DNA from: Collinsella phocaeensis
Lineage (GTDB): Bacteria; Actinomycetota; Coriobacteriia; Coriobacteriales; Coriobacteriaceae
NCBI RefSeq assembly: GCF_900119895.1
Contig: NZ_FQLR01000004.1
Location: 372,001-436,000 of the forward strand
DNA: 64,000 bases
Reading direction: 5' to 3'
Positions 1-64,000 of the stretch are shown here, piece after piece (the stretch's first letter is position 1; every line of letters begins with the position of its first letter). A program made the position numbers and the translations under genes. A model generated the notes under the pieces. The model saw nothing but the letters and a program-made list of their open reading frames with translations, was not told the origin of the DNA and searched no databases.

Positions 1-237
1 GATGCGCTTGTCCTGGATGGAGACGGTGAGGGCGCGGCTGAGCGAGACGGCGCCCCCGTGCGTGCGGCGGAGCTTGCCGTCCGCCTCGAGCGCGTCGAGG
101 TCGGCGCGAATGGTGACGGCCGAGACCCCGAAGGTGCGCGCGAGCTCGGAGACCTGCACCGATGCGGCGCGGTCGAGCATCGACATGATGGCGGCCCTGC
201 GTTCTTCGGCAAAAGAATGCGCGGATACGTGGGACAT
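1..237 (-). CDS. DeoR/GlpR-family transcriptional regulator, N-terminal part (cut by window edge)
   Basis: The minus strand reads from an ATG at 237 to the window edge without a stop, giving 79 residues. Residues 10-60 form the winged helix-turn-helix typical of DeoR regulators: an ERRAAIMSML start, then VSELARTFGVSAVTIRADL, and the family's RTHGGAV wing at about 57-63. A good ribosome site (GGAGGGG) lies 5 bases upstream. DeoR proteins repress sugar-use operons and sense phosphosugars through a C-terminal domain that lies outside this window. It is divergent from the aldolase at 695, so it may control that gene; that is inference from position. Confidence 0.85.
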   Translation of the reverse strand, partial: MSHVSAHSFAEERRAAIMSMLDRAASVQVSELARTFGVSAVTIRADLDALEADGKLRRTHGGAVSLSRALTVSIQDKRI

Positions 238-694
238 GGTTCCCCTCCGTCTCGAAATCGGAAGCCGACGGCGGCGCCCAACGGGTGCCCCGGCGGGTCG
301 TTCGCGTAGCCCGGTGCGCACGCCGGCGCCCCGACTGATGCGGCAAGGCGCGCCGAGGTTGCATGCGGCGCAATTGTGCAGATTCTATTTTGCTTTATTT
401 TCTTTTTTGGAAACAAAAAAACTTGCTTTCTCTTGCCTTTTTAAAGAAAAACAAGGAGAGCCGTCTGCGATGCGGCGGGAATCGGCCATTCGCATCGGCA
501 TTTCCCCGCGAGCGGTCGAGCGCGTTCCGCCTGGGCTTTTCTTTTCTTTGCAATTCGGTCTCCCCATATACCGAGACGGAAGAGCCGTCGCAGGTGGGAA
601 CGCATACAATGGCCTCAATGAGATCGCCGCTCACAGGGAGACGGCGACGACACGCCGGCGCGCCGGGCGCGGCGGCAGGAGGGAGCGATAGCTC
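238..694. other. Divergent intergenic region between deoR-type gene and aldolase
   Basis: No gene is visible. A conspicuously AT-rich island at about 380-460, with runs of T and A, sits in otherwise GC-rich DNA. It is the likely promoter and operator zone for the two divergent genes, but I could not fix a -35/-10 pair with confidence. Confidence 0.5.
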
Positions 695-1543
695 ATGCTC
701 GTAACCACCAAGGAGATGCTGCTCGACGCGCAGAAGAACCACTACGCCGTCGGCGCCTTCAACGTCGAGAACCTCGAGTTCGTCATGGCCGTCCTGGCTG
801 CTGCCGAGGAGACCAAGTCCCCCGTCATCATGCAGACCACTTCCGGCACCATCAAGAAGACCGGCCTCGATTACTTCTACGGCTTGGTCAAGGCCGCCGC
901 TGAGCGCGCTTCCGTGCCCGTGGCCCTGCACCTCGATCACGGCGACGGCTACGATCGCTGCATGAAGGCCCTCCGCACCGGTTACACCTCCGTCATGATC
1001 GACGGCTCCCATGAGTCCTTCGAGGACAACATCGCCCTCACCAAGTCCGTTGCCGATGCCGGCGCCGCTATGGGTATCCCCGTCGAGGCCGAGCTTGGCA
1101 AGGTCGGCGGCAAGGAGGACGACGTCGAGGTCGAGGGCGAGTCCCCCTACACCGATCCCGTCGAGGCCAAGGAGTTCGTCGAGCGCACCGGCTGCACCAG
1201 CCTCGCCATCGGCGTCGGCACCTCTCACGGCGTGTACACCGAGGAGCCCCACATCAACCAGGACGTCGTGAAGGCCATCCGCGCCGCCGTCGACGTGCCG
1301 CTGGTCCTGCACGGCACCTCCGGTGTGCCCGATGAGCAGGTCGCCGAGGCTGTCAAGAACGGCATCTGCAAGGTTAACTACGCTACCGAGCTGCGTCAGG
1401 CCTACACCAAGGGCTACATGGCGTATATGGCCGAGAACCCCAACAACTTCGACCCCAAGAACCCGGGCAAGGCCGGTGCCGAGGAGATCACCAAGATCGT
1501 CAAGATCCGCATGGAGAACCTCGGTTCCTGCGGTCGCGCGTAA
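695..1543 (+). CDS. fba: Class II (zinc) fructose-bisphosphate aldolase family protein
   Basis: The 282-residue product has the length and motifs of class II aldolases of the Fba/GatY/KbaY group, which cleave a ketose bisphosphate to DHAP and glyceraldehyde 3-phosphate in the cytoplasm. Visible are LHLDHGDGYD (catalytic Asp81, zinc ligand His82), DGSHESFEDN at 103-112, zinc ligands His178 (GTSHGVYT) and His206 (LHGTSG), and VNYATELR. An AGGAGGGAG ribosome site precedes the ATG. The sequence alone does not separate fructose- from tagatose-bisphosphate aldolase. A DeoR regulator next door would suit a sugar pathway, but the gene could equally be the main glycolytic aldolase. Confidence 0.9.
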   Translation: MLVTTKEMLLDAQKNHYAVGAFNVENLEFVMAVLAAAEETKSPVIMQTTSGTIKKTGLDYFYGLVKAAAERASVPVALHLDHGDGYDRCMKALRTGYTSVMIDGSHESFEDNIALTKSVADAGAAMGIPVEAELGKVGGKEDDVEVEGESPYTDPVEAKEFVERTGCTSLAIGVGTSHGVYTEEPHINQDVVKAIRAAVDVPLVLHGTSGVPDEQVAEAVKNGICKVNYATELRQAYTKGYMAYMAENPNNFDPKNPGKAGAEEITKIVKIRMENLGSCGRA

Positions 1544-1572
1544 GCTCACATAACGCTTGACTCCCGCCGGAT

Positions 1573-1646
1573 GCCCCGGAGGGTCCCTCGCAAACGTCCT
1601 CGGCTTCGCCTGCGGAATGTTTGCTCAGGACCCTCCGGGGCCTTTT
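1573..1646 (+). terminator. Extended terminator-like hairpin after the aldolase gene
   Basis: The arms GCCCCGGAGGGTCC (1573-1586) and GGACCCTCCGGGGC (1628-1641) are perfectly complementary and are followed by TTTTT. The 41-base loop is longer than usual for an intrinsic terminator. Confidence 0.7.
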
Positions 1647-1840
1647 TGCGCCTCGCGTCTGCTCGCCGCCCCAAATAATGATGGTGCGCTGCGGATTGTC
1701 TACTTAGGAAGGCCTGACGGCCTTCTTGCATCTTGCGTCTGCTCATGGCCTCAAGAGGGCGGTGCGCTGCGGAATGTTTGCCCGGGATCCTCCTGGCCCT
1801 CCTGCATCGCGCTCACTGCCGTTTCGCCATCGCCTCCTGT
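1610..1840 (+). repeat. Three imperfect tandem copies of a 78-79 bp unit
   Basis: Units begin with CTGCGGA(A/T)TGT at 1610, 1689 and 1767, a period of 79 then 78 bases. They share the order CTGCGG, TTTGC or TACTT, AGGA or GGGA, a GC-rich hairpin, TTGCG or TTGCA, TCTGCTC. The first copy carries the right arm of the terminator; the second carries its own small hairpin (AAGGCC/GGCCTT followed by CTT). Confidence 0.6.
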
Positions 1841-1928
1841 CGTGCCATTTATGTAAATAGATGGCGAAGCGTGCGACGGGCGTGCGAAAATACGGAGCAG
1901 AAAGCACATTTGCGAAGGGGAGCGGCAC

Positions 1929-2987
1929 GTGGACAAGATAGAAATTCAGAAGCGCATGGAGAAGGCGATCCGCCTTACCGCCCCAGGTCAGCCCATCAGG
2001 ACCGCGCTCGACATGATCATCGCCGGGCACCTCGGCGCCCTCATCTGCGTGGGTGATAGCGAAAACGTGCTCGCGGCGGGCAACGACGGGTTCCCGCTCA
2101 ACATCTCGTTCACCAGCAACCGCCTGTTCGAGCTCTCCAAGATGGACGGCGCGATCGTTATCGATGACGACATGAACCAGATCCTTCGCGCCAACTTCCA
2201 TCTCAACCCCGATCCCTCCCTCGCCACCAACGAGACGGGTATGCGCCACCGCACCGCCGCGCGCATGAGCGTGCTCACCGATGCCATCGTGATCTCGGTC
2301 TCCGCCCGTCGCGCGGTGGTCAACGTGTACGTGAAGGGCAAGTCCTACGAGATCCAGCCCGTCACCGAGGTCATGAGTTCGGTCAACCAGCTCATCGCCA
2401 CGCTCCAGACGACCCGCTCCACGCTGGATCGCTCGCTGCTGCGCCTTACCGCGCTCGAGCTGGACGATTACGTCACGCTCGCCGACATCACCGACATCAT
2501 CTCGAGCTTCGAGATCATGCAGCAGGCCAAAGCCGAGCTCAAGAGCTGCATCGTCAAGCTCGGCAACCAGGGCAAGCTCGTCCAGATGCAGCTCGAGCAG
2601 CTCGCGGGCGCCAGCATGGACACGGAGTACGACCTGATGATCCGCGACTACGCCTCGGAGTCCTCCCAGGACAACGCGCGCCGCATCCGTGAGCGCTTCT
2701 CCGAGATGACCGCCTACGAGCTTTCCAACCCCAAGTCCGTCGCCGAGGTCCTCGGGTTCGACGACCTCGACGAGGATTCCGTCATGACGCCGCTCGGCCT
2801 GCGCACGCTCTCCCGGGTCTCGGTCGTTCGCGACGGCGTCGCCGAGAAGATCGTGGATGAGTACGGCTCGCTGCAGGACCTCATGGGCGATCTCAAGAAG
2901 GATCCGGATCGCCTGGGCAGCGTCGGCGTGAACAACCCTGCGATTCTGGCAGATTCCCTTGCGCGCATGCACGGTAGGAAGGGCTGA
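1929..2987 (+). CDS. disA: DNA integrity scanning protein DisA (diadenylate cyclase)
   Basis: DisA converts two ATP to cyclic di-AMP and binds branched DNA. The 352-residue product has the N-terminal DAC domain with the DGA motif (73-75, in DGAIVIDDD) and RHRTA (106-110), a central helical spine, and a C-terminal helix-hairpin-helix region (about 280-345). Length matches the family. The start is GTG at 1929, preceded by AAGGGGAGC. ispD follows after a single base, so the two are co-transcribed. The neighbouring ispD, ispF and cysS match the order known around disA in Firmicutes, which supports the call. Confidence 0.97.
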   Translation: MDKIEIQKRMEKAIRLTAPGQPIRTALDMIIAGHLGALICVGDSENVLAAGNDGFPLNISFTSNRLFELSKMDGAIVIDDDMNQILRANFHLNPDPSLATNETGMRHRTAARMSVLTDAIVISVSARRAVVNVYVKGKSYEIQPVTEVMSSVNQLIATLQTTRSTLDRSLLRLTALELDDYVTLADITDIISSFEIMQQAKAELKSCIVKLGNQGKLVQMQLEQLAGASMDTEYDLMIRDYASESSQDNARRIRERFSEMTAYELSNPKSVAEVLGFDDLDEDSVMTPLGLRTLSRVSVVRDGVAEKIVDEYGSLQDLMGDLKKDPDRLGSVGVNNPAILADSLARMHGRKG

Positions 2988-2988
2988 T

Positions 2989-3747
2989 ATGTCCTGTTCC
3001 AGCGTGTGCGCCGTCATCGTCTCCGGCGGAAGCGGGACGAGGTTCGGCAATCCCGGGGGCAAGCAGCTGGTGAACGTCGCCGGCAGGCCGCTCATGACCT
3101 GGTCGATCATGGCGTTCGACCGCTCCTCGCTCGTGGGCCATATCGTGCTCGTCGTGCCTCCCGAGAAGCTCGGGGACATGCGTCGTCTTGCGGTGGACCC
3201 CTTTGAGTTCAAGACGCCCGTCACCTTTGCCGTCGCTGGCTCGACGCGGCAGGATTCGACGAGGTCGGGCGTGGACGCGGTTCCCGTCGGCTTTCGCTAT
3301 GCCGCCATCCACGACGGCGCCCGCCCCTTGATCACCACCGAGGCGATCGACCATGCGATCGAGGCGCTTGTCGCAGACGATCGGCTCGACGGCGTGGTGT
3401 GCGGGCAGCCCGCCATCGATACGCTCAAGATCGTCGACGGCGACCGCATCGTGGAGACGCCGCCGCGCGAGCTGTACTGGGCGGCGCAGACGCCGCAGAT
3501 CTTCAAGGTCGACGTGATGCGCCGTGCGTACGCTTGGGCCGAGGCGCACGGGGTCCAGGGCACGGACGATTCCTCGCTCGTGGAGCGCATGGGCGGATCG
3601 GTGCGCTGCGTCGAGAGCCCGCGCGACAACCTCAAGGTCACGCTGCCCGAGGACTTGCGTCCCGTTACCGCGATCCTGCTCGGGCGCATGAGCGACGCCG
3701 AGAGCGCCCAGGATACCGGCATCATCGCCCGAAGCCCGCTGGCGTAG
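2989..3747 (+). CDS. ispD: 2-C-methyl-D-erythritol 4-phosphate cytidylyltransferase
   Basis: IspD transfers CMP from CTP to methylerythritol phosphate, the third step of the non-mevalonate isoprenoid pathway. The 252-residue product shows the nucleotide-binding start VSGGSGTRFG (11-20), the HDGARP motif (108-113) and the AAQTPQIFK signature. I chose the ATG at 2989 because GGAAGGG lies just upstream, it directly follows the disA stop, and the protein then begins as the family does. An in-frame upstream start at 2959 would overlap disA. ispF, a later step, lies 675 bases downstream beyond an inserted repeat element. Confidence 0.96.
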   Translation: MSCSSVCAVIVSGGSGTRFGNPGGKQLVNVAGRPLMTWSIMAFDRSSLVGHIVLVVPPEKLGDMRRLAVDPFEFKTPVTFAVAGSTRQDSTRSGVDAVPVGFRYAAIHDGARPLITTEAIDHAIEALVADDRLDGVVCGQPAIDTLKIVDGDRIVETPPRELYWAAQTPQIFKVDVMRRAYAWAEAHGVQGTDDSSLVERMGGSVRCVESPRDNLKVTLPEDLRPVTAILLGRMSDAESAQDTGIIARSPLA

Positions 3748-3904
3748 GGCACGTTGCGGCCGAGGCCTGCGGCTTGCGCAGGCTTGCGAGGCGGCGGTTT
3801 CACCGTTTGCTCGGGGGCCTCTGCATGGCGCATCCCCCGTTTCAGCGTAAACCGCCTCACGCCGCGCTCGGAATCCGAAAGCGCCCTCCAGGTAGGCAGA
3901 AAAA

Positions 3905-4162
3905 GGGGGTCTGTATAATCGTTTTAGGTAACCCCCTCTCATTTTGGACAAATTCGCCAGATAATGACGATCGGCGTATCCTGGACCCAGCAAAACGTGG
4001 GTCTGTAAATAAGGAATTGCCGTCTTATCGTCTTCTCGAGCCGTCGAAAATGGAAAAGCTCCCTCGTTCCCACTAAAACAGACGCCCTATAATCGTCATT
4101 ATCTGGCGAATTTGTCCAGAAAAGCAGGGGGTCAAGCAAAAAACAGTATAAACAAACCCCTC
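3905..4162. mobile_element. MITE-like palindromic element, family 1, copy 1
   Basis: The ends form a long terminal inverted repeat of about 65 bases. GGACAAATTCGCCAGATAAT (from about 3946) is matched in reverse by ATTATCTGGCGAATTTGTCC (4100-4119). Outside this, each end carries a GGGGGT...ACCCCC mini-hairpin. A second copy with the same layout lies at 32291-33985. There is no gene inside. It separates ispD from ispF and makes up most of the 675-base gap; the rest (3748-3904 and 4163-4422) holds nothing I recognise. Confidence 0.8.
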
Positions 4163-4422
4163 AAGACGAGATAAGCTGCCGGGAGCGGAGCTGCTGGCGG
4201 GAACTTCGACCTCGCATTCGCCCTGTTTACGGTGGCGGCTGCGCCGGGCATGGTCGGATGGGGCTTGGGAAGAGTTGGCGATCCGGAGATGCGCCTTCGT
4301 GGCGGTCCGGCTGCCGTGCGTCGCTTGGGGCGGAAGCGCTGATATTGCAAACATGTGCGTTCAGGCATATGCGAACAGGTATATTGGGAACCAAGGGACT
4401 CACGATTTGGATAGGGGGCCGC

Positions 4423-4911
4423 ATGGCATCCAATCTTCGCATAGGCCACGGATACGATGTGCATCGCCTGGTGGAAGGCCGCCGCTGCATCATCGGCGGC
4501 GTCGATATCCCGCACGGTAAAGGCCTGCTGGGCCATAGCGACGCCGACGTTCTGGCGCATGCGCTGGCCGACGCCATCCTCGGCGCCTGCCGCGGTGGCG
4601 ACATCGGCAAGCTCTTCCCCGACACGGATCCCGCTTACGAGGGCGCCGACTCCCTGGTCCTGCTCGCGCGCGTGATGGAACACGCGCGCTCCCTGGGTTA
4701 CGAGTTCGTCGACGCGGATTGCACCCTGGCGTGCCAGGAGCCCAAGATCACCCCGCATCGCGATGCCATGCGCGAGAACGTGGCGCGCGCCATAGGCTGC
4801 CCGGTCGAAAACGTGGGCGTGAAGGCCACGACCACCGAGCGCCTCGGCTGGGAGGGCGAAGGGGAGGGCATCGGCGCCTGGGCCGTCTGCCTTCTCGAGC
4901 GATGTATCTAG
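4423..4911 (+). CDS. ispF: 2-C-methyl-D-erythritol 2,4-cyclodiphosphate synthase
   Basis: IspF closes the cyclodiphosphate ring in the non-mevalonate isoprenoid pathway. The 162-residue product is the normal size and shows GHGYDVHRL with metal ligands Asp12 and His14, His46 in ADVLAHALAD, DIGKLFPDTD (60-69) and the C-terminal TTTERLGWEGEGEG stretch. The ATG at 4423 follows AGGGGGCCGC and fits the family N-terminus. The reading frame stays open upstream to 4258, but that part does not look like IspF. Confidence 0.97.
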   Translation: MASNLRIGHGYDVHRLVEGRRCIIGGVDIPHGKGLLGHSDADVLAHALADAILGACRGGDIGKLFPDTDPAYEGADSLVLLARVMEHARSLGYEFVDADCTLACQEPKITPHRDAMRENVARAIGCPVENVGVKATTTERLGWEGEGEGIGAWAVCLLERCI

Positions 4912-5046
4912 ACGAGCCGCCCGCGGCGGCGCGCCATCTTTCCCTTTTTCTTTTCTGAGCGGATTTCCATGCCCGACGAGGCGGAAGTCCACGCTTCTGC
5001 AAGGTACCCCGCTCATATAGACTATTCAAGAACGATAACGACGTGG

Positions 5047-5156
5047 GCGAGGCGGTGTGTCTCGTCCAATGCGAGTTCCGCACGAGCCGAAGCGCCCAGT
5101 AGGCGCTTCGTGTGAGCCAGGACTGCTTGAGCAGCGGATGAGACACACCGCCTCGC
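5047..5156 (+). promoter_or_regulatory. Structured RNA leader of cysS (four-way-junction-like)
   Basis: A 21-base arm at 5047-5067 pairs with 5136-5156 with only one G-U position. Between the arms three small hairpins can form: TGCG/CGCA near 5070-5082, CGAAGCGCC/GGCGCTTCG at about 5088-5110, and CTGC/GCAG near 5123-5134. The cysS ribosome site CGAGGAGAGA begins right after the closing stem. No T-box consensus (AGGGTGGNACCGCG) is present. The structure is seen directly; a regulatory role is inference. Confidence 0.6.
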
Positions 5157-5173
5157 CTCGCGAGGAGAGACCC

Positions 5174-6640
5174 ATGAAGATCTACAACAGCGCAACCCAC
5201 CAGAAAGAGGACTTCAGCCCCATCGAGGAGGGCAAGGTCCGCATGTACGTGTGCGGCCCCACCGTCTACGACAACATCCACATCGGCAACGCCCGCACGT
5301 TCATCAGCTTCGACGTGATCCGCCGCTGGCTCATCGCGAGCGGCTACGAGGTCACTTTCGCCCAGAACCTCACGGACGTCGACGATAAGATCATCAACCG
5401 CGCCAACGAGCAGGGCCGTACCTCCGAGGAAGTCGCGACCGAGTTCTCCGACAAGTTCATCGGTGTCATGCGCGCCGCCAACGTGCTCGACCCGGACGTC
5501 CGTCCCCGCGCCACCAAGGAGATCGGCGCCATGATCGGCATGATCAAGACGTTGATCGAGGGCGGCCACGCCTATGCTGCCGACAACGGCGACGTGTACT
5601 TCTCCGTGCGCAGCGATCCCGCTTACGGCGAGGTCTCCGGCCGCAACATCGACGACCTCATGGTGGGTGCCCGCATCGAGGAGAACGAGGACAAGCGCGA
5701 CCCGCTCGATTTCGCCTTGTGGAAGGCTGCCAAGCCCGGCGAGCCCAGCTGGAAGAGCCCCTGGGGCGAGGGCCGTCCCGGCTGGCACACCGAATGCGCC
5801 GCGATGGTCCATCGCTACCTCGGCACGCCCATCGACATCCACGGCGGCGGCTCCGACCTCGCCTTCCCGCACCATGAGAACGAGTGCGCGCAGGCCACCT
5901 GCGCCTGGCACGAGGGCTTCGCCAATACCTGGATGCACACGGGCATGCTGCTCGTGGACGGCGAGAAGATGAGCAAGAGCCTCGGCAACTTCTTTACCCT
6001 GGCCGAGGTGTTCGAGAAGCATTCCGCCGCGGCCCTGCGCCTGCTCATGCTGCAGACCCACTACCGCAGCCCGCTCGACTTCTCCTGGGAGCGCCTCGAG
6101 GGCGCCGAGAACTCGCTCGCGCGCATCGCGGGCACGGTCCGCAACCTCAAGTGGGCGGCCGACCACGCGGAAGGCGAGCCGAACGCCGAGCTCGCCGACG
6201 CGCTGACCGCTGCCATGGAAAAGGCCGCCGCGGACTACGAGGCCTGCATGGACGACGACTTCAACACCGCAGGCGCCGTCGCGGCGTACTTCCAGCTCGT
6301 GACCGAGGCCAACAAGTATCTCGAGCAGGCCGTCGGCGCCGTGGACGAGGACGCCGCGCGCGTGTGCGCCGCCGTCATCACCGGCGCCCTCGTGCAGCTG
6401 GGCGTCGAGCTCCCCGTGATCGAGGAGCCGCTGCCGGTCGGTCTGCTCGGCGTGGCCGCGGGCCTCACGGGCTACACCGGCGACGATATCGACGAGGCCG
6501 CCGAGAAGATTCTCGAGGCCCGCGCCGCGGCCCGCGCCGCGAAGGACTGGGGGACCGCCGACGCCATCCGCGACCAGCTCCGCGACATGGGCCTGGCGAT
6601 CGAGGACACCGCCGCCGGTTCCCGCATCAAGCACGCTTAG
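5174..6640 (+). CDS. cysS: Cysteinyl-tRNA synthetase
   Basis: This class Ia synthetase charges tRNA-Cys. The 488-residue product has zinc ligand Cys27 in CGPTVYD, the HIGH-type motif HIGNAR (36-41), the FPHHENE zinc segment, and KMSKS at about 265-269, then the DALR-type helical C-terminus. The ATG at 5174 follows GAGGAGAGACCC, and MKIYNSATHQK is a family-like N-terminus. An open frame runs upstream to 5057 through the leader hairpin, but that start is unlikely. Confidence 0.97.
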   Translation: MKIYNSATHQKEDFSPIEEGKVRMYVCGPTVYDNIHIGNARTFISFDVIRRWLIASGYEVTFAQNLTDVDDKIINRANEQGRTSEEVATEFSDKFIGVMRAANVLDPDVRPRATKEIGAMIGMIKTLIEGGHAYAADNGDVYFSVRSDPAYGEVSGRNIDDLMVGARIEENEDKRDPLDFALWKAAKPGEPSWKSPWGEGRPGWHTECAAMVHRYLGTPIDIHGGGSDLAFPHHENECAQATCAWHEGFANTWMHTGMLLVDGEKMSKSLGNFFTLAEVFEKHSAAALRLLMLQTHYRSPLDFSWERLEGAENSLARIAGTVRNLKWAADHAEGEPNAELADALTAAMEKAAADYEACMDDDFNTAGAVAAYFQLVTEANKYLEQAVGAVDEDAARVCAAVITGALVQLGVELPVIEEPLPVGLLGVAAGLTGYTGDDIDEAAEKILEARAAARAAKDWGTADAIRDQLRDMGLAIEDTAAGSRIKHA

Positions 6641-6649
6641 CTCCCCCGT

Positions 6650-6678
6650 CTCAATTTAGGGACAGGCACTAAATTGAG
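6650..6678. repeat. REP-like palindrome, family A (copy 1)
   Basis: CTCAATTT, then AGGGACAGGCACT, then AAATTGAG. This is the family A consensus: CTCAAATT arms around a GGGACAGGCACC core. A degenerate half copy (CCCAAATTGAGG) lies near 6830-6842. The rest of the 6641-6919 gap shows nothing else I recognise. Confidence 0.75.
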
Positions 6679-6919
6679 GCATCGATACGGCCTTCGCGCC
6701 ATCCGGGTTTTTCGGGTGCGGCGTTTGCGTACGTCGACACTTCAAAAGGGGGCCGACGCCCCAAAAGGAGGCCGGAGCCATTTCGAGGTACGGGCGGGCT
6801 TGCGGGCGAACCTCGATTGCGAGCCTGTTCCCAAATTGAGGTGTTTTGCCGCGCGCGCGGCGCGTGCAGCCGTTCAATGTGACAATGGGGCGGATTGACG
6901 AGAACGAAGGAGGCCGCGC

Positions 6920-7861
6920 ATGGCTGAGAAGAAGCGCGCACAGAAGCGTACGAACACGGTGGGCGGGCCGAGGCGGTCCGCTGGTCCTAAGCCCAAGCGG
7001 CAGCAGGAGCGTCCCGCCCGCCGTGGGGATTCCGCCCCGCGCTCCGGCCAGGGTCCCGCCCGCCAGCGCGGCGGCGCGTCCGTTCGCGCCGTCGCGGGCA
7101 GCTTCATCGAGGGGCGCCGCGCCGCCGCCGAGGCCCTGCGCACGGGCTTCCCCATCCGCCGCGCCCTCATCGCCCAGGGCGTCGAGGGAGATCCCGCCAT
7201 CCGCGAGCTGCTCGCCGGACTCGGCGAGGCGGGCGTGGGCGTCAAGTTCGTCCCGCGCATCAAACTCGATGAGCTCTCGAGCCACGGCGCCCACCAGGGC
7301 ATCGTGCTCGAGGTGGGGGAGTTTCCCTACGCGGGCCTTGCGGACATCGTCGAGCGGGCGGGCGACGGCCCGGCGCTCGTGGTCGTGCTCGACCATGTGA
7401 CCGACGCGGGCAACTTCGGCGCCATCGTGCGCTCCGCGGAGATCGTCGGCGCCGCGGGCGTGGTCATCGCCAGCAAGCGCGCCGCCGAGGTGACCGTCGC
7501 CACCTACAAGACTTCCGCCGGCGCCGTCATGCACCTGCCCATCGCGCAGGTCCCCAACATCGCGCGCGCCCTCGAAGACCTCAAGGCCGCGGGCTTCTGG
7601 GTGGGAGGCGCCACCGAGCACGCCGAGGGCGTCTGCTGGGACGTCCCCTTCGAGGGGCGCGTCGCGCTCGTCATGGGGTCCGAGGGCGACGGCATCAGCC
7701 GTCTCGTGCTCGAGGCGTGCGACTTCACGACCAAGCTGCCCCAGATCGGGCAGACCGAAAGCCTCAACGTCGCCCAGGCGGCGACCACGCTGTGCTTCGA
7801 GTGGATGCGCCGCAACTACGACGCGCTCTTTCCGATGTCCGGCGCACCGGCGGGGGAGTAG
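6920..7861 (+). CDS. rlmB: 23S rRNA 2'-O-methyltransferase, SpoU/RlmB family
   Basis: RlmB methylates the ribose of G2251 in the 23S rRNA peptidyl-transferase loop. The 313-residue product has a basic, disordered tail (1-55), a substrate-binding domain (about 58-135) and the SPOUT trefoil-knot domain. Family motifs are DHVTDAGNFGAIVRSAE, LVMGSEGDGIS and ESLNVAQAATT. GAAGGAGG precedes the ATG. It lies four bases before the NYN-domain gene, the same pairing as rlmB-yacP in Bacillus. Confidence 0.93.
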   Translation: MAEKKRAQKRTNTVGGPRRSAGPKPKRQQERPARRGDSAPRSGQGPARQRGGASVRAVAGSFIEGRRAAAEALRTGFPIRRALIAQGVEGDPAIRELLAGLGEAGVGVKFVPRIKLDELSSHGAHQGIVLEVGEFPYAGLADIVERAGDGPALVVVLDHVTDAGNFGAIVRSAEIVGAAGVVIASKRAAEVTVATYKTSAGAVMHLPIAQVPNIARALEDLKAAGFWVGGATEHAEGVCWDVPFEGRVALVMGSEGDGISRLVLEACDFTTKLPQIGQTESLNVAQAATTLCFEWMRRNYDALFPMSGAPAGE

Positions 7862-7864
7862 GCC

Positions 7865-8542
7865 ATGACCAAGAAGAACCGCGCGAAGTCCAAGGCGAAA
7901 CGCTTCGGCGAGGGTTCCGCGCAGAAGTTCGTCGACGCCAGCACGTACGGGGTCGGCAACGCCTTCGGCGCGCCGTCCGTGTCGCTGCCCGCCCGCGGAG
8001 CGGCGTCGGGCAAGAAGGAGCTGCTCGTCGTCGACGGCTACAACATCATCTACGCGACGCCGCGCTACGAGCGCCTGATCTTCGACAAATCCGACGACCC
8101 GTACTCGTCCGACGTCTACGACCGCGCCCGCACCGCGCTCATCGCGGACGTCGCGGCGTTCGCCCAGGGTCGCTACGAGCCCGTCATCGTGTTCGACGGG
8201 GCCGGCAACATATCGGACGACCGCCCCAACCTCCCGCAGGCGGGCGTGCGCATCGAGTTCTCGCCGCGGGGCGTCTCGGCCGACACCGTCGTCCAGCGCC
8301 TCTGCACCGAGGCGCGCGACGAGGGCCGCGCCTGCACGGTGGTCACGAGCGACGGCACCATCCAGGCAACGGTCATGGGCAAGGGCGTGACGCGCATCTC
8401 TGCTCGCATGCTGGTCGACGAGATCCGCCACATCGATGCCGACGTGCGCGAGGCCCAGGAGGCCCCGGATATAAAGATGACGCTCGGCAGCAGGCTCTCG
8501 CCCGAGTCGCTGGCGAAGCTCAAGGCGCTTCGCGGCAGGTAG
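7865..8542 (+). CDS. NYN-domain ribonuclease, YacP/Rae1-like
   Basis: The 225-residue product has a basic N-terminal tail, then an NYN (PIN-like) nuclease fold from about residue 50: LVVDGYNIIY at about 54-63 with the first acidic residue, VIVFDGAGN, and TVVTSDGTIQATV with conserved Asp. Rae1/YacP is known in Bacillus as a ribosome-associated mRNA endonuclease, but the exact role here is inferred. It directly follows rlmB and is probably co-transcribed with it. Confidence 0.85.
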   Translation: MTKKNRAKSKAKRFGEGSAQKFVDASTYGVGNAFGAPSVSLPARGAASGKKELLVVDGYNIIYATPRYERLIFDKSDDPYSSDVYDRARTALIADVAAFAQGRYEPVIVFDGAGNISDDRPNLPQAGVRIEFSPRGVSADTVVQRLCTEARDEGRACTVVTSDGTIQATVMGKGVTRISARMLVDEIRHIDADVREAQEAPDIKMTLGSRLSPESLAKLKALRGR

Positions 8543-8674
8543 CGCACGGGTTTCGCGAAGGGGTCGAAGCGCTCTGACGACGGGCCGCCGACGTGCCGAA
8601 GGCCGTGCCGCCCTTGCCCCGGCGCGGCGCATTCAGTATCCTGTACTAGCTTTGCGCGCATAGGCGCCCGAAGC

Positions 8675-8749
8675 GCCAGCGTGGCTCAACGGTAGAGCAA
8701 CTGATTTGTAATCAGTGGGTTGCGGGTTCGATTCCTGTCGCTGGCTCCA
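8675..8749 (+). tRNA. tRNA-Thr (anticodon TGT)
   Basis: The acceptor arms GCCAGCG/CGCTGGC close a full cloverleaf. The anticodon stem ACTGA/TCAGT encloses TTTGTAA, giving anticodon TGT. The T-arm is GCGGGTTCGATTCCTGT. CCA is encoded at 8747-8749. The 3' end is duplicated downstream. Confidence 0.95.
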
Positions 8750-8797
8750 TAGACCGCGAGCGCCCGGTTCCCCCGCGGAGCCGGGCGTTTTGCTGCC
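8737..8797 (+). repeat. Direct repeat copy 1: tRNA-Thr 3' end plus terminator
   Basis: This 61-base stretch starts in the tRNA T-arm (GTCGCTGGCTCCATAG...), contains the terminator and ends TTTTGCTGCC. It recurs at 8914-8974 with one mismatch. Confidence 0.85.
8761..8791 (+). terminator. Terminator after tRNA-Thr
   Basis: CGCCCGG pairs with CCGGGCG, followed by TTTT. An identical hairpin recurs in the duplicate at 8941-8968. Confidence 0.75.
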
Positions 8798-8913
8798 GGC
8801 CGCCGGAATCGAACCCGGTTGCGGGCGCGGAGCTGAGGAAACGGCGGAGCCGTTTGCCAGCGCAGCGCGCAAGGGCCGTGAGGCCCGCAGCGGATCGAGC
8901 GAGCGGCGATACA

Positions 8914-8974
8914 GTCGCTGGCTCCATAGACCGCGAGCGCCCGGTTACCCCGCGGAGCCGGGCGTTTTGCTGCC
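8914..8974 (+). repeat. Direct repeat copy 2: att-like duplicate of the tRNA-Thr 3' end
   Basis: This matches 8737-8797 at 60 of 61 bases, offset by 177 bases. The 116 bases between include the complement of a second tRNA T-arm end (GGAATCGAACCCG at about 8806-8818). The layout resembles attL/attR left after loss of an integrated element, or a local duplication. Confidence 0.8.
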
Positions 8975-9022
8975 TGGCGCTCGGGCCTCGTCCTATCTTC
9001 CAAAGAGACTAGGAGGGGTGTG

Positions 9023-9133
9023 ATGTGTGGACGATATGGCAGAGTCGCATGCCGAACACGACGAAAACTGCAGCAAAATAAAGCATATGCTGGGGTAAAT
9101 GTAATCATGGATACGCCCGGACGCGTGTATTAG
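9023..9133 (+). CDS. Possible small or remnant gene (36 residues)
   Basis: A strong ribosome site, AGGAGGGGTGTG, precedes an ATG opening 36 codons. The product begins MCGRYGR, and MCGR(Y/F) is how SRAP/YedK proteins start with their catalytic Cys2, but the rest does not resemble that family. It may be a decayed gene start beside the tRNA duplication, or chance. The remaining bases of this gap show only the promoter at 9144. Confidence 0.2.
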   Translation: MCGRYGRVACRTRRKLQQNKAYAGVNVIMDTPGRVY

Positions 9134-9143
9134 AGGATACTTG

Positions 9144-9173
9144 TTGACACGGCATATTGCGTCGGAATAATAT
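9144..9173 (+). promoter_or_regulatory. Sigma70-type promoter of the tRNA-tuf cluster
   Basis: TTGACA (9144-9149), an 18-base spacer and TAATAT (9168-9173) lie about 58 bases before tRNA-Tyr, as expected for a strong stable-RNA promoter. Confidence 0.75.
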
Positions 9174-9230
9174 AGCTTCGCTCGCTGAGGAGCTGAGGTT
9201 TCCAAAGCTCAGTAGCGAGGCTTGACACGT

Positions 9231-9315
9231 GGGAGTTTGCCCGAGTGGTTAATGGGGACGGGCTGTAAACCCGTTGGCTATGCCTACATAGGTTCGAATC
9301 CTATAGCTCCCACCA
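9231..9315 (+). tRNA. tRNA-Tyr (anticodon GTA)
   Basis: The acceptor GGGAGTT pairs with AGCTCCC. Loop CTGTAAA in stem ACGGG/CCCGT gives anticodon GTA. A long variable arm makes it class II, as bacterial tRNA-Tyr is. CCA is encoded. Confidence 0.95.
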
Positions 9316-9323
9316 GTTCAAGT

Positions 9324-9399
9324 GCCTGTATAGCTCAGTCGGTAGAGCACTTCGTTGGTAACGAAGAGGTCACCAGTTCAAGTCTGGTTGCAGGCTCCA
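9324..9399 (+). tRNA. tRNA-Thr (anticodon GGT)
   Basis: Acceptor GCCTGTA/TGCAGGC. Loop TTGGTAA in stem CTTCG/CGAAG gives anticodon GGT. CCA is encoded. It lies 8 bases after tRNA-Tyr in the same transcript. Confidence 0.95.
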
Positions 9400-9404
9400 T
9401 TTAC

Positions 9405-9481
9405 GGCGGTGTAGCTCAGCTGGTTAGAGCACACGGTTCATACCCGTGGCGTCACTGGTTCGAATCCAGTCACCGCTACCA
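9405..9481 (+). tRNA. tRNA-Met (anticodon CAT)
   Basis: Acceptor GGCGGTG/CACCGCT. Loop TTCATAC in stem CACGG/CCGTG gives anticodon CAT. CCA is encoded. The paired first acceptor position (G-T) suggests elongator rather than initiator tRNA. A CAT anticodon can also mark tRNA-Ile2, so the charge is not certain. Confidence 0.9.
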
Positions 9482-9492
9482 AAGGTAACACG

Positions 9493-9525
9493 GTGGCTTT
9501 CCTAGAATATATTTAGGGAAGCCAC
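9493..9525 (+). other. Hairpin between tRNA-Met and tuf
   Basis: GTGGCTTTCC pairs with GGGAAGCCAC around a 13-base AT-rich loop, with no T run after it. It may be a processing site separating the tRNAs from tuf mRNA. Confidence 0.5.
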
Positions 9526-9579
9526 TTAGGTTTACGTAGGCTTTGTCCCAACCGGGGACAGCTAAAGGAGGAGGGCTTC

Positions 9580-10770
9580 ATGGCCAAGGAAAAGTTTGAG
9601 CGCACTAAGCCGCATGTTAACATCGGCACCATCGGTCACGTTGACCACGGCAAGACCACGCTGACGGCTGCCATCACCAAGGTTCTCTCTGAGACCGAGG
9701 GCTGCAAGGCCGACTTCACCGCCTTCGAGAACATCGACAAGGCTCCCGAGGAGCGCGAGCGCGGCATTACCATCTCCGTCTCCCACGTCGAGTACGAGAC
9801 CGCCACGCGTCACTACGCTCACGTCGACTGCCCCGGCCACGCTGACTACGTCAAGAACATGATCTCCGGTGCTGCTCAGATGGACGGCGCCATCATGGTT
9901 ATCGCTGCCACCGACGGCCCGATGGCCCAGACCCGTGAGCACATCCTGCTCGCTCGTCAGGTCGGCGTTCCCTACATCGTCGTGTTCCTGAACAAGTGCG
10001 ACATGGTCGACGACGACGAGCTTATCGACCTCGTCGAGATGGAGACCCGTGAGCTCCTCTCCGAGTACGATTTCCCCGGAGACGACATCCCCGTCATCCG
10101 CGGCTCCGCCCTCGGCGCCCTCAACGGCGAGGAGAAGTGGATGGACGCCATCCGCGAGCTCATGAACGCCGTTGACGAGTACATCCCCACCCCGGAGCGC
10201 GATAACGAGAAGCCGTTCCTGATGGCTGTCGAGGACGTTATGACCATCTCCGGCCGTGGTACCGTCGCTACCGGTCGTGTCGAGCGCGGCGAGCTCCGCC
10301 TCAACGACCCGGTCGAGATCGTCGGCATCAAGGAGACCAACTCCTCCGTCGCCACCGGTATCGAGATGTTCCGTAAGTCCATGGACTTCTGCGAGGCTGG
10401 TGACAACGTCGGCATCCTGCTCCGCGGCATCAAGCGCGAGGACATCGAGCGCGGCCAGGTTCTCTGCAAGCCGGGTTCCGTTACCCCGCACACCAAGTTC
10501 ACCGGCGAGATCTACGTTCTCACCAAGGAGGAGGGCGGCCGTCATACCCCGTTCTTCGATGGCTATCGTCCGCAGTTCTACTTCCGTACCACTGACGTGA
10601 CCGGTTCCGTCAAGCTCCCCGAGGGCACCGAGATGGCCATGCCTGGTGACCACATCACCATCGAGGGCGACCTCATCCACCCGATCGCCATGGAGGAGGG
10701 CCTGCGCTTCGCTATCCGCGAGGGTGGCCACACCGTCGGCTCGGGCATCGTCAGCACCATCATCGAGTAG
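9580..10770 (+). CDS. tuf: Translation elongation factor Tu
   Basis: EF-Tu delivers aminoacyl-tRNA to the ribosome. The 396-residue product is full length, with the GTPase motifs GHVDHGKTT (P-loop), ERGITI (effector), DCPGHADY and NKCD, then domains 2 and 3. AAAGGAGGAGGG precedes the ATG. The gene follows three tRNAs and is probably read from the promoter at 9144; tRNA-Tyr/Thr upstream of tuf is a common arrangement. Codon use is strongly biased, as in highly expressed genes. Confidence 0.99.
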
Positions 10771-10803
10771 CTTTAAGCTGACTCGGGTCTGAATGATCCT
10801 TTT

Positions 10804-10836
10804 GACCCGGCTCCCATCGGGAGCCGGGTCGTTTTG
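10804..10836 (+). terminator. Intrinsic terminator after tuf
   Basis: GACCCGGCTCCC pairs perfectly with GGGAGCCGGGTC around a 3-base loop, followed by GTTTTG. Confidence 0.9.
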
Positions 10837-10900
10837 TCTCTGAGAGATGCGTATAGATTGTGAAGCCGAAGTATTTCGGATAACTCCTCGGAACTGAGCA

Positions 10901-10930
10901 TTGACAGAGACCCATGTCCGATGCTAATGT
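10901..10930 (+). promoter_or_regulatory. Promoter of the rpmG-trnW-secE-nusG transcript
   Basis: TTGACA (10901-10906), an 18-base spacer and TAATGT (10925-10930) lie 47 bases before the rpmG start. Confidence 0.65.
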
Positions 10931-10976
10931 TTACCACCGTGCCCGTATGGGACGGTCAATGGAGGTTAATTCACAC

Positions 10977-11126
10977 ATGCGCACTATGGTTACTCTTGCT
11001 TGCACCGAGTGCAAGCGTCGCAACTACACGACGACCAAGAACAAGGCGACCATGCCGGATCGCATGGAGATCAAGAAGTATTGCCCTTGGTGCCGTCAGC
11101 ACACCGTGCACAAGGAGACTCGCTAG
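10977..11126 (+). CDS. rpmG: 50S ribosomal protein L33
   Basis: This 49-residue basic protein of the large subunit carries two zinc-type cysteine pairs, CTEC (10-13) and CPWC (37-40), so it is the zinc-binding form. The start at 10977 follows GGAGG with a 10-base gap and gives the standard L33 length; the frame opens further upstream but without a ribosome site. It precedes tRNA-Trp and secE. Confidence 0.97.
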
Positions 11127-11139
11127 TCTCTAAGCATAC

Positions 11140-11215
11140 ACGCCAGTAGTTCAATTGGTAGAGCATCGGTCTCCAAAACCGAGTGTTGAGGGTTCGAGTC
11201 CTTCCTGGCGTGCCA
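11140..11215 (+). tRNA. tRNA-Trp (anticodon CCA)
   Basis: Acceptor ACGCCAG/CTGGCGT. Loop CTCCAAA in stem TCGGT/ACCGA gives anticodon CCA. The 3' CCA is encoded. tRNA-Trp between rpmG and secE is a common bacterial arrangement. Confidence 0.96.
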
Positions 11216-11224
11216 GTCTTTAAT

Positions 11225-11255
11225 CCGTAAGCCTCCTTGTGGGGCTTACGGTTTC
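11225..11255 (+). terminator. Terminator-like hairpin between tRNA-Trp and secE
   Basis: CCGTAAGCC pairs perfectly with GGCTTACGG, followed by TTTC. The weak T tail suggests partial termination or a processing site within the operon. Confidence 0.5.
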
Positions 11256-11290
11256 TAATGTTATAGCCACAAGGCCGAAGGGAAGCGTTC

Positions 11291-11656
11291 ATGGCCAACA
11301 AGAAGACCAAGAAGAAGAGTACGCAGTCCGCTGCTCCTGCTTCGTCTGCTCAGGCAGAGGCCTCCAAGGACGCCGCCAAGAAGGCCGCGCCCGCCAAGGC
11401 GGACGCCAAGGCTGCCAAGAAGGCGGAGAAGAAGAAGGCCGAGAAGAACAAGAAGCCCGGCCTCATCGCTCGCGCCAAGAACTACCTGGCTTCGATTCGT
11501 TCCGAGATGAAGCGCGTCACCTGGCCCACCAAGAAGGAGCTCGTCAACTACTCCGTGGCCGTGTGCGTGTCGCTCGTCGTCGTCGGCATCGCGATCGCCG
11601 TGCTCGATCTCGTCATCGGCGAGGGTCTTATGCTCTTCGCTGGTCTGAGGGGGTAA
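11291..11656 (+). CDS. secE: Preprotein translocase subunit SecE
   Basis: SecE clamps SecY in the Sec translocon of the cytoplasmic membrane. The 121-residue product has a long Lys/Ala-rich cytoplasmic tail (1-57), the conserved amphipathic helix with RVTWPTKKEL (about 76-85) and one membrane helix (about 90-112). The tail is longer than in E. coli-independent minimal SecE forms but usual in actinobacteria. nusG starts 3 bases after the stop. Confidence 0.96.
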   Translation: MANKKTKKKSTQSAAPASSAQAEASKDAAKKAAPAKADAKAAKKAEKKKAEKNKKPGLIARAKNYLASIRSEMKRVTWPTKKELVNYSVAVCVSLVVVGIAIAVLDLVIGEGLMLFAGLRG

Positions 11657-11659
11657 GCA

Positions 11660-12196
11660 ATGTCCAAGCGTTGGTATGTCGTTCACACCTATTCCGGATA
11701 CGAGAACAAGGTCAAGGTTGACCTCGAGCATCGTATCGAGACCATGGGGATGCAGGATCGCATCTTCTCTATCGAGATTCCGACCGAGCGCGTCACCGAG
11801 ATCAAAGAGGGCGGCAAGCGCGAGACCAAGGACTCGAAGATCTTTCCGGGTTACGTCCTCGTCCGCATGGAGATGGACGACGACGCGTGGACCTGCGTCC
11901 GCAACACCCCGGGTGTCACCGGCTTCCTCGGCGGCAACGGCAAGCCCGCGCCGCTGTCCCGCGACGAGTACAACAAGATGATGCGCAAGTCCGACAAGGG
12001 CACCGCATCCAAGCATACGTCCGTGGACATCGAGGTCGGTACCACCGTCAAGGTCATCTCCGGTCCGCTTTCGGACTTCGATGGCAAGGTGTCCGAGGTC
12101 AATGCGGAGGCCGGCAAGGTCAAGGTCACGCTCGTCATCTTCGGTCGTGAGACCCCGGTTGAGCTCTCCTTCGACCAGATCACGGTGATCTCCTAA
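11660..12196 (+). CDS. nusG: Transcription termination/antitermination protein NusG
   Basis: NusG binds RNA polymerase and couples it to ribosomes or Rho. The 178-residue product starts with the NGN domain (KRWYVVHTYSGYENKV) and ends with a KOW domain (VKVISGPLSDFDGKV). It lies between secE and rplK as in most bacteria. A NusG paralogue, LoaP, is found near the end of this window. Confidence 0.98.
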   Translation: MSKRWYVVHTYSGYENKVKVDLEHRIETMGMQDRIFSIEIPTERVTEIKEGGKRETKDSKIFPGYVLVRMEMDDDAWTCVRNTPGVTGFLGGNGKPAPLSRDEYNKMMRKSDKGTASKHTSVDIEVGTTVKVISGPLSDFDGKVSEVNAEAGKVKVTLVIFGRETPVELSFDQITVIS

Positions 12197-12316
12197 GGTT
12201 GTCCGTTCGCGCGTTCGCGTTTCTCCTGCCGACCGCTCACCGGCGGGTGTGCTTCTAGCGGGTTCGCGCTGACGATAGATACGTATTCGCACGTTTGTGT
12301 TCAGGAAGGAATGACC

Positions 12317-12745
12317 ATGGCTGAGAAGAAGATTGCCACCGTCATTAAGCTCCAGATCCCGGCCGGCCAGGCCAACCCGGCTCCTCCGGTCGGTCCCGCC
12401 CTGGGCGCCGCCCAGGTCAACATCATGCAGTTCTGCCAGGCCTTCAACGCCGCCACGCAGGACAAGATGGGCGACATCATCCCCGTCGAGATCTCCGTCT
12501 ACGAGGACCGCACCTTCACCTTCATCTGCAAGACCCCGCCTGCGGCTCACCTCATCAAGAAGGAGCTCAAGCTCAAGGGCGGCTCCGCCGTTCCCCAGCG
12601 CGACAAGGTCGGCCAGCTCACCGACGAGCAGCTCACCAAGATCGCCGAGATCAAGATGCCGGACCTCAATGCCAACGACATCGAGGCCGCCAAGAAGATC
12701 GTTGCCGGCACCGCCCGCTCCATGGGCGTCACCATCGCCGAGTAG
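12317..12745 (+). CDS. rplK: 50S ribosomal protein L11
   Basis: L11 forms the GTPase-associated centre of the large subunit. The 142-residue product has the N-terminal [16 protein letters not shown] motif and a C-terminal rRNA-binding domain ending in the TARSMGVTI region. The ATG at 12317 follows AGGAAGGA; an in-frame ATG at 12311 overlaps that site. The 108-base spacer to rplA holds a hairpin at about 12762-12785 (AGCAGGCG/CGCCTGCT). Confidence 0.98.
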
Positions 12746-12853
12746 CGCAAGTGTGTAATCAGCAGGCGTCATCCGGCGCCTGCTTTACGCGTGCAATAGG
12801 GCACGCATCGATGTGGGAGGGCGCACGCCCGTATGACCACAGGAGGTATTAAC

Positions 12854-13561
12854 ATGGCTAAGCATGGCAAGAAGTTCCGCGCTGCCGCCGAGCTCGTGAA
12901 CAGCGATCAGCTGTACACCCCGCTGGCTGCCGCCAAGCTGGTGAAGTCTCTCGACACCGCCAAGTTCGACGAGACCGTCGAGGCTCACTTCCGTCTGGGC
13001 ATCGACACCCGTAAGGCCGATCAGAACATCCGCGGCTCCATCTCCCTGCCCCACGGCACCGGCAAGACCGTTCGCGTCGCCGTGTTCGCCGAGGGCGCCA
13101 AGGCCGACGAGGCCCGCGAGGCCGGTGCCGACGTCGTTGGCTCCGACGAGCTGATCGCCGACATCCAGAAGGGCGAGATCAACTTCGACGCCGCCATCGC
13201 CACCCCCAACATGATGGCGAAGGTCGGCCGCATCGGTAAGATCCTCGGCCCCCGTGGCCTCATGCCGAACCCCAAGCTCGGCACTGTCACCATGGACGTC
13301 GCCAAGATGGTCGGTGAGCTCAAGGCCGGCCGCGTGGAGTACCGTGCCGACCGTTACGGCATCTGCCACGTGCCCCTGGGCAAGAAGTCCTTCTCCGAGC
13401 AGCAGCTCGTCGAGAACTACGCCGCCCTGTACACCGAGATCCTGCGCGTGAAGCCGTCTTCCGCCAAGGGCAAGTACGTGAAGAGCGTTTCCATCTCTTC
13501 CACCATGGGCCCTGGTGTCAAGGTCGACCCTGCCGTTCAGCGCGACTTCCTCGCTGAGTAG
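12854..13561 (+). CDS. rplA: 50S ribosomal protein L1
   Basis: L1 forms the mobile stalk near the ribosomal E site and often represses its own operon. The 235-residue product is full length, with the MAKHGKKFR start and the LGPRGLMPNPK signature. The ATG at 12854 follows AGGAGGTATTAAC. The rplK-rplA pair closes the backbone block and ends in a strong terminator. Confidence 0.98.
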   Translation: MAKHGKKFRAAAELVNSDQLYTPLAAAKLVKSLDTAKFDETVEAHFRLGIDTRKADQNIRGSISLPHGTGKTVRVAVFAEGAKADEAREAGADVVGSDELIADIQKGEINFDAAIATPNMMAKVGRIGKILGPRGLMPNPKLGTVTMDVAKMVGELKAGRVEYRADRYGICHVPLGKKSFSEQQLVENYAALYTEILRVKPSSAKGKYVKSVSISSTMGPGVKVDPAVQRDFLAE

Positions 13562-13584
13562 CTCCACGTTTCATAGACGGGTTC

Positions 13585-13619
13585 AACCCGGTTCCGCGTC
13601 ATGCGGGACCGGGTTTTTT
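13585..13619 (+). terminator. Intrinsic terminator after rplA
   Basis: AACCCGGTTCCGC pairs with GCGGGACCGGGTT around GTCAT, followed by TTTTTTG. rplJ/rplL do not follow here. Confidence 0.92.
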
Positions 13620-13780
13620 GTTAGGCGGCGTGCCCGAAATACGCATATAGAAGTGCGCCAGTTGAAGAGCGCCTGAGGATCGAGGCTGCTGTTCGGGTTT
13701 CGCGCGAGGGTGGCGTTTTGGTGTTATGGTGCCCGATGTGTTCCGAATCTTCGGTATTGCTTTGCGTACCGTGCGATACG

Positions 13781-13852
13781 TACATACCGTTTGAGTCTGT
13801 ATGTATACCGTCTATCTATTACAAAAGAAGTACCTCAACACACATAGTACTT
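13781..13852 (+). promoter_or_regulatory. Two inverted repeats, candidate PadR operators
   Basis: TACATAC-N11-GTATGTA (13781-13805) and AAGTAC-N13-GTACTT (13828-13852) lie in an AT-rich stretch just before the PadR gene. PadR proteins usually bind ACAT/ATGT-type palindromes and repress themselves. A -10-like TATGTT follows at about 13852. Confidence 0.55.
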
Positions 13853-13898
13853 ATGTTAGATTGTGGGTACCAGGGAAGAGCGATTCAGGAGGTGACAT

Positions 13899-14249
13899 AT
13901 GGCCACGAAGGACGCGGTGAGCGACCTTATCCGCGGCAACATCGATGCGATCATTCTTTGCACGCTTTCCTCGAAAGACAGCTACGGGTACGAGATTCTC
14001 AAGGCTGTTGCCACGGCGAGTCGGGGGGAATACGAGATGAAGGAGCCCTCGCTGTACACGAGCCTCAAACGGCTCGAGAAGCAGGGGTTCGTCGAGAGCT
14101 ATTGGGGCGACGAGACCCAGGGCGCGCGACGAAAGTACTACCACATGACACCTGCCGGGTCGACGGAGCTTGTCGAGGCGACCGAACGCTGGGTGCGGGT
14201 GCGCGACATCATTGATTGCCTGTTGCAGCAGGATGGAGGAGAACGATGA
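13899..14249 (+). CDS. PadR-family transcriptional regulator
   Basis: The 116-residue product is a short PadR winged helix: LCTLSSKDSYGYEILK (about 20-35), SLYTSLKRLEKQGFVESYW (about 51-69), then RRKYYHMTPAG, the family wing. AGGAGG precedes the ATG. Its stop overlaps the next start (ATGA), so it is translationally coupled to the membrane protein at 14246. In many bacteria small PadR regulators are paired with such proteins and control envelope-stress or drug-response genes. Confidence 0.93.
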   Translation: MATKDAVSDLIRGNIDAIILCTLSSKDSYGYEILKAVATASRGEYEMKEPSLYTSLKRLEKQGFVESYWGDETQGARRKYYHMTPAGSTELVEATERWVRVRDIIDCLLQQDGGER

Positions 14250-15508
14250 ACGAGATTCGGATGTACGTGGAGCACCTGTTCGAGGGCAAGCTGCTCACGG
14301 CCGATATGATCGAGCTCAAAGAAGAGATCTACGGAAACCTGGTGGCTCGGTACGAGGACCTCATCGCCGAGGGTGTCGAGCCCGGTGACGCCCTTGCTCG
14401 CACCAAGAAGAGCATGACGAGCATCGACGACGTGCTGGCGGGCGAGGATGCCGAGGAAAACGCCTCCGAGCTTTCGCCTGCGGGCAAGGACACGGGGTCT
14501 GGGGTGGATGCCAGTGGGGCGCAGCCGGCTGTCGCGGCGCCCGCTGGGAAGCCTACCGGCGAGAGCTTGGCTTCCGAATCCGCCGCCGAGACTGCACGGC
14601 TGGAGGCGTCGGGAGTCTCCGCTCCGGAGCCACAGGATGCCACGGCCGCGGCGCCCGCGATCGCCGCCGCTTCCGCCGCGGGTGCCGCATCCGGCGCTCC
14701 TGTGCCGCCTGAAGGTGCGGAAAACCCGTTGCCTGGACCCGTTGCGCAGCCTGCGCAAGATGCTGGCAAGAAGCGCCGCACATGGATTATCGTCGCGGCT
14801 GTCGTTGCGGCGATTCTGCTTGTGCCGGCGCTGCTGTTTGGGGCCGGTATGATCGGCTTCACGTCGATGAGCGGTGCGGACGTTGATATCGACGAGGGCC
14901 GCGTGGAAGTCGAAGACGGCAAGGGCAACGAGGTGACGATCGACCCGCAGCAGGGAATTACGGTGACGGACGGTGACAATGAGGTGACCATCGGGTCCGA
15001 CGGCATCGTGCGCATCGATGGCGATCCGGCGGACGACCTCCTTACCGCGGTGGTGAACGCGCGGTCCGGCGACGTGAAAGAGCTGGTGAACACGGATCCG
15101 GCCGATGCTGCCGCGGTGGAGCGCGTGCTGAGGGCCCTGCCGATGAGCCAATGGCTGAGCGACCTCGATGTGACGCGCGGCGTGGACGTCCTGTCGTTTG
15201 CGTATCGCGAGGTGCCGGACACGTACGAGGGCGAGTCCGTGGATATCGCGCTGGCCTACAACGTGGCCGCCATCTTCTGCACGATGCCGACGCTCAATGA
15301 GGTCCAGGTCACGCTGACGGAGAGCGATGAGCCTGCCGACGAGAGCTGCTACGTGTTCAAGCGCGACGACGTGCAGCAGCGGATCGGCGTGTGCCTCGAC
15401 GAGGGCATGGTGAACGAGGCTGGCTGGACGCAGATCATGCGGGATCACCTGTACAAGCATGATTTTGCCGAGAACCTGGTGGATGCTGCGGAGCGCGCCT
15501 GGCGCTAG
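14246..15508 (+). CDS. PadR-coupled membrane protein with HAAS-type N-terminus
   Basis: The 420-residue product starts with an alpha-helical domain (about 1-67: MIELKEEIYGNL, ARYEDLIAEG, ALARTKKSM) like the HAAS/permease-prefix (DUF1700-type) domain usually encoded beside PadR genes. A Pro/Ala/Glu-rich linker (70-178) leads to one membrane helix (about 180-208). The C-terminal about 210 residues, probably extracellular, contain short Val/Glu/Gly-rich beta repeats (about 215-260) and no domain I recognise. The start codon overlaps the padR stop. Function is unknown; a sensor or envelope role is inference. Confidence 0.85.
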   Translation: MNEIRMYVEHLFEGKLLTADMIELKEEIYGNLVARYEDLIAEGVEPGDALARTKKSMTSIDDVLAGEDAEENASELSPAGKDTGSGVDASGAQPAVAAPAGKPTGESLASESAAETARLEASGVSAPEPQDATAAAPAIAAASAAGAASGAPVPPEGAENPLPGPVAQPAQDAGKKRRTWIIVAAVVAAILLVPALLFGAGMIGFTSMSGADVDIDEGRVEVEDGKGNEVTIDPQQGITVTDGDNEVTIGSDGIVRIDGDPADDLLTAVVNARSGDVKELVNTDPADAAAVERVLRALPMSQWLSDLDVTRGVDVLSFAYREVPDTYEGESVDIALAYNVAAIFCTMPTLNEVQVTLTESDEPADESCYVFKRDDVQQRIGVCLDEGMVNEAGWTQIMRDHLYKHDFAENLVDAAERAWR

Positions 15509-15522
15509 AGCGCGGTCCTCCA

Positions 15523-15553
15523 CCTCAAATTAGGGACAGGCACTTATTTGAGG
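15523..15553. repeat. REP-like palindrome, family A (copy 2)
   Basis: CCTCAAAT, TAGGGACAGGCACTT, ATTTGAGG. It lies 15 bases after the stop of the PadR-coupled gene. Confidence 0.8.
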
Positions 15554-15575
15554 CGGGCCCCGGTTCTATCGAGAG

Positions 15576-15630
15576 CGGCCTTCGGCCACGTTGTGCATCT
15601 GCACTCCGTGGCCGAAGGCCGTTTTCGTTT
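15576..15630 (+). terminator. Terminator of the padR operon
   Basis: CGGCCTTCGGCCAC (15576-15589) pairs perfectly with GTGGCCGAAGGCCG (15608-15621), followed by TTTTCGTTT. Convergent mscS lies just beyond. Confidence 0.8.
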
Positions 15631-15657
15631 GGTGGGTATGCCGTGGGAGCATGCGCG

Positions 15658-15686
15658 CTCAATTTGGTGCCTGTCCCCTTTTTGAG
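15658..15686. repeat. REP-like palindrome, family A (copy 3, inverted)
   Basis: CTCAATTTGGTGCCTGTCCC followed by CTTTTTGAG, the reverse orientation of the family core. It lies 105 bases from copy 2, so the two form a head-to-head pair around the terminator. Confidence 0.8.
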
Positions 15687-15707
15687 ATTGAGCTCCTCCG
15701 GCTGCGC

Positions 15708-16490
15708 TTACACCAGCGCCGCGATGGAACGGACCACGGCGTCGGCCGCCAGGCCCGTCTTCGTCGCATCCTCGACCTGAAGGATGATCTTTCCCTTGAT
15801 GCCGAGTTCCGAGATCTCGGAGAACAGGACGCGCGGCCCGTCGATGACGGGGGAGACGCCGCCCGCCGCATCCCCTGCAAGGCGGGCAAGCTGCTCGGCA
15901 AGGGCGTCCATGTGCTCGGTGCGCGCACCGCCGTCGTCGCCCAGGCGCGGCACGGCGAAGGGAACGGCCACGCGGTTGGCGGGAAGCAGGTGCACGAGCG
16001 CCGTCTTGGAGATGATCGAGTTGGGGATGATCACGGTCTGGCCGAGCGCGTCGCGGATCGTGGTGTGACGCCACGTGACGTCCTGCACCACACCGGTCTC
16101 GGACCCGACCTCGATGTTGTCGCCGGGCTTGACGATGCCCATGAAGGTAACCTGCAGCCCTCCGATGAGGTTGGAGAGCGTGTCCTGGAAACCGAGGGAG
16201 ACGGCGATACCGCCGACGCCAAGGGCGGCGACGAGCGCGTTGGCGTTGATTCCGAAGCAGGCATCGAGCAGCACGCTCGCCCCCAGCGCCCAGATGACCC
16301 CGCGTGCGATGTTGACCAGGATGCTGGAGCTGGGCAGCGGGTTGCTGTCACGCTCGAGCAGTTTGCGCAGGGTGCGCGCCGCGATGCGCGAGGCGACGGC
16401 GGTGACGATCACGATGAGGACGCCCCACAGCGCGGTCTTGATGGCCGGCATGGCGAGGAGATCGAAGAGTGGCTGGAAAAGCTCGGGCAT
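15708..16490 (-). CDS. mscS: Small-conductance mechanosensitive channel, MscS family
   Basis: MscS channels open under membrane tension to release solutes in osmotic downshock. The 260-residue product has membrane helices at about 15-35 and 60-85, the pore helix rich in Gly/Ala (AALGVGGIAVSLGFQDTLSN), then the beta domain (PGDNIEVG, GVVQDVTWRHTTIRD, IIPNS) and a C-terminal alpha/beta domain. I chose ATG 16490 (GAAAGG upstream), giving MPELF. An in-frame start at 16538 is possible. Confidence 0.92.
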   Translation of the reverse strand: MPELFQPLFDLLAMPAIKTALWGVLIVIVTAVASRIAARTLRKLLERDSNPLPSSSILVNIARGVIWALGASVLLDACFGINANALVAALGVGGIAVSLGFQDTLSNLIGGLQVTFMGIVKPGDNIEVGSETGVVQDVTWRHTTIRDALGQTVIIPNSIISKTALVHLLPANRVAVPFAVPRLGDDGGARTEHMDALAEQLARLAGDAAGGVSPVIDGPRVLFSEISELGIKGKIILQVEDATKTGLAADAVVRSIAALV

Positions 16491-17143
16491 GTGGCAGGCC
16501 TTTCGAATCCGGTAAACCCGTAGGTGTCGCCCCATCATACCTGTCTTGCTCCTACCGCTAACGCGCTGGGCGCCTTATTAGAGAAAAGCGACACGCAGGG
16601 AGCGCGCCGGCCTTCAGGGCCGGCGCGCTCGGCATGTCCGCCGGCGGCTGCGGCGTTTGCGTGCTTCCCGACGCGGCAATTGCAGGGCGCCGACGCGGTT
16701 TTCGCCCGCGGACATGGGCGTCAGCGTCGTATCCATAACGTTTTTCGTACCGGAAGCGGATTCGCCTAGTACACCCTCGTGCTCCGTCGGTAAAACCGCT
16801 GGTAGTAAGGGTGCGGAATAACGGGATACTCGGGGCTTTTCAGAAGTTGTACGAAAAACGCGGTAGATAGTAAGCGAGCGCGATTCCCGGGCGCTCGGGG
16901 GCCGCGGAATCGGTGGGTCCGAAGGCCTTCTTCGCCGGATTTCACGCATGGTCCGACTCTTTTGGGCCCCATGCGCGGCGATGGCCTTGCTGTCGCTTCG
17001 CTCCGCCCGGTCCGCCTGGCTGCGTGCGTTCAATCAGCGCATATGCGCCGGGCCGCACTGCGCCAACTTGTCAAAATACTTGAAGACCGGGTTCACCTTG
17101 CGGCGAGATTCGGAAACGGGTTCCGCCTTGCGGTGAAACGAAC
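16491..17143. other. Intergenic region with no recognised gene
   Basis: About 650 bases between mscS and the ABC operon terminator. The only local structure seen is a short near-repeat at about 17085-17135 (CGGGTTCACCTTGCGG and GGGTTCCGCCTTGCGG). No frame here has both a ribosome site and family resemblance. Confidence 0.5.
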
Positions 17144-17172
17144 GCGGGGCCCGGCAGCATGTCGGGCCCCGC
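17144..17172 (-). terminator. Terminator of the ABC transporter operon
   Basis: On the minus strand GCGGGGCCCG pairs with CGGGCCCCGC, followed by GTTCGTTT. It lies about 65 bases after the last gene. Confidence 0.75.
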
Positions 17173-17237
17173 GTCGGGTGCGCTCGCATGCAGCGTGCGC
17201 GTATGGCATGCGTCTCCTGCTGTGCGGCGGTGAACGG

Positions 17238-18041
17238 CTAGCTCAGCAGCATGCGGTCGTTGGCGAGCTCGCCGCCGGAGACCTCCTCGAACTTGCGGAG
17301 CAGGTCGGGCACGGTGAGGCTCTTCTTCTCGTCGCCCGAAACGTCGTAGATCACGTTGCCGTCGCTCATCATGATGAGGCGGTTGCCCAGGCGGATGGCG
17401 TCGTTCATGTTGTGCGTGACCATGAGCGTGGTGAGGCGGCGCTCGGAGACGATGCGCTCAGTGAGGTCGAGCACCTTCGCGGCCGTCTTGGGGTCGAGCG
17501 CGGCGGTGTGCTCGTCGAGCAGCAGCAGCTTGGGGTCGGTGAGCGTCGCCATAAGCAGGGTGAGCGCCTGGCGCTGACCGCCGGAGAGCAGGCCGACCTT
17601 CGCCGTCATGCGGTTCTCGAGGCCCAGGCCCAGGGTCGCCAGCAGCTCGGGATACTCGTCCTTCTCCTGCTTGGTGATGCCCCAAGCCAGGCCGCGGTGC
17701 TTGCCGCGACGGCGCGCGAGCGCGAGGTTCTCGTCGATCTGCATGTCGGCGGCGGTGCCGCGCATGGGGTCCTGGAACACGCGGCCCAGGTACTGGGCGC
17801 GCTTGGGCTCCGAGAGGCGCGAGATGTCGACGCCGTCGAGCTCGATGGTGCCGGAATCCAGCGGGTACACGCCGGCGATCATGTTGAGCAGGGTGGACTT
17901 GCCCGCGCCGTTGCCGCCGATCACGGTGACGAAGTCGCCGTCGGCCAGCGTGAGGTCGACGCCCGTGAGCGCGCGCTTCTCGGTGACGGTGCCGCGGTTG
18001 AAGGTCTTCTTCACATGGGACAGCTTAAGCATCTGCCTCAC
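17238..18041 (-). CDS. ABC transporter ATP-binding protein (TrpXYZ type)
   Basis: The 267-residue ATPase has Walker A GGNGAGKST (about 42-50), Q-loop VFQDP, signature LLSGGQRQ and Walker B KLLLLDEHTAALDP followed by the switch His in VTHN. The Asp-Glu-His order at Walker B (DEHTAALDPK) is characteristic of the branch partnered with PF04392 substrate-binding proteins. The frame starts with a GTG at 18041 overlapping the permease gene; an ATG at 18032 is an equally good start. Confidence 0.93.
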   Translation of the reverse strand: MRQMLKLSHVKKTFNRGTVTEKRALTGVDLTLADGDFVTVIGGNGAGKSTLLNMIAGVYPLDSGTIELDGVDISRLSEPKRAQYLGRVFQDPMRGTAADMQIDENLALARRRGKHRGLAWGITKQEKDEYPELLATLGLGLENRMTAKVGLLSGGQRQALTLLMATLTDPKLLLLDEHTAALDPKTAAKVLDLTERIVSERRLTTLMVTHNMNDAIRLGNRLIMMSDGNVIYDVSGDEKKSLTVPDLLRKFEEVSGGELANDRMLLS

Positions 18042-18945
18042 CGCCCTTCGTGTAGCTGGAGCGCAGCTTGAACTTCTCCCACACCACGGGCACGCAGAGC
18101 GCGAGCGCGACGATCAGGGCGGACAGGAGCTTCATGTCGTTGGCGTCCATGCCCATCTGCAGCACGATGGCGCGGATGAGGAAGTAGACGATGGAGCCGG
18201 CCACGGCGGAGACCAGGCGGCTCTTGAAGCCGGTGAGCTTGCCGGGGGTGAGGCGGCCGAGCACCTCGCCGATCACGATGGCGGCGAGGCCGATCACGAT
18301 GGCGCCCGTGCCCATGCCGATGTCGGCGTACTTCTGGCTCTGGCAGATGAGGCCGCCGGAGAGGCCCACAAGGGCGTTGGACAGCATGAGGGCGATCATC
18401 TTGGTCTTGGCGGTGGACACGCCGAGCGCGCGGATCATGTCCTCGTTGTTGCCGGTGGCGCGCAGGGCGCTGCCGATCTCGGTGCCGAAGAACCAGTAGA
18501 GCGCGGCGATGATGGCCACCGCGGCGATGAGGCCCACGATGATCGAGCCGGCGTTGTTGGACAGGCCGGTCATCTCCGTCATGCGGGAGAAGATCGTCTC
18601 GCTCTGCAGCAGGGGCGTGTTGGATTTGCCCATGATGCGTAGATTGATGGACCACAGGCTGATCTGCGTGAGGATTCCGGCGAGGATCGCGGGGATCTCG
18701 AGCACGGTGTGCAAAAAGCCGGTGACGGCGCCGGCGAGCATGCCGGCGAGCATGGCGGCGATGACGGCGACGAGCGGGTCGACGCCGGAGACGACGAGGA
18801 CCGCGCACACGCTTCCGCCGAGCGCGAAGCTGCCGTCGACCGTGAGGTCGGCGATGTCGAGCAGCTTGTAGGTGATGAAGACGCCGAGGACCATGATGCC
18901 CCAGAGGATGCCCTGGGAGGCGGCGCCGAGGAGCGCACCTGTCAT
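18025..18945 (-). CDS. ABC transporter permease (TrpXYZ type)
   Basis: The 306-residue protein has about eight to nine membrane helices and the conserved block LRATGNNEDMIRALGVST, the cytoplasmic loop touching the ATPase, typical of this branched-chain-permease-like family. AAGGAGGGAATGC precedes the ATG at 18945. The gene overlaps the ATPase by about 17 bases. Relatives carry tryptophan, tyrosine or other small ligands; the substrate here is not evident. Confidence 0.92.
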   Translation of the reverse strand: MTGALLGAASQGILWGIMVLGVFITYKLLDIADLTVDGSFALGGSVCAVLVVSGVDPLVAVIAAMLAGMLAGAVTGFLHTVLEIPAILAGILTQISLWSINLRIMGKSNTPLLQSETIFSRMTEMTGLSNNAGSIIVGLIAAVAIIAALYWFFGTEIGSALRATGNNEDMIRALGVSTAKTKMIALMLSNALVGLSGGLICQSQKYADIGMGTGAIVIGLAAIVIGEVLGRLTPGKLTGFKSRLVSAVAGSIVYFLIRAIVLQMGMDANDMKLLSALIVALALCVPVVWEKFKLRSSYTKGGEADA

Positions 18946-19221
18946 GCATTCCCTCCTTCTATCGCGGGGCCGCGAGCCAAATGAACCCCGGCGGGCGGAC
19001 CCGTCGGGGTTCATCGCTGCGACGATGGAATATACCTCGTGAAAGTCTACCATGCGCGCGGTGACCCGCAGCAACGCCGGGCGTTCCGTAACGCGTCCGA
19101 AACGGAAGGGCGCGGGGCGCGGGTGTCGGGCACGGAAGGATGCCCGCGCCCCGGAGCCGCGAGGAAGCGGGCCAGGGCGCGGGGCGTCGGGCGCCGCGAC
19201 GGGCGGGGCGCGTGCCTGCCG

Positions 19222-20253
19222 CTACGCGCTCACGTCCGTGCCGCCCTCGTCGGCAAGCGCGGTCACGTCCACGCCGATCTCGTCGGCGGTCTTCTGGTTG
19301 TACACCAGGTCGCATTCATCGGCGGACATGGTCTCGATGGGCATCTCGGCGGGGTCGGCGCCCTCGGAGAGGATCTTCACCGCCATCTCGCCCGCGCGGC
19401 GCCCGAGCTCCTCGTAGTTGATGGAAATGCTCGCCAGGCCGCCGGCCTCCACGTGGGCGACCTCGCCGCACACGGTGGGGATCTTGGCTTCGTTGGCGAT
19501 CATGGCGATGGTGGACATGGCCGAGGCGATCGTGTTGTCGGTGGGCGTGTAGATGGCGTCCACCTTGCCCACCATGGACTCGGCGACCTGCTGGACCTCG
19601 TTGGAGCTGGACACGGTGTACTTGACGCCCGCAAGCCCGAGCTTCTCCAGCTCGGCGGCGGCCATGTCGATCTGGATCTTGGAGTTTGCCTCAGCGGTGC
19701 AGTAGAGCAGGCCTACCGTCTCGGCGTCGGGTAGCAGGCGCTGCAGCAGGTCGATCTGCGCGGCGACGGGATTCATGTCGGAGGTTCCGGTGACGTTGCC
19801 GCCGGGGGCGTCGTTGTCCGCGACCAGCTCGGACGCGGCGAAGTCGGTGATCGCGGTTCCCACGACGGGGATGTCCGAGGTGGCGCCCGCCATGGCCTGC
19901 GCCGCGGGCGTGCCGATGGCGAGCACGAGGTCCACGCCGTCGTTCACGAACTTGCTCGCGATCGTCTGGCAGGCGGACTGGTCGTTCTGCGCGTTCTGCT
20001 GGTCGACCTGCGCGCCGATGCCGGCTGCCTCGACGGCTGCGACGAAGCCCCTGTTGGCCGCGTCGAGCGCCGGGTGCTCGGTGAGCTGCAGGACGCCGAT
20101 CTTGTAGGCGCCGCCGTCCGTGGCGGCGCCGCTGCCGGCGGGGGCGCCGGCGTTTCCGCAGCCGGCGAGGCCGAGGCCGGCGGCTGCGGCGAGCACGCCG
20201 GCGCCGGCGATGCCCTTGGTGAACGAGCGACGGGAGCAAAGGGTGCGATCCAT
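19222..20253 (-). CDS. ABC substrate-binding lipoprotein, PF04392 family (paralogue 1)
   Basis: The 343-residue protein starts with a Tat-like RRSFTKG, a hydrophobic segment and the lipobox LAGC (Cys at about 31), so it is probably an exported lipoprotein. The mature part has the family blocks KIGVLQLTEHPALD, SKFVNDGVDLVLAIGTPAAQ and DAIYTPTDNTIAS. AGGAGACCC precedes the ATG. The next gene upstream (20409) encodes a close paralogue, so this permease and ATPase are served by two receptors. Confidence 0.92.
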   Translation of the reverse strand: MDRTLCSRRSFTKGIAGAGVLAAAAGLGLAGCGNAGAPAGSGAATDGGAYKIGVLQLTEHPALDAANRGFVAAVEAAGIGAQVDQQNAQNDQSACQTIASKFVNDGVDLVLAIGTPAAQAMAGATSDIPVVGTAITDFAASELVADNDAPGGNVTGTSDMNPVAAQIDLLQRLLPDAETVGLLYCTAEANSKIQIDMAAAELEKLGLAGVKYTVSSSNEVQQVAESMVGKVDAIYTPTDNTIASAMSTIAMIANEAKIPTVCGEVAHVEAGGLASISINYEELGRRAGEMAVKILSEGADPAEMPIETMSADECDLVYNQKTADEIGVDVTALADEGGTDVSA

Positions 20254-20408
20254 GGCGGGTCTCCTAACGTGCGCGCGGGGCGCGGGGCGTATGCGGTGGA
20301 AGCCGTGCGAGGGCCGTGGCGGCGCGATGGCGGCCGCAGGGCGCACGGCGTGCTGGCCGTCGGGTGCCCTCGAGGGGCGTCCGACGAAGGTCGGCGTTTC
20401 AGGCCGCG

Positions 20409-21410
20409 CTAGACGGTCTGGCCACCGTCGAGGATGGAAACGTTGACGCCGAGCGCGTCGGCGGTGGCCTGGTTCACGATGAGCTGGCACTCCTCGCTCG
20501 ACAGGTACTCGATGGGCATGTCTGCCGGGTCGGCTCCCTCGGAGAGGATCTTCACCGCCATCTCGCCCGCTTTGTAGCCGAGGTCGTGGTAGTTGATGCT
20601 GTAGGACGCCAGGCCGCCGTCTTCGACCATGGTATCGCATCCCACGATGGTGGGCAGGCCGTTCTCGTTGGCGATGTCCGAGACGGCCGCCATGCCGGCG
20701 GCGATGGTGTTGTCGGTCGGCGCGTAGATGGCGTCCACCTTGCCCACCATGGACTGGACTACCTGCTGGATCTCGTTGGAGGACGAGACGGAGTAGCGCT
20801 CGTGCGCCACGCCGGCGGCGTCGAGCGTCTCCTCGGCGAGCTTGACCTGGACCTCGGAGTTGGACTCGGCGGAGCAGAACAGGATGCCGACGGACTCGGT
20901 GTCGGGCAGAAGCTTGAGCATGAGGTCGATCTGGTCGGCGACGGGGGTGAGGTCGGAGCTGCCGGTGACGTTGCCGCCCGGGGCGTCGTTGTCTGCAACG
21001 AGGCCGCTCTCGGCGTAGTCGGTGATGGCGGATCCCACGATGGGGATGTCCGAGGTGGCGCCGGCCATGGCCTGGGCGGCGGGCGTGGCGATGGCGAAGA
21101 CGAGGTCCACGCCGTCGTTCACGAACTTGCTCGCGATCGTCTGGCAGGCCGACTGGTCGTTCTGCGCGTTCTGCTGATCGACGCTGCAGGAGATGCCGGA
21201 GTCGTTGAGGGCGTCAACGAAGCCCTTATTGGTCTGGTCGAGCGCGCCGTGCTCGGTGAGCTGCAGCACGCCGATCTTGTAGTTGCCGCCCTTGGATCCG
21301 GCGGAGCTGCCGGTGCTCGCTGCGGGCTTGTCGGATCCGCAGCCTGCCAGGGCGCCGGCGGCGAAGAGGCCGGCGGTGACGATGAGGTTTCTGCGAGAGA
21401 TGCTCTTCAC
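20409..21410 (-). CDS. ABC substrate-binding lipoprotein, PF04392 family (paralogue 2)
   Basis: This 333-residue paralogue of the downstream receptor shares long identical stretches such as QNAQNDQSACQTIASKFVN. It has SRRNLIV followed by a lipobox (LAGC, Cys at about 24), again Tat-like and lipoprotein-like. The start is GTG at 21410 with GGAG upstream. It is the first gene of the minus-strand operon of two receptors, permease and ATPase; a TATAGT -10-like box lies about 55 bases upstream. No T-box or riboswitch was recognised. Confidence 0.92.
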   Translation of the reverse strand: MKSISRRNLIVTAGLFAAGALAGCGSDKPAASTGSSAGSKGGNYKIGVLQLTEHGALDQTNKGFVDALNDSGISCSVDQQNAQNDQSACQTIASKFVNDGVDLVFAIATPAAQAMAGATSDIPIVGSAITDYAESGLVADNDAPGGNVTGSSDLTPVADQIDLMLKLLPDTESVGILFCSAESNSEVQVKLAEETLDAAGVAHERYSVSSSNEIQQVVQSMVGKVDAIYAPTDNTIAAGMAAVSDIANENGLPTIVGCDTMVEDGGLASYSINYHDLGYKAGEMAVKILSEGADPADMPIEYLSSEECQLIVNQATADALGVNVSILDGGQTV

Positions 21411-21744
21411 GGCGATCAGCTCCGTTTCTATCGGGAAATGGTGCCTTCTGAATGGTCACTTTACTATAGGAAAGCATGTAAGGGACATACTAGCGCCCCC
21501 GCATCGTATGCTCAATTCGTTACAGACGTGTTAACGTGGCAGCGTCGGCGGGGCGGGCAAGGGAGGTCGACGCGTGCGGCTGGCGAGGGTCGTGCGCGCG
21601 CGAGGTCTCCGTGAATCTCTTCTCGCGCATTGTCGTTCAGGCGGTGCCGGGCTGCGCTGCGCGCCTGCGAGGGGTTGGATGCGCCCCATGGGGGTAGAAT
21701 GCGGCTTGGGCCCTCGATGGCCCAACCACACGAAAGGATCTTCC

Positions 21745-22539
21745 ATGTACGTGCTCACCAGCCGGGTCAGATATAGCGAAATCGACGAAAGCGGCGCCTT
21801 GAGTCCGCTCTCCCTCATCAACTACCTGCAGGATTGCAGCGCATTTCACGCTGAGGACGTGGGCGCGGGGATCGCGGCGTCCGTCGAGCGCCGAGCCGCC
21901 TGGATGATCGCGGCGTGGAAGATCCGCATCCACCGGCTGCCGAGCATGGGCGAGTCCATCCGCATCGGGACGTGGCCCACGGGCTTCAAGGGGCTGATGT
22001 CCAACAGGAACTTCGTCATGGAGGCGGCCGACGCCCCCGAGGGGTCCGCGCCTTTGGTGGAGGCGGATTCCGCCTGGTTCCTCTTCGATGTGGACGCGGG
22101 GCGCCCGCGTCGCCTCGTGCACGATGACCTCGCCTGCTACTTGGAGGGAGACCAGTTCGAGCCCGCGCTCGATATGCCTGCCGTGCAGCGCCGCCTGCGC
22201 GTCCCCCGCGATGCCGAGCCCGTCGTCGCCGATGCGGTCACGGTGACGGGCAGCCACATCGACACGAACCACCATGTGAACAACGCCCAGTACGTGGGCA
22301 TGGCGCTCGACGCGCTGCGCGCGCTCGCGCCGGCGCCGGAGGGAAGCGTCTGGGAGCTGCCCCCGCAGCCCGAGCCGCGCGGGATCGACGTTCAGTACGT
22401 CGCCGCGGCGAAGCTTGGCGATGCCGTCGCGCCGCACGTGTATCCGCTCGAGGCCGCAGAAGACGGAGCGCAGGAGGTGCTCGTGGCGCTCGACGCTCCC
22501 GACGGCGGTCACTATGCGCTGGTGAAGCTGGCGTTCTAG
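21745..22539 (+). CDS. Acyl-ACP thioesterase (FatA/FatB-like)
   Basis: This 264-residue double-hotdog enzyme is expected to hydrolyse acyl-ACP to free fatty acid. Visible are the start SRVRYSEIDESGALSPLSL, hotdog helix LINYLQDCSAFHAED, the AAWMIAAWKIRI strand, and the active-site region SHIDTNHHVNNAQYVGMAL (about 171-189) with Asn and His as in plant FAT enzymes. GAAAGGATC precedes the ATG at 21745. It stands alone. Confidence 0.93.
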   Translation: MYVLTSRVRYSEIDESGALSPLSLINYLQDCSAFHAEDVGAGIAASVERRAAWMIAAWKIRIHRLPSMGESIRIGTWPTGFKGLMSNRNFVMEAADAPEGSAPLVEADSAWFLFDVDAGRPRRLVHDDLACYLEGDQFEPALDMPAVQRRLRVPRDAEPVVADAVTVTGSHIDTNHHVNNAQYVGMALDALRALAPAPEGSVWELPPQPEPRGIDVQYVAAAKLGDAVAPHVYPLEAAEDGAQEVLVALDAPDGGHYALVKLAF

Positions 22540-22576
22540 CGCTCGGCCGGATCGGCCCACAGCTTCCGATTCAGGA

Positions 22577-22607
22577 CCTCAATTTAGGGACTGTCCTTCA
22601 ATTGAGG
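22577..22607. repeat. REP-like palindrome, family A (copy 4)
   Basis: CCTCAATTTAGGGAC, TGTCCTTC, AATTGAGG. The core is altered (GGACTGTCC), making this copy more palindromic than the others. Confidence 0.75.
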
Positions 22608-22632
22608 TGGGGGTCCGTGGGGGGTCCGGATC

Positions 22633-22849
22633 TGGCACAAAATGCACTCGAGTCGGTATTCGGTGCGTATATGCGCGGCTGCGTCGGCTGTTGATCTCTA
22701 TAATAGAGGTATGTTCAGAGACATCTGTAACGGTATCTTGACGAATGGCAGTGTCCGGCCACTGCAAGATTGCGCATCGAGTTCCCTCACGGTCGTCATC
22801 GACCAGCTTGCCGGGTTCGTTGGTACCGACTCGATGGCATTTCGTGCCA
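22633..22849. mobile_element. Palindromic element, family 2, copy 1
   Basis: The 26-base ends, TGGCACAAAATGC... (22633-22658) and its complement (22824-22849), match at 23 of 26 bases. The same ends recur at 51389-51575. The interior (about 165 bases) has no gene and differs from the second copy. Just outside lies CGGGAATA/TATTCCCG, the hairpin into which the IS at 22898 inserted. Confidence 0.7.
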
Positions 22850-22897
22850 CAACTGTTGAGGGGCACGGGAATACGGGAATATTCGATGCATATTCCC

Positions 22898-24024
22898 GGC
22901 TGTGTTAACCCTTTTTGGAGGTCCTGGCCACCCTGACGGCGACCCTCGCCTCGACGGCGTACTCCTCGCGGAACAGCGCGCGCCGCGTCGTCCGGTACCT
23001 GCCGACGGCGAGGATGGAGAGCAGCGCCGACGTCGCCGCGCGGCTGCCGCCGGCCCCGCGGTAGCTCGCCTGCCGGCAGAACCACCACATGTACCTCTGC
23101 ATGCGCCTCGACGCGACGCCCCGGAACCTCGCGATGAAGTGCTTGAGCGCGGAGTGCACCGCGTTCAGGGCGTTGAGGGCGTGTTCGCCGGAGTAGGAGC
23201 GCGCCACCTCGAGACCGAGCGCCCCCGCCGCCGTGCCGAGGCTCGAGGACATCTCGCACGCCACCCTCGTCCCGCGGTGCGCGAGCCGCGCCAGCCGGCC
23301 GCGCGCGTCGGCGGCGACGGTCGCGGACGAGGATACCAGCACGTCGGCGCTCCCGTCCGACCCGACCACCGTGAGCAGCGTGTCGCGCTCGCGGGCGCCG
23401 CCCCCGCGGCGGCGCGGCGCCCTCCAGGGCTCGAAGCCGGGGTTGCGCGAATGGTTCCCGGAGAAGCTCTCGGGCGGGAACGCCTCGTCGGCCTCGACGG
23501 CGTCCTCGGGGCCGGTCGTGAACACGGTGACCTCCCCCCTGAGCGCCTCGCACGCCCTCACGCGCATGAACCACGCGGTCTTGGGGCTGACCCCGCACTC
23601 CTCGGCGCACTCGCGCAGCGTGAGGCGGGCGCAGAAGCACCTCGCGAAGGCCGCCCAGGCCTCCGCGGGCAGGTGGGAGCGCGAGAGCACCCCGCCCGTG
23701 TCGAGCGTGAAGCTGCGCGCGCAGCCGCGGCGCAGCCAGCGCTGCCTGGCCGCGGCGGGCGATCCGCTCGCACCCGCGGCGCGGGCAGCGCCGGGGGCCG
23801 CCGAGGCGCGAGCGCTCGCGCAGGAACGCGCCCTCGGCCTCCCTGACCTCGACTTTGTATAAAAGCTCGGCCCTCTCGGCCGGTTTGAGCGCGAGGACCT
23901 CCCCGATCAGCGCGTCGAGCCCGCCCCTCATGGCCGCACCCCCTCCTGTCAAGGACTTCTACCTGCGGGTCCATCCTCGCGCCCCGCGCGGACAGAAGCA
24001 CCTCCAAAAAGGGTTAACACAGCC
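22898..24024 (-). mobile_element. IS1595-family insertion sequence with 8-bp target duplication
   Basis: Perfect 25-base terminal inverted repeats starting GGCTGTGTTAACCC lie at 22898-22922 and 24000-24024. They are flanked on both sides by the direct repeat ATATTCCC (22890-22897 and 24025-24032), the 8-base target duplication usual for IS1595. The element is 1127 bases long and carries one transposase gene on the minus strand whose stop codon lies inside the left repeat. Confidence 0.93.
22905..23931 (-). pseudogene. IS1595/ISXO2-type transposase, frameshifted
   Basis: An ATG at 23931 after AGGAGGGGG opens the expected N-terminus (DALIGEVLALKPAERAELL, then CPRRGC as a zinc-ribbon half) in one frame. 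From about 23750 the family sequence continues in another frame (QRWLRRGCARSFTLDTGG...) through the DDE domain, with VEADEAF and HSALKHFIARFRGV, to the stop at 22905. The shift means a dead copy, a programmed frameshift or a sequencing error. The second frame alone is open for 261 residues from 23690. Confidence 0.85.
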
Positions 24025-24184
24025 ATATTCCCGACTGTACTGCATATTTTTTGCATATGGATCTGCATGCGGGCAAATCGTCCCCCGAGTTTCGCAAGGA
24101 TCCGCCTCAAGAGCGAGCTGGATACGAAAACGGGCGCGGCCGCTTCGTGCGGTCGCGCCCGTCTGGCGTATATCCCTCGCGGCG

Positions 24185-24215
24185 CCTCAAAAAGGTGCCT
24201 GTCCCCTTTTTGAGG
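24185..24215. repeat. REP-like palindrome, family A (copy 5, inverted)
   Basis: CCTCAAAAAGGTGCCTGTCC and CCTTTTTGAGG. It ends 2 bases from the asnS stop codon, so it would form the 3' end of that transcript. Confidence 0.8.
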
Positions 24216-24216
24216 T

Positions 24217-25620
<1,404 letters not shown>

Positions 25621-25809
25621 GCCATTCCTTTCACGCGGGAAAGCGTATAACTTGACTAACGTTTCATTCTAGCAGCTGGACGCAAGCGTGTGTCGGCTGC
25701 GCGGCGGGCGGAGGCGGCTGCGGCGGCGCGCGGCGGGCCCTAGGTCGAACGGCGCGCCGAGGGCAGCTCGCCGCATCGGAGGGTGAGCCCCTTGGTCCAC
25801 GGGCCCCAC

Positions 25810-25840
25810 CGTGCCGAAAGGGTACGTCCCTCTTGGCACG
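25810..25840. repeat. REP-like palindrome, family B (copy 1)
   Basis: CGTGCCGAAAGGG, TACGT, CCCTCTTGGCACG: GTGCC...GGCAC arms around a GGG-ACGT-CCC core. The rest of the 25621-25968 gap holds only the terminator at 25899. Confidence 0.75.
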
Positions 25841-25898
25841 AGGGCACGCTTCTCGCGGCGCGTCGCGGTGTGCCGGTGGAGGGTTTGTGTTCGCTTGA

Positions 25899-25922
25899 CC
25901 CCGACGTAACGTCGGGGTTTTT
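25899..25922 (+). terminator. Terminator-like hairpin before the MFS remnant
   Basis: CCCCGAC-GTAAC-GTCGGGG followed by TTTTTA. No + strand gene lies directly upstream, so it may be left from a lost gene or act as an attenuator. Confidence 0.6.
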
Positions 25923-25968
25923 ACTGGGTGCCGAAAAGAACCGGGACCTTGGGACGAAAGGGGGCGCC

Positions 25969-26924
25969 ATGTTCAAAGGCGCCGTGCTGCGCTACCTCAT
26001 CTCCGACGCACTTTCCATGCTGGGCAACTCGATTGCGGGCGTGGTGCTCCCGCTGGTGCTGCTGGCGCGCACGGGGGACGTGCTCGCCGCGGGCTCGCTC
26101 GCGCTGATCTGCGCCGTGCCGCAGTTCGTGTTCGGGCTTCTGGGCGGCGCGGTGCTCGACCGCGTCGACCGCAAGCTGGTGTGCGTGGTCTCCGACCTCG
26201 TCTCGGCGCTGTCCATCGCCCTGCTCCCGATCGTGGACGAGGTCTGGGGGCTCTCCTTCGGCTGGTTCGTGGCGCTCGGGCTGCTGGGGGCGGTGGGCGA
26301 CGTGCCGGGCATGACGGCGCGCGACGCCCTGCTTCCGGCGGTCTGCCGCCACGAGGGGGTCGACCTGCAGCGGTTCGTGGGCGCCAGCCAGTCGCTCGCC
26401 TCCCTCACCACCATCGCGGGGCCGGCGGCCGCCGCGCTGCTGATGGGCGCCCTCGGCGACATCGACGCGCTGTGGGTCACGGCCGCGTGCTCCTGCCTGG
26501 CGTCCGCGGTGAGCGCGACGCTCCCGCGCGAGGTGGGCGCCGTGAGCGCGGCCGTCCCCGCCGACACCGCGGATGCTTCCGCCGATTCCGCGCCGACCGG
26601 TTTCTCCGCCCTGGCGGCCGCCCCGCCTCGGCGCTGCTGGGATTCTTCGCCTTCGACCGCGTATCCGACGAGCGTCGCGGCTCGACGATGGGCACGCTGA
26701 ACGCCCTGTACCTCGTCGTCGCCCCCGCGGGAACCTTCATGGGCTCGGCGCTGCTGAGCGCGCTCGACCTCAAGGGCACGGGCATCGCGCTCACCGCGGC
26801 CTGGATCGTCGTGACGGCGGCGACGCTCGTCGCTCCCGCCCTGCGCGACCTGGGGGACGCGCGCGGCGCGGACGTGGTACAACAGGGGAGTGACGAGACC
26901 GTTCCGTGCAAGGAGTGCGAGTAG
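25969..26924 (+). pseudogene. MFS transporter, broken by internal deletion and frameshift
   Basis: From ATG 25969 (GAAAGGGGG upstream) one frame encodes six membrane helices of a major-facilitator permease, with AVLDRVDRKLVC as the family's loop motif. Around 26620-26630 the family sequence jumps to another frame (SALLGFFAFDRVSDERRGST, then two more helices) ending at 26924. The total is about 318 codons, and helices 7-10 of the normal 12 are missing, so a deletion of about 100 codons that also shifted the frame is likely. The MerR gene starts on the next base. Confidence 0.85.
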
Positions 26925-27767
26925 ATGAGAAGCGGCGAGCTGGCGAGCCTGGCGGGCGTGACGGTGCGCACCCTGCGGCACTACCACGCGATAGGCCTTC
27001 TGGCCGAGCCGCCGCGCTCGGAAAACGGGTACCGCTCGTACGGCCCGGAGGACCTGCTGCGCGTCCTGCGCATCCGCCAGCTCGCCTCGCTCGGCTTCTC
27101 GCTGGACAAGATCGGCCCCATGCTCGACGAGCTCGATGCCGAGCGGGCGGGCGAGGGGATCTTGTCGGGCGACACCCCTTCGGCCTCCGTCGACGGGCTG
27201 CTCGATGAGCTGGACCGCACGCTCGCGCGCCAGATCGAGCATCTCGAGCGCCAACGCGCGACCGTGGCGCGTCTGCGCCAGGGCGAGCTGACCGCCGACT
27301 ACCCCGAGCGCGCCGCGAACGCCCTGGGGGCCCTGCGCGCCTTCGAGGAGCGGTCTGGGGTCCCGGGGATGCTCGACGCTGCGCTCTTGCAGGACGACTG
27401 GCTCGCTATGGGCATCGCCGCCCATCTGTACTCGGATGCGGAGCTCGCCGAGATCGAGCGCGTGTTCCGCGCGATCCCGGAGCGCGGCCTTGCGGACGAG
27501 TACCGGCGCCTGGGCGCGCTGTACGACGCGCTGCCGCACGACGCCTCGGCGGGGGAGCGCGAGGTGGCGATCGAGGCGGGGATGGCGTTTTTGGAGCGGC
27601 TCTCCGATTGCTTCGACCCTGCGAACTGGCTGAAGCCCGACACCGATTGCGACCGCCTGCTCGAGCAGGCGGCGGCGTCGGGGTTCAACGAGGCGCAGCT
27701 CGCCGTCTCCGACGAGCTGTTCTGGCGCTTCACGCGCCGTCTCGCCGAGCGCGCGGGCGGCAGATAG
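26925..27767 (+). CDS. MerR-family transcriptional regulator
   Basis: The 280-residue protein starts with a MerR helix-turn-helix (MRSGELASLAGVTVRTLRHY) and wing (ENGYRSYGPEDLLRVLRI), a coiled-coil dimer helix (LDELDRTLARQIEHLERQRA) and a long C-terminal helical domain like the TipAS-type antibiotic-binding domain. It starts on the base after the MFS remnant stop, so it was probably the regulator of that exporter and may now be an orphan. Confidence 0.92.
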   Translation: MRSGELASLAGVTVRTLRHYHAIGLLAEPPRSENGYRSYGPEDLLRVLRIRQLASLGFSLDKIGPMLDELDAERAGEGILSGDTPSASVDGLLDELDRTLARQIEHLERQRATVARLRQGELTADYPERAANALGALRAFEERSGVPGMLDAALLQDDWLAMGIAAHLYSDAELAEIERVFRAIPERGLADEYRRLGALYDALPHDASAGEREVAIEAGMAFLERLSDCFDPANWLKPDTDCDRLLEQAAASGFNEAQLAVSDELFWRFTRRLAERAGGR

Positions 27768-27820
27768 CGCGCAAAGGGCCATGCGCCCGCGCCGCCCGCC
27801 CCGACCGCATGCTCGCTCGC

Positions 27821-27851
27821 CGCGCCAAAAGGGACGTACCCTTTTGGCGCG
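27821..27851. repeat. REP-like palindrome, family B (copy 2)
   Basis: CGCGCCAAAAGGGACGTACC followed by CTTTTGGCGCG, near-perfect symmetry. Confidence 0.8.
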
Positions 27852-27905
27852 CATTGGGCGCGCTGGCTTCGCCGGTGTCTAGGGCTCGCTAGCGAAACGC
27901 GTCGC

Positions 27906-27936
27906 CGTGCCATGAGGGATGCGCCCTCATGGCACG
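27906..27936. repeat. REP-like palindrome, family B (copy 3)
   Basis: CGTGCCATGAGGG, ATGCG, CCCTCATGGCACG: the core differs but arms and spacing match. Copies 2 and 3 lie 85 bases apart and fill most of the gap after the MerR gene. Confidence 0.75.
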
Positions 27937-28080
27937 CGTGTCCTTTCGGCGCGCATCGGGCGCGCTTCTTGCGGTGCGCAGGTTCCGCTGGTGGAGCCCC
28001 GCCCGTCTCGCTTGCGCCCGGCGCGCATTCCGGGTACAACGAGGGGGAGGCCGGATGCGGCCGCGTGAGGAGGAGGCGTC

Positions 28081-28587
28081 GTGAAGCTATCGTTCAAGTC
28101 AAAGCCCATGAGCGTGTACAGCGAGGTCGAGGTGAAGGCGGCCGATGGCGCCGTGCTGTTCACCTCCGAGACCGAGCCTCTCTCGCCTGAGCATCTCACC
28201 AGGCTGAAGGATGCCTCCCACTCCATCGTGGCGACCACGGTCTCCCCGGTCCTCGAGAAGGCATCCCGTGCGCACCGCATCGAGTTCGCGGACGGCCGCG
28301 CCATGGACCTCAAGCGCACCTGGCCCCATACCTGGAGCACCGTCGACAGCACCGTGATCGCGGACGAGCCGGCGTGGCGCTGCTCGATCCACCGCGCGTG
28401 GACCACGCGCTTCTGCCTGCGCGACGAGGACGGGAGCGAGATCGCGGTGGGCACGCAGGAGCTGGGAGGGCTGGGGGATGCCTACAGCGTGGAGGTGCTC
28501 GATGAGGCGCGGCTGGTTGAGGTCGTGGCCTTCGGCCTCGTAGTGTGCCGCGTGATCGCCCTCGACCGACCCGCGCCCGCCGCCTGA
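28081..28587 (+). CDS. LURP-one/tubby-like family protein (YxjI-like)
   Basis: The 168-residue protein has a repeating beta-strand pattern (VYSEVEVKAADGAVLFTS, WRCSIHRAWTTRFCLRDEDG, YSVEVLDEARLVEVVAFGLV) like the small bacterial LURP-one-related/tubby-like fold proteins, which have no settled function. The start is GTG at 28081 after GAGGAGG. No signal peptide or membrane helix is seen. The family call rests on pattern only. Confidence 0.6.
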   Translation: MKLSFKSKPMSVYSEVEVKAADGAVLFTSETEPLSPEHLTRLKDASHSIVATTVSPVLEKASRAHRIEFADGRAMDLKRTWPHTWSTVDSTVIADEPAWRCSIHRAWTTRFCLRDEDGSEIAVGTQELGGLGDAYSVEVLDEARLVEVVAFGLVVCRVIALDRPAPAA

Positions 28588-28632
28588 CGGCGAGTCTCTC
28601 TGGTTGTTCGCGTGGCATCTGCCCGCACGATG

Positions 28633-28675
28633 GCGCCCCCGGCGCCCCGGCATGCAGTCCGGGCGCCGGGGGCGC
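28633..28675. terminator. Bidirectional terminator-like hairpin
   Basis: GCGCCCCCGGCGCCC pairs perfectly with GGGCGCCGGGGGCGC. It lies between two convergent genes; T runs are short. Confidence 0.7.
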
Positions 28676-28749
28676 TTTGTGCGAGGAGGGGATGCCGGGG
28701 GATCCGGGGCGCGAGGCGGAGCCGCGGCCCGCGGCGCGCGGCAGGTTCG

Positions 28750-29727
28750 CTACGCGTCGAACGAGGCCGGGGCGAACGCGCACTCGAACAGCGCGTCGGG
28801 GCACGCTTCGTCGGCCTGCGCGAGCGAGGCGGCGTACAGGACGGGGTCGCCGTCGAACTGCGCGTAGTACGTCCCGGTCGCGGCGGAGAAGCAGCCCGTG
28901 TAGAGGGTGCGCTCGGCTTCCCCGTCCGCGGAGCGCGCGGTCCCCTCGACCATCGCGACGTTGCCGAGCGTGCGGAGCATCCGCGCCACGTTGGCGCGTT
29001 CGCCGCGGCGCACGGGATGGTGGGTGTTGTGGAACGCGGCGCGCGTGAAGCGCGCGGGCGAGCAGGCGTCGCCGGGAAGCCCGAGCACGCCGGCGCCCAC
29101 GCCCAGCGGCTGCACGGCGAGCTCGCCCCAGGGGACGGGCTGCGGCGCGGCCGTGTTGAGGGCGGTGTAGGTGCGCAGGTTGGTGAGGTGCCAGGGGAGG
29201 TCCGGGGCGTTGGCGAGCACGCCGACGGGGTCGTCGAGCACGTGCAGGCCGTCGGCCATGCTCTCGACGACGACGGCCCGCGAGCCGTCCGAGACGATCC
29301 AGTGAAGGCTCGCGCCGCCGGCTCCGCCCGCCTGCGCATCGACGGTGATCGCGGCCCCCTCGAGCGCGCGGACGACCTCCTCCACCGAGCCGAAGCTCGC
29401 GGCGACCCAGCAGGGGAACTCGGAGACGGTCACGTTGGCGGCGCCGTCCTGCGGGTCCTTGGCGTAGCGAGCGCACCCGGGGAAGTTGAGCCCCGCGACG
29501 GCGAGGCCCGCGTCGTTTCCGCAGTCGAAGAAGAGCGGGAAGCCCCCGGCGTCGACGCACATGCCGATGACGGTGTGCTTGGCGGGGACGGCGGGCAGAT
29601 GGGTGTAGGCGAGGCGGTATCCCGCGGGGACGATGCGGCAGCGCTCGCCGTAGCCGCAGGTCCAGTTGAGGTTGCGGCCGAGGTAGAGGTTTCCGGCGTC
29701 ATCGGGGAAGCAGACGGCAGTGCACAT
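28750..29727 (-). CDS. Choloylglycine hydrolase family protein (bile salt hydrolase-like)
   Basis: This Ntn-hydrolase family cleaves amide bonds of conjugated bile salts or penicillin V after the initiator Met is removed to expose Cys2. The 325-residue protein has Cys2, Arg18 (GRNLNW), Asn81 (GLNFPG), Asn173 and Arg226, matching known bile-salt-hydrolase catalytic positions. Position 21, normally Asp in GRxxD, is Asn here. AAAGGAGC precedes the ATG. A gut bile-salt function is plausible but the Asn21 change leaves activity and substrate open. Confidence 0.88.
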   Translation of the reverse strand: MCTAVCFPDDAGNLYLGRNLNWTCGYGERCRIVPAGYRLAYTHLPAVPAKHTVIGMCVDAGGFPLFFDCGNDAGLAVAGLNFPGCARYAKDPQDGAANVTVSEFPCWVAASFGSVEEVVRALEGAAITVDAQAGGAGGASLHWIVSDGSRAVVVESMADGLHVLDDPVGVLANAPDLPWHLTNLRTYTALNTAAPQPVPWGELAVQPLGVGAGVLGLPGDACSPARFTRAAFHNTHHPVRRGERANVARMLRTLGNVAMVEGTARSADGEAERTLYTGCFSAATGTYYAQFDGDPVLYAASLAQADEACPDALFECAFAPASFDA

Positions 29728-29869
29728 GGGGCTCCTTTCGCAAGCGGTACGGATGCATATCTACCCGCCGGGAAAGGGGGGGGGCTGCGCGCAGGGGCCG
29801 CTGGGCGGCGGGACGGGTCGCGGCCGACGGTGCGGTCGCGGAGGCCCGCCCGCCGGAGCGCGGCGGCGC

Positions 29870-30646
29870 CTACTTCATCCGCAGCGGTCTGTTGCCGTTG
29901 CGGAACACCAGGTAGCTGTACACGCAGGTAAGCAGGCTCGCGCCGAGGACGCTTGCGATCAGGATGGTGACGGCAGACCCGCCTAGCGTCTGGGAGAAGA
30001 GGCCGCCGAGCGCCGTCGCGATGCCCGCGACCACCATGGCCACGCCGCCCACGCGGTGGGTGAGGCGCCAGTTGCGGTCGTCGTCGAGCGCCCAGGGCGT
30101 CTTGATGCCGAAGCTGTAGTTGCGCTTGATCTTGGGGAGGTAGTTCCCCAGCAGGATGAAGCCGATCCCCACGGTCGTTCCCGCGAAGATGCCGATGGGG
30201 CTGTTGTCCTCGGGCACGATCCCGAAGACCGTGAGCTCTGTGGTCCAGGTGATGGCGACCAGGAAAAGCGTCATGAGCGCGACGAACCCGGTGTAGAACG
30301 AGCCCATGCGCTTGTAGGCGCGCCCGCGCGGGTCCATACGGGGCACGACGTAGAAGAGCGCGAGGAACCCGAGGGGCAGCAGGTCGAGTCCGAGCGCGGC
30401 CTCGCGGGGGCTCCAGCCGTCGACGCTGCCGGCGACGTCCCAGTGAGTGGGGACCATGGCCGGGAGCTGCGGGAAGAGCACGAGGTGCCCGATGAAGCTC
30501 GCGACGCAGACCGCGCCGAGCGCCAGCAGCGCGCGGCGGCTCAGCGGCGACTTGGACGTCGGCGCGGATGCGTTCCCGCCCGATGCCCGCCTGTCGTGTG
30601 CGGACGTTTCCGGCCGTCTGCTGCCCGTGTTCTCGATGTCGGTCAT
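29870..30646 (-). CDS. sdpI: SdpI-family immunity/membrane protein
   Basis: The 258-residue protein has a disordered tail (1-36), then six to seven membrane helices with the DUF1648 signature PAMVPTHWDVAGSVDGW near residue 64 and the SdpI block YSFGIKTPWALDDDRNW. In Bacillus SdpI is a signal-transducing immunity protein for the SdpC toxin and works with SdpR. Here it overlaps the ArsR-type gene (ATGA). No sdpABC toxin genes are in the window. Confidence 0.9.
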   Translation of the reverse strand: MTDIENTGSRRPETSAHDRRASGGNASAPTSKSPLSRRALLALGAVCVASFIGHLVLFPQLPAMVPTHWDVAGSVDGWSPREAALGLDLLPLGFLALFYVVPRMDPRGRAYKRMGSFYTGFVALMTLFLVAITWTTELTVFGIVPEDNSPIGIFAGTTVGIGFILLGNYLPKIKRNYSFGIKTPWALDDDRNWRLTHRVGGVAMVVAGIATALGGLFSQTLGGSAVTILIASVLGASLLTCVYSYLVFRNGNRPLRMK

Positions 30647-30915
30647 TGGTCTTCGCTCCTATCGGTAAAGGTGTAGAACCACCTCATGAGGTCCTGCATG
30701 ACGGTGGTGTTGAGGCTGTAGACGATGGACTGCCCGTCGCGTTCCGCGTCGACGAGGCCCGCCGCCTTGAGCGTGCTGAGATGGTGGCTGATCGAGGGCT
30801 TTGTCATGTCGAAGTGTTCGGCGAGCTCTCCGGCGGTGAGTTCGCCCGCCCGAAGCAGTTCCAAGATCCGTCGTCGCGTGGGGTCCGCGAGTGCCTTGAA
30901 GGCTGATTCCCCCAT
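30643..30915 (-). CDS. sdpR: ArsR-family autorepressor, SdpR-like
   Basis: This 90-residue winged-helix protein begins with FKALADPTRRRILELLRAGE and has the recognition helix MTKPSISHHLSTLKAAGLV and wing ERDGQSIVYSLN, without metal-binding Cys pairs, as in SdpR. AAAGGAGCAGCC precedes the ATG. It is coupled to sdpI by overlapping codons. A palindrome at 30951-30978 is its likely operator. Confidence 0.92.
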   Translation of the reverse strand: MGESAFKALADPTRRRILELLRAGELTAGELAEHFDMTKPSISHHLSTLKAAGLVDAERDGQSIVYSLNTTVMQDLMRWFYTFTDRSEDQ

Positions 30916-30950
30916 GGCTGCTCCTTTCGAAACGAGTGCGCTACAGAGAC

Positions 30951-30978
30951 TGTTAGATAATTAGAAATATATCTAACA
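30951..30978 (-). promoter_or_regulatory. Palindromic operator upstream of sdpRI
   Basis: TGTTAGATA (30951-30959) and TATCTAACA (30970-30978) form a perfect 9-base inverted repeat in an AT-rich patch 36 bases before the sdpR start. SdpR-type repressors bind such sites. Confidence 0.7.
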
Positions 30979-31145
30979 AATGAGGATTATAGGGTTGCTT
31001 GGTCTCGTGTCAAGAACCTAGGCGGACTTCGGAGGCGTGCGCATCGTCTCGCCGCGCGTTTCGCGCCGTCGCGTGGTACGCTGTCCTGCGCGGTCGCCCC
31101 GCGGCGCCGCGCATTGCATCTCATCCAGACCGAAGGCGAGCGAAG

Positions 31146-32060
31146 ATGATCATCGAGACCCATGCCCTGTGGGGAGAGGAGCCGGTGCCCGATTACCCGG
31201 CGACGTTCACGTCCTACCTTGCGGACGCCAACCCGAAGGCCCCCGGCGCGCTGCGGCCGGCGGTCATCATCTGCGGCGGCGGATCGTTCACCCATATCGC
31301 CCGGCATGAGCAGGAGCCCGTGGCGCTGGAGTTTCTCGCCTATGGGTACCAGGCGTTCGTGCTCGATTACGTGACGAAGGAGACGGGTGACCCGTCGTTC
31401 CCCAACCCGGAGGCCGACCTCGCCAAGATGGTCGCGCGTGTGCGTGCGAACGCGGCGGAGTGGCGCATCGACCCTGCGCGCGTGTGCGTCGTGGGATTCT
31501 CCGCCGGGGCCTTCGTGTGCGCCTCGCTTGCGGCGCAGTGGAAGGAGGGTTGCCTTTCCGCAGCTACCGGGGAGGCGGCGGCCTCCATCCGGCCGGATGC
31601 CGTGGTGTTGGGATATCCGCTGCTCGACCTGCGCGTGACTCGCGACGAGCAGACGCGCGACCCGCGGATCGACCTGCGGGTGCCCAAGACGGGCGGAAAG
31701 ACCGGCCGCGACCTGCTCATGGAGTACCTGTCGCTCGTGGCCGGCGGGGAGGCGACCGAGGAGCGGCTGCAGGAGATCTGTCCGGCATCGCACGTGTCGC
31801 GCGCGATGTCCCCGACGTTTATCTGGGCGACTGCGGACGATAAGACCTGCCCGGTGCGCCAGGTGTACGATTTCGCGTCTGCGCTGTCTGCGGCGGGTGT
31901 CGTCCACGAGCTCCATGTGTTCGCCGCGGGCGGGCATGGGCTTTCCGTCGCGAACGCGAGCACGCGTGTCGAGGGTGTCGAGGAACGTCAGGAGGCCGTG
32001 GCCGCATGGCTTCCCCTGACGCACGCCTTTTTGCGCCGGCAGGGAGTCGAGGACGCGTAG
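31146..32060 (+). CDS. Alpha/beta hydrolase (acetyl-esterase/BD-FAE-like)
   Basis: This 304-residue cytoplasmic esterase-type protein has an oxyanion segment VIICGGGSF (about 39-47), nucleophile elbow GFSAGA, an acid in the ATADDKTCPV segment, and the catalytic His in GGHGLS. These match the small family of sugar-acetyl or feruloyl esterases. GAAGGCGAG precedes the ATG at 31146. It stands alone, so the substrate cannot be read from context. Confidence 0.88.
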   Translation: MIIETHALWGEEPVPDYPATFTSYLADANPKAPGALRPAVIICGGGSFTHIARHEQEPVALEFLAYGYQAFVLDYVTKETGDPSFPNPEADLAKMVARVRANAAEWRIDPARVCVVGFSAGAFVCASLAAQWKEGCLSAATGEAAASIRPDAVVLGYPLLDLRVTRDEQTRDPRIDLRVPKTGGKTGRDLLMEYLSLVAGGEATEERLQEICPASHVSRAMSPTFIWATADDKTCPVRQVYDFASALSAAGVVHELHVFAAGGHGLSVANASTRVEGVEERQEAVAAWLPLTHAFLRRQGVEDA

Positions 32061-32544
32061 GGGCCGCAGGGGTCGCGCCGCCGACCGATGCGGGCGCGTA
32101 CCCTTGCGGGCAGGCGGGCCGGACGCGTAAAACCAGCTATATAAATCGATCGGGCTTGGCCGATCGGGCTCGCTTTGCCGGACAATAGGGCGATTCGACG
32201 TCTCTTGTGTTGATTCCGGCCGGCTCGGAAAGCCTATCTTGTCAGTTCGGGCGTCTTGGACGAGGCAAAAGGCCCAGCTATCCCCTCAAAGGGGGTTACA
32301 CAATATTGTTCTATTTATAACCCCCTACAAATTTGGACAAATCTGCCAGATAATGACGGCTTTAAAATATGCAACCCTCTATACCACGCGCACCGCAGGG
32401 CACTTTGGGGCTTTTCGAAGCGTATTTCTCTGAGATAAGCAACGTATGTTGCTCAATTTAAGCCTCTGTTTTTCAGATAGTCCGGAGCAATCGTTACTAT
32501 CTGGCAGATTTGTCCAAAAAAGTAGGGGGTCAAGCAAAAAAATA

Positions 32545-33963
32545 GGACGCGTCCCGAAAATTGGTGTAGCCGGCATCCCGGCCGGCGCCCGAAAGGGCGC
32601 GGCCGTTCCCTAGAATCGTAGTCACCACAACAGACGGTTCTGGAGAAAGGAACGACCGCTATGGACACTGTACACGAGGAGGCGCTCGCCGCCGCCGGCG
32701 TCCGCGCCGACGGCACGATCGACATCAACGCCGCGCTGAGGTCCCTGCTGGAGGGGCTGCTGAACGCGGTCATGGACGAGCAGGCGTCCGAGCTCGGGGT
32801 GCCGCGCAACGGCTACCGCGAGCGCTCGCTCGACACCTGCGTCGGGCGGGTGACGCTCAGGATCCCCAAGCTCAGGGAGGGGACGTACTTCCCCGAGGAC
32901 GTGGTCGCGCGCTGGTCGCGGACGGACACGGCCCTCGCCTCGGCCGTGTGCGACATGTGGGCGGCGGGCATCTCGACCAGGAAGGTCGAGGCCGTCGCCT
33001 CCGACCTGGGCCTCGAGTCGATGGGCCGGTCCCGCGTGTCGCGGCTGTGCGAGGGGCTCGACGGCGAGGTGGCGGAGCTGCGGGGCGCGGACCTCTCCTC
33101 CGAGGAGTGGCCGTACCTGTGGCTCGACGCCACCTACGTGCCGTGCCGCGAGGCCGGCGCGCCGAGGTCGGTGGCGCTCGTCACCGCGGTGGCCTGCTCG
33201 GGCTCGGCGCGCAGGCGCGTCGTGGGCATAGAGTGCATCGACACCGAGTCCTACCTCTCCTGGCGCGGCTTCCTGCTGTCGCTCAGGTCCCGCGGGCTCT
33301 CGGGCGTGCGCCTCGTCGTCTCGGACGCCCACGAGGGCCTCGTCCGGGCCGTCCGCGAGTCCCTGCCCGGCGCCGCCTGGCAGCGCTGCATCGCGCACCT
33401 CGAGCGCAACGTGCTGGAGCGCTGCCGCAGGAAGGGCGACGGCTCGGCCGCCGTCGCGGCCCTCAAGGCCGCCTTCGCCGAGGCGGACCCGGCGCTCGTG
33501 AGGGCGGGCTACCGCCGCGCCGTCGACCTGCTCGCCGCCGTGGACGAGCGCGGCGCCGAGCTCCTCGAGGAGGCCGCGCCCGCGGCCCTCGCCTACCTCG
33601 CGTTCCCCCGGGAGCACCGGCACTGGGTGAGGACGAACAACGTCCAGGAGCGCATGAACTGCGAGATCAAGCGGCGCACGAGGGTGGTCCAGGTGTTCCC
33701 GTCGGCGGAGTCCCTCGTGCGCCTGGTCGGGGCGGTGTGCTGCGACCAGAACGACGCCTGGGCGTGCGAGCGCAACTTCATCGACAGGAGGAGCCTGGAG
33801 CCCGGCTACGAGCGCGAACCCCTGCCCGAGGAACCCGGCGGCGAGGAGAGGGTGCTCAGGCTGGTGGAGGAGGCGTTCGACAGGAAGAGGAGGGCGGCGT
33901 AGCATACGGGGCGGGGCTGCGACCCCGGGGGAACGGCCCTACACCACTTTTCGTGACGCGATA
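32545..33963 (+). mobile_element. IS256-family insertion sequence
   Basis: The ends share imperfect inverted repeats: left CGCGTCCCGAAAATTGGTG (from 32548), right complement CGCGTCACGAAAAGTGGTG (to 33960). They are flanked by AAAAAATA on both sides (32537-32544 and 33964-33971), an 8-base duplication normal for IS256. Length is about 1419 bases, with one transposase gene. Confidence 0.88.
32661..33902 (+). CDS. IS256-family (Mutator-like) transposase
   Basis: The 413-residue protein shows the family order: an N-terminal helical domain, RNGYRERSLDTCVGRVTLRIPKL in short form, first Asp in YLWLDATYVPCR, second Asp in VRLVVSDAHEGL, the QRCIAHLERNVL helix and the catalytic Glu in NNVQERMNCEIKRR. 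The frame is intact and GAAAGGAACGACC precedes the ATG, so the element may be active. Confidence 0.95.
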   Translation: MDTVHEEALAAAGVRADGTIDINAALRSLLEGLLNAVMDEQASELGVPRNGYRERSLDTCVGRVTLRIPKLREGTYFPEDVVARWSRTDTALASAVCDMWAAGISTRKVEAVASDLGLESMGRSRVSRLCEGLDGEVAELRGADLSSEEWPYLWLDATYVPCREAGAPRSVALVTAVACSGSARRRVVGIECIDTESYLSWRGFLLSLRSRGLSGVRLVVSDAHEGLVRAVRESLPGAAWQRCIAHLERNVLERCRRKGDGSAAVAALKAAFAEADPALVRAGYRRAVDLLAAVDERGAELLEEAAPAALAYLAFPREHRHWVRTNNVQERMNCEIKRRTRVVQVFPSAESLVRLVGAVCCDQNDAWACERNFIDRRSLEPGYEREPLPEEPGGEERVLRLVEEAFDRKRRAA

Positions 33964-34197
33964 AAAAAATAAAAATAACAACCCTCTAGTCTGGTTCTAT
34001 GGCGGCTCACCGCGCTTCATTTGCGTCCAAGACCTGCAGGTTGCGATGGCGCGTCGCCACGCGATTACCGCAGGCCCGCTCCGCGCCGTCTTTCTCGGGT
34101 TCCAGCCGTTTGGCGCCTGGGCTTTCCTGTCGTTCAGGTCCGCATGCGATGCGCTCGCGGGGCCACGCGCTCGCGGTGGGACGAAGCCCTGCCGTTA

Positions 34198-34235
34198 CGC
34201 AAAAGGCGCCGCCCTTCGGGGCGGCGCCTTTTGCG
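34198..34235. terminator. Perfect bidirectional terminator
   Basis: CGCAAAAGGCGCCGCC and GGCGGCGCCTTTTGCG are perfectly complementary around a 5-6 base loop. It lies 26 bases after the minus-strand EIIA stop. The bases from 33986 to 34197 hold nothing recognised. Confidence 0.9.
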
Positions 34236-34260
34236 TCTCCTTGATTGGCCGTGCGCTTCG

Positions 34261-34818
34261 TTACAGCTTGGCGACGATGAGCGGGTCGCCGACCTTGACG
34301 AGCGGGCGGTTGTCGATGAGGGTGCTGGACTCGCCGACGTGGCGGACCTTGGAGAACGCCTCCGGGTTGAACAGCACGATGCTCACCATGTCCTCGTAGC
34401 CGGCCGCGGCGATGGCGGCGGGGTCGAACGTGAGCAGCGGCTGCCCGGCGACGACCTGGTCGCCGGCCTCGACGAGGCGCTTGAAGCCCTTGCCCTCCAT
34501 CTTGACGGTATCGATGCCGACATGGATGAGGATCTCGTGGCCGGCGGGCGTGAGCACGCCGATAGCGTGGTTGGTCACGGTGACGGTGTCGATGCGGCCG
34601 GTCGCGGGGGCGTAGATGACGTTGCCCACGGGCAGGATGCCGTAGCCGTCGCCCAGAAGGCCGGACGAGATGATCTCGTCGTTGATCTCGGGCATGCTGA
34701 CGAGCATGCCGCTGATGGGAGCGTAGATGGTGTCGGGGCGGGTCGCGAACGACGCGGCGGCGGGAACGGTCTCGTCGGTGCTGGTGAACGAGTTGCGAAT
34801 CTTCTGGAGCAGGTTCAT
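34261..34818 (-). CDS. PTS glucose-type EIIA component
   Basis: The 185-residue protein accepts phosphate from HPr on His99 (HEILIHVGIDTV) with His84 (TNHAIG) as partner, and passes it to a sugar-specific EIIB. It has the IYAPISGMLV and IYAPATGRI strands of EIIA-Glc (Crr-like). CTAGGAGGTCAC precedes the ATG at 34818. No EIIBC is adjacent, so it may serve one elsewhere and act in carbon signalling. Confidence 0.93.
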   Translation of the reverse strand: MNLLQKIRNSFTSTDETVPAAASFATRPDTIYAPISGMLVSMPEINDEIISSGLLGDGYGILPVGNVIYAPATGRIDTVTVTNHAIGVLTPAGHEILIHVGIDTVKMEGKGFKRLVEAGDQVVAGQPLLTFDPAAIAAAGYEDMVSIVLFNPEAFSKVRHVGESSTLIDNRPLVKVGDPLIVAKL

Positions 34819-35173
34819 GTGACCTCCTAGTGATCTGGCGCGTCGCATGATGCGGCGCTTTGTCTATTCTACCGAAGCGGGCTGCCCGGTGACCGCACGT
34901 TTGCGCGCGCGGTCGCGCACACACGTAAAGCCAACCGAATCAACGCTAAACAAAGGGTTGTCGGTTTCGCATGGGGTCGGGATGCGGAAGGGGGCCGCCG
35001 TCGCGCGGGGCCCGCTGCGTTGCGGCGAGGTGCGCCGGCATCCCGCCGTGCCGTCCGCGCATCGGGTCCGAGGGGGTATCGGTTCGCCTGGCGCGCTCCG
35101 CATGCGCCGGAGGCGCACGATGCGGGGGCCGCGCGCAAGGTATATGCTGGTGCGCATCGGAAAGGGGGGAGAG

Positions 35174-36142
35174 ATGGACGGCTTCGCTTCTGCTGTCGGT
35201 GCGCTCGCGCCCGCGCTGCTGCTGGCTGCCGCGGCGCTGGGGATGAGATGCGGCGCCTCGCGTCGTGTCGCGCTGGCTGCGGCGTCGGTCTGCTGTGCCG
35301 TCCTGGCGGTGTTCGGGGGGACGGCCACCGACGCGCTCCGGGCGGCATCTGCCGCCTGCGTCCCCGCGTCGCTTGTCCTGTTGGCGGTCAACGCCGTGCT
35401 GCAATTCCGGCAGCGCGGCGTCGCGGTCCTGAGCGTCCTGCCCCTGATGCTGGCCGCAGCGGTCGCGCTCGCCCTGCTCGCCCCGTCGGTCGCGGGCGCG
35501 TCGTGTTCCGGCGCGGCGCGGCGGGCGGCCAAGCTCCTCGCCGCCGAGGCGCTCTGGTTCTGCGTTTCTCTTTCGGCGTTCTCCCTGGGCACATGGGCCC
35601 TCCGCGGTCTCGAGCCGAGCCGTCCGCCCTATCGCTTCATCGTGGTTCCCGGAGCCGCGCTGTTCGGCACCCGACCGTGCCCGCTGCTCGAGACGCGCCT
35701 GGACCGCGCGCTCGACCTCTGGAGCCAGGGAGGCGGGGCCCCTGCCATCGTGGTCTCCGGGGGCCAGGGCGCCGACGAGGAGGTCTCGGAGGCCGCGGCC
35801 ATGCGCTCCTACCTCGAGGGGCGCGGCGTTCCGCCGATGTCGATCCTGGACGAGGACCGGTCAGCGACGACCGAGGAGAACCTGCGCTGCTCCAAGCGGG
35901 TGATGGATGCCGCCGCGGGCGGCGTGCCCTACCGCGCCGCGATCGCGACGAGCGAGTTCCATGCCCCGCGCTGCATGGGGTATGCGAGGCGGTTCGGCGT
36001 CGATGCCGATGCGGCCCCTGCACGCAGCGCCCGCGCGTCGTGGGCCCGCTCGGTGGTGCGCGAGTTTCTCGCCGTGACCGCGGGAAATTGGTGGCCGTAT
36101 GCGGCGATACTGCTGGTGTGGGTCGCGGGGGTCGCATTCTAG
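35174..36142 (+). CDS. YdcF/DUF218-family membrane protein
   Basis: The 322-residue protein has about four to five N-terminal membrane helices (about 5-140), then a DUF218 domain starting RFIVVPGAALFG, with VVSGGQGADEEVSEA and EDRSATTEENL, and ATSEFHAPRCM, the conserved Ser/Thr-Glu and Glu-His motifs. A final membrane helix is near 300-320. Relatives such as SanA and ElyC act in envelope and lipid-carrier processes; no specific role can be read here. AAAGGGGGGAGAG precedes the ATG. Confidence 0.85.
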   Translation: MDGFASAVGALAPALLLAAAALGMRCGASRRVALAAASVCCAVLAVFGGTATDALRAASAACVPASLVLLAVNAVLQFRQRGVAVLSVLPLMLAAAVALALLAPSVAGASCSGAARRAAKLLAAEALWFCVSLSAFSLGTWALRGLEPSRPPYRFIVVPGAALFGTRPCPLLETRLDRALDLWSQGGGAPAIVVSGGQGADEEVSEAAAMRSYLEGRGVPPMSILDEDRSATTEENLRCSKRVMDAAAGGVPYRAAIATSEFHAPRCMGYARRFGVDADAAPARSARASWARSVVREFLAVTAGNWWPYAAILLVWVAGVAF

Positions 36143-36479
36143 GGGACTGCGGGCGGCTTCATGAGTTCCCGCTGACAGCTTTGCTGGTTCCCGTTCGCGG
36201 TTTCGCAGGCTCCCGCTGGTGGCCTCGCCGCGCGGGATGCTCGGCAAGGCGGTTGTCCCGGCGCCGCCCCGCTGCGATGCGCCGTCCCGGCCCGCGTGCC
36301 CTGTGCCGCGCATCGAACGACGGGTGCCGTCTGTGCTTCATTATTTCACACTAGTGAATTTTGTTCAGAATATAGAGAGACGATTAAGCCGAGCATGCGC
36401 GGCCGCATCGCCCGCCCCTCCTACATGCAGCTGGGGCGGGTCCACCTCGAGCGCCGTCCGCCCACGTGAATGGAATACC
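36143..36479. other. Promoter region of the metalloprotease gene
   Basis: No gene is seen. TTCAC-ACTA-GTGAA (36345-36358) is a perfect inverted repeat in the only AT-rich patch, overlapping a promoter-like stretch (TTTTGTTCAGAATATAGAG). It may be an operator. Confidence 0.45.
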
Positions 36480-37589
36480 ATGGACGGCTTCACCGACCCG
36501 TGCCCTGCACCCGAGATCTTCGACGCGCGTCTCATCGATGCCCGCCGCATCGAGCTCTACTGGAACACGCAGGTCCATCATGCCGAAGACGAGCGCTACT
36601 TCGAGGTCGTTCTCGACGGCCGTGTGCTGCCGCTCGTGCATTGGACGCGCGACATGCCGTGGGACTTTGGCACGGTCTACCAGAAGGAGACGTGCTGCAC
36701 CACGATCTGCCTCGTCGATCCGGTCGACACGGCCCGCGCTCAGGACATCACCGTCCGCGTGACGGGCGAGGTGCGCGACCTGCTCGACCGCCCCGTCGAT
36801 TGCGACCGCCGCTACGCCCTTACCTACAAGCCGCACTACACGAGCTTCACCACCACGCGCGACGGCATTCGCATCAAGGGCAGCAAGGTCATCCAGCCCT
36901 ACACGCTGGACGTGGCGGCGAGCATCGTGGACATGATGCTCGAGAAGCGCCCGGACATCGCCGCGAAGCTCGTCGATCGTGGGGCCGAGATCGCCGTGTT
37001 CGGCCTCAAGTACGATGCGTACGACGTGCCCGAGCGCCGCATGGGTTACCGCCTGGCGACGCGTCCCGTCGAGGGCTTCGGCGGCGAGGCGGACAACCCC
37101 ATGGGCTCCATCTCCGAGGCGAACCTCATCCGGCTGCAGTCCGGCCGCTACGCCACGCGCTATCCGCACGAGATGATCCTCGTCCACGAGTTCGGCCACA
37201 CGGTGCATCTCGTCGGCATCAACTTCCTCGACGACCAGTCCACCGCCGACCAGGTCCGTGCCGCGTACGCCCATGCGGTCGAGGCGGGGCTCTGGCCCAG
37301 CTCGTACGCTATCTCCAACTACGAGGAGCACTTCGCAACGCTCTCCACCGTGTGGTTCAACGTGATGGAGGAGGGCATCGACGGCCGCTGGGACGGCATC
37401 CGCGGCCCGGTGAACACCCGCGACGAGCTGCTCGAGTACGACTCGATGGGCTACGAGCTCATGGCGAGCGTGTACCCGGAGAAGTCGCTGCCGCGCCCGT
37501 GGTGCTTCAACAAGGACGACTACGACATCGAGGGGCGTCCGCGCGTCTACGACCTGGACACCAAGTTCGATTGGGACTTCATCCGCTAG
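36480..37589 (+). CDS. Putative zinc metalloprotease with HEFGH motif
   Basis: The 369-residue protein carries a zincin site HEFGHTVH at about 236-243 and, about 40 residues later, SNYEEHFATLSTVWFN, where a Glu could be the third zinc ligand as in gluzincins and Pro-Pro endopeptidase/lethal-factor-like proteins. The N-terminal half (MDGFTDPCPAPEIFDARLID, then beta-rich segments) matches nothing I know. No signal peptide is seen. The ATG at 36480 has only a weak ribosome site (GGAA). The link to any named family is tentative. Confidence 0.6.
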   Translation: MDGFTDPCPAPEIFDARLIDARRIELYWNTQVHHAEDERYFEVVLDGRVLPLVHWTRDMPWDFGTVYQKETCCTTICLVDPVDTARAQDITVRVTGEVRDLLDRPVDCDRRYALTYKPHYTSFTTTRDGIRIKGSKVIQPYTLDVAASIVDMMLEKRPDIAAKLVDRGAEIAVFGLKYDAYDVPERRMGYRLATRPVEGFGGEADNPMGSISEANLIRLQSGRYATRYPHEMILVHEFGHTVHLVGINFLDDQSTADQVRAAYAHAVEAGLWPSSYAISNYEEHFATLSTVWFNVMEEGIDGRWDGIRGPVNTRDELLEYDSMGYELMASVYPEKSLPRPWCFNKDDYDIEGRPRVYDLDTKFDWDFIR

Positions 37590-37630
37590 GGGTGCGCCCC
37601 TCCGCGTGCGTTCACCCGCCTGATTCCGCC

Positions 37631-37670
37631 TCCCGGACCTCACGCACGAGGGCCGGGGGGCTTTTTAATA
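37631..37670 (+). terminator. Terminator after the metalloprotease gene
   Basis: CCCGGACCTC and GAGGGCCGGG pair with a one-base bulge, followed by GGGCTTTTTAAT. The IS110-like element starts within its T-rich tail. Confidence 0.7.
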
Positions 37671-37684
37671 TGAGTTGAACATTG

Positions 37685-37977
37685 TCAAGTGGCAAAAAGG
37701 CCCTGCCCTCCGCGGAGCTACCGCGGAGGGCAGGGTCCATCTATCTTCACCCGGTGGCCGCGCCGCTTGAGGGCGTGTCTGCTCGACGCACGTTCGGCAC
37801 TCTAATATCCGCGGGTCGGAACCGCATCTCGTTGCTACGGCTGGGGGCCTCCGCTCGGTCGCAGTCTCGTGGCGGGCGTGGCGGTCTCCCGCCGCCCAGA
37901 AAAAGGACTGGAACGGCCTCCCAACGGCCTCGAGCGCGGCGAGCCCCCGGGGTCGGACTCCTATGGGGCCGCGGGCG
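37685..37977 (-). ncRNA. Candidate bridge/seek RNA region of the IS110-like element
   Basis: About 290 non-coding bases follow the transposase stop inside the element. They contain a strong hairpin (CCCTGCCCTCCGCGG/CCGCGGAGGGCAGGG, about 37702-37736). IS1111-type elements are known to express a guide RNA from this position. The RNA itself is inferred. Confidence 0.45.
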
Positions 37978-39081
37978 CTACCGGGCCATGAGCGCTATCG
38001 CCCAGACCCAGCAGGCCATCTCGCGGGCCGTCGCGCAGTTCGCCACGCACGGCCTCTTCCCCGCCTGGGACATGGCGTCCCGCCTGTCCTGCAGGCGGCG
38101 GTTGCACTTCGCGGCGTGCCTCGACACGGCCGGCGCGACCCCGTGGCCCGGCCTCGGCTTCTTGGGGTGCCTCGTCGACATCGGGACGTGCCAGGACGCC
38201 TCGACCAGCGCGCGCCGGACGTGGCCGTTACCGGCGCGGGTGATCCCGCCGCGCGACTCCGTCTCGCCGCTCGAGCGCTCCGAGGGGGCCAGGCCGCACC
38301 ACGAGGCGAACGACGGCGCGGTCGGGAACCTCGAGAAGTCGCCGGCCTCGGCGGCGAGCAGGAAGGCACTCGCGACGTCGATGCCCTTCACCAGGCAGAG
38401 CGCGTCGACGACAGGCGCCCACCCGGGGCGCGCGGCGGCCTCCTCCACCTTGCGCTCGAGCTCCCTCTTGGCCTCGGCGCAGCGCTCCACGGCGTCCATG
38501 TAGTGCTCGTAGGCGGCCGCGTCGTCGGCCTCGCCGAACTCGATCGACCTCGCCCACCTCCAGTACGCCTCGGTCCAGTTCGACCTGCGGCGCCCGGCCG
38601 GCGTCGTCTCGTCGAACACCAGGCCGTGCCTGAGCAGGAACTTGGACATGCGCTGCCTGGCGCGCTGCAGGTCGTCGCGGGCGTCCTCGAGCGCGCGGGA
38701 GAGGTCCCGGGCGGCCTCGGTGCGGTCATCGGGCACCCACACCTCGACGACGTTGCGGCAGGCGAGGAGCCTGGCCAGCCACTCGGCGTCGCGCCGGTCG
38801 TTCTTGCGGCCCCGGTCGGCCGCGGGCCGGTGCATCTTGGAGACGGCGCCCACGGCGCAGTCGACGCCGAGGGCGCGCAGGGCGCGGCACAGGTGGAAGC
38901 CGGTCGGGCCGCTCTCGTACACCGCCTTGGGCGACTCGAACCCCAGGACCCACTCGGCGACCGACGCCGGGTCGTAGCCGAACCTGGCCCGGACCACCTC
39001 GCCGGTCATGGGGTCGAAGGCGCATGCGGAGATGCTCCTCGCGTGGACGTCGAGACCGATGGCTGTGACATAATTGGACAT
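37978..39081 (-). CDS. IS110-family DEDD transposase
   Basis: The 367-residue protein has the RuvC-like N-terminal DEDD domain (YVTAIGLDVHARSISACAF, AVYESGPTGFHLCRAL, RKNDRRDAEWLARLL) with the acidic residues in place, a coiled middle and the C-terminal transposase_20 domain (LVKGIDVASAFLL, FASWCGLAPSERSSG, GITRAGNGHVRRALVEASW) with the conserved Ser region. The frame is intact. Confidence 0.95.
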   Translation of the reverse strand: MSNYVTAIGLDVHARSISACAFDPMTGEVVRARFGYDPASVAEWVLGFESPKAVYESGPTGFHLCRALRALGVDCAVGAVSKMHRPAADRGRKNDRRDAEWLARLLACRNVVEVWVPDDRTEAARDLSRALEDARDDLQRARQRMSKFLLRHGLVFDETTPAGRRRSNWTEAYWRWARSIEFGEADDAAAYEHYMDAVERCAEAKRELERKVEEAAARPGWAPVVDALCLVKGIDVASAFLLAAEAGDFSRFPTAPSFASWCGLAPSERSSGETESRGGITRAGNGHVRRALVEASWHVPMSTRHPKKPRPGHGVAPAVSRHAAKCNRRLQDRRDAMSQAGKRPCVANCATAREMACWVWAIALMAR

Positions 39082-39231
39082 GGCGGGCCCCTCTCCGTCG
39101 CATGTGGCGCGCGGCCACGGTTGGCGTTACGACCATTGTCGCCCGACCCACGATAGAGCTACAAGGGGAGGGGCTCCCAATGTTCAACTCATATCGTCTC
39201 GTGCCCGCAGCGCAGCGGGCCGGGTGCCGCC

Positions 39232-39282
39232 CGTGCCAAAAGGGACAGGCCCTCGCCAAGAGGGACGTACCCTAACGGCACG
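39232..39282. repeat. REP-like palindromes, family B (composite copy 4)
   Basis: CGTGCCAAAAGGGACAGGCC, CTCGCCAAGAGGGACGTACC, CTAACGGCACG: two overlapping family B units, the first with a core mixed with that of family A (GGGACAGG). Confidence 0.65.
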
Positions 39283-39296
39283 CCGAACGTTTAACT

Positions 39297-39325
39297 GTGC
39301 CGTTAGGGTACGTCCCTTTTGGCAC
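39297..39325. repeat. REP-like palindrome, family B (copy 5)
   Basis: GTGCCGTTAGGGTACGTCCC then TTTTGGCAC. With copy 4 it also forms a larger inverted repeat, GTACCCTAACGGCA (39268 onward) against TGCCGTTAGGGTAC (ends 39310). Confidence 0.75.
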
Positions 39326-39890
39326 GGCATGCCCTCGGCGCGCACAAGAACGACGGCCTCGGCGGCGGTGCGCGGCGCGGCCTCGGCGGCGATGGTCACC
39401 TCGGCCGTCACGCGGCAGTCGGTGCCGTGGATGGTGCCCGCGGCGGTGTAGGATCCGGCTTCGGGCCAGGTGCGCTCGATGCCCTCGTCCCACTCGCCGC
39501 GCAGGGCGAGCGTGCGCCCGTCATCGGTGGTGGCGGAGACGGCGTCGGGCAGGAAGGTCGCCGCGCCCGCGACGCGCTCGACGGCGATGGGGTCGCCGCC
39601 TCGACGACGAAGTCGCTGTTCTGCTCGATGACCTGGACGCTGTACTCGTGCTGCTCGGAGGCGTCGTCATGCGCGAAGGTGGCGGTGAGCGTCACGATGC
39701 GGTTGCCGCGCCCGTATGCGGGGCGCGTCACGCGGCCCTCGGCGTCCAGGAAATGCGGCGCGTCGGATTCCCAGGTGATCGTGGATCCGTGCTTGCCGGC
39801 GCGGGGCAGGTCGAGGTCGAACTCCACGGTCCCCAGGTTTCCGAGATACAGTGTCTCGATGTCCGACAGGACGATCTCGCAGTCGGTCAT
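39326..39890 (-). pseudogene. Fragment of an Ig-domain surface or glycosidase protein, frameshifted
   Basis: From ATG 39890 (AGAGGAAGCC upstream) about 95 residues read as an atypical bacterial Ig-like domain found in extracellular glycosidases: ITWESDAPHFLDAEGRVTRP, then GNRIVTLTATF. Near 39600 the family sequence moves to another frame (IAVERVAGAATFLPDAV..., then WPEAGSYTAAGTIHGTDCRV), a second Ig-type domain, and runs into family B repeats. No catalytic domain or signal peptide is left. It is probably the broken internal piece of a large gene. Confidence 0.7.
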
Positions 39891-40281
39891 GGCTTCCTCT
39901 CCATCCTCGCGATGTGTGTGCTAATCTGTAAAATCAAATTCATATACGTGAAATTTAATCTAAGGGCATTGTTCTCGCGGACGCGAATTGTCCACCGCTC
40001 GTTGCGTTCGGTACGGCAAACGGTTGTCTGGGACGGGCAAGCGGTAGCTTGAGATAGCTATATAGGAAGAATTTGTTTCATAGCTATGATGAAAAGGCTA
40101 CGCGCCGGAGGACGGCGTACGCTTAAAGGCCATCTGTCCCGTATGCTGGTTGCTATCTCACGGCGGAGCATGCGCGAACGGTTCCGTCACCCGCGGTGCC
40201 GCCTGCCCCGGTATCTGGAGCTGGCGTCGCGGCCCGTGCGGAAGGGCGCCTATGTCTATGTATGAGATGAGAGGATACGCC
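39891..40281. other. Promoter region of the XRE-cupin gene
   Basis: No gene is visible. An AT-rich patch at about 39920-39970 and a small inverted repeat, TAGCTATATAGG with CATAGCTATGA nearby (about 40056-40090), suggest promoters and perhaps operator half-sites (TAGCTAT repeated). Confidence 0.4.
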
Positions 40282-40905
40282 ATGCCCGATACCGAATCCG
40301 CCGCGCGCGCCGCGGTCTCCGAGAGCGATTCCTGCAACGAGGGCGAGTTCCGCCTCATGCTCGGCCGCAAGCTCAAGGAGCTGCGCAAGCGAAAGCTGCT
40401 CACCATCACCCAGCTCTCGCTCTACACCGGACTCTCCGTGGGCTACCTGAGCAACGTCGAGCGCGGGCAGACCAGCCCCACGGTGGACAACCTCCGCAAG
40501 ATCTGCGACGAGCTCGACGTGTCGCCCGCCGAGCTCATCACCCAGAAAGTCGAGGGCAAGAGCATCATCCGCAGCACTGATGCCCAGATCATCGTGCGCC
40601 CCGAGAGCGGCATGACCATCATGCAGTATGATTTCGGCGCCGTCGCCGAACCCTACAGCGTGATCCGCCTGGAGGCGGGCGACTTCGAGGCCGATCCCGA
40701 GGCCATGCACCCGTTCCCCGAGGTGTGCCACGTGCTCTCCGGCGAGCTCACCCTGCGCATCGAGGGGGAGGAGTTCAGGCTCGTCCCCGGTGACGCCATG
40801 CTCATCCGCGCCAACCAGCGCCACATGATGCTCAACTGCTCCGACGCCCCGTGCGAGAGCCTGTGGTACCAGACGATGCGCTACGTGGTCACGAGCCTGG
40901 CGTAG
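40282..40905 (+). CDS. XRE-cupin transcriptional regulator
   Basis: The 207-residue protein has a Xre-type helix-turn-helix (LKELRKRKLLTITQLSLYTGLSVGYLSNVERGQTSP in two parts, about 30-65) and a C-terminal cupin barrel (HPFPEVCHVLSGELTLRIEGEEF, VPGDAMLIRANQRHM). This architecture senses small molecules and often controls amino-acid or peptide genes. GAGAGGATACGCC precedes the ATG at 40282; upstream in-frame codons are less likely. It may regulate the peptide-use genes that follow after the repeat cluster. Confidence 0.92.
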   Translation: MPDTESAARAAVSESDSCNEGEFRLMLGRKLKELRKRKLLTITQLSLYTGLSVGYLSNVERGQTSPTVDNLRKICDELDVSPAELITQKVEGKSIIRSTDAQIIVRPESGMTIMQYDFGAVAEPYSVIRLEAGDFEADPEAMHPFPEVCHVLSGELTLRIEGEEFRLVPGDAMLIRANQRHMMLNCSDAPCESLWYQTMRYVVTSLA

Positions 40906-40923
40906 GCTCGCGCCCTCGCCCCA

Positions 40924-40954
40924 CCTCAAATTGGGGACAGGCACCAAATTGAGG
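40924..40954. repeat. REP-like palindrome, family A (copy 6)
   Basis: CCTCAAATTGGGGACAGG, CACCAAATTGAGG: the clearest match to the family consensus. Confidence 0.85.
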
Positions 40955-41013
40955 TTGGGGTCGACGCGAGAGGGGCTGTGTGCGCGTGCCCGGCCCCGGC
41001 CTCGCCCCTCTCT

Positions 41014-41042
41014 CTCAAAATGGGGACAGGCGCCAAATTGAG
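41014..41042. repeat. REP-like palindrome, family A (copy 7)
   Basis: CTCAAAATGGGGACAGG, CGCCAAATTGAG. Confidence 0.8.
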
Positions 41043-41144
41043 GTGGGCTCACCCTGCCTCTTCCGAGCAGGCCGCTTCGACATGAGGGCCCGCCGTCGCG
41101 CCGATTGCGGCGGCGGGCCCGCTCCCGCCGTACCCACCAGTCCC

Positions 41145-41173
41145 TCTCAAATTAGGGACAGGCACCGATTTGA
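41145..41173. repeat. REP-like palindrome, family A (copy 8)
   Basis: CTCAAATTAGGGACAGG, CACCGATTTGAG. Confidence 0.85.
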
Positions 41174-41235
41174 GACTAATTCGAGGCGACACCGTTCCCG
41201 CGGGGTGCGGTCGCGTCCGGTCTCTGTGCGCTCCT

Positions 41236-41264
41236 CTCAAATTAGGGACAGGCACCGATTCGAG
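41236..41264. repeat. REP-like palindrome, family A (copy 9)
   Basis: CTCAAATTAGGGACAGG, CACCGATTCGAG, followed by GCGATCGTC, GATTCGAGGCGAC, a partial echo. Copies 6-9 lie 90-131 bases apart in the same orientation and fill the 618-base gap before the POT gene. Confidence 0.85.
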
Positions 41265-41523
41265 GCGATCGTCGATTCGAGGCGACGCCGTTCCCCCGTG
41301 TGCGCTCACGACCGCGCGCCCCTCCAAACCGTACATTCACGATTATAGAATAATTCTCACAAAACTGAATCCAATCTGATGGCATACTTATGCTGAAGGT
41401 AATTTCAGAGCCGTGAATCTTAAACGCGCTCGTGCCGGCCTGGCGCCGCAAGGCCCAAAATCCGCAGCATCGCCGCGCACGGTTATGGAATGGGAGACGC
41501 TAAGAAGAAAGAAGGGACCGATC

Positions 41524-43035
41524 ATGTCTACCGCTTCGGATATGACCGCGGTAGAGGTCGAGGAGGTCGCAGCGATCCGTCGCCAGCGCGGCTTCATCGG
41601 CCATCCCAAGGCCATCGGCACGCTGTCCACCATGCAGATGTGCAACAGCTTCGCCAACTACACCATGAGCTCGCTGCTCGTGTTCTACCTGTACCTGAGC
41701 GTGGGCGAGGGCGGCCTGGGCTTCTCGCAGACCGAGGCCGCGCAGCTCATCTCGCCGTACTCCGCCGTGTCCATCCTGGCCGGCCTCGTGGGCTCCTACG
41801 TCGCCGACCGCATCCTCGGGCCCCGTGCGGCCCTGCGCTGGTCGCGCATCATCTAGGCTGCCGCCTACGTGCTGCTCGCCCTGCCGCTGGGCGTCGCCTC
41901 CTATGCGGCGAGCCAGGTCCTGCTCGTCGTGGGCGCCATGATCTGCGGCCGCTCGCTCGACGCGCTCGCCGGCATGGTCTACGAGACCGGCGATGAGCGC
42001 CGCGACGGCGCGTACACCATCCTGTACACCATCTCCAACATCGGCGCCGCCGTGCCGGCGATCGCCGGCGCCATCGCGGTCGCCGCGGGCTACCACGCCG
42101 CGTTCGCTGTGGGCGCCGTCGCCGCGGTCGCGGGCTGCGTCGCCTACGTCGTGACCGAGAAGAAGTTCTTCGGCCCCATCGGCGCCAAGCCGGACGATCC
42201 CGTGCCCGCCGCCCAGCGCAACAAGTTCGTCACTGCCCTCGTCGCCGTCGTCGTCGCCGCGATCGCCCTCATCGGCGGCCTGCTGGCCACCGGCACCGTG
42301 ACCATCTCCCAGTTCGCCAGCGCCATGTCGACGGCCGCTATCTTCATCCCCGTGGTGTACCTCGTCTACATCATCAGGAGCAAGAAGACCACGCGCGAGG
42401 AGGTCTCCCGCATCATCGGCCTGATCCCGATGTACGTCTGCAACTGCCTCGCCATGCTCGTGTGGACCCAGTCCACCTCCATCGTGGCGATCTACATCGA
42501 GCAAAACATCGACCTCAACCTCTTCGGCATGGAGCTCTCGCCCGCGTTCTTCCAGACGCTGCCCGGCGTGCTCGCCATCATCTTCGGCGCCATCTTCACG
42601 GCCCTGTGGGCCAAGCTCGGCTCCAAGCAGCCCAAGTCCCCGACCAAGATGGGCTTCGGCACGATCCTGTGGGGTCTCGGCCCGGTGTTCATGTGCCTGC
42701 CGTTCATGCTCTTCGCCCCGGGCGTCAAGGTGAGCCCGATGTGGATCGTCGGCTTCTACGCGCTGATCATCCTGGGCGAGGCGTTCACGAGCCCCACCGG
42801 CTACTCCGCCGCGAACCTCGTCGCCCCTGCCGCCTTCTCCACCCAGATGATGTCCGTGTGGAGCCTGTCGCAGTCCACGGGCGCCGGCCTCTCCATCCTG
42901 GTGAGCCCGCTGTACGCCGAGGGCTCCGAGATCCCGTACTTTTTGGCCATCGGCGGCATCACCATCGTCGCCGGCCTGCTGGTCCTTCTCGCCACCAAGA
43001 AGCTGAGCGCGAAGATGGGCCTCGACAAGGCCTAG
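41524..43035 (+). pseudogene. POT/PTR2-family peptide transporter with in-frame TAG
   Basis: From ATG 41524 (AAGAAGGGACCG upstream) one frame encodes a proton-dependent oligopeptide transporter of about 503 codons, ending at 43035. The POT loop region (SYVADRILGPRAALRWSRII) is followed at codon 111 by TAG (41854-41856), then AAAYVLLALPLGVAS and all remaining helices in the same frame. A C-to-T change of a CAG codon would explain it. Unless the stop is suppressed or an error, the product is inactive. An M24 peptidase gene follows. Confidence 0.88.
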
Positions 43036-43242
43036 CGGGCAAGCGCGCCGCCCCGTGCGGCGCGCCCCCGTCCCGTCGGCTCGCGCAGAGCCGTCTCCCG
43101 GCGCCCCTTTCGGGGAGCCGATCCTTCCGGGCAGGCCGGCGCACCGCCCGTGCGGAAGGTGAAACCTGCGTGCACAACGGGCCGCATCGCGAACGCATCA
43201 GGCGTGCGATGCGGCCCTTCGTGTAAAGGAAAGGGATATCCC

Positions 43243-44334
43243 ATGACGAGAATCGAAAGGCTTGCGGCCAAACTAGCCGAAGCCGGCGTCGAGGCGCTCG
43301 TGGTCACCAAGGGCTCCGACATCAAGTACCTCACCGGCTTCACCGGAGAGTACGGGACCTCCGTGCTCGTGGTCGCCGCGTCCGGCTGCCATTTCGTGAC
43401 CGACGGCCGCTTCGAGAGCCAGGCAGCCGCCGAGGTGGGCGGTGCCGCCCAGGTCCATGTGTACAAGCGCAGCGGCATGCACCCGGCCACGTACTACACC
43501 TGCGCCGGCGACATCCTGCGCGAGCTGGGCGTGGACGAGGCCGGCTTCGTGGCGGGCGACATCACCGCGGGCGACCATGCCGACCTCGCCGAGCACGCTC
43601 AGGGCGTGCGCCTCGTGCCGGTCGACGACTTCATGGCGGCCATCCGCATGATCAAGGACGCCGACGAGATCGCGACGATCCGCCGCGCGTGCCGGATCTC
43701 CATGCGGTCGTTCTACGCGGTCCTCGACTTCATCAAGCCGGGCGTGACCGAGATCGACGTTGCCAACGAGCTGGAGTACCAGTTCCGCAGCCGCGGCGGC
43801 TCGGGCTTCTGCTTCGAGACGATCGTGGCCTCCGGCCCCGACAACGGTGCGTGCCCGCACGCCACGGCGAGCAACCGCGTGATCGAGCAGGGCGACTTCG
43901 TGACGCTCGACTTCGGTACCTATCTCGACGGCTACTGCTGCGACATCACGCGCACCGTCGTGCTCGGCCGCCCCAAGGAGCCGCAGCTGCTCAAGGTGTG
44001 GGACATCGTCGAGCAGGCCAAGGAGCTCGGCGCCTCCATGCTGCGCCCCGGCGTCACCTACGCCGAGGTCTCCAACGCGGTCAACGCCTACGTGGAGGAG
44101 CGCGGCTACAGCATCCCGCACGGCGTGGGCCACAACTTCGGCCTGGACATCCACGAGGCGCCCTTCACGGGGCCGGCCAACACCACGCCCGAGCAGCCGG
44201 GCATGTGCCATACCATCGAGCCCAGCATCTACCTGCCCGGCATCGGCGGCGTGCGCCAGGAGGACGACCACCTCATCACCGAGGACGGCTGCGAGCGCCT
44301 CACCTACATCACCGATCACCTGATCGAGCTGTAA
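43243..44334 (+). CDS. M24-family Xaa-Pro peptidase
   Basis: This 363-residue cytoplasmic two-metal enzyme removes residues N-terminal to proline. It has a creatinase-type N-terminal domain (1-125) and the pita-bread domain with metal ligands in LDFGTYLDGYCCDITR (two Asp), HGVGHNFGLDIHEAP (His), IEPSIYLPG (Glu) and VRQEDDHLIT (Glu). AAAGGAAAGGG precedes the ATG at 43243. With the peptide transporter upstream and serine dehydratase downstream it fits peptide fermentation. A hairpin without T run (GCGCGCCG/CGGCGCGC) lies near 43043-43065. Confidence 0.94.
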   Translation: MTRIERLAAKLAEAGVEALVVTKGSDIKYLTGFTGEYGTSVLVVAASGCHFVTDGRFESQAAAEVGGAAQVHVYKRSGMHPATYYTCAGDILRELGVDEAGFVAGDITAGDHADLAEHAQGVRLVPVDDFMAAIRMIKDADEIATIRRACRISMRSFYAVLDFIKPGVTEIDVANELEYQFRSRGGSGFCFETIVASGPDNGACPHATASNRVIEQGDFVTLDFGTYLDGYCCDITRTVVLGRPKEPQLLKVWDIVEQAKELGASMLRPGVTYAEVSNAVNAYVEERGYSIPHGVGHNFGLDIHEAPFTGPANTTPEQPGMCHTIEPSIYLPGIGGVRQEDDHLITEDGCERLTYITDHLIEL

Positions 44335-44546
44335 GGGGCTCCGCGGGGCCGGGCCGCCGGCGGGCTCCGCTGCGCGCGGCCCCGCTCCGTCGCCCGCCGC
44401 GGCGCGGCCTGCACCCGCCCGCCGCGTCGACCGCTCGCCAGCATCGCGCCCGCGTGCGCGGCGACTCGGATACACTACGGTGCATACGACCTATCGGCCG
44501 CCGGGGCCCGCAGTCCCGGCGGCCGTTCCATGAAAGGGGGCCGCAC

Positions 44547-45212
44547 GTGTCCAACGTGCTGGATATCATCGGGCCGGTCATGATCGGGCCCTCGAGCTCG
44601 CATACGGCCGGCGCCGCGCGCCTGGGGCGCATCGCGCTCGAGCTTCTGGGCGAGCCCGCCGTGCGGGCGGACATCGCGCTGTTCGGCTCGTTCGCCAAGA
44701 CCTACCGCGGGCACGGCACGGACCGTGCCCTGGTCGCGGGCATCCTCGGTTTCGCCGCCGACGATGTGCGCCTGCGCGACTCGCTCGCCATCGCTGCCGA
44801 GCGCGGGCTCGCCGTGTCCTTCGCCACCGAGGACGGCGAGGACGTCCATCCCAACACCGCGCGGATCGCGCTCACGGGCGCGGGCGGACGGCGCGTCGAG
44901 GTCCTCGGCAGCAGCGTGGGCGGCGGCGCGATCCTCATCACCCAGATCGACGGCATGGCGGTGCACCTCACCGGCCAGCACGTCACCTTCATCGTGCTGC
45001 ACCGCGACGTCCCCGGCCTGATCGCCGCGGTGACCGACGTCCTCGCGGACGCCGGGACCAACATCTGCGACTTCCACCTGTCCCGCGCGCGCCGCGGCGG
45101 CGACGCGGTGATGAGCATCGAGGTCGAGGGTCTGCAGGACGAGGGGCTTACGGACCGCCTGGCGCGCCTCGACGACGTCACGGGCGCCATCATGCTGAGG
45201 CCGCTGGCGTAA
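44547..45212 (+). CDS. sdaAB: L-serine dehydratase, iron-sulfur type, beta subunit
   Basis: This 221-residue subunit has the SSHTAGAARLGRIA start that helps bind substrate, and a C-terminal ACT domain (FIVLHRDVPGLIAAVTDVLADAGTNI in two parts), a likely serine sensor. The start is GTG at 44547 after GAAAGGGGGCC. A GC-rich hairpin (CGGCCGCCGGG/CCCGGCGGCCG, 44495-44525) sits just upstream of the ribosome site. The alpha subunit follows 33 bases on; together they turn serine into pyruvate and ammonia. Confidence 0.95.
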   Translation: MSNVLDIIGPVMIGPSSSHTAGAARLGRIALELLGEPAVRADIALFGSFAKTYRGHGTDRALVAGILGFAADDVRLRDSLAIAAERGLAVSFATEDGEDVHPNTARIALTGAGGRRVEVLGSSVGGGAILITQIDGMAVHLTGQHVTFIVLHRDVPGLIAAVTDVLADAGTNICDFHLSRARRGGDAVMSIEVEGLQDEGLTDRLARLDDVTGAIMLRPLA

Positions 45213-45245
45213 ACGGCCTCGGCCCATTCGAAAAAAGGGGAGACG

Positions 45246-46184
45246 ATGAGCTTCGATTTCAACTACGCGACCCTCGCGGGGGTCGTCGCGGCCGCCGAGG
45301 AGGCGGGCTGCCCCATATCCGAGGCGGTTCTGGTCCAGCAGGCCGCCGCCATGGAGATCTCTGCCGAGGAGCTGTACGGGCAGATGCGCGGGAGGCTCCA
45401 GGTGATGGACGAGTGCATCGAGCCGGGCTGCGCCCCCGACCTGCGCTCCACGAGCGGGCTTACGGGCGGCGGGGCGCACAAGGTGCGCGAGGCGGTGCGC
45501 GCGGGCTTCTCGCTCACCGGCGGGCTCATGGCCGGCGCCCTGTACCGGGCGCTCGCGGTGTCCGAGCTCAACGCCTCGATGGGCCGCATCGTGGCGGCGC
45601 CCACGGCGGGTTCCTGCGGGATCCTGCCCGCCGCCGTGTTGGCCATGCGCGACGAGCGGGGGCTGTCCGAGCGCGCCTGCGTGATGAGCCTGTTCACGGC
45701 CGCCGCGGTGGGCCTCGTCATCGAGCGCAACGCGTGCCTCGCCGGCGCGCAGGGCGGCTGCCAGGCCGAGTGCGGCAGCGCCGCCGCCATGGCCGCCGCC
45801 GCGCTCGTCGAGCTCGCGGGCGGCACGCCTGCGCAGGCCGCCGACGCCGTGTCCATCGCGCTGCAGAACGTGCTGGGCCTGGTGTGCGACCCGGTGGCGG
45901 GCCTGGTGGAGATCCCCTGCATCAAGCGGAACGCCTCGGGCGTGGCCGGCGCCGTCGTGGCGGCCGAGCTGGCGCTCGCCGGCGTGCCCGCCGACATCCC
46001 CGCCGACGAGTCGATCGCGGCGCTTCGCCGCGTGGGCAACGCGATGCCCGCCGCACTGCGCGAGACGGCCGACGGCGGCCTGGCCACGACGCCTACCGGC
46101 CGCGCCATGATGGAGCAGGTCTTCGGCCCGCAAGACGGCGGCGCGACCGCGGGAGGCTGCGCCGCCTGCGGACGTTGCTCCTAA
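45246..46184 (+). CDS. sdaAA: L-serine dehydratase, iron-sulfur type, alpha subunit
   Basis: The 312-residue catalytic subunit binds a 4Fe-4S cluster through conserved Cys residues in QGGCQAECGSA and VCDPVAGLVEIPC. Other family blocks are SGLTGGGAHKV and APTAGSCGILPA. AAAAGGGGAGACG precedes the ATG. A Cys-rich tail (GGCAACGRCS) ends the protein and is not a normal feature of the family core. Confidence 0.95.
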   Translation: MSFDFNYATLAGVVAAAEEAGCPISEAVLVQQAAAMEISAEELYGQMRGRLQVMDECIEPGCAPDLRSTSGLTGGGAHKVREAVRAGFSLTGGLMAGALYRALAVSELNASMGRIVAAPTAGSCGILPAAVLAMRDERGLSERACVMSLFTAAAVGLVIERNACLAGAQGGCQAECGSAAAMAAAALVELAGGTPAQAADAVSIALQNVLGLVCDPVAGLVEIPCIKRNASGVAGAVVAAELALAGVPADIPADESIAALRRVGNAMPAALRETADGGLATTPTGRAMMEQVFGPQDGGATAGGCAACGRCS

Positions 46185-46360
46185 ATCCTCGGGTGGCCGC
46201 GGCTTCCTGCGCCGTGCCCGGCCGCTTCGTCCGGCCGCGGCATCCCGCATCGCACCCGTCTGCGGCACCCCTATGGGCGGCTCGCGGCCTCGCGGCCCGG
46301 GCCGCCTTCGCGCGCGACGCCGGAGAAGAGGCCGCGGCGGACGCGCTATCCAACGTAAAC

Positions 46361-46398
46361 GATGCGGGCGCCCACCGTGCCAGGTGGACGCCCGCATC
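46361..46398. terminator. Bidirectional terminator-like hairpin
   Basis: GATGCGGGCGCCCACC and GGTGGACGCCCGCATC pair with one mismatch, between the convergent sdaAA and M16C genes. The rest of the 46185-46509 gap shows nothing else. Confidence 0.65.
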
Positions 46399-46509
46399 TG
46401 CGTTACGGTTCGTTCACGGGACCCCGGTCGCCGCGACGCATCGGCCCCGAGGCGACCGGGCGAGGCCGCCTTGCCCCGCTGCTCCGCCCCGCTGCTCCGC
46501 CCCGCGCGC

Positions 46510-49500
46510 CTAGCTCATCAGCTCGATGACGTTCCAGCCGGCATCGCTCGCCTCGATGGCCTCGCGCCCGCCGAATACGCAGGCGGGAGCCGCCTCGGCG
46601 ATGCGCGCGACCTGCCCGCCCAGGGCGCGGAGCCCCTCGGGGGTGGCGGCGAGCATCTCGGCGCGGCGCCGCTCGCGGGCGTCGACGTCGACCTTGCCGA
46701 GGTACTCGGCGCACCGGCGCTTGGTGAGCCCGTAGGGCTTGACCGGCGCGTCCATGCTGGAGACGCAGCTCACGATGAAGCCCTCGAACGCCGCGGGGTC
46801 GGGCTCGAAGGACGAGAGCCAGGCGCCCGCCGCGGCGATGCGCGCGAGCGAGGGGTCGATGGCCGGGTCGCGGTACGTGTAGAAGCTCGCCTGGCGCGTG
46901 CCCGCCGAGCGGAACCCGCAGCCGTACGCCCCGCCCTTCACGCGGACCTCGTTCCACAGGTAGTCGTAGGACAGCGCGTTGGCCGCCACGCCCCAGGTGC
47001 CGTCGACCTCGATGCCCAGCGTACGCGGGTCGGTCGCCGCGCCCAGGTAGCACACGTCGCTGGGGATCACGAAGGCCTCGTGCCTGTCTTCCGGCATGGG
47101 CACGTAGAGCTCCTTGGCGCGCGCGGTGCGCGGCGAAAGGCCCAGGTCGCCGGCGGCTTCCCAGTAGCGCGCGTAATCCTCATCGGACCCGGTGAAGCTT
47201 GCGATCGTCCCCGTGGAGGTGAAGATCCGCGCAGACAGCTCGCGCAGCGTTGCGCACAGTTCCTCGGCGCGCTCGTCGAAGTGATCGAGCATCTCGCGCA
47301 GGAAGCGGTAGAAGTCGACGCCGGAGAGCTGCTGCACGAGCACCGAGGCGGGGGAGACGTAGGACATCGAGCGGGCGAGCGCGGCGCTGTGCCCGTTCAT
47401 GAGGAAGCCCTGCTCCATGCCGATGCGCAGCTGGGTGAGCACGTCGCGCATGCGGTCGGTGTCCTCGAACACGGTCTCTGCCCACACCTCGCGCGGGATG
47501 CTCGCCAGCTCACCGATCTTTTCGGACAGGGCGCCTGCCGAGACCAGCAGGTAGGGGCGGGCGAGCTTCCAGTTGGGCTGGGTGAACACCTCGGTGGTGA
47601 ACGAGAGGAAGCCGAGGTTCTTGGCGATATGGCTGTCCAGCTCGGCGGCGCTGCGGCGCTCCGTGGCCAGCTGCTGCATGAGGCGCGCGAGCACGGTGAC
47701 GTAGGGCAGCTCGGAGAACGCGAGGTGGCTCAGGTCGAAGTAGGTGAGCGCGTAGGCGAGCCGGTGCGTGGGGATGTCGTGGCGCAGGCAGGGCACGGGC
47801 GCCGTGGCGTCCACGACGAGCGGCTGCTCGGGGCGCGCCGGCCCGATGTCGGAGACGCGCAGGCGCGGCAGCGTCGCCTTGGCATTGGGCGCGTCCTCGG
47901 CCTCCTGCTGGCGGCGGAGTTCCGCCACGTCGTCGACGACGCGCTGCAGGTCCGCCTCGCTCATGGACGCCATGGTCGCGGCGAGCTCCGCGGCCTCGCC
48001 GGCGTCCTCGTCGCCTGCCGACCCGTCCGCGCCCCCGCCGTCCACGGGCACGAGCTCCACGAGCGCGTTGTGGTCGCTGTCCAGGACGAGCTCGCGCAGC
48101 AGGTCCTCGAAGTACGTGCCCGCAAGTTCCCCGCGCAGCTCGCGGTAGGCGTCGGCGTAGCGGATACCGCGCGTGGCGGCCTCATCGCTGTCGTCGTAGA
48201 GCCAGGTGCCCAGGGCGTCGCAGGCGAGCGCCACGCCGTCGGGGTAGCCGTAGTCGCGCTGGCGCAGGTCGTACTCCTCGCTGGCGATGACGGCCTCGAG
48301 GCGGTCGCGGGGGATGCCCTCCTCCACGAGGCGGCGGCACGTGTCCTCCACCACGCGGCGGAACTTGGCGGCCACGTCCTCGTCGGCGTTCTGCAGGATG
48401 ATGAGCTCGTAGGGCTGAAGCAGGTCGCCGGCGGTGTAGCTCGCCAGGTTCCCGCCGAGTCCCGCCTCGATGACCGCCTTCTTGATGGGCGCCTCGTTGG
48501 TGGCGAGCAGCGCGTCGAACAGGATGTCGGCGGCGATGAGGCGCTTGCGGTCGGATGCCTCGCCGATCACGTAGGCGAGGCCCACGAGCGCGTTCTCGGG
48601 GGTGGTCGCCATGCGGGTCACGGCGTGCTCGCACACCACGGGGCGCTGGAGCTCGAGCGGGTTGGGCACGCCGACCGTGCCGGCGTCGCCCGTTCCCGCG
48701 CCTCCGCGCGCCGCGGCCTTCGCCGCGCGGGCCGCCTCGCGCGCCGCGTCGCCCAGGTAGCTATCGTCCAGGAAGGCAAGCTCGCGCTCGACGGACATGT
48801 CGCCGTACAGCACGATGTAGCTGTTGGACAGGTTGTAGTGGCGTGCGTGCGTGTCGAGGAACCCCTCGTAGGTCAGGCGCGGTATCGCGCGCGGATGGCC
48901 GCCGGATTCGAAGGCGTAGGCGGTGTCGGGGAACAGCTCCCGCATGATGGCGTTGTCGAGGACGTCCATGGGGTCGGACAGCGCTCCCTTCATCTCGTTG
49001 AACACCACGCCGTTGTAGCGCAGGCGGCCGTCTGCGAGCGGCGCGTCCTCGGGCACGTCCAGCTCGTAGTGCCAGCCCTCCTGCTCGAAGATCGCGCGCT
49101 TGGTGTAGATGGCCGGATTGAGCACCGCGTCCATGTAGACGTCCATGAGGTTGAGCAGGTCCTGCTCGTTGGTGCTCGCCACGGGGTAGACCGTCTTGTC
49201 CGGGTAAGTCATGGCGTTGAGGAAGGTCTGCATGGAGCTCTTGATGAGGTCGACGAACGGCTCCTTGACCGGGAACTTCGCCGACCCGCACAGCACGGAG
49301 TGCTCCAGGATGTGGAAGACGCCGGTGTCGTCGGCGGGAGGGGTCTTGAAGCCGATGGCGAAGGCCTTGTTCTCGTCCTCGCAGGCGAGGTGGAGCAGGC
49401 GCGCCCCGGATGCGTCGTGATGCAGGACGTAGGCGTCCGCCTCGAGCTCGGGGATGGGGGAGACGTGCGTGACGGTGAAGCCGTGCAGGCGTGCCCCCTG

Positions 49501-49578
49501 GGGCAGCAGCTCGGCGGCGTGCGCGCGGGCGCTCTGCTGGGGGTCGGTCGCGGCGGCTTGGGTATCGGTATCGGGCAT
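46510..49578 (-). CDS. M16C-family zinc metalloprotease (presequence-protease-like)
   Basis: This 1022-residue protein has four M16-type repeats in two halves, as in PreP/Cym1 and bacterial homologues that clear peptides up to about 65 residues. The inverted zinc site HILEH is in GVFHILEHSVLCGS near residue 90, followed by FPVKEPFVDLIKSSMQTFLNAMTYPDKT, in short blocks, and the distal Glu in YNGVVFNEMKGA. The C-terminal half keeps the GAYGCG arginine/tyrosine-type loop. CAAGGAGCGCAC precedes the ATG at 49578. No signal peptide is seen. Confidence 0.95.
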   Translation of the reverse strand: MPDTDTQAAATDPQQSARAHAAELLPQGARLHGFTVTHVSPIPELEADAYVLHHDASGARLLHLACEDENKAFAIGFKTPPADDTGVFHILEHSVLCGSAKFPVKEPFVDLIKSSMQTFLNAMTYPDKTVYPVASTNEQDLLNLMDVYMDAVLNPAIYTKRAIFEQEGWHYELDVPEDAPLADGRLRYNGVVFNEMKGALSDPMDVLDNAIMRELFPDTAYAFESGGHPRAIPRLTYEGFLDTHARHYNLSNSYIVLYGDMSVERELAFLDDSYLGDAAREAARAAKAAARGGAGTGDAGTVGVPNPLELQRPVVCEHAVTRMATTPENALVGLAYVIGEASDRKRLIAADILFDALLATNEAPIKKAVIEAGLGGNLASYTAGDLLQPYELIILQNADEDVAAKFRRVVEDTCRRLVEEGIPRDRLEAVIASEEYDLRQRDYGYPDGVALACDALGTWLYDDSDEAATRGIRYADAYRELRGELAGTYFEDLLRELVLDSDHNALVELVPVDGGGADGSAGDEDAGEAAELAATMASMSEADLQRVVDDVAELRRQQEAEDAPNAKATLPRLRVSDIGPARPEQPLVVDATAPVPCLRHDIPTHRLAYALTYFDLSHLAFSELPYVTVLARLMQQLATERRSAAELDSHIAKNLGFLSFTTEVFTQPNWKLARPYLLVSAGALSEKIGELASIPREVWAETVFEDTDRMRDVLTQLRIGMEQGFLMNGHSAALARSMSYVSPASVLVQQLSGVDFYRFLREMLDHFDERAEELCATLRELSARIFTSTGTIASFTGSDEDYARYWEAAGDLGLSPRTARAKELYVPMPEDRHEAFVIPSDVCYLGAATDPRTLGIEVDGTWGVAANALSYDYLWNEVRVKGGAYGCGFRSAGTRQASFYTYRDPAIDPSLARIAAAGAWLSSFEPDPAAFEGFIVSCVSSMDAPVKPYGLTKRRCAEYLGKVDVDARERRRAEMLAATPEGLRALGGQVARIAEAAPACVFGGREAIEASDAGWNVIELMS

Positions 49579-50167
49579 GTGCGCTCCTTGGGTTCGTCGT
49601 TGCGTGGGCAGAAGTATACCCATATGGAGCTGGGCCCTTTCGGGCGTCCCCGCCGCGCTCCCGTTCAGCCGGCCCGCCCCCGCATCCGCCCGACCTGCCT
49701 CGGCTCCCCGGCGGCGCACCCGCATCCCCGACCGGCTCCCGGCAGTGCGACCGCATCTGTCCCCGACCGGCCCCCGCTTGGTCGGCCCGGCCCTCGGCCC
49801 GGCACCCGCATCCGCCTGACCTGCCGGCTCCCCGGCCCGGCGCCCGCGCCTGCTCGACCGGCCCCGGCCCCCGGTCCGGCCCGCGCCTGCTCGACCGGCC
49901 CCGGCCCCCGGTTCCTCTGGCCCGGCGCTCGCGCCCGCTCAAATGAGCGCCTGTCTGCGAATCGAGGCGTCCCCGCTGCGTCTGCCGACTCGTTCGCACG
50001 CTCCACCTGTCTGCGGGGGCACCGCTGCCCGAGCGGTGTCGAGAATATGCATTCCGCAGGCACGGACCGTCGTTTTGCGGTAAGGTGAACAGGTTCAAGA
50101 TGCAATCGATGCGCACGGATCGGCGCTCCTCCCGGGTGCCCCGCGGCGTGCGCGGTGGGGAGCCGGC
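49579..50167. other. Long GC-rich intergenic region with tandem repeats
   Basis: Low-complexity C/G-rich DNA (about 49650-49930) holds degenerate units like CCCGCATCCGCC(T/C)GACCTGCC and CGCGCCTGCTCGACCGG. The last two units are exact: 34 bases at 49842-49875 repeated at 49879-49912 (period 37). No gene is seen. Confidence 0.55.
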
Positions 50168-51163
50168 GTGACGCAGGACAACATGGAGAAAGCGGGACGC
50201 GCTCCCGAGGTCCAGGTGCCCGAGGGGACGGATGCCGCATCGCGCGCCCAGCGCCGAGCCTGGCGCGACCGCCTCAACGACGACTCGTTCCGCCGCATGC
50301 TCATCGGCGTGCTCGTCACGCTCGTCGGCGGGTCGTTCTGGGGCTTCTCCGGCACCGCCGCGAGCATCCTGTTCGACGTCTACCACGTGGACACGCTGTG
50401 GCTCATGAGCACGCGCCAGATCCTCGCCGGCGCGCTCTTCCTCATCGTCATCCTGCTGTTCGACCGCAAGCGGTTCGTGAAGCTCTGGACCACTCCCGAG
50501 CATCGGCGCATCCAGATCGTCTTCACCTTCTGCGGGCTGTGCGCCAACCAGCTGTTCTACCTGCTCGCCGTGCGCCTCACCAACGCGGGCACGGCGACGG
50601 TGCTGCAGTGCCTCCAGCTCGTGTTCATCATGGGCTACACCTGCCTGCGCGATCACCGCTCCCCGCGCCGACGCGAGCTCGCCGGGCTCGTGCTCGCGTT
50701 CGCCGGCACCTTCTTGATCGCCACGGGCGGCGATATCACGCAGCTCGCCATCCCGCCGGCGGGCCTCGCTGTGGGCCTGCTCACCGCCGTGGGCGCGTCG
50801 CTCATCACCATCCTGCCCGTCAAGATCCTGCGCGAGTACGGCTCCACGGTCGTCACGGGATCGGGCATGGCGCTCTCGGGCATCGTGATGTCGCTGATCT
50901 TCCAGCCCTGGAGCCATGTGCCCGCGTTCGATGCGAACGGCTGGATCGTGCTGGCGGTGTTCGTGTTCATCGGGTCGTTTTTGGCGTACCTGCTGTACAT
51001 GCACGGCGTCAAGGAGATCGGCAGCGTCCGCGCGAGCCTGATCGGCACCGTGGAACCGGTCTCGGCAACCGTGACGAGCGCGCTGCTTCTGGGTACGGCG
51101 TTCGCCGGCACCGACATCCTCGGCTTCGGGCTCATCATCGCGATGGTGTTCCTTACCGTGTAG
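50168..51163 (+). CDS. EamA/DMT-family permease
   Basis: The 331-residue membrane protein has a disordered N-terminus (1-42) and ten membrane helices forming two EamA repeats, with GGSFWGFSGTAASILF at the start of the first and GSVRASLIGTVEPVSATVTSALLLG near the end of the second, the family's signature region. Substrate is unknown; relatives export amino acids or metabolites. The start is GTG at 50168 after GGGGAGCCGGC. Confidence 0.92.
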   Translation: MTQDNMEKAGRAPEVQVPEGTDAASRAQRRAWRDRLNDDSFRRMLIGVLVTLVGGSFWGFSGTAASILFDVYHVDTLWLMSTRQILAGALFLIVILLFDRKRFVKLWTTPEHRRIQIVFTFCGLCANQLFYLLAVRLTNAGTATVLQCLQLVFIMGYTCLRDHRSPRRRELAGLVLAFAGTFLIATGGDITQLAIPPAGLAVGLLTAVGASLITILPVKILREYGSTVVTGSGMALSGIVMSLIFQPWSHVPAFDANGWIVLAVFVFIGSFLAYLLYMHGVKEIGSVRASLIGTVEPVSATVTSALLLGTAFAGTDILGFGLIIAMVFLTV

Positions 51164-51365
51164 GGGCCGTTCCACGCACGGGCGCGTTCGGCTCTCGCGG
51201 GCGCTGTTCTGCGACGGGCGCCTCCTCCGTCGTCGGCGCCCACCGGTGCTCCCTCGCGCTCGAGGGTTGCTGCCGTGCTGTTTTCGCGTCGTTTGTCGGC
51301 TCGACGCCCCTGATAGGCGATGCGCGCCGATCGGGACTCAGCCGTTGTTTCAAAAAGTGGGTCTA

Positions 51366-51613
51366 TAAAATATGAAATCTCGTGAGAGTGGTACAAAACC
51401 GCGTCGAGTCGGTATTGTAGTGGGTCTGTAAAAGCATCGCAGCGATGGTGTAGAGGCCGTTTTGACTTCATTCAGTCTCATCCATGGGCTAAGTGGAAGC
51501 AAAATGCGGGGTTTTGGCTCATCAACAACATATAACCAACCCATCATGATACCGACTCGGCGCGGTTTCGTGCCATTCTCGTCGTTGTGTACTAAAATAT
51601 AACCCCCTTTATG
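51366..51613. mobile_element. Palindromic element, family 2, copy 2
   Basis: The inner 26-base ends TGGTACAAAACCGCGTCGAG (from 51389) and its complement (51550-51575) match at most positions. The repeat extends outward less perfectly to about 51366 (GTGGGTCTATAAAAT) and 51613 (ATATAACCCCCTTT). The end sequence TCGAGTCGGTA is shared with 22633-22849. The interior (about 135 bases) has no gene. It fills the central part of the 51164-51776 gap; the rest shows nothing recognised. Confidence 0.7.
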
Positions 51614-51776
51614 CTTGATGGAAGCCTTTGCGAGGGCTGCCGCATCCGTTCCAACGTTCAATCCAGCGTGCATTGCGCACGGCGGATCGAAGGCCGGAGT
51701 GCGTCAACGGAGGGGCGGCGTGCCGACATCGCCTTCCTTCTTTTGATTACCGCGAGGGTCGTGTTCAGGCGCTTTC

Positions 51777-52847
51777 TCAGGATGTTTCGGATTCGTGAGG
51801 CAGGTCATCGAATAGCGGCTGGTCATCGTCGATTCGGTCCGTAAGCTCGTCTTCGCTAAATGTTCCGTTGCCAGACGAGCCGGCGCGCTTGCCATAAGGA
51901 GAGCCCCCGTTTCTCTCCGATCCCTTTGGCATGAGGCGCGCACGAAGGACGTCTTGCCTATATAGGAAGTCGTCCTTCCTCCTGAGCCGGATGCCCATCG
52001 CTCGATGCAGATCGCGAAGCAGCTGGTCGAAAAGGTGACGCGATTTCAGATCCTCGTGCCATACGTTGAGGATCGTCATGCCCGAGCCGACGACCTTGTT
52101 CTGCCGCCGGTCGTCGCGTTCCGAGGCCTCGATCGAGTGGTATTCCTTCCCCTTGTATTCGAGCCCGACCTTGTGTTTTGGAAACGCAAGGTCGACGTAT
52201 CGCGTGCCGTCCGCGGTCCGCACGGGGTGGTTGAGCCGCGCGGGCGCGATGCCCATCCCACCGTAGCGACGCGGTGCGCATAAGAGCATCGCGAGCGCGG
52301 ATTCCATGGGAGAGTTGGAGTTGTCGAAGGCGAGTTCGAGCGCGCGCCGCGCGAGGCGGCATCCGCGGGTGCCGGGCATCTGATCAAGAAAGCTCCCGAT
52401 GCGCGCTACGCTCGTAAGCGGCTTGTCGGTATTGGTCAGCCCGTCCCAGGAGGTATCGAGAACGTACGTGCCGCAGAGTTCGCAGGCGATAAGTCCCAGG
52501 CTCACCTCGTCGAGGTCATCGTTGGCGGCGAGCTGCAGAAACGTGAGTTCGGGACCGGTTATCAGCGTGCGGTCGGAAATGCGGATGAGGGCATTCGGGG
52601 GAAGGGCCGCGCTGCAGACGCGGAAGCGGACGTCGTCTCGATGGTGCGTAGATGCCTTGCTTCCGACCATCAGGCGGTAGGGGCGCGACTTCGCGCCGAG
52701 CAGGCGCAGCTCGTGGGCGAGGGAGTCGCGGTCCGGAAGGCGGGTGTCCTCGAGCTTTCCGGTCCGAGGGCGTTCGAGCAACTGGGGGAGGAGTCGGCCG
52801 CTTGTTCGGTAGATCTCGAGGGCCGTTGTGTTGCACAGGCACGTCAT
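51777..52847 (-). CDS. Hypothetical protein with PD-(D/E)XK/DUF559-like nuclease motif
   Basis: The C-terminal half carries YVDLAFPKHKVGLEYKGKEY, an Asp-X11-Glu-X-Lys arrangement like PD-(D/E)XK and Vsr/DUF559-type endonucleases, followed by RRQNKVVGSGMTILNVWHEDL, which resembles the next strand and helix of that fold. The N-terminal half matches nothing I know. Start choice is uncertain: ATG 52847 (356 residues) or GTG 52925 (382 residues), neither with a strong ribosome site. A Cys pair CELCG near the middle could bind a metal. Confidence 0.65.
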   Translation of the reverse strand: MTCLCNTTALEIYRTSGRLLPQLLERPRTGKLEDTRLPDRDSLAHELRLLGAKSRPYRLMVGSKASTHHRDDVRFRVCSAALPPNALIRISDRTLITGPELTFLQLAANDDLDEVSLGLIACELCGTYVLDTSWDGLTNTDKPLTSVARIGSFLDQMPGTRGCRLARRALELAFDNSNSPMESALAMLLCAPRRYGGMGIAPARLNHPVRTADGTRYVDLAFPKHKVGLEYKGKEYHSIEASERDDRRQNKVVGSGMTILNVWHEDLKSRHLFDQLLRDLHRAMGIRLRRKDDFLYRQDVLRARLMPKGSERNGGSPYGKRAGSSGNGTFSEDELTDRIDDDQPLFDDLPHESETS

Positions 52848-53176
52848 GCCGGAACGGTACGCCCGGAGAGCGGGCAGACGGCTCGCGGACCCGCTGAGCG
52901 ATGGGAGATCGTCGGTGGGCTGCACGCGTGTGCGGAACGCACGAAATGCCTGTTAGAAGTATGTAAGAGGCGTGCAGGAAGCATGGTTGCCGCGACTTTC
53001 GCCGATGTCCGGTATGCGGTCCGCCTCGGCCCTCGCCGACGTCCGTGCACCGCCGACCAAGTTCGAATCGCAGCACAGCACCCGCCCCCTTCGCGCGGTC
53101 TCGCGTCGAGGGGGGCGGATGCGCATTGGGCGGGTGCGCAATGGGCGGATTGGCTTGCCCGCTTGATGCTCGAGAA

Positions 53177-54655
53177 TCAGAGGACGAGCATCAGGACCGT
53201 GACGAACACGACGGTGATGGCGGTGAGTAGCGCCATGTAGCGCGCGGCGGTCTTGATGTAGGTCGCGTAGCTCACCTGCGCGAGCTCGAGACCGGCCATG
53301 ATGGAGCCGCAGGTGGGGGTGATCATGGCGACGACGCCGTGCGTGGCGAGGTAGACGGCGATCATGGCCTCGGGGGCGAACCCGAGCGAGGCGGCGAGCG
53401 GCCCCATGATGGGCATGGAGACCGTCGCCATGCCGGTGCTCGAGGGAATCAGGAACGATAGCGCGAAATAGAGCGCGTAGGAGAGCGGTGCGAAGACGGT
53501 CGCGGAGACGCCGGCGAGCGCGTTGGCGGCGTTGGCGAGGATCCACACGTCCAGCCCGGTGGTGGACATGAGCACGGAGACGCCTCGGGCGACGGCGACG
53601 ACCAGCGCGACGGAGACGAGGTCTGCGCATCCGTGCAGGATGGTGCCGACGAGCTCCTTCTCGTGCATGCCGGCGACCTTTCCGATCACGACGGTCATGG
53701 TGAAGAACCAGATGCCGCACTCGGTGAAGTACCACTCGCCGAGCGGCAGGCCGGTGAGCTGGGCGCTCCAGGCGGCCCCGGGGTTATCGGCCGTGCCGCC
53801 GATGTCGAAGAGCGTGACGCCGAAGGTCTGCCACGGGATGAACCCTACGATCATGACGGTGAACGTGAGGGCGAACAGCACGAGCACGCGCTTCTGGACC
53901 TTGGAAAGGCGTGGCGCGGCCCCCTCCGCGGAGTCGATGCCCTTGTCGCCGTAGATGCGCTCGGCGATCTGCCACTCCTCGGGGGTGAGGGCGGACGAGG
54001 CGCGGTCGGCGCGCACGCGCTTGGCGTAGCGCATGACGAAGATGACGCCCGTGGCCTCGGCGATGACGAACATGATCAGGCCGATGCCGATCATCAGGCC
54101 CTGGTCGTAGGCGATCCCGGCTGCCTTGAGCGCATCGAGCGCGAGGCCGGTGGAGAACGGGTTGACGGTCGATCCGAGTACACCCAGCCCGCAGCCCATG
54201 AGGACGACCATGCAGCCGACGAGCGGGTCCCAGCCCATGGCGAACGTCACCGAGGCGAGCAGTAGGTAGAATGGCACGGACTCCTCGAGCATGCCGTATG
54301 TCGAGCCGCAGACGCCGAAGGCGAGCATGAGCACGGGGACGAGCAGGAGGTCGTTGCCGCCGAGCTTACGCACGAGCACCGCGATGCCCGTGTCGAGCGC
54401 GCCGGTCTTCTGGACCACGCCCAGGAACCCGCCGAGCACGAGGATGAAGACGCACACCTGCATGGCGCTCTCGAAGCCGAGGAACGGCGATGCCATGAAG
54501 TCGGCGACTGTAGCAGCTCGGACATCCGTCGTGAACAAGGAGACTGCCCACGAAGCGACTGCCACTAACAGCAAGCAGCCGAAAAGAATGGTGAACGAGG
54601 ATGGCATCTGGCGCTTCTTGCGCCCTTTGCCCGCGTCTGTGCTCGTTTGGGACAT
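53177..54655 (-). CDS. YfcC/ArcD-like membrane carrier (second copy in cluster)
   Basis: The 492-residue protein has about twelve membrane helices and family blocks VFILVLGGFLGVVQKTGALD, GSTYGMLEESVPFYLL, VNPFSTGLALDALKAAG and LIPSSTGMATVSMPIMGPLA. YfcC-family carriers move amino acids or dicarboxylates, often as antiporters in arginine catabolism. It is the last gene of the minus-strand cluster, after a hairpin (GGCGCCCGACTCC/GGAGCCAGGCGCC, 54728-54757) that follows the dehydrogenase. The upstream ribosome site is AAGGAGCCCC. Confidence 0.9.
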   Translation of the reverse strand: MSQTSTDAGKGRKKRQMPSSFTILFGCLLLVAVASWAVSLFTTDVRAATVADFMASPFLGFESAMQVCVFILVLGGFLGVVQKTGALDTGIAVLVRKLGGNDLLLVPVLMLAFGVCGSTYGMLEESVPFYLLLASVTFAMGWDPLVGCMVVLMGCGLGVLGSTVNPFSTGLALDALKAAGIAYDQGLMIGIGLIMFVIAEATGVIFVMRYAKRVRADRASSALTPEEWQIAERIYGDKGIDSAEGAAPRLSKVQKRVLVLFALTFTVMIVGFIPWQTFGVTLFDIGGTADNPGAAWSAQLTGLPLGEWYFTECGIWFFTMTVVIGKVAGMHEKELVGTILHGCADLVSVALVVAVARGVSVLMSTTGLDVWILANAANALAGVSATVFAPLSYALYFALSFLIPSSTGMATVSMPIMGPLAASLGFAPEAMIAVYLATHGVVAMITPTCGSIMAGLELAQVSYATYIKTAARYMALLTAITVVFVTVLMLVL

Positions 54656-54761
54656 GAGGGGCTCCTTCGCTGCGGCGTCCGACTTTTAGCGAACCAGTTC
54701 CGCGCTGCTGTGTATGGCAGGCGGCAAGGCGCCCGACTCCATGTGGAGCCAGGCGCCAGGG

Positions 54762-55769
54762 TTACATCACGTTCACGACGGGAACGTCGTTGACCAGCTT
54801 GAACAGTTTGTCTTTCTCACCCTTCAGGAAGTGCCCGATGTTGTTGCACGGCATCACCATGAGGTCGCGCAGCGAAGAAGAGGAGTAGAACGCGGAGTGA
54901 GGCGTGATGATCACGTTGTTGCGGCCCACGAGCGGATGGTTTGCCAGATCGGGTGTTTCGTCGTAGAGGACGTCGGCACCGAAGGCGCGAATCTGGCCGG
55001 AATCGAGCGCTTCGATGAGGGCGGGCTCGTCGACGCAGAGGCCGCGACCGAGGTTGATGAGGATGGGTCTGCGCTCCATCTTGGCAAACTTCTCCGCATT
55101 GAAGAAGCCGTGGTTCGTTTCGTTGAGGTTCATATGGTTGACGATGATGTCGGCATTCTCGAGGATCTCATCGACCTCCGTCCGCTCAACGCCATGTTCG
55201 GCGAATAATTCCTGGTCGATGAAGGGATCGTTGGCGATTACGCGCTTTACCAGCCCCTTGGCCTTTCCGGCGGTGCACGTTCCGATCTTGCCAAAGCCAA
55301 AGATGCCCAGAGTCTGGTCCTCGAGGCGCGGCACTTCGGGGGCGGCGGCGTAATCCCAACGGTGTTCGTCCTCGATCTGCCCGATATAGAACTTGAAGTG
55401 CTTGTTGAGTGCGAACATGTAGGCAATGGCGCTCTCGGAGACGTCCCAGGTGCAGTACTCGCCGACGGGGCACACGCCCACGCCGCGCTTAGTCGCCTCA
55501 TCCATGTCCACGTTATCGAAGCCCGTGGCGTTGATGGCGATCACCTTGAGGTTGGGTGCGTGCTCGAAGGCCTCCTTGTCTATCTGGACGAAGGCGGTGA
55601 GCAGGGCGTCGGCGTCGGAAAGATGCTCGTAGAACTCTTCGCGCGCGTCGTCGGAGTAGGCGTAGACCTCGACCTCGATGTCGTCACCCAGGTGAGACTT
55701 GAGGGTTTCGATCTCGAGGTCGTGTACGGGCATCATGCTGTCGGGGTAATCGCTGATGAGGATCTTCAT
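54762..55769 (-). CDS. D-isomer-specific 2-hydroxyacid dehydrogenase
   Basis: This 335-residue NAD-dependent enzyme interconverts a 2-oxo acid and a D-2-hydroxy acid. It has the Rossmann motif LGIFGFGKIGT, the catalytic Arg in ILINLGRGLCVDEPAL, the Glu in ADVLYDETPD and the His in TPHSAFYS. AAAGGAACCGCC precedes the ATG at 55769. In the cluster it could reduce or oxidise the carbon skeleton left after nitrogen removal; that is inference. Substrate is unknown. Confidence 0.92.
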   Translation of the reverse strand: MKILISDYPDSMMPVHDLEIETLKSHLGDDIEVEVYAYSDDAREEFYEHLSDADALLTAFVQIDKEAFEHAPNLKVIAINATGFDNVDMDEATKRGVGVCPVGEYCTWDVSESAIAYMFALNKHFKFYIGQIEDEHRWDYAAAPEVPRLEDQTLGIFGFGKIGTCTAGKAKGLVKRVIANDPFIDQELFAEHGVERTEVDEILENADIIVNHMNLNETNHGFFNAEKFAKMERRPILINLGRGLCVDEPALIEALDSGQIRAFGADVLYDETPDLANHPLVGRNNVIITPHSAFYSSSSLRDLMVMPCNNIGHFLKGEKDKLFKLVNDVPVVNVM

Positions 55770-55925
55770 GGCGGTTCCTTTCCCGGTCGTCTTGGCCGGT
55801 TGAAAACAGGGGCGCCGCGCGCCGGCGATCCAGCGGAGCGGCGCCCCAGAGGAGAGAGGCGGGAATGCGGGTGATTCCCGAGATTCGATGGAAGCGGCGA
55901 GACCCGCTCCCATCGAAACGCTCGG

Positions 55926-56783
55926 TTACGGACGCTCGATGGGCTGGGTCAGGCAGTGCGGGCCGCCACCGGCATGCAGGATCTGGTCGAGCGGCACGTC
56001 GATAACCTCGATGCCCAGGGCGCGCATCTTGTCGTTGATGTGCTTGTTCTTCTCGATAGCGATGACCTTGTTGTTGCCGATGCACTGGACGTTGCAGCCG
56101 TGCTTGTACATGTCCTCGCTGGCCACGGGGATGAGCTCGAAGTTGCGGCGCTTGAGCATCTGGAGGAAGTTGTACGGGAGCTGGTCGATGCACGCCAGGG
56201 CAACCTGCGGGGCGACGATGTTGAAGATCATGTCGAGGTGCAGGTTGTCGGGCGGGCAGGGGACGCCCACGACGGTGTAGCCGAACTTCTCGAGCTGATG
56301 GCGGAGGCTGGCGACGCCCTGCTCATCGGTGCGGTCGACCATGCCCCAGGCGAGCGTGTGCTCGTCGATCATCCAGAAGTCGCCGCCCTCCATGCAGCCG
56401 GCGTTGACGCGGGCCACGATGGGCACGCCCATCTCCTTGAGCTTGGCCTCGTAGGCCTGGGCCTCGATCTGGCGGACCGGGTGGCGGAAGTGGCCCATGA
56501 CGGCGCCTTCCTTGATCATGCAGCCGTAGTCGCGGGCGAAGGTCATGACCTGGAACTCGGGGTTGGCCTCGACCTCGACGACCTCGATGCCGTTGTCCTT
56601 GTAGGCGTCGACGAGCATCTGCCATTCCTGGACCATGACGTTGTTCTGCTCGGTGTCGCCCTTCTTCATCCACTCGGCGGTGATGACGTTGATCGCGTTG
56701 AAGGTGTAGTACTTCGGCGAGCACATCATGACCTTCTTGAGCGGGTTGGTTGCGTTGGAGACGTAGACCTTCTCTTCAGACAT
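55926..56783 (-). CDS. Amidinotransferase-fold (arginine deiminase/DDAH-like) hydrolase
   Basis: The 285-residue protein has the guanidine-modifying fold signature (PF02274): FARDYG (82-87), CMEGGDF (130-136), HLDM with catalytic His182, and catalytic Cys277 in AGGGPHCLTQP. It is shorter than classical ArcA (about 410) and nearer in size to DDAH and related hydrolases. It would release citrulline or ammonia/ureido products from a guanidino substrate. It lies between a YfcC carrier and the dehydrogenase. The exact substrate cannot be told from sequence alone. Confidence 0.88.
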   Translation of the reverse strand: MSEEKVYVSNATNPLKKVMMCSPKYYTFNAINVITAEWMKKGDTEQNNVMVQEWQMLVDAYKDNGIEVVEVEANPEFQVMTFARDYGCMIKEGAVMGHFRHPVRQIEAQAYEAKLKEMGVPIVARVNAGCMEGGDFWMIDEHTLAWGMVDRTDEQGVASLRHQLEKFGYTVVGVPCPPDNLHLDMIFNIVAPQVALACIDQLPYNFLQMLKRRNFELIPVASEDMYKHGCNVQCIGNNKVIAIEKNKHINDKMRALGIEVIDVPLDQILHAGGGPHCLTQPIERP

Positions 56784-56891
56784 GACAGTTCCTTTCGGTA
56801 GGTCCGTGTGGAGCGGACGGTTTTCGGAAACGCGTCGCGAGCGGGGTGGAGGCTTGCCCGCGACGCGCGGTTCCCAGAGGGGGGGCGGCGC

Positions 56892-58409
56892 CTAGAGCAT
56901 CACGAGGACGCAGAGGAAGGCGCAGCAGGCGACGAACAGCAGGGCGACGACGGGGGCTATCTTCTTGACCCAGTCGCCGTAGCTCATGTGGGCCGCCGCC
57001 GTGCAGGTCATGACGACGATGGAGCACGGGGTGATCATCTTTGCGAGGCCGAGGGCCATGAGGTAGATGATGACCATGATGTAGACGTCGACGCCGGCGA
57101 AGGTGGACAGGGTGCCCATGATGCCCATGGTGGCGGCGGCGAGGCCGGTAGAGCTGGGGATCAGGCACGCGATGAGGAAGTAGCACACCAGCGCGACGAT
57201 GACGAAGGCGAAGGGCGGGAGCGACGCGAGCGCGCCCTCGCATATGTTGAGGATGGACGGGGTGATCTGGCCGTTGTCCATGACGACCTGGATGCCGCGC
57301 GCCAGGGGCACGACGAAGGCGGTGGAGACGAGGCCCGAGGCGCCCTTGAGGATCGTGTCGATGATGGTGTCGGCGTCATAGCGCATGACCACACCGATGA
57401 GGATGACCATGATCAGGGTGATCATCGAGAGCTCGGGGAAGTACCAGTCGCCGAAGGCGGTGACGTCGGTGCCCAGGATGTTGCGGACGACCGGGGTAGC
57501 GGCGATCCAGGCGGTGAAGTCCTGGAAGAACGTCCACTCGGGATTGAGGGAGGTCCAGGGCGTGAGGCCTACGATCATGAAGCCGAAGGTGAGCACGAAC
57601 AGTGCGAGGGCGCCCTTCTGACGGCCAGTGAGGGTGAGGTCTTCCTCCTCGGCGGCGGGGAACTCCTTGAGGTCCTGCTCGCGGCGGAAGAACTGGACGG
57701 ATTTTTCGGGATGGGCTTTCACCTTGTCGGCGTAGCGACAGATGATGAAGATGACGAGCGCGGTGAAGATCACGAACATCGCGACGCGGGGGATCATGCC
57801 CTCACCGGGGGAGATGCCGGCGATGCCGGAGGCGATACCGGTCGAGAAGGGGTTGATGATCGAGGAGAGGCAGCCGATCTGGGTGCCGAGGACCACGATC
57901 ATGATCGCGGTTACCGTGTCGAGGCCGAGGGCCAGGATGACGGGCACGAACATCAGGAAGTAGACGATGCCTTCCTCATAGGCTCCTTCGAGCGTGCCGA
58001 AGAACGCCATGATGATGACGAGGATCGCGATGAGCATGTGCATGTTGTTTTGGTTGGCGACCGTGATGCGCTTGATGGCGGTCTTGAGGGCGCACGTGCG
58101 GTCCATCATCTCGAGCAGGCTGCCGAACAGCATGATCGTGAGGGAGATTGAGATCGCGCCGGAAACGGTCCCGCCGCCGAGCATGCCGGTGATGGGCGCC
58201 ATGAAGATGTCCCAGAGGCCCTGGGGGTTGCTCTCGACCACGTGGTACGTGCCGGCAATGGCGTCGCCGGACTCGGTGAGGTCATAGGCGCCGCCGGGTA
58301 CGAACCAGGTGAGGAGGGCGATGAAGGCGATGACGGCGAACAGGATCACATACGTGTTCGGCATCTGGAACTTTTTCTTCGCCGGCTGTTCCTTGGTTGC
58401 TTCAGCCAT
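56892..58409 (-). CDS. YfcC-family membrane carrier (first copy in cluster)
   Basis: The 505-residue protein has about twelve to thirteen membrane helices, with the family start KFQMPNTYVILFAVIAFIAL, WFVPGGAY, INPFSTGIASGIAG and LIPSSTGLAAATMGIMG. Such carriers are found beside arginine deiminase genes and are often annotated as arginine/ornithine antiporters. GAGAGGAC precedes the ATG at 58409. It follows the carbamoyltransferase gene by 83 bases in the same direction. Confidence 0.92.
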   Translation of the reverse strand: MAEATKEQPAKKKFQMPNTYVILFAVIAFIALLTWFVPGGAYDLTESGDAIAGTYHVVESNPQGLWDIFMAPITGMLGGGTVSGAISISLTIMLFGSLLEMMDRTCALKTAIKRITVANQNNMHMLIAILVIIMAFFGTLEGAYEEGIVYFLMFVPVILALGLDTVTAIMIVVLGTQIGCLSSIINPFSTGIASGIAGISPGEGMIPRVAMFVIFTALVIFIICRYADKVKAHPEKSVQFFRREQDLKEFPAAEEEDLTLTGRQKGALALFVLTFGFMIVGLTPWTSLNPEWTFFQDFTAWIAATPVVRNILGTDVTAFGDWYFPELSMITLIMVILIGVVMRYDADTIIDTILKGASGLVSTAFVVPLARGIQVVMDNGQITPSILNICEGALASLPPFAFVIVALVCYFLIACLIPSSTGLAAATMGIMGTLSTFAGVDVYIMVIIYLMALGLAKMITPCSIVVMTCTAAAHMSYGDWVKKIAPVVALLFVACCAFLCVLVML

Positions 58410-58492
58410 GGTGATGTCCTCTCTTGAGGCAGGTGAAGGGGCGTGCCGCGGGAGGGTGCGCGCGGCACGCGCGAGCTTGTGGGGCCCGGTCG

Positions 58493-59509
58493 CTAGACGC
58501 GGGGGATGTAGAGGTTGCCCAGGGTCGCCGCCATGATCGCCTTGATGGTGTGCATGCGGTTCTCTGCCTCCTGGAAGCAACGGGAGTGCTCGCTGTAGAT
58601 CACGTCGTCGGTGCACTCCATGGCCTCGATGCCGTGTTCATCGCGGATCTTGGCCGCGTACTCGGTCTCGGCGTTGTGGAACGCCGGCAGGCAGTGCAGG
58701 AAGATCCAGTCGGGGTTCTCGATGTGGGAGACGAGCTCGGCGTTGACCTGATAGGGGGACATGAGGCGCACGCGCTCGGCGAACTGGGATTCCTCGCCCA
58801 TGGCCGCCCAGACGTTCGTGTAGACCGCATCGGCGCCGCGGACGGCGTCCACGGGATCGTTGGTGACGCGGATGGTCGCGCCGGATTCGGCGGCGAACTT
58901 CTGGGCGAGCTCCACGATCTCGGGGTCGGGCTCGAGTTCGGCGGGTGTGGCGTTGACGTAGTTCACGCCGAGGATGGCGGAGGTGATCATGAGGGAGTTC
59001 TGGACGTTGTTGCGCCCCTGTCCGCAGTAGGCGAGCGTAAGGCCCTCGAGCTTGCCGAAGTGCTCCTTCATGGTCATGAAGTCGGCGAGCATCTGGGTGG
59101 GGTGCTCGCGGTCGGTGAGCCCGTTCCACACGGGTACTCCGGAGTACTCAGCGAGCTGCTCGACGTGCTCCTGCTTGAAACCGCGGAACTCGATGCCGTC
59201 GAACATGGAGCCCAGGACCTTGGCGGTGTCGAGGACGGTCTCCTTCTTGCCGAGCTGGATGTCTCCCTTGCCCAAGTACTCGGGGTGGGCGCCCAGGTCG
59301 ATGCAGGCGGTGGTGAAGGCGGCGCGGGTGCGGGTGGAGGTCTTCTCGAAGAGAAGTGCGATGTTCTTGCCCTCAAGGTAGCGATGCGGGATATTACGCT
59401 TCTTGAGGTCCTTGAGGTGCTCGGCGAAGCCGATGAGCCACATCAGCTCGTCCTTGGTGTAGTCCCTGGTGGAGAGAAGATGGCGACCCTGGAAAACCGA
59501 ATCCGTCAT
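58493..59509 (-). CDS. argF: Ornithine-carbamoyltransferase-family protein
   Basis: This 338-residue enzyme of the aspartate/ornithine transcarbamylase fold has carbamoyl-phosphate sites STRTR (58-62), HPTQ (136-139) and HCLPA (272-276), all intact. The amino-acid side is unusual: the ornithine-binding DVWVSMG of OTCases reads NVWAAMG (232-238), with Asp to Asn and Ser to Ala. AAAGGGGTC precedes the ATG. It is the first gene of the cluster, next to an amidinotransferase-fold enzyme, which favours a catabolic role. The second substrate may not be ornithine. Confidence 0.85.
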
Positions 59510-59699
59510 GATTGCGACCCCTTTCGTCGGATCTCGCCCTTTCCCCGACGGACGCCGTATGGCCCCTCCAGACAGGTCAGGCTGTTCGTTTGCCCCCATG
59601 GGGCCGTGTTACCTGTTTTCGGGCATCAAGTGGTCGGTGCTCCGAAACCTTGAATTGAAGTCTAGGGGCGGCCGACCTGTATGTTTTTGGACAGAAATG

Positions 59700-59736
59700 A
59701 AAGCCTTGCAAAGCGGCTTTTGTATGAAATTACAAA
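59700..59736 (-). promoter_or_regulatory. Inverted repeats upstream of the carbamoyltransferase gene
   Basis: TTTGTA-TGAAAT-TACAAA (59719-59736) and AAAGCC-N9-GGCTTT (59700-59720) lie about 190-225 bases upstream in the only AT-rich part of the 59510-59930 gap. They may be operators for the PucR-type regulator or another factor. Confidence 0.45.
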
Positions 59737-59930
59737 TGATATTTAGAGGAATTCACTTATTGAGCGACGTGGGGAGGGGGCGCACTGGTGTGGCCGTCGC
59801 GATCGGGGTCCGGTAGGCCGCGGCTCATTCGCGCCGGATGTCACCAAGCGGACGGGGCACACATTGCCCGGAGCCCGTTTGCGCAGCCGTGCCGGCGGGT
59901 TGCGAGCCATGTCATTCTAGGCGTGCCCGG

Positions 59931-61076
59931 CTATCGGCTCAGAAATGTCAGCGAGAGGAAGACGAGCAGCTCGCGGTCGCGGGCGCTCTCCATGTCGAGC
60001 AGCTCCCGTATGCGGCGCAGGCGGTAGCGCACGGTGTTGGGATGCTGGTGGAGTACCTCGGCCGTTTCGGAGACGTCGCCGCTGCACTGCGCGAAGACGC
60101 GGGCGGTCTTCACGAGCTCGGTGGAGTTCTCGGCATCGTACTCCTCGATGCGGCGGCGAAAGGCCCCCGTGGTCCGTTCGAACATGGGGTCGACCCGGGC
60201 CGCGTAGGAGAAGGCGTCCATGGCGAGGTCCGTCCATTCGAGTTTGGGCACGCCGCGCAGGTGCGCCTCGTTGAGCAGGATCGTCGCCTGCCGTATGGAC
60301 ACGTCCGCCTCGCCCAAGGGGACGAGGTCGCCGATCCCGCAGTGGTTGACCCCGATGCCGCGGATGGCCCGCCCGAAGTCGTGGTACAGGGCGTCCTGGG
60401 GGTCGTCGGTTGCGTAAGAGGCGAAGGCGAGCAGCGCGTCGTGGTAGCGGAATGCGCAGGCGTTCTGCACGTTCTCGTGGCGCTCGCGGAAGGAGTCGAG
60501 GAAGTCGTTGAGCGTGTCCTGGATAGCGTAGAGGGAGCAACGGTCATCCTTTTCGGCGGAGATGGCCACGCAGCGCATGGTGGAGCCTGTAAGGCCTGCG
60601 AGTTCATGGACCGTCTCGCGCACTTCGGCCTTGGTGCGGCCGTCGAGGAATGCGTCCACGGCATCGCTTTTGTCGGATGCGGCAAGATCGCGGCGCAAAA
60701 GATCCAGAGACTCGAAGGCGACGCGCTCGTGGTAGGCGCCGGAGTACAGGTACACCGGGACCCCCATGCGCTCGCTGGCGCGCGCGACCGCGTCGGTGAA
60801 GCAGGGGGAGTAGACGCGCTTGACCGCGATGGCAGCTACGCGCCGCTCGATCATGGCGATGAGCGACGCGTCGGAGAGCTCCGGGTCGCCGTAACAGAAC
60901 CCCAGGTTGGTGAGGATGAACTCGCCGGGCATGTACACGTTGTAGCCGTTGATGGTGGGCGGGCAGTCCAAGATCCCCACGTTGTACACGCGATGTTCGC
61001 CGGCTCCCGGGACGGGGGCGAGTAGGTCGATCTGCTCGAAGGCCGGTAGGGCCAGGATGTCTGCAATGGTGATCAA
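59931..61076 (-). CDS. PucR-family transcriptional regulator
   Basis: The 381-residue protein has an N-terminal PucR ligand domain (ITIADILALPAFEQIDLLAP), a central GGDEF-like regulatory region and a C-terminal PucR helix-turn-helix (CSGDVSETAEVLHQHPNTVRYRLRRI). PucR regulators govern purine or amine catabolism in response to a metabolite. The start is TTG at 61076, chosen because GGAGGCGACC lies directly upstream. It sits between the carbamoyltransferase cluster and the divergent amidohydrolase, so it probably controls one or both. Confidence 0.92.
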   Translation of the reverse strand: MITIADILALPAFEQIDLLAPVPGAGEHRVYNVGILDCPPTINGYNVYMPGEFILTNLGFCYGDPELSDASLIAMIERRVAAIAVKRVYSPCFTDAVARASERMGVPVYLYSGAYHERVAFESLDLLRRDLAASDKSDAVDAFLDGRTKAEVRETVHELAGLTGSTMRCVAISAEKDDRCSLYAIQDTLNDFLDSFRERHENVQNACAFRYHDALLAFASYATDDPQDALYHDFGRAIRGIGVNHCGIGDLVPLGEADVSIRQATILLNEAHLRGVPKLEWTDLAMDAFSYAARVDPMFERTTGAFRRRIEEYDAENSTELVKTARVFAQCSGDVSETAEVLHQHPNTVRYRLRRIRELLDMESARDRELLVFLSLTFLSR

Positions 61077-61274
61077 GGTCGCCTCCGCTCATGCAATCGC
61101 ACGCCTGCTATACTCTGCCGCGGGGGCGCAGGTGCCCGGCCGCTTGCGCGGTGGGCGCTGAACGCCTCCAAGAACAGATGATACGGCTCCGACCGGGTTT
61201 TCGGGAAGCGCAACAGGGGATATCGGGCGATGCGTTCCGCTTGCGGGCGCAGCTGCCTGCCAAAGGGGGACACC

Positions 61275-62552
61275 ATGGGACGCAGGTATGCAATCGTCGG
61301 CGGCAAGCTCATCGACGGCACCGGGGCGGCGCCGGTCGACAACGCGCTCGTGCTGGTGGGGGAGGACGGCACGATCGAGTACACCGGCGCCATGCAGGAC
61401 CTTCCGGAGGGCTACGAGGTCATCGACGCCGCCGGCAAGACCGTCATGCCCGGCCTCATCGACACCCACCTGCACTTTTCCGGCAACCTCACCGACGACG
61501 ACACCGACTGGGTCATGCAGCCGCTGCTCGAGAAGCAGGCCGTCGCCGTCAAGCAGGCCTACGACTGCCTCACCCACGGCCTCACCACCGTCTGCGAGAT
61601 CGGCCGCTTCGGTATCCAGATCCGCGACTGCATCGAGAAGGGTGTCTTCCGCGGCCCGCGCATCCTCGCCACCGGCCTGGGCTTCTGCCGCACCGCCGGC
61701 CATGGTGACTCCCACCGGTGCAGTCAGCTCGAGAACAAGGAGTCCCATCCCTGGGGCGACCAGGTCGACGGCCCGTGGGACTTGCGCCGCGCCGTGCGCC
61801 GGCGTCTGCGCGAGAACCCCGACGCCATCAAGATCTGGGCCACCGGCGGCGGCATCTGGCGCTGGGACTCCGGTCGCGACCAGCACTACTGCGCCGAGGA
61901 GATCCAGGCCGTCATCGACGAGGCCAAGATGGTGGGCATCCCCGTGTGGAGCCACTGCTACAACAACCACGCTGCTGCCTACGATTCCGTCCGCTTCGGC
62001 TGCGAGCAGCTGATCCACGGCTTCGACATCGACGAGCGCACCATGGATCTCATGGCCGAGCAGGGAACCTTCTTCACGCCCACGATCGCCTTTTTGCCCA
62101 CCTGGTACGCCACCTATCCGCCGGTCTACGTGCCCGAGCTGCATGACAAGTACGAGGGCACCCTCGTCGAGAAGGAGCTCCAGCGCAACTACGACTGCCT
62201 GCGCGAGGCCAAGCGCCGCGGCGTCGTGATGACGATCGGCTCCGATTCCTTCTCCTTCGTCACCCCGTACGGCACCTGCACCATCGAGGAGATGTACGAG
62301 TTCGTGGGCAAGATCGGCTTCACCCCGGTCGAGACCGTCGCCTGCGCTACCCTCAACGGTGCCAAGATGGCGCATGTGGACAACGTGACCGGCTCGCTCG
62401 AGGCTGGCAAGTGCGCCGACCTGCTGGTGGTGAACGGCGACGTCGCTGCCGACATCCACACGCTGAACGTCGACAACATGGACGTCATCATGAAGGACGG
62501 CTGGATCGTGGAGGCCGGTACCTTCGGAGAGGCCAACCGCTATTCGGCATAG
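61275..62552 (+). CDS. Metal-dependent amidohydrolase (imidazolonepropionase-like)
   Basis: The 425-residue enzyme has the amidohydrolase-superfamily barrel: HLHF (His65 and His67), a Lys in DAIKIWATGGG, His in WSHCYNN and IHGFDID, and Asp in MTIGSDSF. A composite beta domain at both ends (IVGGKLIDGTG, ADLLVVNGDV) is typical. AAAGGGGGACACC precedes the ATG. Relatives cut cyclic amides or dipeptide-like amides. With the divergent PucR gene it may feed the guanidino/carbamoyl cluster; no substrate is assigned. Confidence 0.9.
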   Translation: MGRRYAIVGGKLIDGTGAAPVDNALVLVGEDGTIEYTGAMQDLPEGYEVIDAAGKTVMPGLIDTHLHFSGNLTDDDTDWVMQPLLEKQAVAVKQAYDCLTHGLTTVCEIGRFGIQIRDCIEKGVFRGPRILATGLGFCRTAGHGDSHRCSQLENKESHPWGDQVDGPWDLRRAVRRRLRENPDAIKIWATGGGIWRWDSGRDQHYCAEEIQAVIDEAKMVGIPVWSHCYNNHAAAYDSVRFGCEQLIHGFDIDERTMDLMAEQGTFFTPTIAFLPTWYATYPPVYVPELHDKYEGTLVEKELQRNYDCLREAKRRGVVMTIGSDSFSFVTPYGTCTIEEMYEFVGKIGFTPVETVACATLNGAKMAHVDNVTGSLEAGKCADLLVVNGDVAADIHTLNVDNMDVIMKDGWIVEAGTFGEANRYSA

Positions 62553-63225
62553 GGACTTCTGTGGCGGCCCCTCGTTCCCGGCGGCGGGGGCGAGGGGCCG
62601 GCGCTTCGTTCGCGGCGGCCGTGCGTCAAAATGAGAGTCGGATCCACAGTATTTCACGTTATCTCCTGGATGGCTCCGATGTGCCCGATTTGTGTTTGTT
62701 GGCAACAGGCCGCAACGTGAATATTTCGTGGGGGGGGGGCGGCTCAAAAGAAGCAATTGCAGCGTAGACGCGGTGGACACGTAGCGCCTTACCTGCGGAA
62801 ACCAATTGCTTACAATCTTTACCGCCCTTGCCTTCGAGCGGATGCAAAGCACAGTGTTACACTGTTTTGACACGCCATGGCGTGTCCGTCCGTGTATCAA
62901 AACGATATCCCGGGCGGTAGAAATATCCGATGGACGGGCAATCGTCGCCGAGCGCGCGTTGGTTATTCCTTCGGAGGATGAATAGGCAGGCGAATTCGCC
63001 CCTGCGGGGTGGATGGTCGATGGTGCCGGTTGAAGTCGTTCGCGGCAGCGGGGCACGCGCAAGCGTGCGGTGCGGCGGCGTCCGACGGTCACCAGGAGAC
63101 GGCCGAGCGAAGAGGCGTCGTGGCGAAGCTGTGCCGCGATGCCCGCTTGCCCGTTGACCCTTCGATACGAACTACCAAGGCACAAGCGCTCTGCAGCGAG
63201 AACCCGCACGACCGACCGGGGCCGC
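62553..63225. other. Long leader/promoter region of the loaP locus
   Basis: No gene is seen in about 670 bases. It contains a run of ten G (near 62730-62739), CAGTG-TTA-CACTG (62852-62864), a TTGACA box (62867-62872) overlapping a perfect 18-base palindrome GACACGCCATGGCGTGTC (62869-62886), and a longer GTTTTGACAC / GTGTATCAAAAC inverted repeat around it (to about 62903). Confidence 0.55.
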
Positions 63226-63258
63226 ATGCAGGCAGGCGAGACCACAGGACAGCTGAGC

Positions 63259-63765
63259 ATGTACGTGCTGCACGTGCCCGGCGGACGCGAGCGAACCGCG
63301 CGCGACCTGATCGTCAAGCTGCTGGGAGAGCTCGTGGAGGAGTGCTTCGTCCCCGTGGGCGAGGTGATGCGCCGCGAGGGTGGCGCGTGGGTCCGCACCG
63401 AGCAGCTGCTGTTCCCGGGCTACGTGTTCGTGACCACGGGAGCCATCGACCGCCTGGCGCGCAGGCTGCGCGAGCTGCCGTTCTACGCGCGCGTGATCGG
63501 CGGGGACGCCGAGCGGTTCGTGCCGCTCACGGTGGAGGAGGTCGCCTGGCTGACGGCCCTCACCAACGTGGAGACGCACGTGGTGGAGATGTCGCGCGGC
63601 GTGATCGAGGGTGATCGTGTGGTGGTGTGGAGCGGTCCGCTCCGCGGGCACGAGGGTGACATCCGCAAGATCGACCGCCACAAGCGCGTGGCGTACCTGG
63701 ATATGGAGATGTTCGGCCGCACCAAGACCATCAAGGTGGGCCTGGAGATCGTAAGCAAGAAGTAG
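63259..63765 (+). CDS. loaP: LoaP-type NusG paralogue antiterminator
   Basis: The 168-residue protein has a NusG NGN domain (MYVLHVPGGRERTARDLIVK, LLFPGYVFVTT) and a C-terminal KOW domain (GVIEGDRVVVWSGPLRGHEG). Such specialised NusG paralogues sit at the head of, and promote read-through of, long polysaccharide or antibiotic operons. The start at 63259 follows AGGACAG and gives the family N-terminus; an upstream in-frame ATG at 63226 is also possible. The partial gene downstream would be its target operon. Housekeeping nusG is at 11660. Confidence 0.88.
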   Translation: MYVLHVPGGRERTARDLIVKLLGELVEECFVPVGEVMRREGGAWVRTEQLLFPGYVFVTTGAIDRLARRLRELPFYARVIGGDAERFVPLTVEEVAWLTALTNVETHVVEMSRGVIEGDRVVVWSGPLRGHEGDIRKIDRHKRVAYLDMEMFGRTKTIKVGLEIVSKK

Positions 63766-63789
63766 GGATCGAGCGTCGGGGGATAGACG

Positions 63790-64000
63790 TTGGAGAACGT
63801 ACTCGAGAACAACGAAATAGGGGATGGTCCGGTGAGCGGGGAGGCCGTTGCGGCCAGTGCCGTCGCTGTGCCTGTCGAGCCCGCCGCGGTGCCCGCGAGC
63901 GACGCGCCGGTCTCCGGCACGCGCGAGAAGGTGGCAGAGGGCGGGGCGCGCCGGGCGCGCCTGGGCTCCATGCGCGAGCTCGCGGAGTGGGACCGCGGCC
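63790..64000 (+). CDS. First gene of the LoaP-controlled operon, N-terminal part
   Basis: A TTG at 63790 after GGGGGAT opens a frame that stays open to the window edge, giving 70 residues. The start MENVLENNEIGDGPVSGEAV and the Ala/Val/Pro-rich following part look like a disordered cytoplasmic tail, and no domain is reached. By position it is probably a polysaccharide-synthesis gene such as a sugar transferase; that is inference only. Confidence 0.55.
   Translation, partial: MENVLENNEIGDGPVSGEAVAASAVAVPVEPAAVPASDAPVSGTREKVAEGGARRARLGSMRELAEWDRG

Follow-up and report, generated by a model that had tools for sequence, protein, structure and literature searches.

The 3' end of the tRNA-Thr(UGU) gene in the window, the whole stretch of 64,000 nucleotides of Collinsella phocaeensis DNA that was analysed, occurs a second time shortly downstream together with its terminator, and the question raised by this locus is what kind of event doubles the end of a tRNA gene. 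tRNA 3' ends are classic targets of integrases, and a preliminary description, made from the sequence alone, took the arrangement for an attachment site from which an integrative element had departed. The recurrence itself is real: the two 61-base copies, spaced by 177 bases, differ by one mismatch and enclose CCA as well as a terminator-like hairpin with a T-run (Table 1), and the full direct repeat amounts to 67 nt at 96% identity (8737-8803 and 8914-8980, with the same spacing). Its content was described correctly for the acceptor 3' strand, CCA and the terminator, but not for the T-arm, of which only the last two T-stem bases are included; the clean repeat begins at 8737, 13 nt upstream of the tRNA end. 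The T-loop part preceding the second tRNA end is decayed in the window and intact in several relatives. What had been regarded as the antisense end of another tRNA between the copies (8805-8817, GGAATCGAACCCG) is the T-arm of the same tRNA in inverted form; ARAGORN places no tRNA there, and in an Rfam scan of positions 8500-9200 only the tRNA lies above threshold, no other family reaching its gathering score. The remaining interval between the copies is a multi-copy repeat, referred to, together with the inverted T-arm, as the module in the following.

The doubled tRNA end probably represents a single unit of a dispersed repeat family of Collinsella and related genera, a group of gut bacteria, which is dedicated to tRNA and tmRNA 3' ends; the folded DNA module, about 110 letters long, is proposed to be a non-autonomous element that enters at the T-loop. 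The observations at its base are that the repeat is multi-copy, dedicated to tRNA genes and bounded in the T-loop, that it carries an inverse of the T-arm which follows the host tRNA, that its fold is conserved, and that it forms tandem arrays whose terminators differ between close strains. From the T-loop onwards, a unit consists of the tRNA 3' part, CCA, the terminator, the local T-arm in inverted form, several covarying hairpins in a row, and the next tRNA 3' part.

Table 1. Parts of the tRNA-Thr(UGU) locus, in positions of the window
Feature	Position	Strand	Basis
tRNA-Thr(UGU), host gene of the repeat unit	8675-8749	+	ARAGORN; Rfam tRNA, 69.1 bits over 8675-8746
61-base direct repeat, copy 1: tRNA 3' end, CCA, terminator	8737-8797	+	sequence
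Terminator-like hairpin 1 with T-run	8761-8791	+	sequence; paired in DNA fold
Dispersed module, comprising the inverted T-arm, hairpins 1 and 2, and a truncated hairpin 3	8801-8907	+	copies in the genome and genus, alignment A2
Left part of the module: local T-arm, inverted perfectly over 13 nt	8805-8817	.	within inverted repeat I1; local matching across copies
Hairpin 1: outer stem, with tip AAACGGCGGAGCCGTTT at 8839-8855	8825-8870	+	helices 2 and 3, which covary among 104 distinct copies taken from other loci
Hairpin 2 (GGGCCGTGAGGCCC)	8873-8886	+	covarying helix 6
Hairpin 3 remnant; loop and 3' arm absent in the window, present in relatives such as L080	8897-8907	+	comparison with L080 and others
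Further tRNA 3' end: T-loop part 8908-8913 decayed, intact from 8914	8908-8926	+	sequence comparison
61-base direct repeat, copy 2, with second terminator	8914-8974	+	sequence

Distribution of the module

Used as a query against its own genome, the interval finds further matches behind other tRNAs. A covariance model built from 10 copies (R1) gives 12 matches at E ≤ 1 in this genome, nine of which (E ≤ 0.012) were taken as credible and belong to eight of the 50 tRNA genes. Seven lie directly behind six genes, namely Thr(UGU), Gln, Leu(UAA), Gly(CCC), Val (two units) and Ser(UGA), and the other two behind Ser(GCU) and Ala(CGC) with an IS110-type insertion intervening. These two insertions of ≈ 1540 bp are nearly identical and both start at the terminator T-run (L137:6299-7838 and L139:4012-5550), the one at Ser(GCU) encoding an IS110-family transposase (PF02371, PF01548); their position at the T-runs of two different tRNA arrays looks as if such sites were targeted. 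The three weakest matches (E 0.12-0.59) were dropped, one of which, L134, directly behind tRNA-Ser(CGA), may be a decayed copy, and a decayed glutamate copy (L007) was likewise left out of the count.

R1 finds the module in 40 of 43 genomes of the genus (347 matches summed at E ≤ 1e-4, none in the other three at the threshold used), in 53 of 247 genomes of the order (51 of the same family, two outside it), and in 12 of 396 genomes of a phylum sample, all within the family, where it should be noted that the R1 searches over 40 genomes work with stricter filters and lose weak matches. The two genomes outside the family have the same arrangement, G096 behind tRNA-Arg and tRNA-Glu and G123 behind tRNA-Leu.

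The surroundings were surveyed in a set of loci consisting of 60 stretches around listed copies, a subset of these copies, together with the loci returned with the searches. A profile search of the fetched loci and the window yielded 115 module matches in 98 sources, and none in the three weak loci of the own genome. A complete tRNA was called upstream of 103 matches; the remaining 12 were inspected individually by eye. Among these, two have an IS110-type insert intervening, three (at two loci) lie behind 3' parts of tRNA-Lys(CUU), one each behind a 3' part of tRNA-Gly and of tRNA-Ser, one behind a tRNA-Leu cut by the contig end, two at apparent tmRNA 3' ends, and two (one locus, L196) behind a bare terminator, with a tRNA-Glu 3' end after the first. 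Altogether the module stands behind 17 tRNA types and tmRNA, the labels being partly set by hand. With so many tRNA genes in numerous genomes followed by the same arrangement, the doubled tRNA end in the window is not a matter of chance. The tRNA-Lys(CUU) 3' parts at L166 and L187 lack the 5' half from about the anticodon loop and bear a module array, as would be expected after integration of a larger element into the anticodon loop.

The inverted T-arm, the further tRNA ends and the fold

The inverted arm follows the tRNA behind which the module stands. In 62 of 67 copies, its nucleotides 57-60 are identical to the host's, compared to a mean of 18.2 and a maximum of 31 after shuffling, and by tRNA type the agreement is 0.90 versus 0.24, a value of 0.90 being reached in none of 10,000 permutations. 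Scoring over 19 nt gives a weaker signal, the own tRNA ranking first, alone or in a tie, in 34 of 65 cases (mean 14.6 versus 12.8). The inverse likewise follows the host in the tmRNA copies and at tRNA-Leu(CAG), whose T-loop has A57, and at the tRNA-Thr(UGU) locus L093 it is perfect across 16 nt, a species-specific T-stem variant included.

The second constituent taken from the host is the further tRNA 3' end. At least one such end (up to one mismatch in 15) is present in 76 of 88 arrays, L130 and L133 being one place counted twice, and 12 of these 76 hold two or more; the 12 arrays without a near-exact further end include the window and three other arrays of the own genome (Gln, Gly, Ser-UGA), the second end there having decayed or been lost. 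The left edge of the repeated part falls within the T-loop: in 47 distinct pairs the match runs from nucleotide 55 (one pair), 56 (20), 57 (10) or 59 (13), and three pairs differ at nucleotide 60. When the 40 nt after the tRNA part are compared between the first and second copy, 37 of 76 are at least 90% alike, 16 are 60-90% alike, and 23 are less than 60% alike. A tRNA part that is often near-exact, followed by a different terminator, fits the assumption that the second copy is the former working end, displaced downstream by a new unit. When 298 tRNA genes at 80 named loci were scanned over 1.5 kb for an exact 14-mer of the 3' end, seven loci had one, all of them at tRNA-Thr(UGU), at a distance of 162-196 bases; one has a third copy at 366.

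The hairpin chain is, as judged from the aligned copies, under structural constraint. In 111 aligned copies (104 distinct), 96.9% of cells pair, and 15 of 23 pairs have changes on both sides; the covariation score of 0.236 compares with 0.087 for shuffled alignments (0 of 500) and at most 0.049 for slid ones, the alignment having been fitted to the model and thus biased in its favor. RNAalifold applied to the same alignment returned 22 pairs, 15 with compensatory changes. The loops of hairpin 1 are of the type C-GNA-G or C-GNNA-G in 88 of 104 copies, and TTCG occurs in two of 104 module hairpin regions compared to 21 of 132 terminator segments. GNA loops are very stable in DNA, and the loop types lean towards single-stranded DNA, though GNRA loops suit RNA too.

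Covariation is equally expected from a role as RNA. It has thus to be considered that the module may encode a selected functional RNA, such as an rtT-like small RNA or a 3'-processing signal, inherited at tRNA operons, with mobility secondary or absent. In addition to the covariation, this is favored by Escherichia coli, where rttR is annotated from 8 nt past the tRNA to the CCA of the next copy, and where the module starts with a 10-base inverse of the tRNA 3' strand (GGGGAAGGAT). The presence of the module at the same tRNA varies, however, between species, terminator-like hairpins lie upstream of it, three of the 43 genus genomes are without a match at the threshold, and some units are truncated, so that a functional RNA is an unlikely explanation of the family.

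Turnover of the arrays and the question of an integrase

Arrays at the same tRNA differ. The tRNA-Thr(UGU) locus is empty in L047, has one module between two tRNA ends in L046 (with an internal deletion), L051, L080 and L094, and two modules between three tRNA ends in L093. Seven tRNA-Val(UAC) loci of the C. aerofaciens group have upstream flanks that are 96-99% identical and terminators in the orders A-B, B-C, A-A and B-A. In the four of these loci whose downstream flanks are 93-96% alike as well, the orders are A-B, B-C, B-C and A-A. The first insertion of a module was not caught in near-identical genomes, which differ only in units within existing arrays, and neither an enzyme nor a cut site or circular form was found. 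Two further features of the tRNA-Thr(UGU) surroundings may be mentioned. In six of 52 Collinsella-type loci with the tRNA called (L048, L071, L072, L079, L084, L094), the gene is opposite in strand to the neighboring NYN-domain gene, and therefore the tRNA gene is inverted there; in C. aerofaciens strains (L055-L064), another palindromic repeat (TCTCGATCTGTAACA ... TGTTACAGATCGAGA) is found in several copies downstream of the tRNA.

The likeness of the modules to each other was examined with respect to genome and tRNA. Among 12 less related genomes it is highest within a genome (0.704, 0 of 500 permutations), followed by the same tRNA in other species (0.681, 11 of 500) and by pairs sharing neither (0.656), which fits a spread inside genomes. 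In the full set, which is dominated by close strains, copies at the same tRNA in different genomes (0.788) exceed those at different tRNAs in one genome (0.717). Together with the above-chance likeness of same-tRNA copies across species, this means that a large share of the distribution is due to inheritance, alongside which movement or conversion within genomes is at work.

Simple tandem slippage, or unequal crossing-over at the tRNA 3' end, with no mobile unit involved, would account for the growth of arrays: identical tandem units do exist, with exact tRNA 3' ends at 183 and 366 bases in L093, and terminator differences between units can be explained by recombination. It does not account for their origin, as slippage can neither put one module behind unrelated tRNA genes nor make modules alike within genomes, and as the whole explanation it is quite improbable.

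A vacated attachment site, the original interpretation, would mean that a tyrosine-integrase element once resided in tRNA-Thr and left its att repeats together with a scrap of its ends. Apart from the known preference of integrases for tRNA 3' ends, three findings speak for it. In C. bouchesdurhonensis (L083:7487-8700), ≈ 1.2 kb is bounded by a second tRNA-Thr T-arm and 3' end, followed by a terminator nearly identical to the first, which resembles the situation at an integrase site; this insertion has no recognized integrase, and its single long open reading frame matches no Pfam family. An IS110-type fragment (L083:9772-10293) lies beyond this insertion. In addition, at L166 and L187 other insertions appear to have displaced the tRNA-Lys(CUU) 3' parts, which lack a 5' half, and in Enorma phocaeensis a Phage_integrase-family protein of 308 amino acids (L079:904-1827) is encoded ≈ 2.7 kb from tRNA-Thr(UGU).

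In the search for a matching integrase, suggested at the outset, this gene is the one integrase found; it is located beyond neighboring genes, and a scan for the exact 14-mer 3' end within 1.5 kb found no second tRNA end at that locus. The integrase came from a Pfam scan of 15 open reading frames near tRNA-Thr(UGU) at 10 of 52 loci, the other 14 of which are not integrases; it was also the only match in a tblastn search with an integrase of the own genome (L040) as query. An earlier look by eye had covered eight loci, in three of which (L048, L071, L072) the tRNA is inverted and the 5' side was therefore viewed. At a further locus (L270, G024:C1:235500-247600), genes for a PTS, a β-glucosidase and a regulator lie between tRNA-Thr(UGU) and tRNA-Tyr, and no second tRNA end was found.

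What decides against the attachment site is the lack of specificity for one tRNA gene, on which the integrase-scar reading fails: the att site of one element would fit one tRNA, whereas one and the same module stands behind the 17 tRNA types and tmRNA, 76 of 88 arrays repeating the 3' end of the tRNA at which they lie and 62 of 67 copies carrying a host-following T-arm inverse, and its hairpins appear structurally constrained. An integrase scar is therefore very unlikely. The view that the site once held an integrative element retains that a tRNA 3' end was the target of recombination and that the origin is probably of the insertion type, but the interval is not the residue of a single element. 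More generally, a doubled tRNA 3' end alone is no evidence of a lost prophage or island. Scarcely credible, finally, are REP/REPIN elements moved by a RAYT transposase, for the module is indeed palindromic, dispersed and alike within genomes, and Y1 transposases are present in 37 of 43 genomes, but four genomes with modules (G001, G005, G026, G032) have no Y1 and G015 has Y1 yet no module match, the sole clear module matches in seven stretches around Y1 genes form a tRNA-Lys array ≈ 4 kb from Y1 in L264, and REPs are not known to re-copy tRNA ends; a RAYT-type Y1 as the mover was rejected, as there is neither co-occurrence with the module nor a module flanking Y1 genes.

Proposed mechanism and comparison with known systems

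For the T-loop-entering repeat family favored here, the following course can be envisaged. The unit would be a non-autonomous element, active as folded single-stranded DNA, which would enter at the T-loop of a tRNA gene in a step that also copies the local 3' end; by this duplication the tRNA would stay functional. Arrays would then grow, shrink and swap terminators via homologous recombination between the repeated tRNA ends and modules. Going further, one may tentatively think of a novel class of miniature mobile DNA targeting the T-loop of tRNA and tmRNA genes, in which a single-stranded hairpin chain would copy the local T-arm in both inverted and direct form, with the tRNA rebuilt, and of which the E. 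coli tyrT repeats would be a relic; this is conceivable rather than probable.

With integrase att sites of the T-loop type in tRNA genes, the Collinsella arrays share the direct repeat of a tRNA 3' end and its edge in the T-loop. In contrast to them, the copies have no element in between, each further end derives from the respective local tRNA, and the right junction shares only part of the T-loop. REP/REPIN palindromes with their RAYT are similar in being short, dispersed, structured and alike within a genome, while the module differs by its location at tRNA and tmRNA 3' ends, by the inverse of the local T-arm, and by the fact that no link to RAYT was seen. The titles and abstract openings covered by a literature search name no repeats of this kind in Collinsella.

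The closest counterpart are the 178-bp repeats of tyrT/tyrV in E. coli (rttR, tpr; rtT RNA), which have been known for decades, at one locus. In strain MG1655, further copies of the tyrV 3' end stand 178, 356 and 534 bases beyond the tRNA's end (the 15-mer starting at 163, 341 and 519). Each unit starts in the T-loop with a 19-nt tRNA 3' end and continues with a trailer, the inverted 3' strand of the tRNA, hairpins that are rich in GC and have loops of the GNA type, and the next tRNA end, with a period of 178. The Collinsella units are built along the same lines: they start in the T-loop and repeat the tRNA 3' end, the T-loop part of the window's own unit being decayed, and they carry an inverse of the tRNA 3' strand, then hairpins, then the next tRNA end.

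A model made from the four E. coli units only (R2) was run on 99 loci chosen for holding modules (95 of the genus and four of relatives; 241,812 bases), and gave 39 matches at E ≤ 10, of which 33 fall on modules, all on the module strand. The top 15 matches are all modules; the matches are weak, the best having an E value of 3.3e-4. The module of the window scores 15.6 bits (E 0.00096 in 501 bp). On a genome-wide scale, R2 found a single, false match inside a gene in the own genome (E 0.11) and gave no match in G096 despite the two modules there, and R1 applied to the E. coli units gave no significant match, the best being 4.2 bits. The resemblance suggests common descent of the E. coli tyrT/rttR repeats and the Collinsella module, with shared loop types as a source that could provide part of the R2 signal.

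The two systems differ in that the E. coli repeats are known from one locus, in contrast to 347 matches in 43 Collinsella genomes, where the terminators are local. For the E. coli repeats, the titles and abstract openings surveyed mention no comparative set; Collinsella, with these matches behind many tRNA genes, provides one in which strains differ in presence, in tandem growth and in terminators, so that tests of where such repeats come from and what they do become feasible. The E. coli tyrT/rttR repeats resemble a single-locus case of the same phenomenon.
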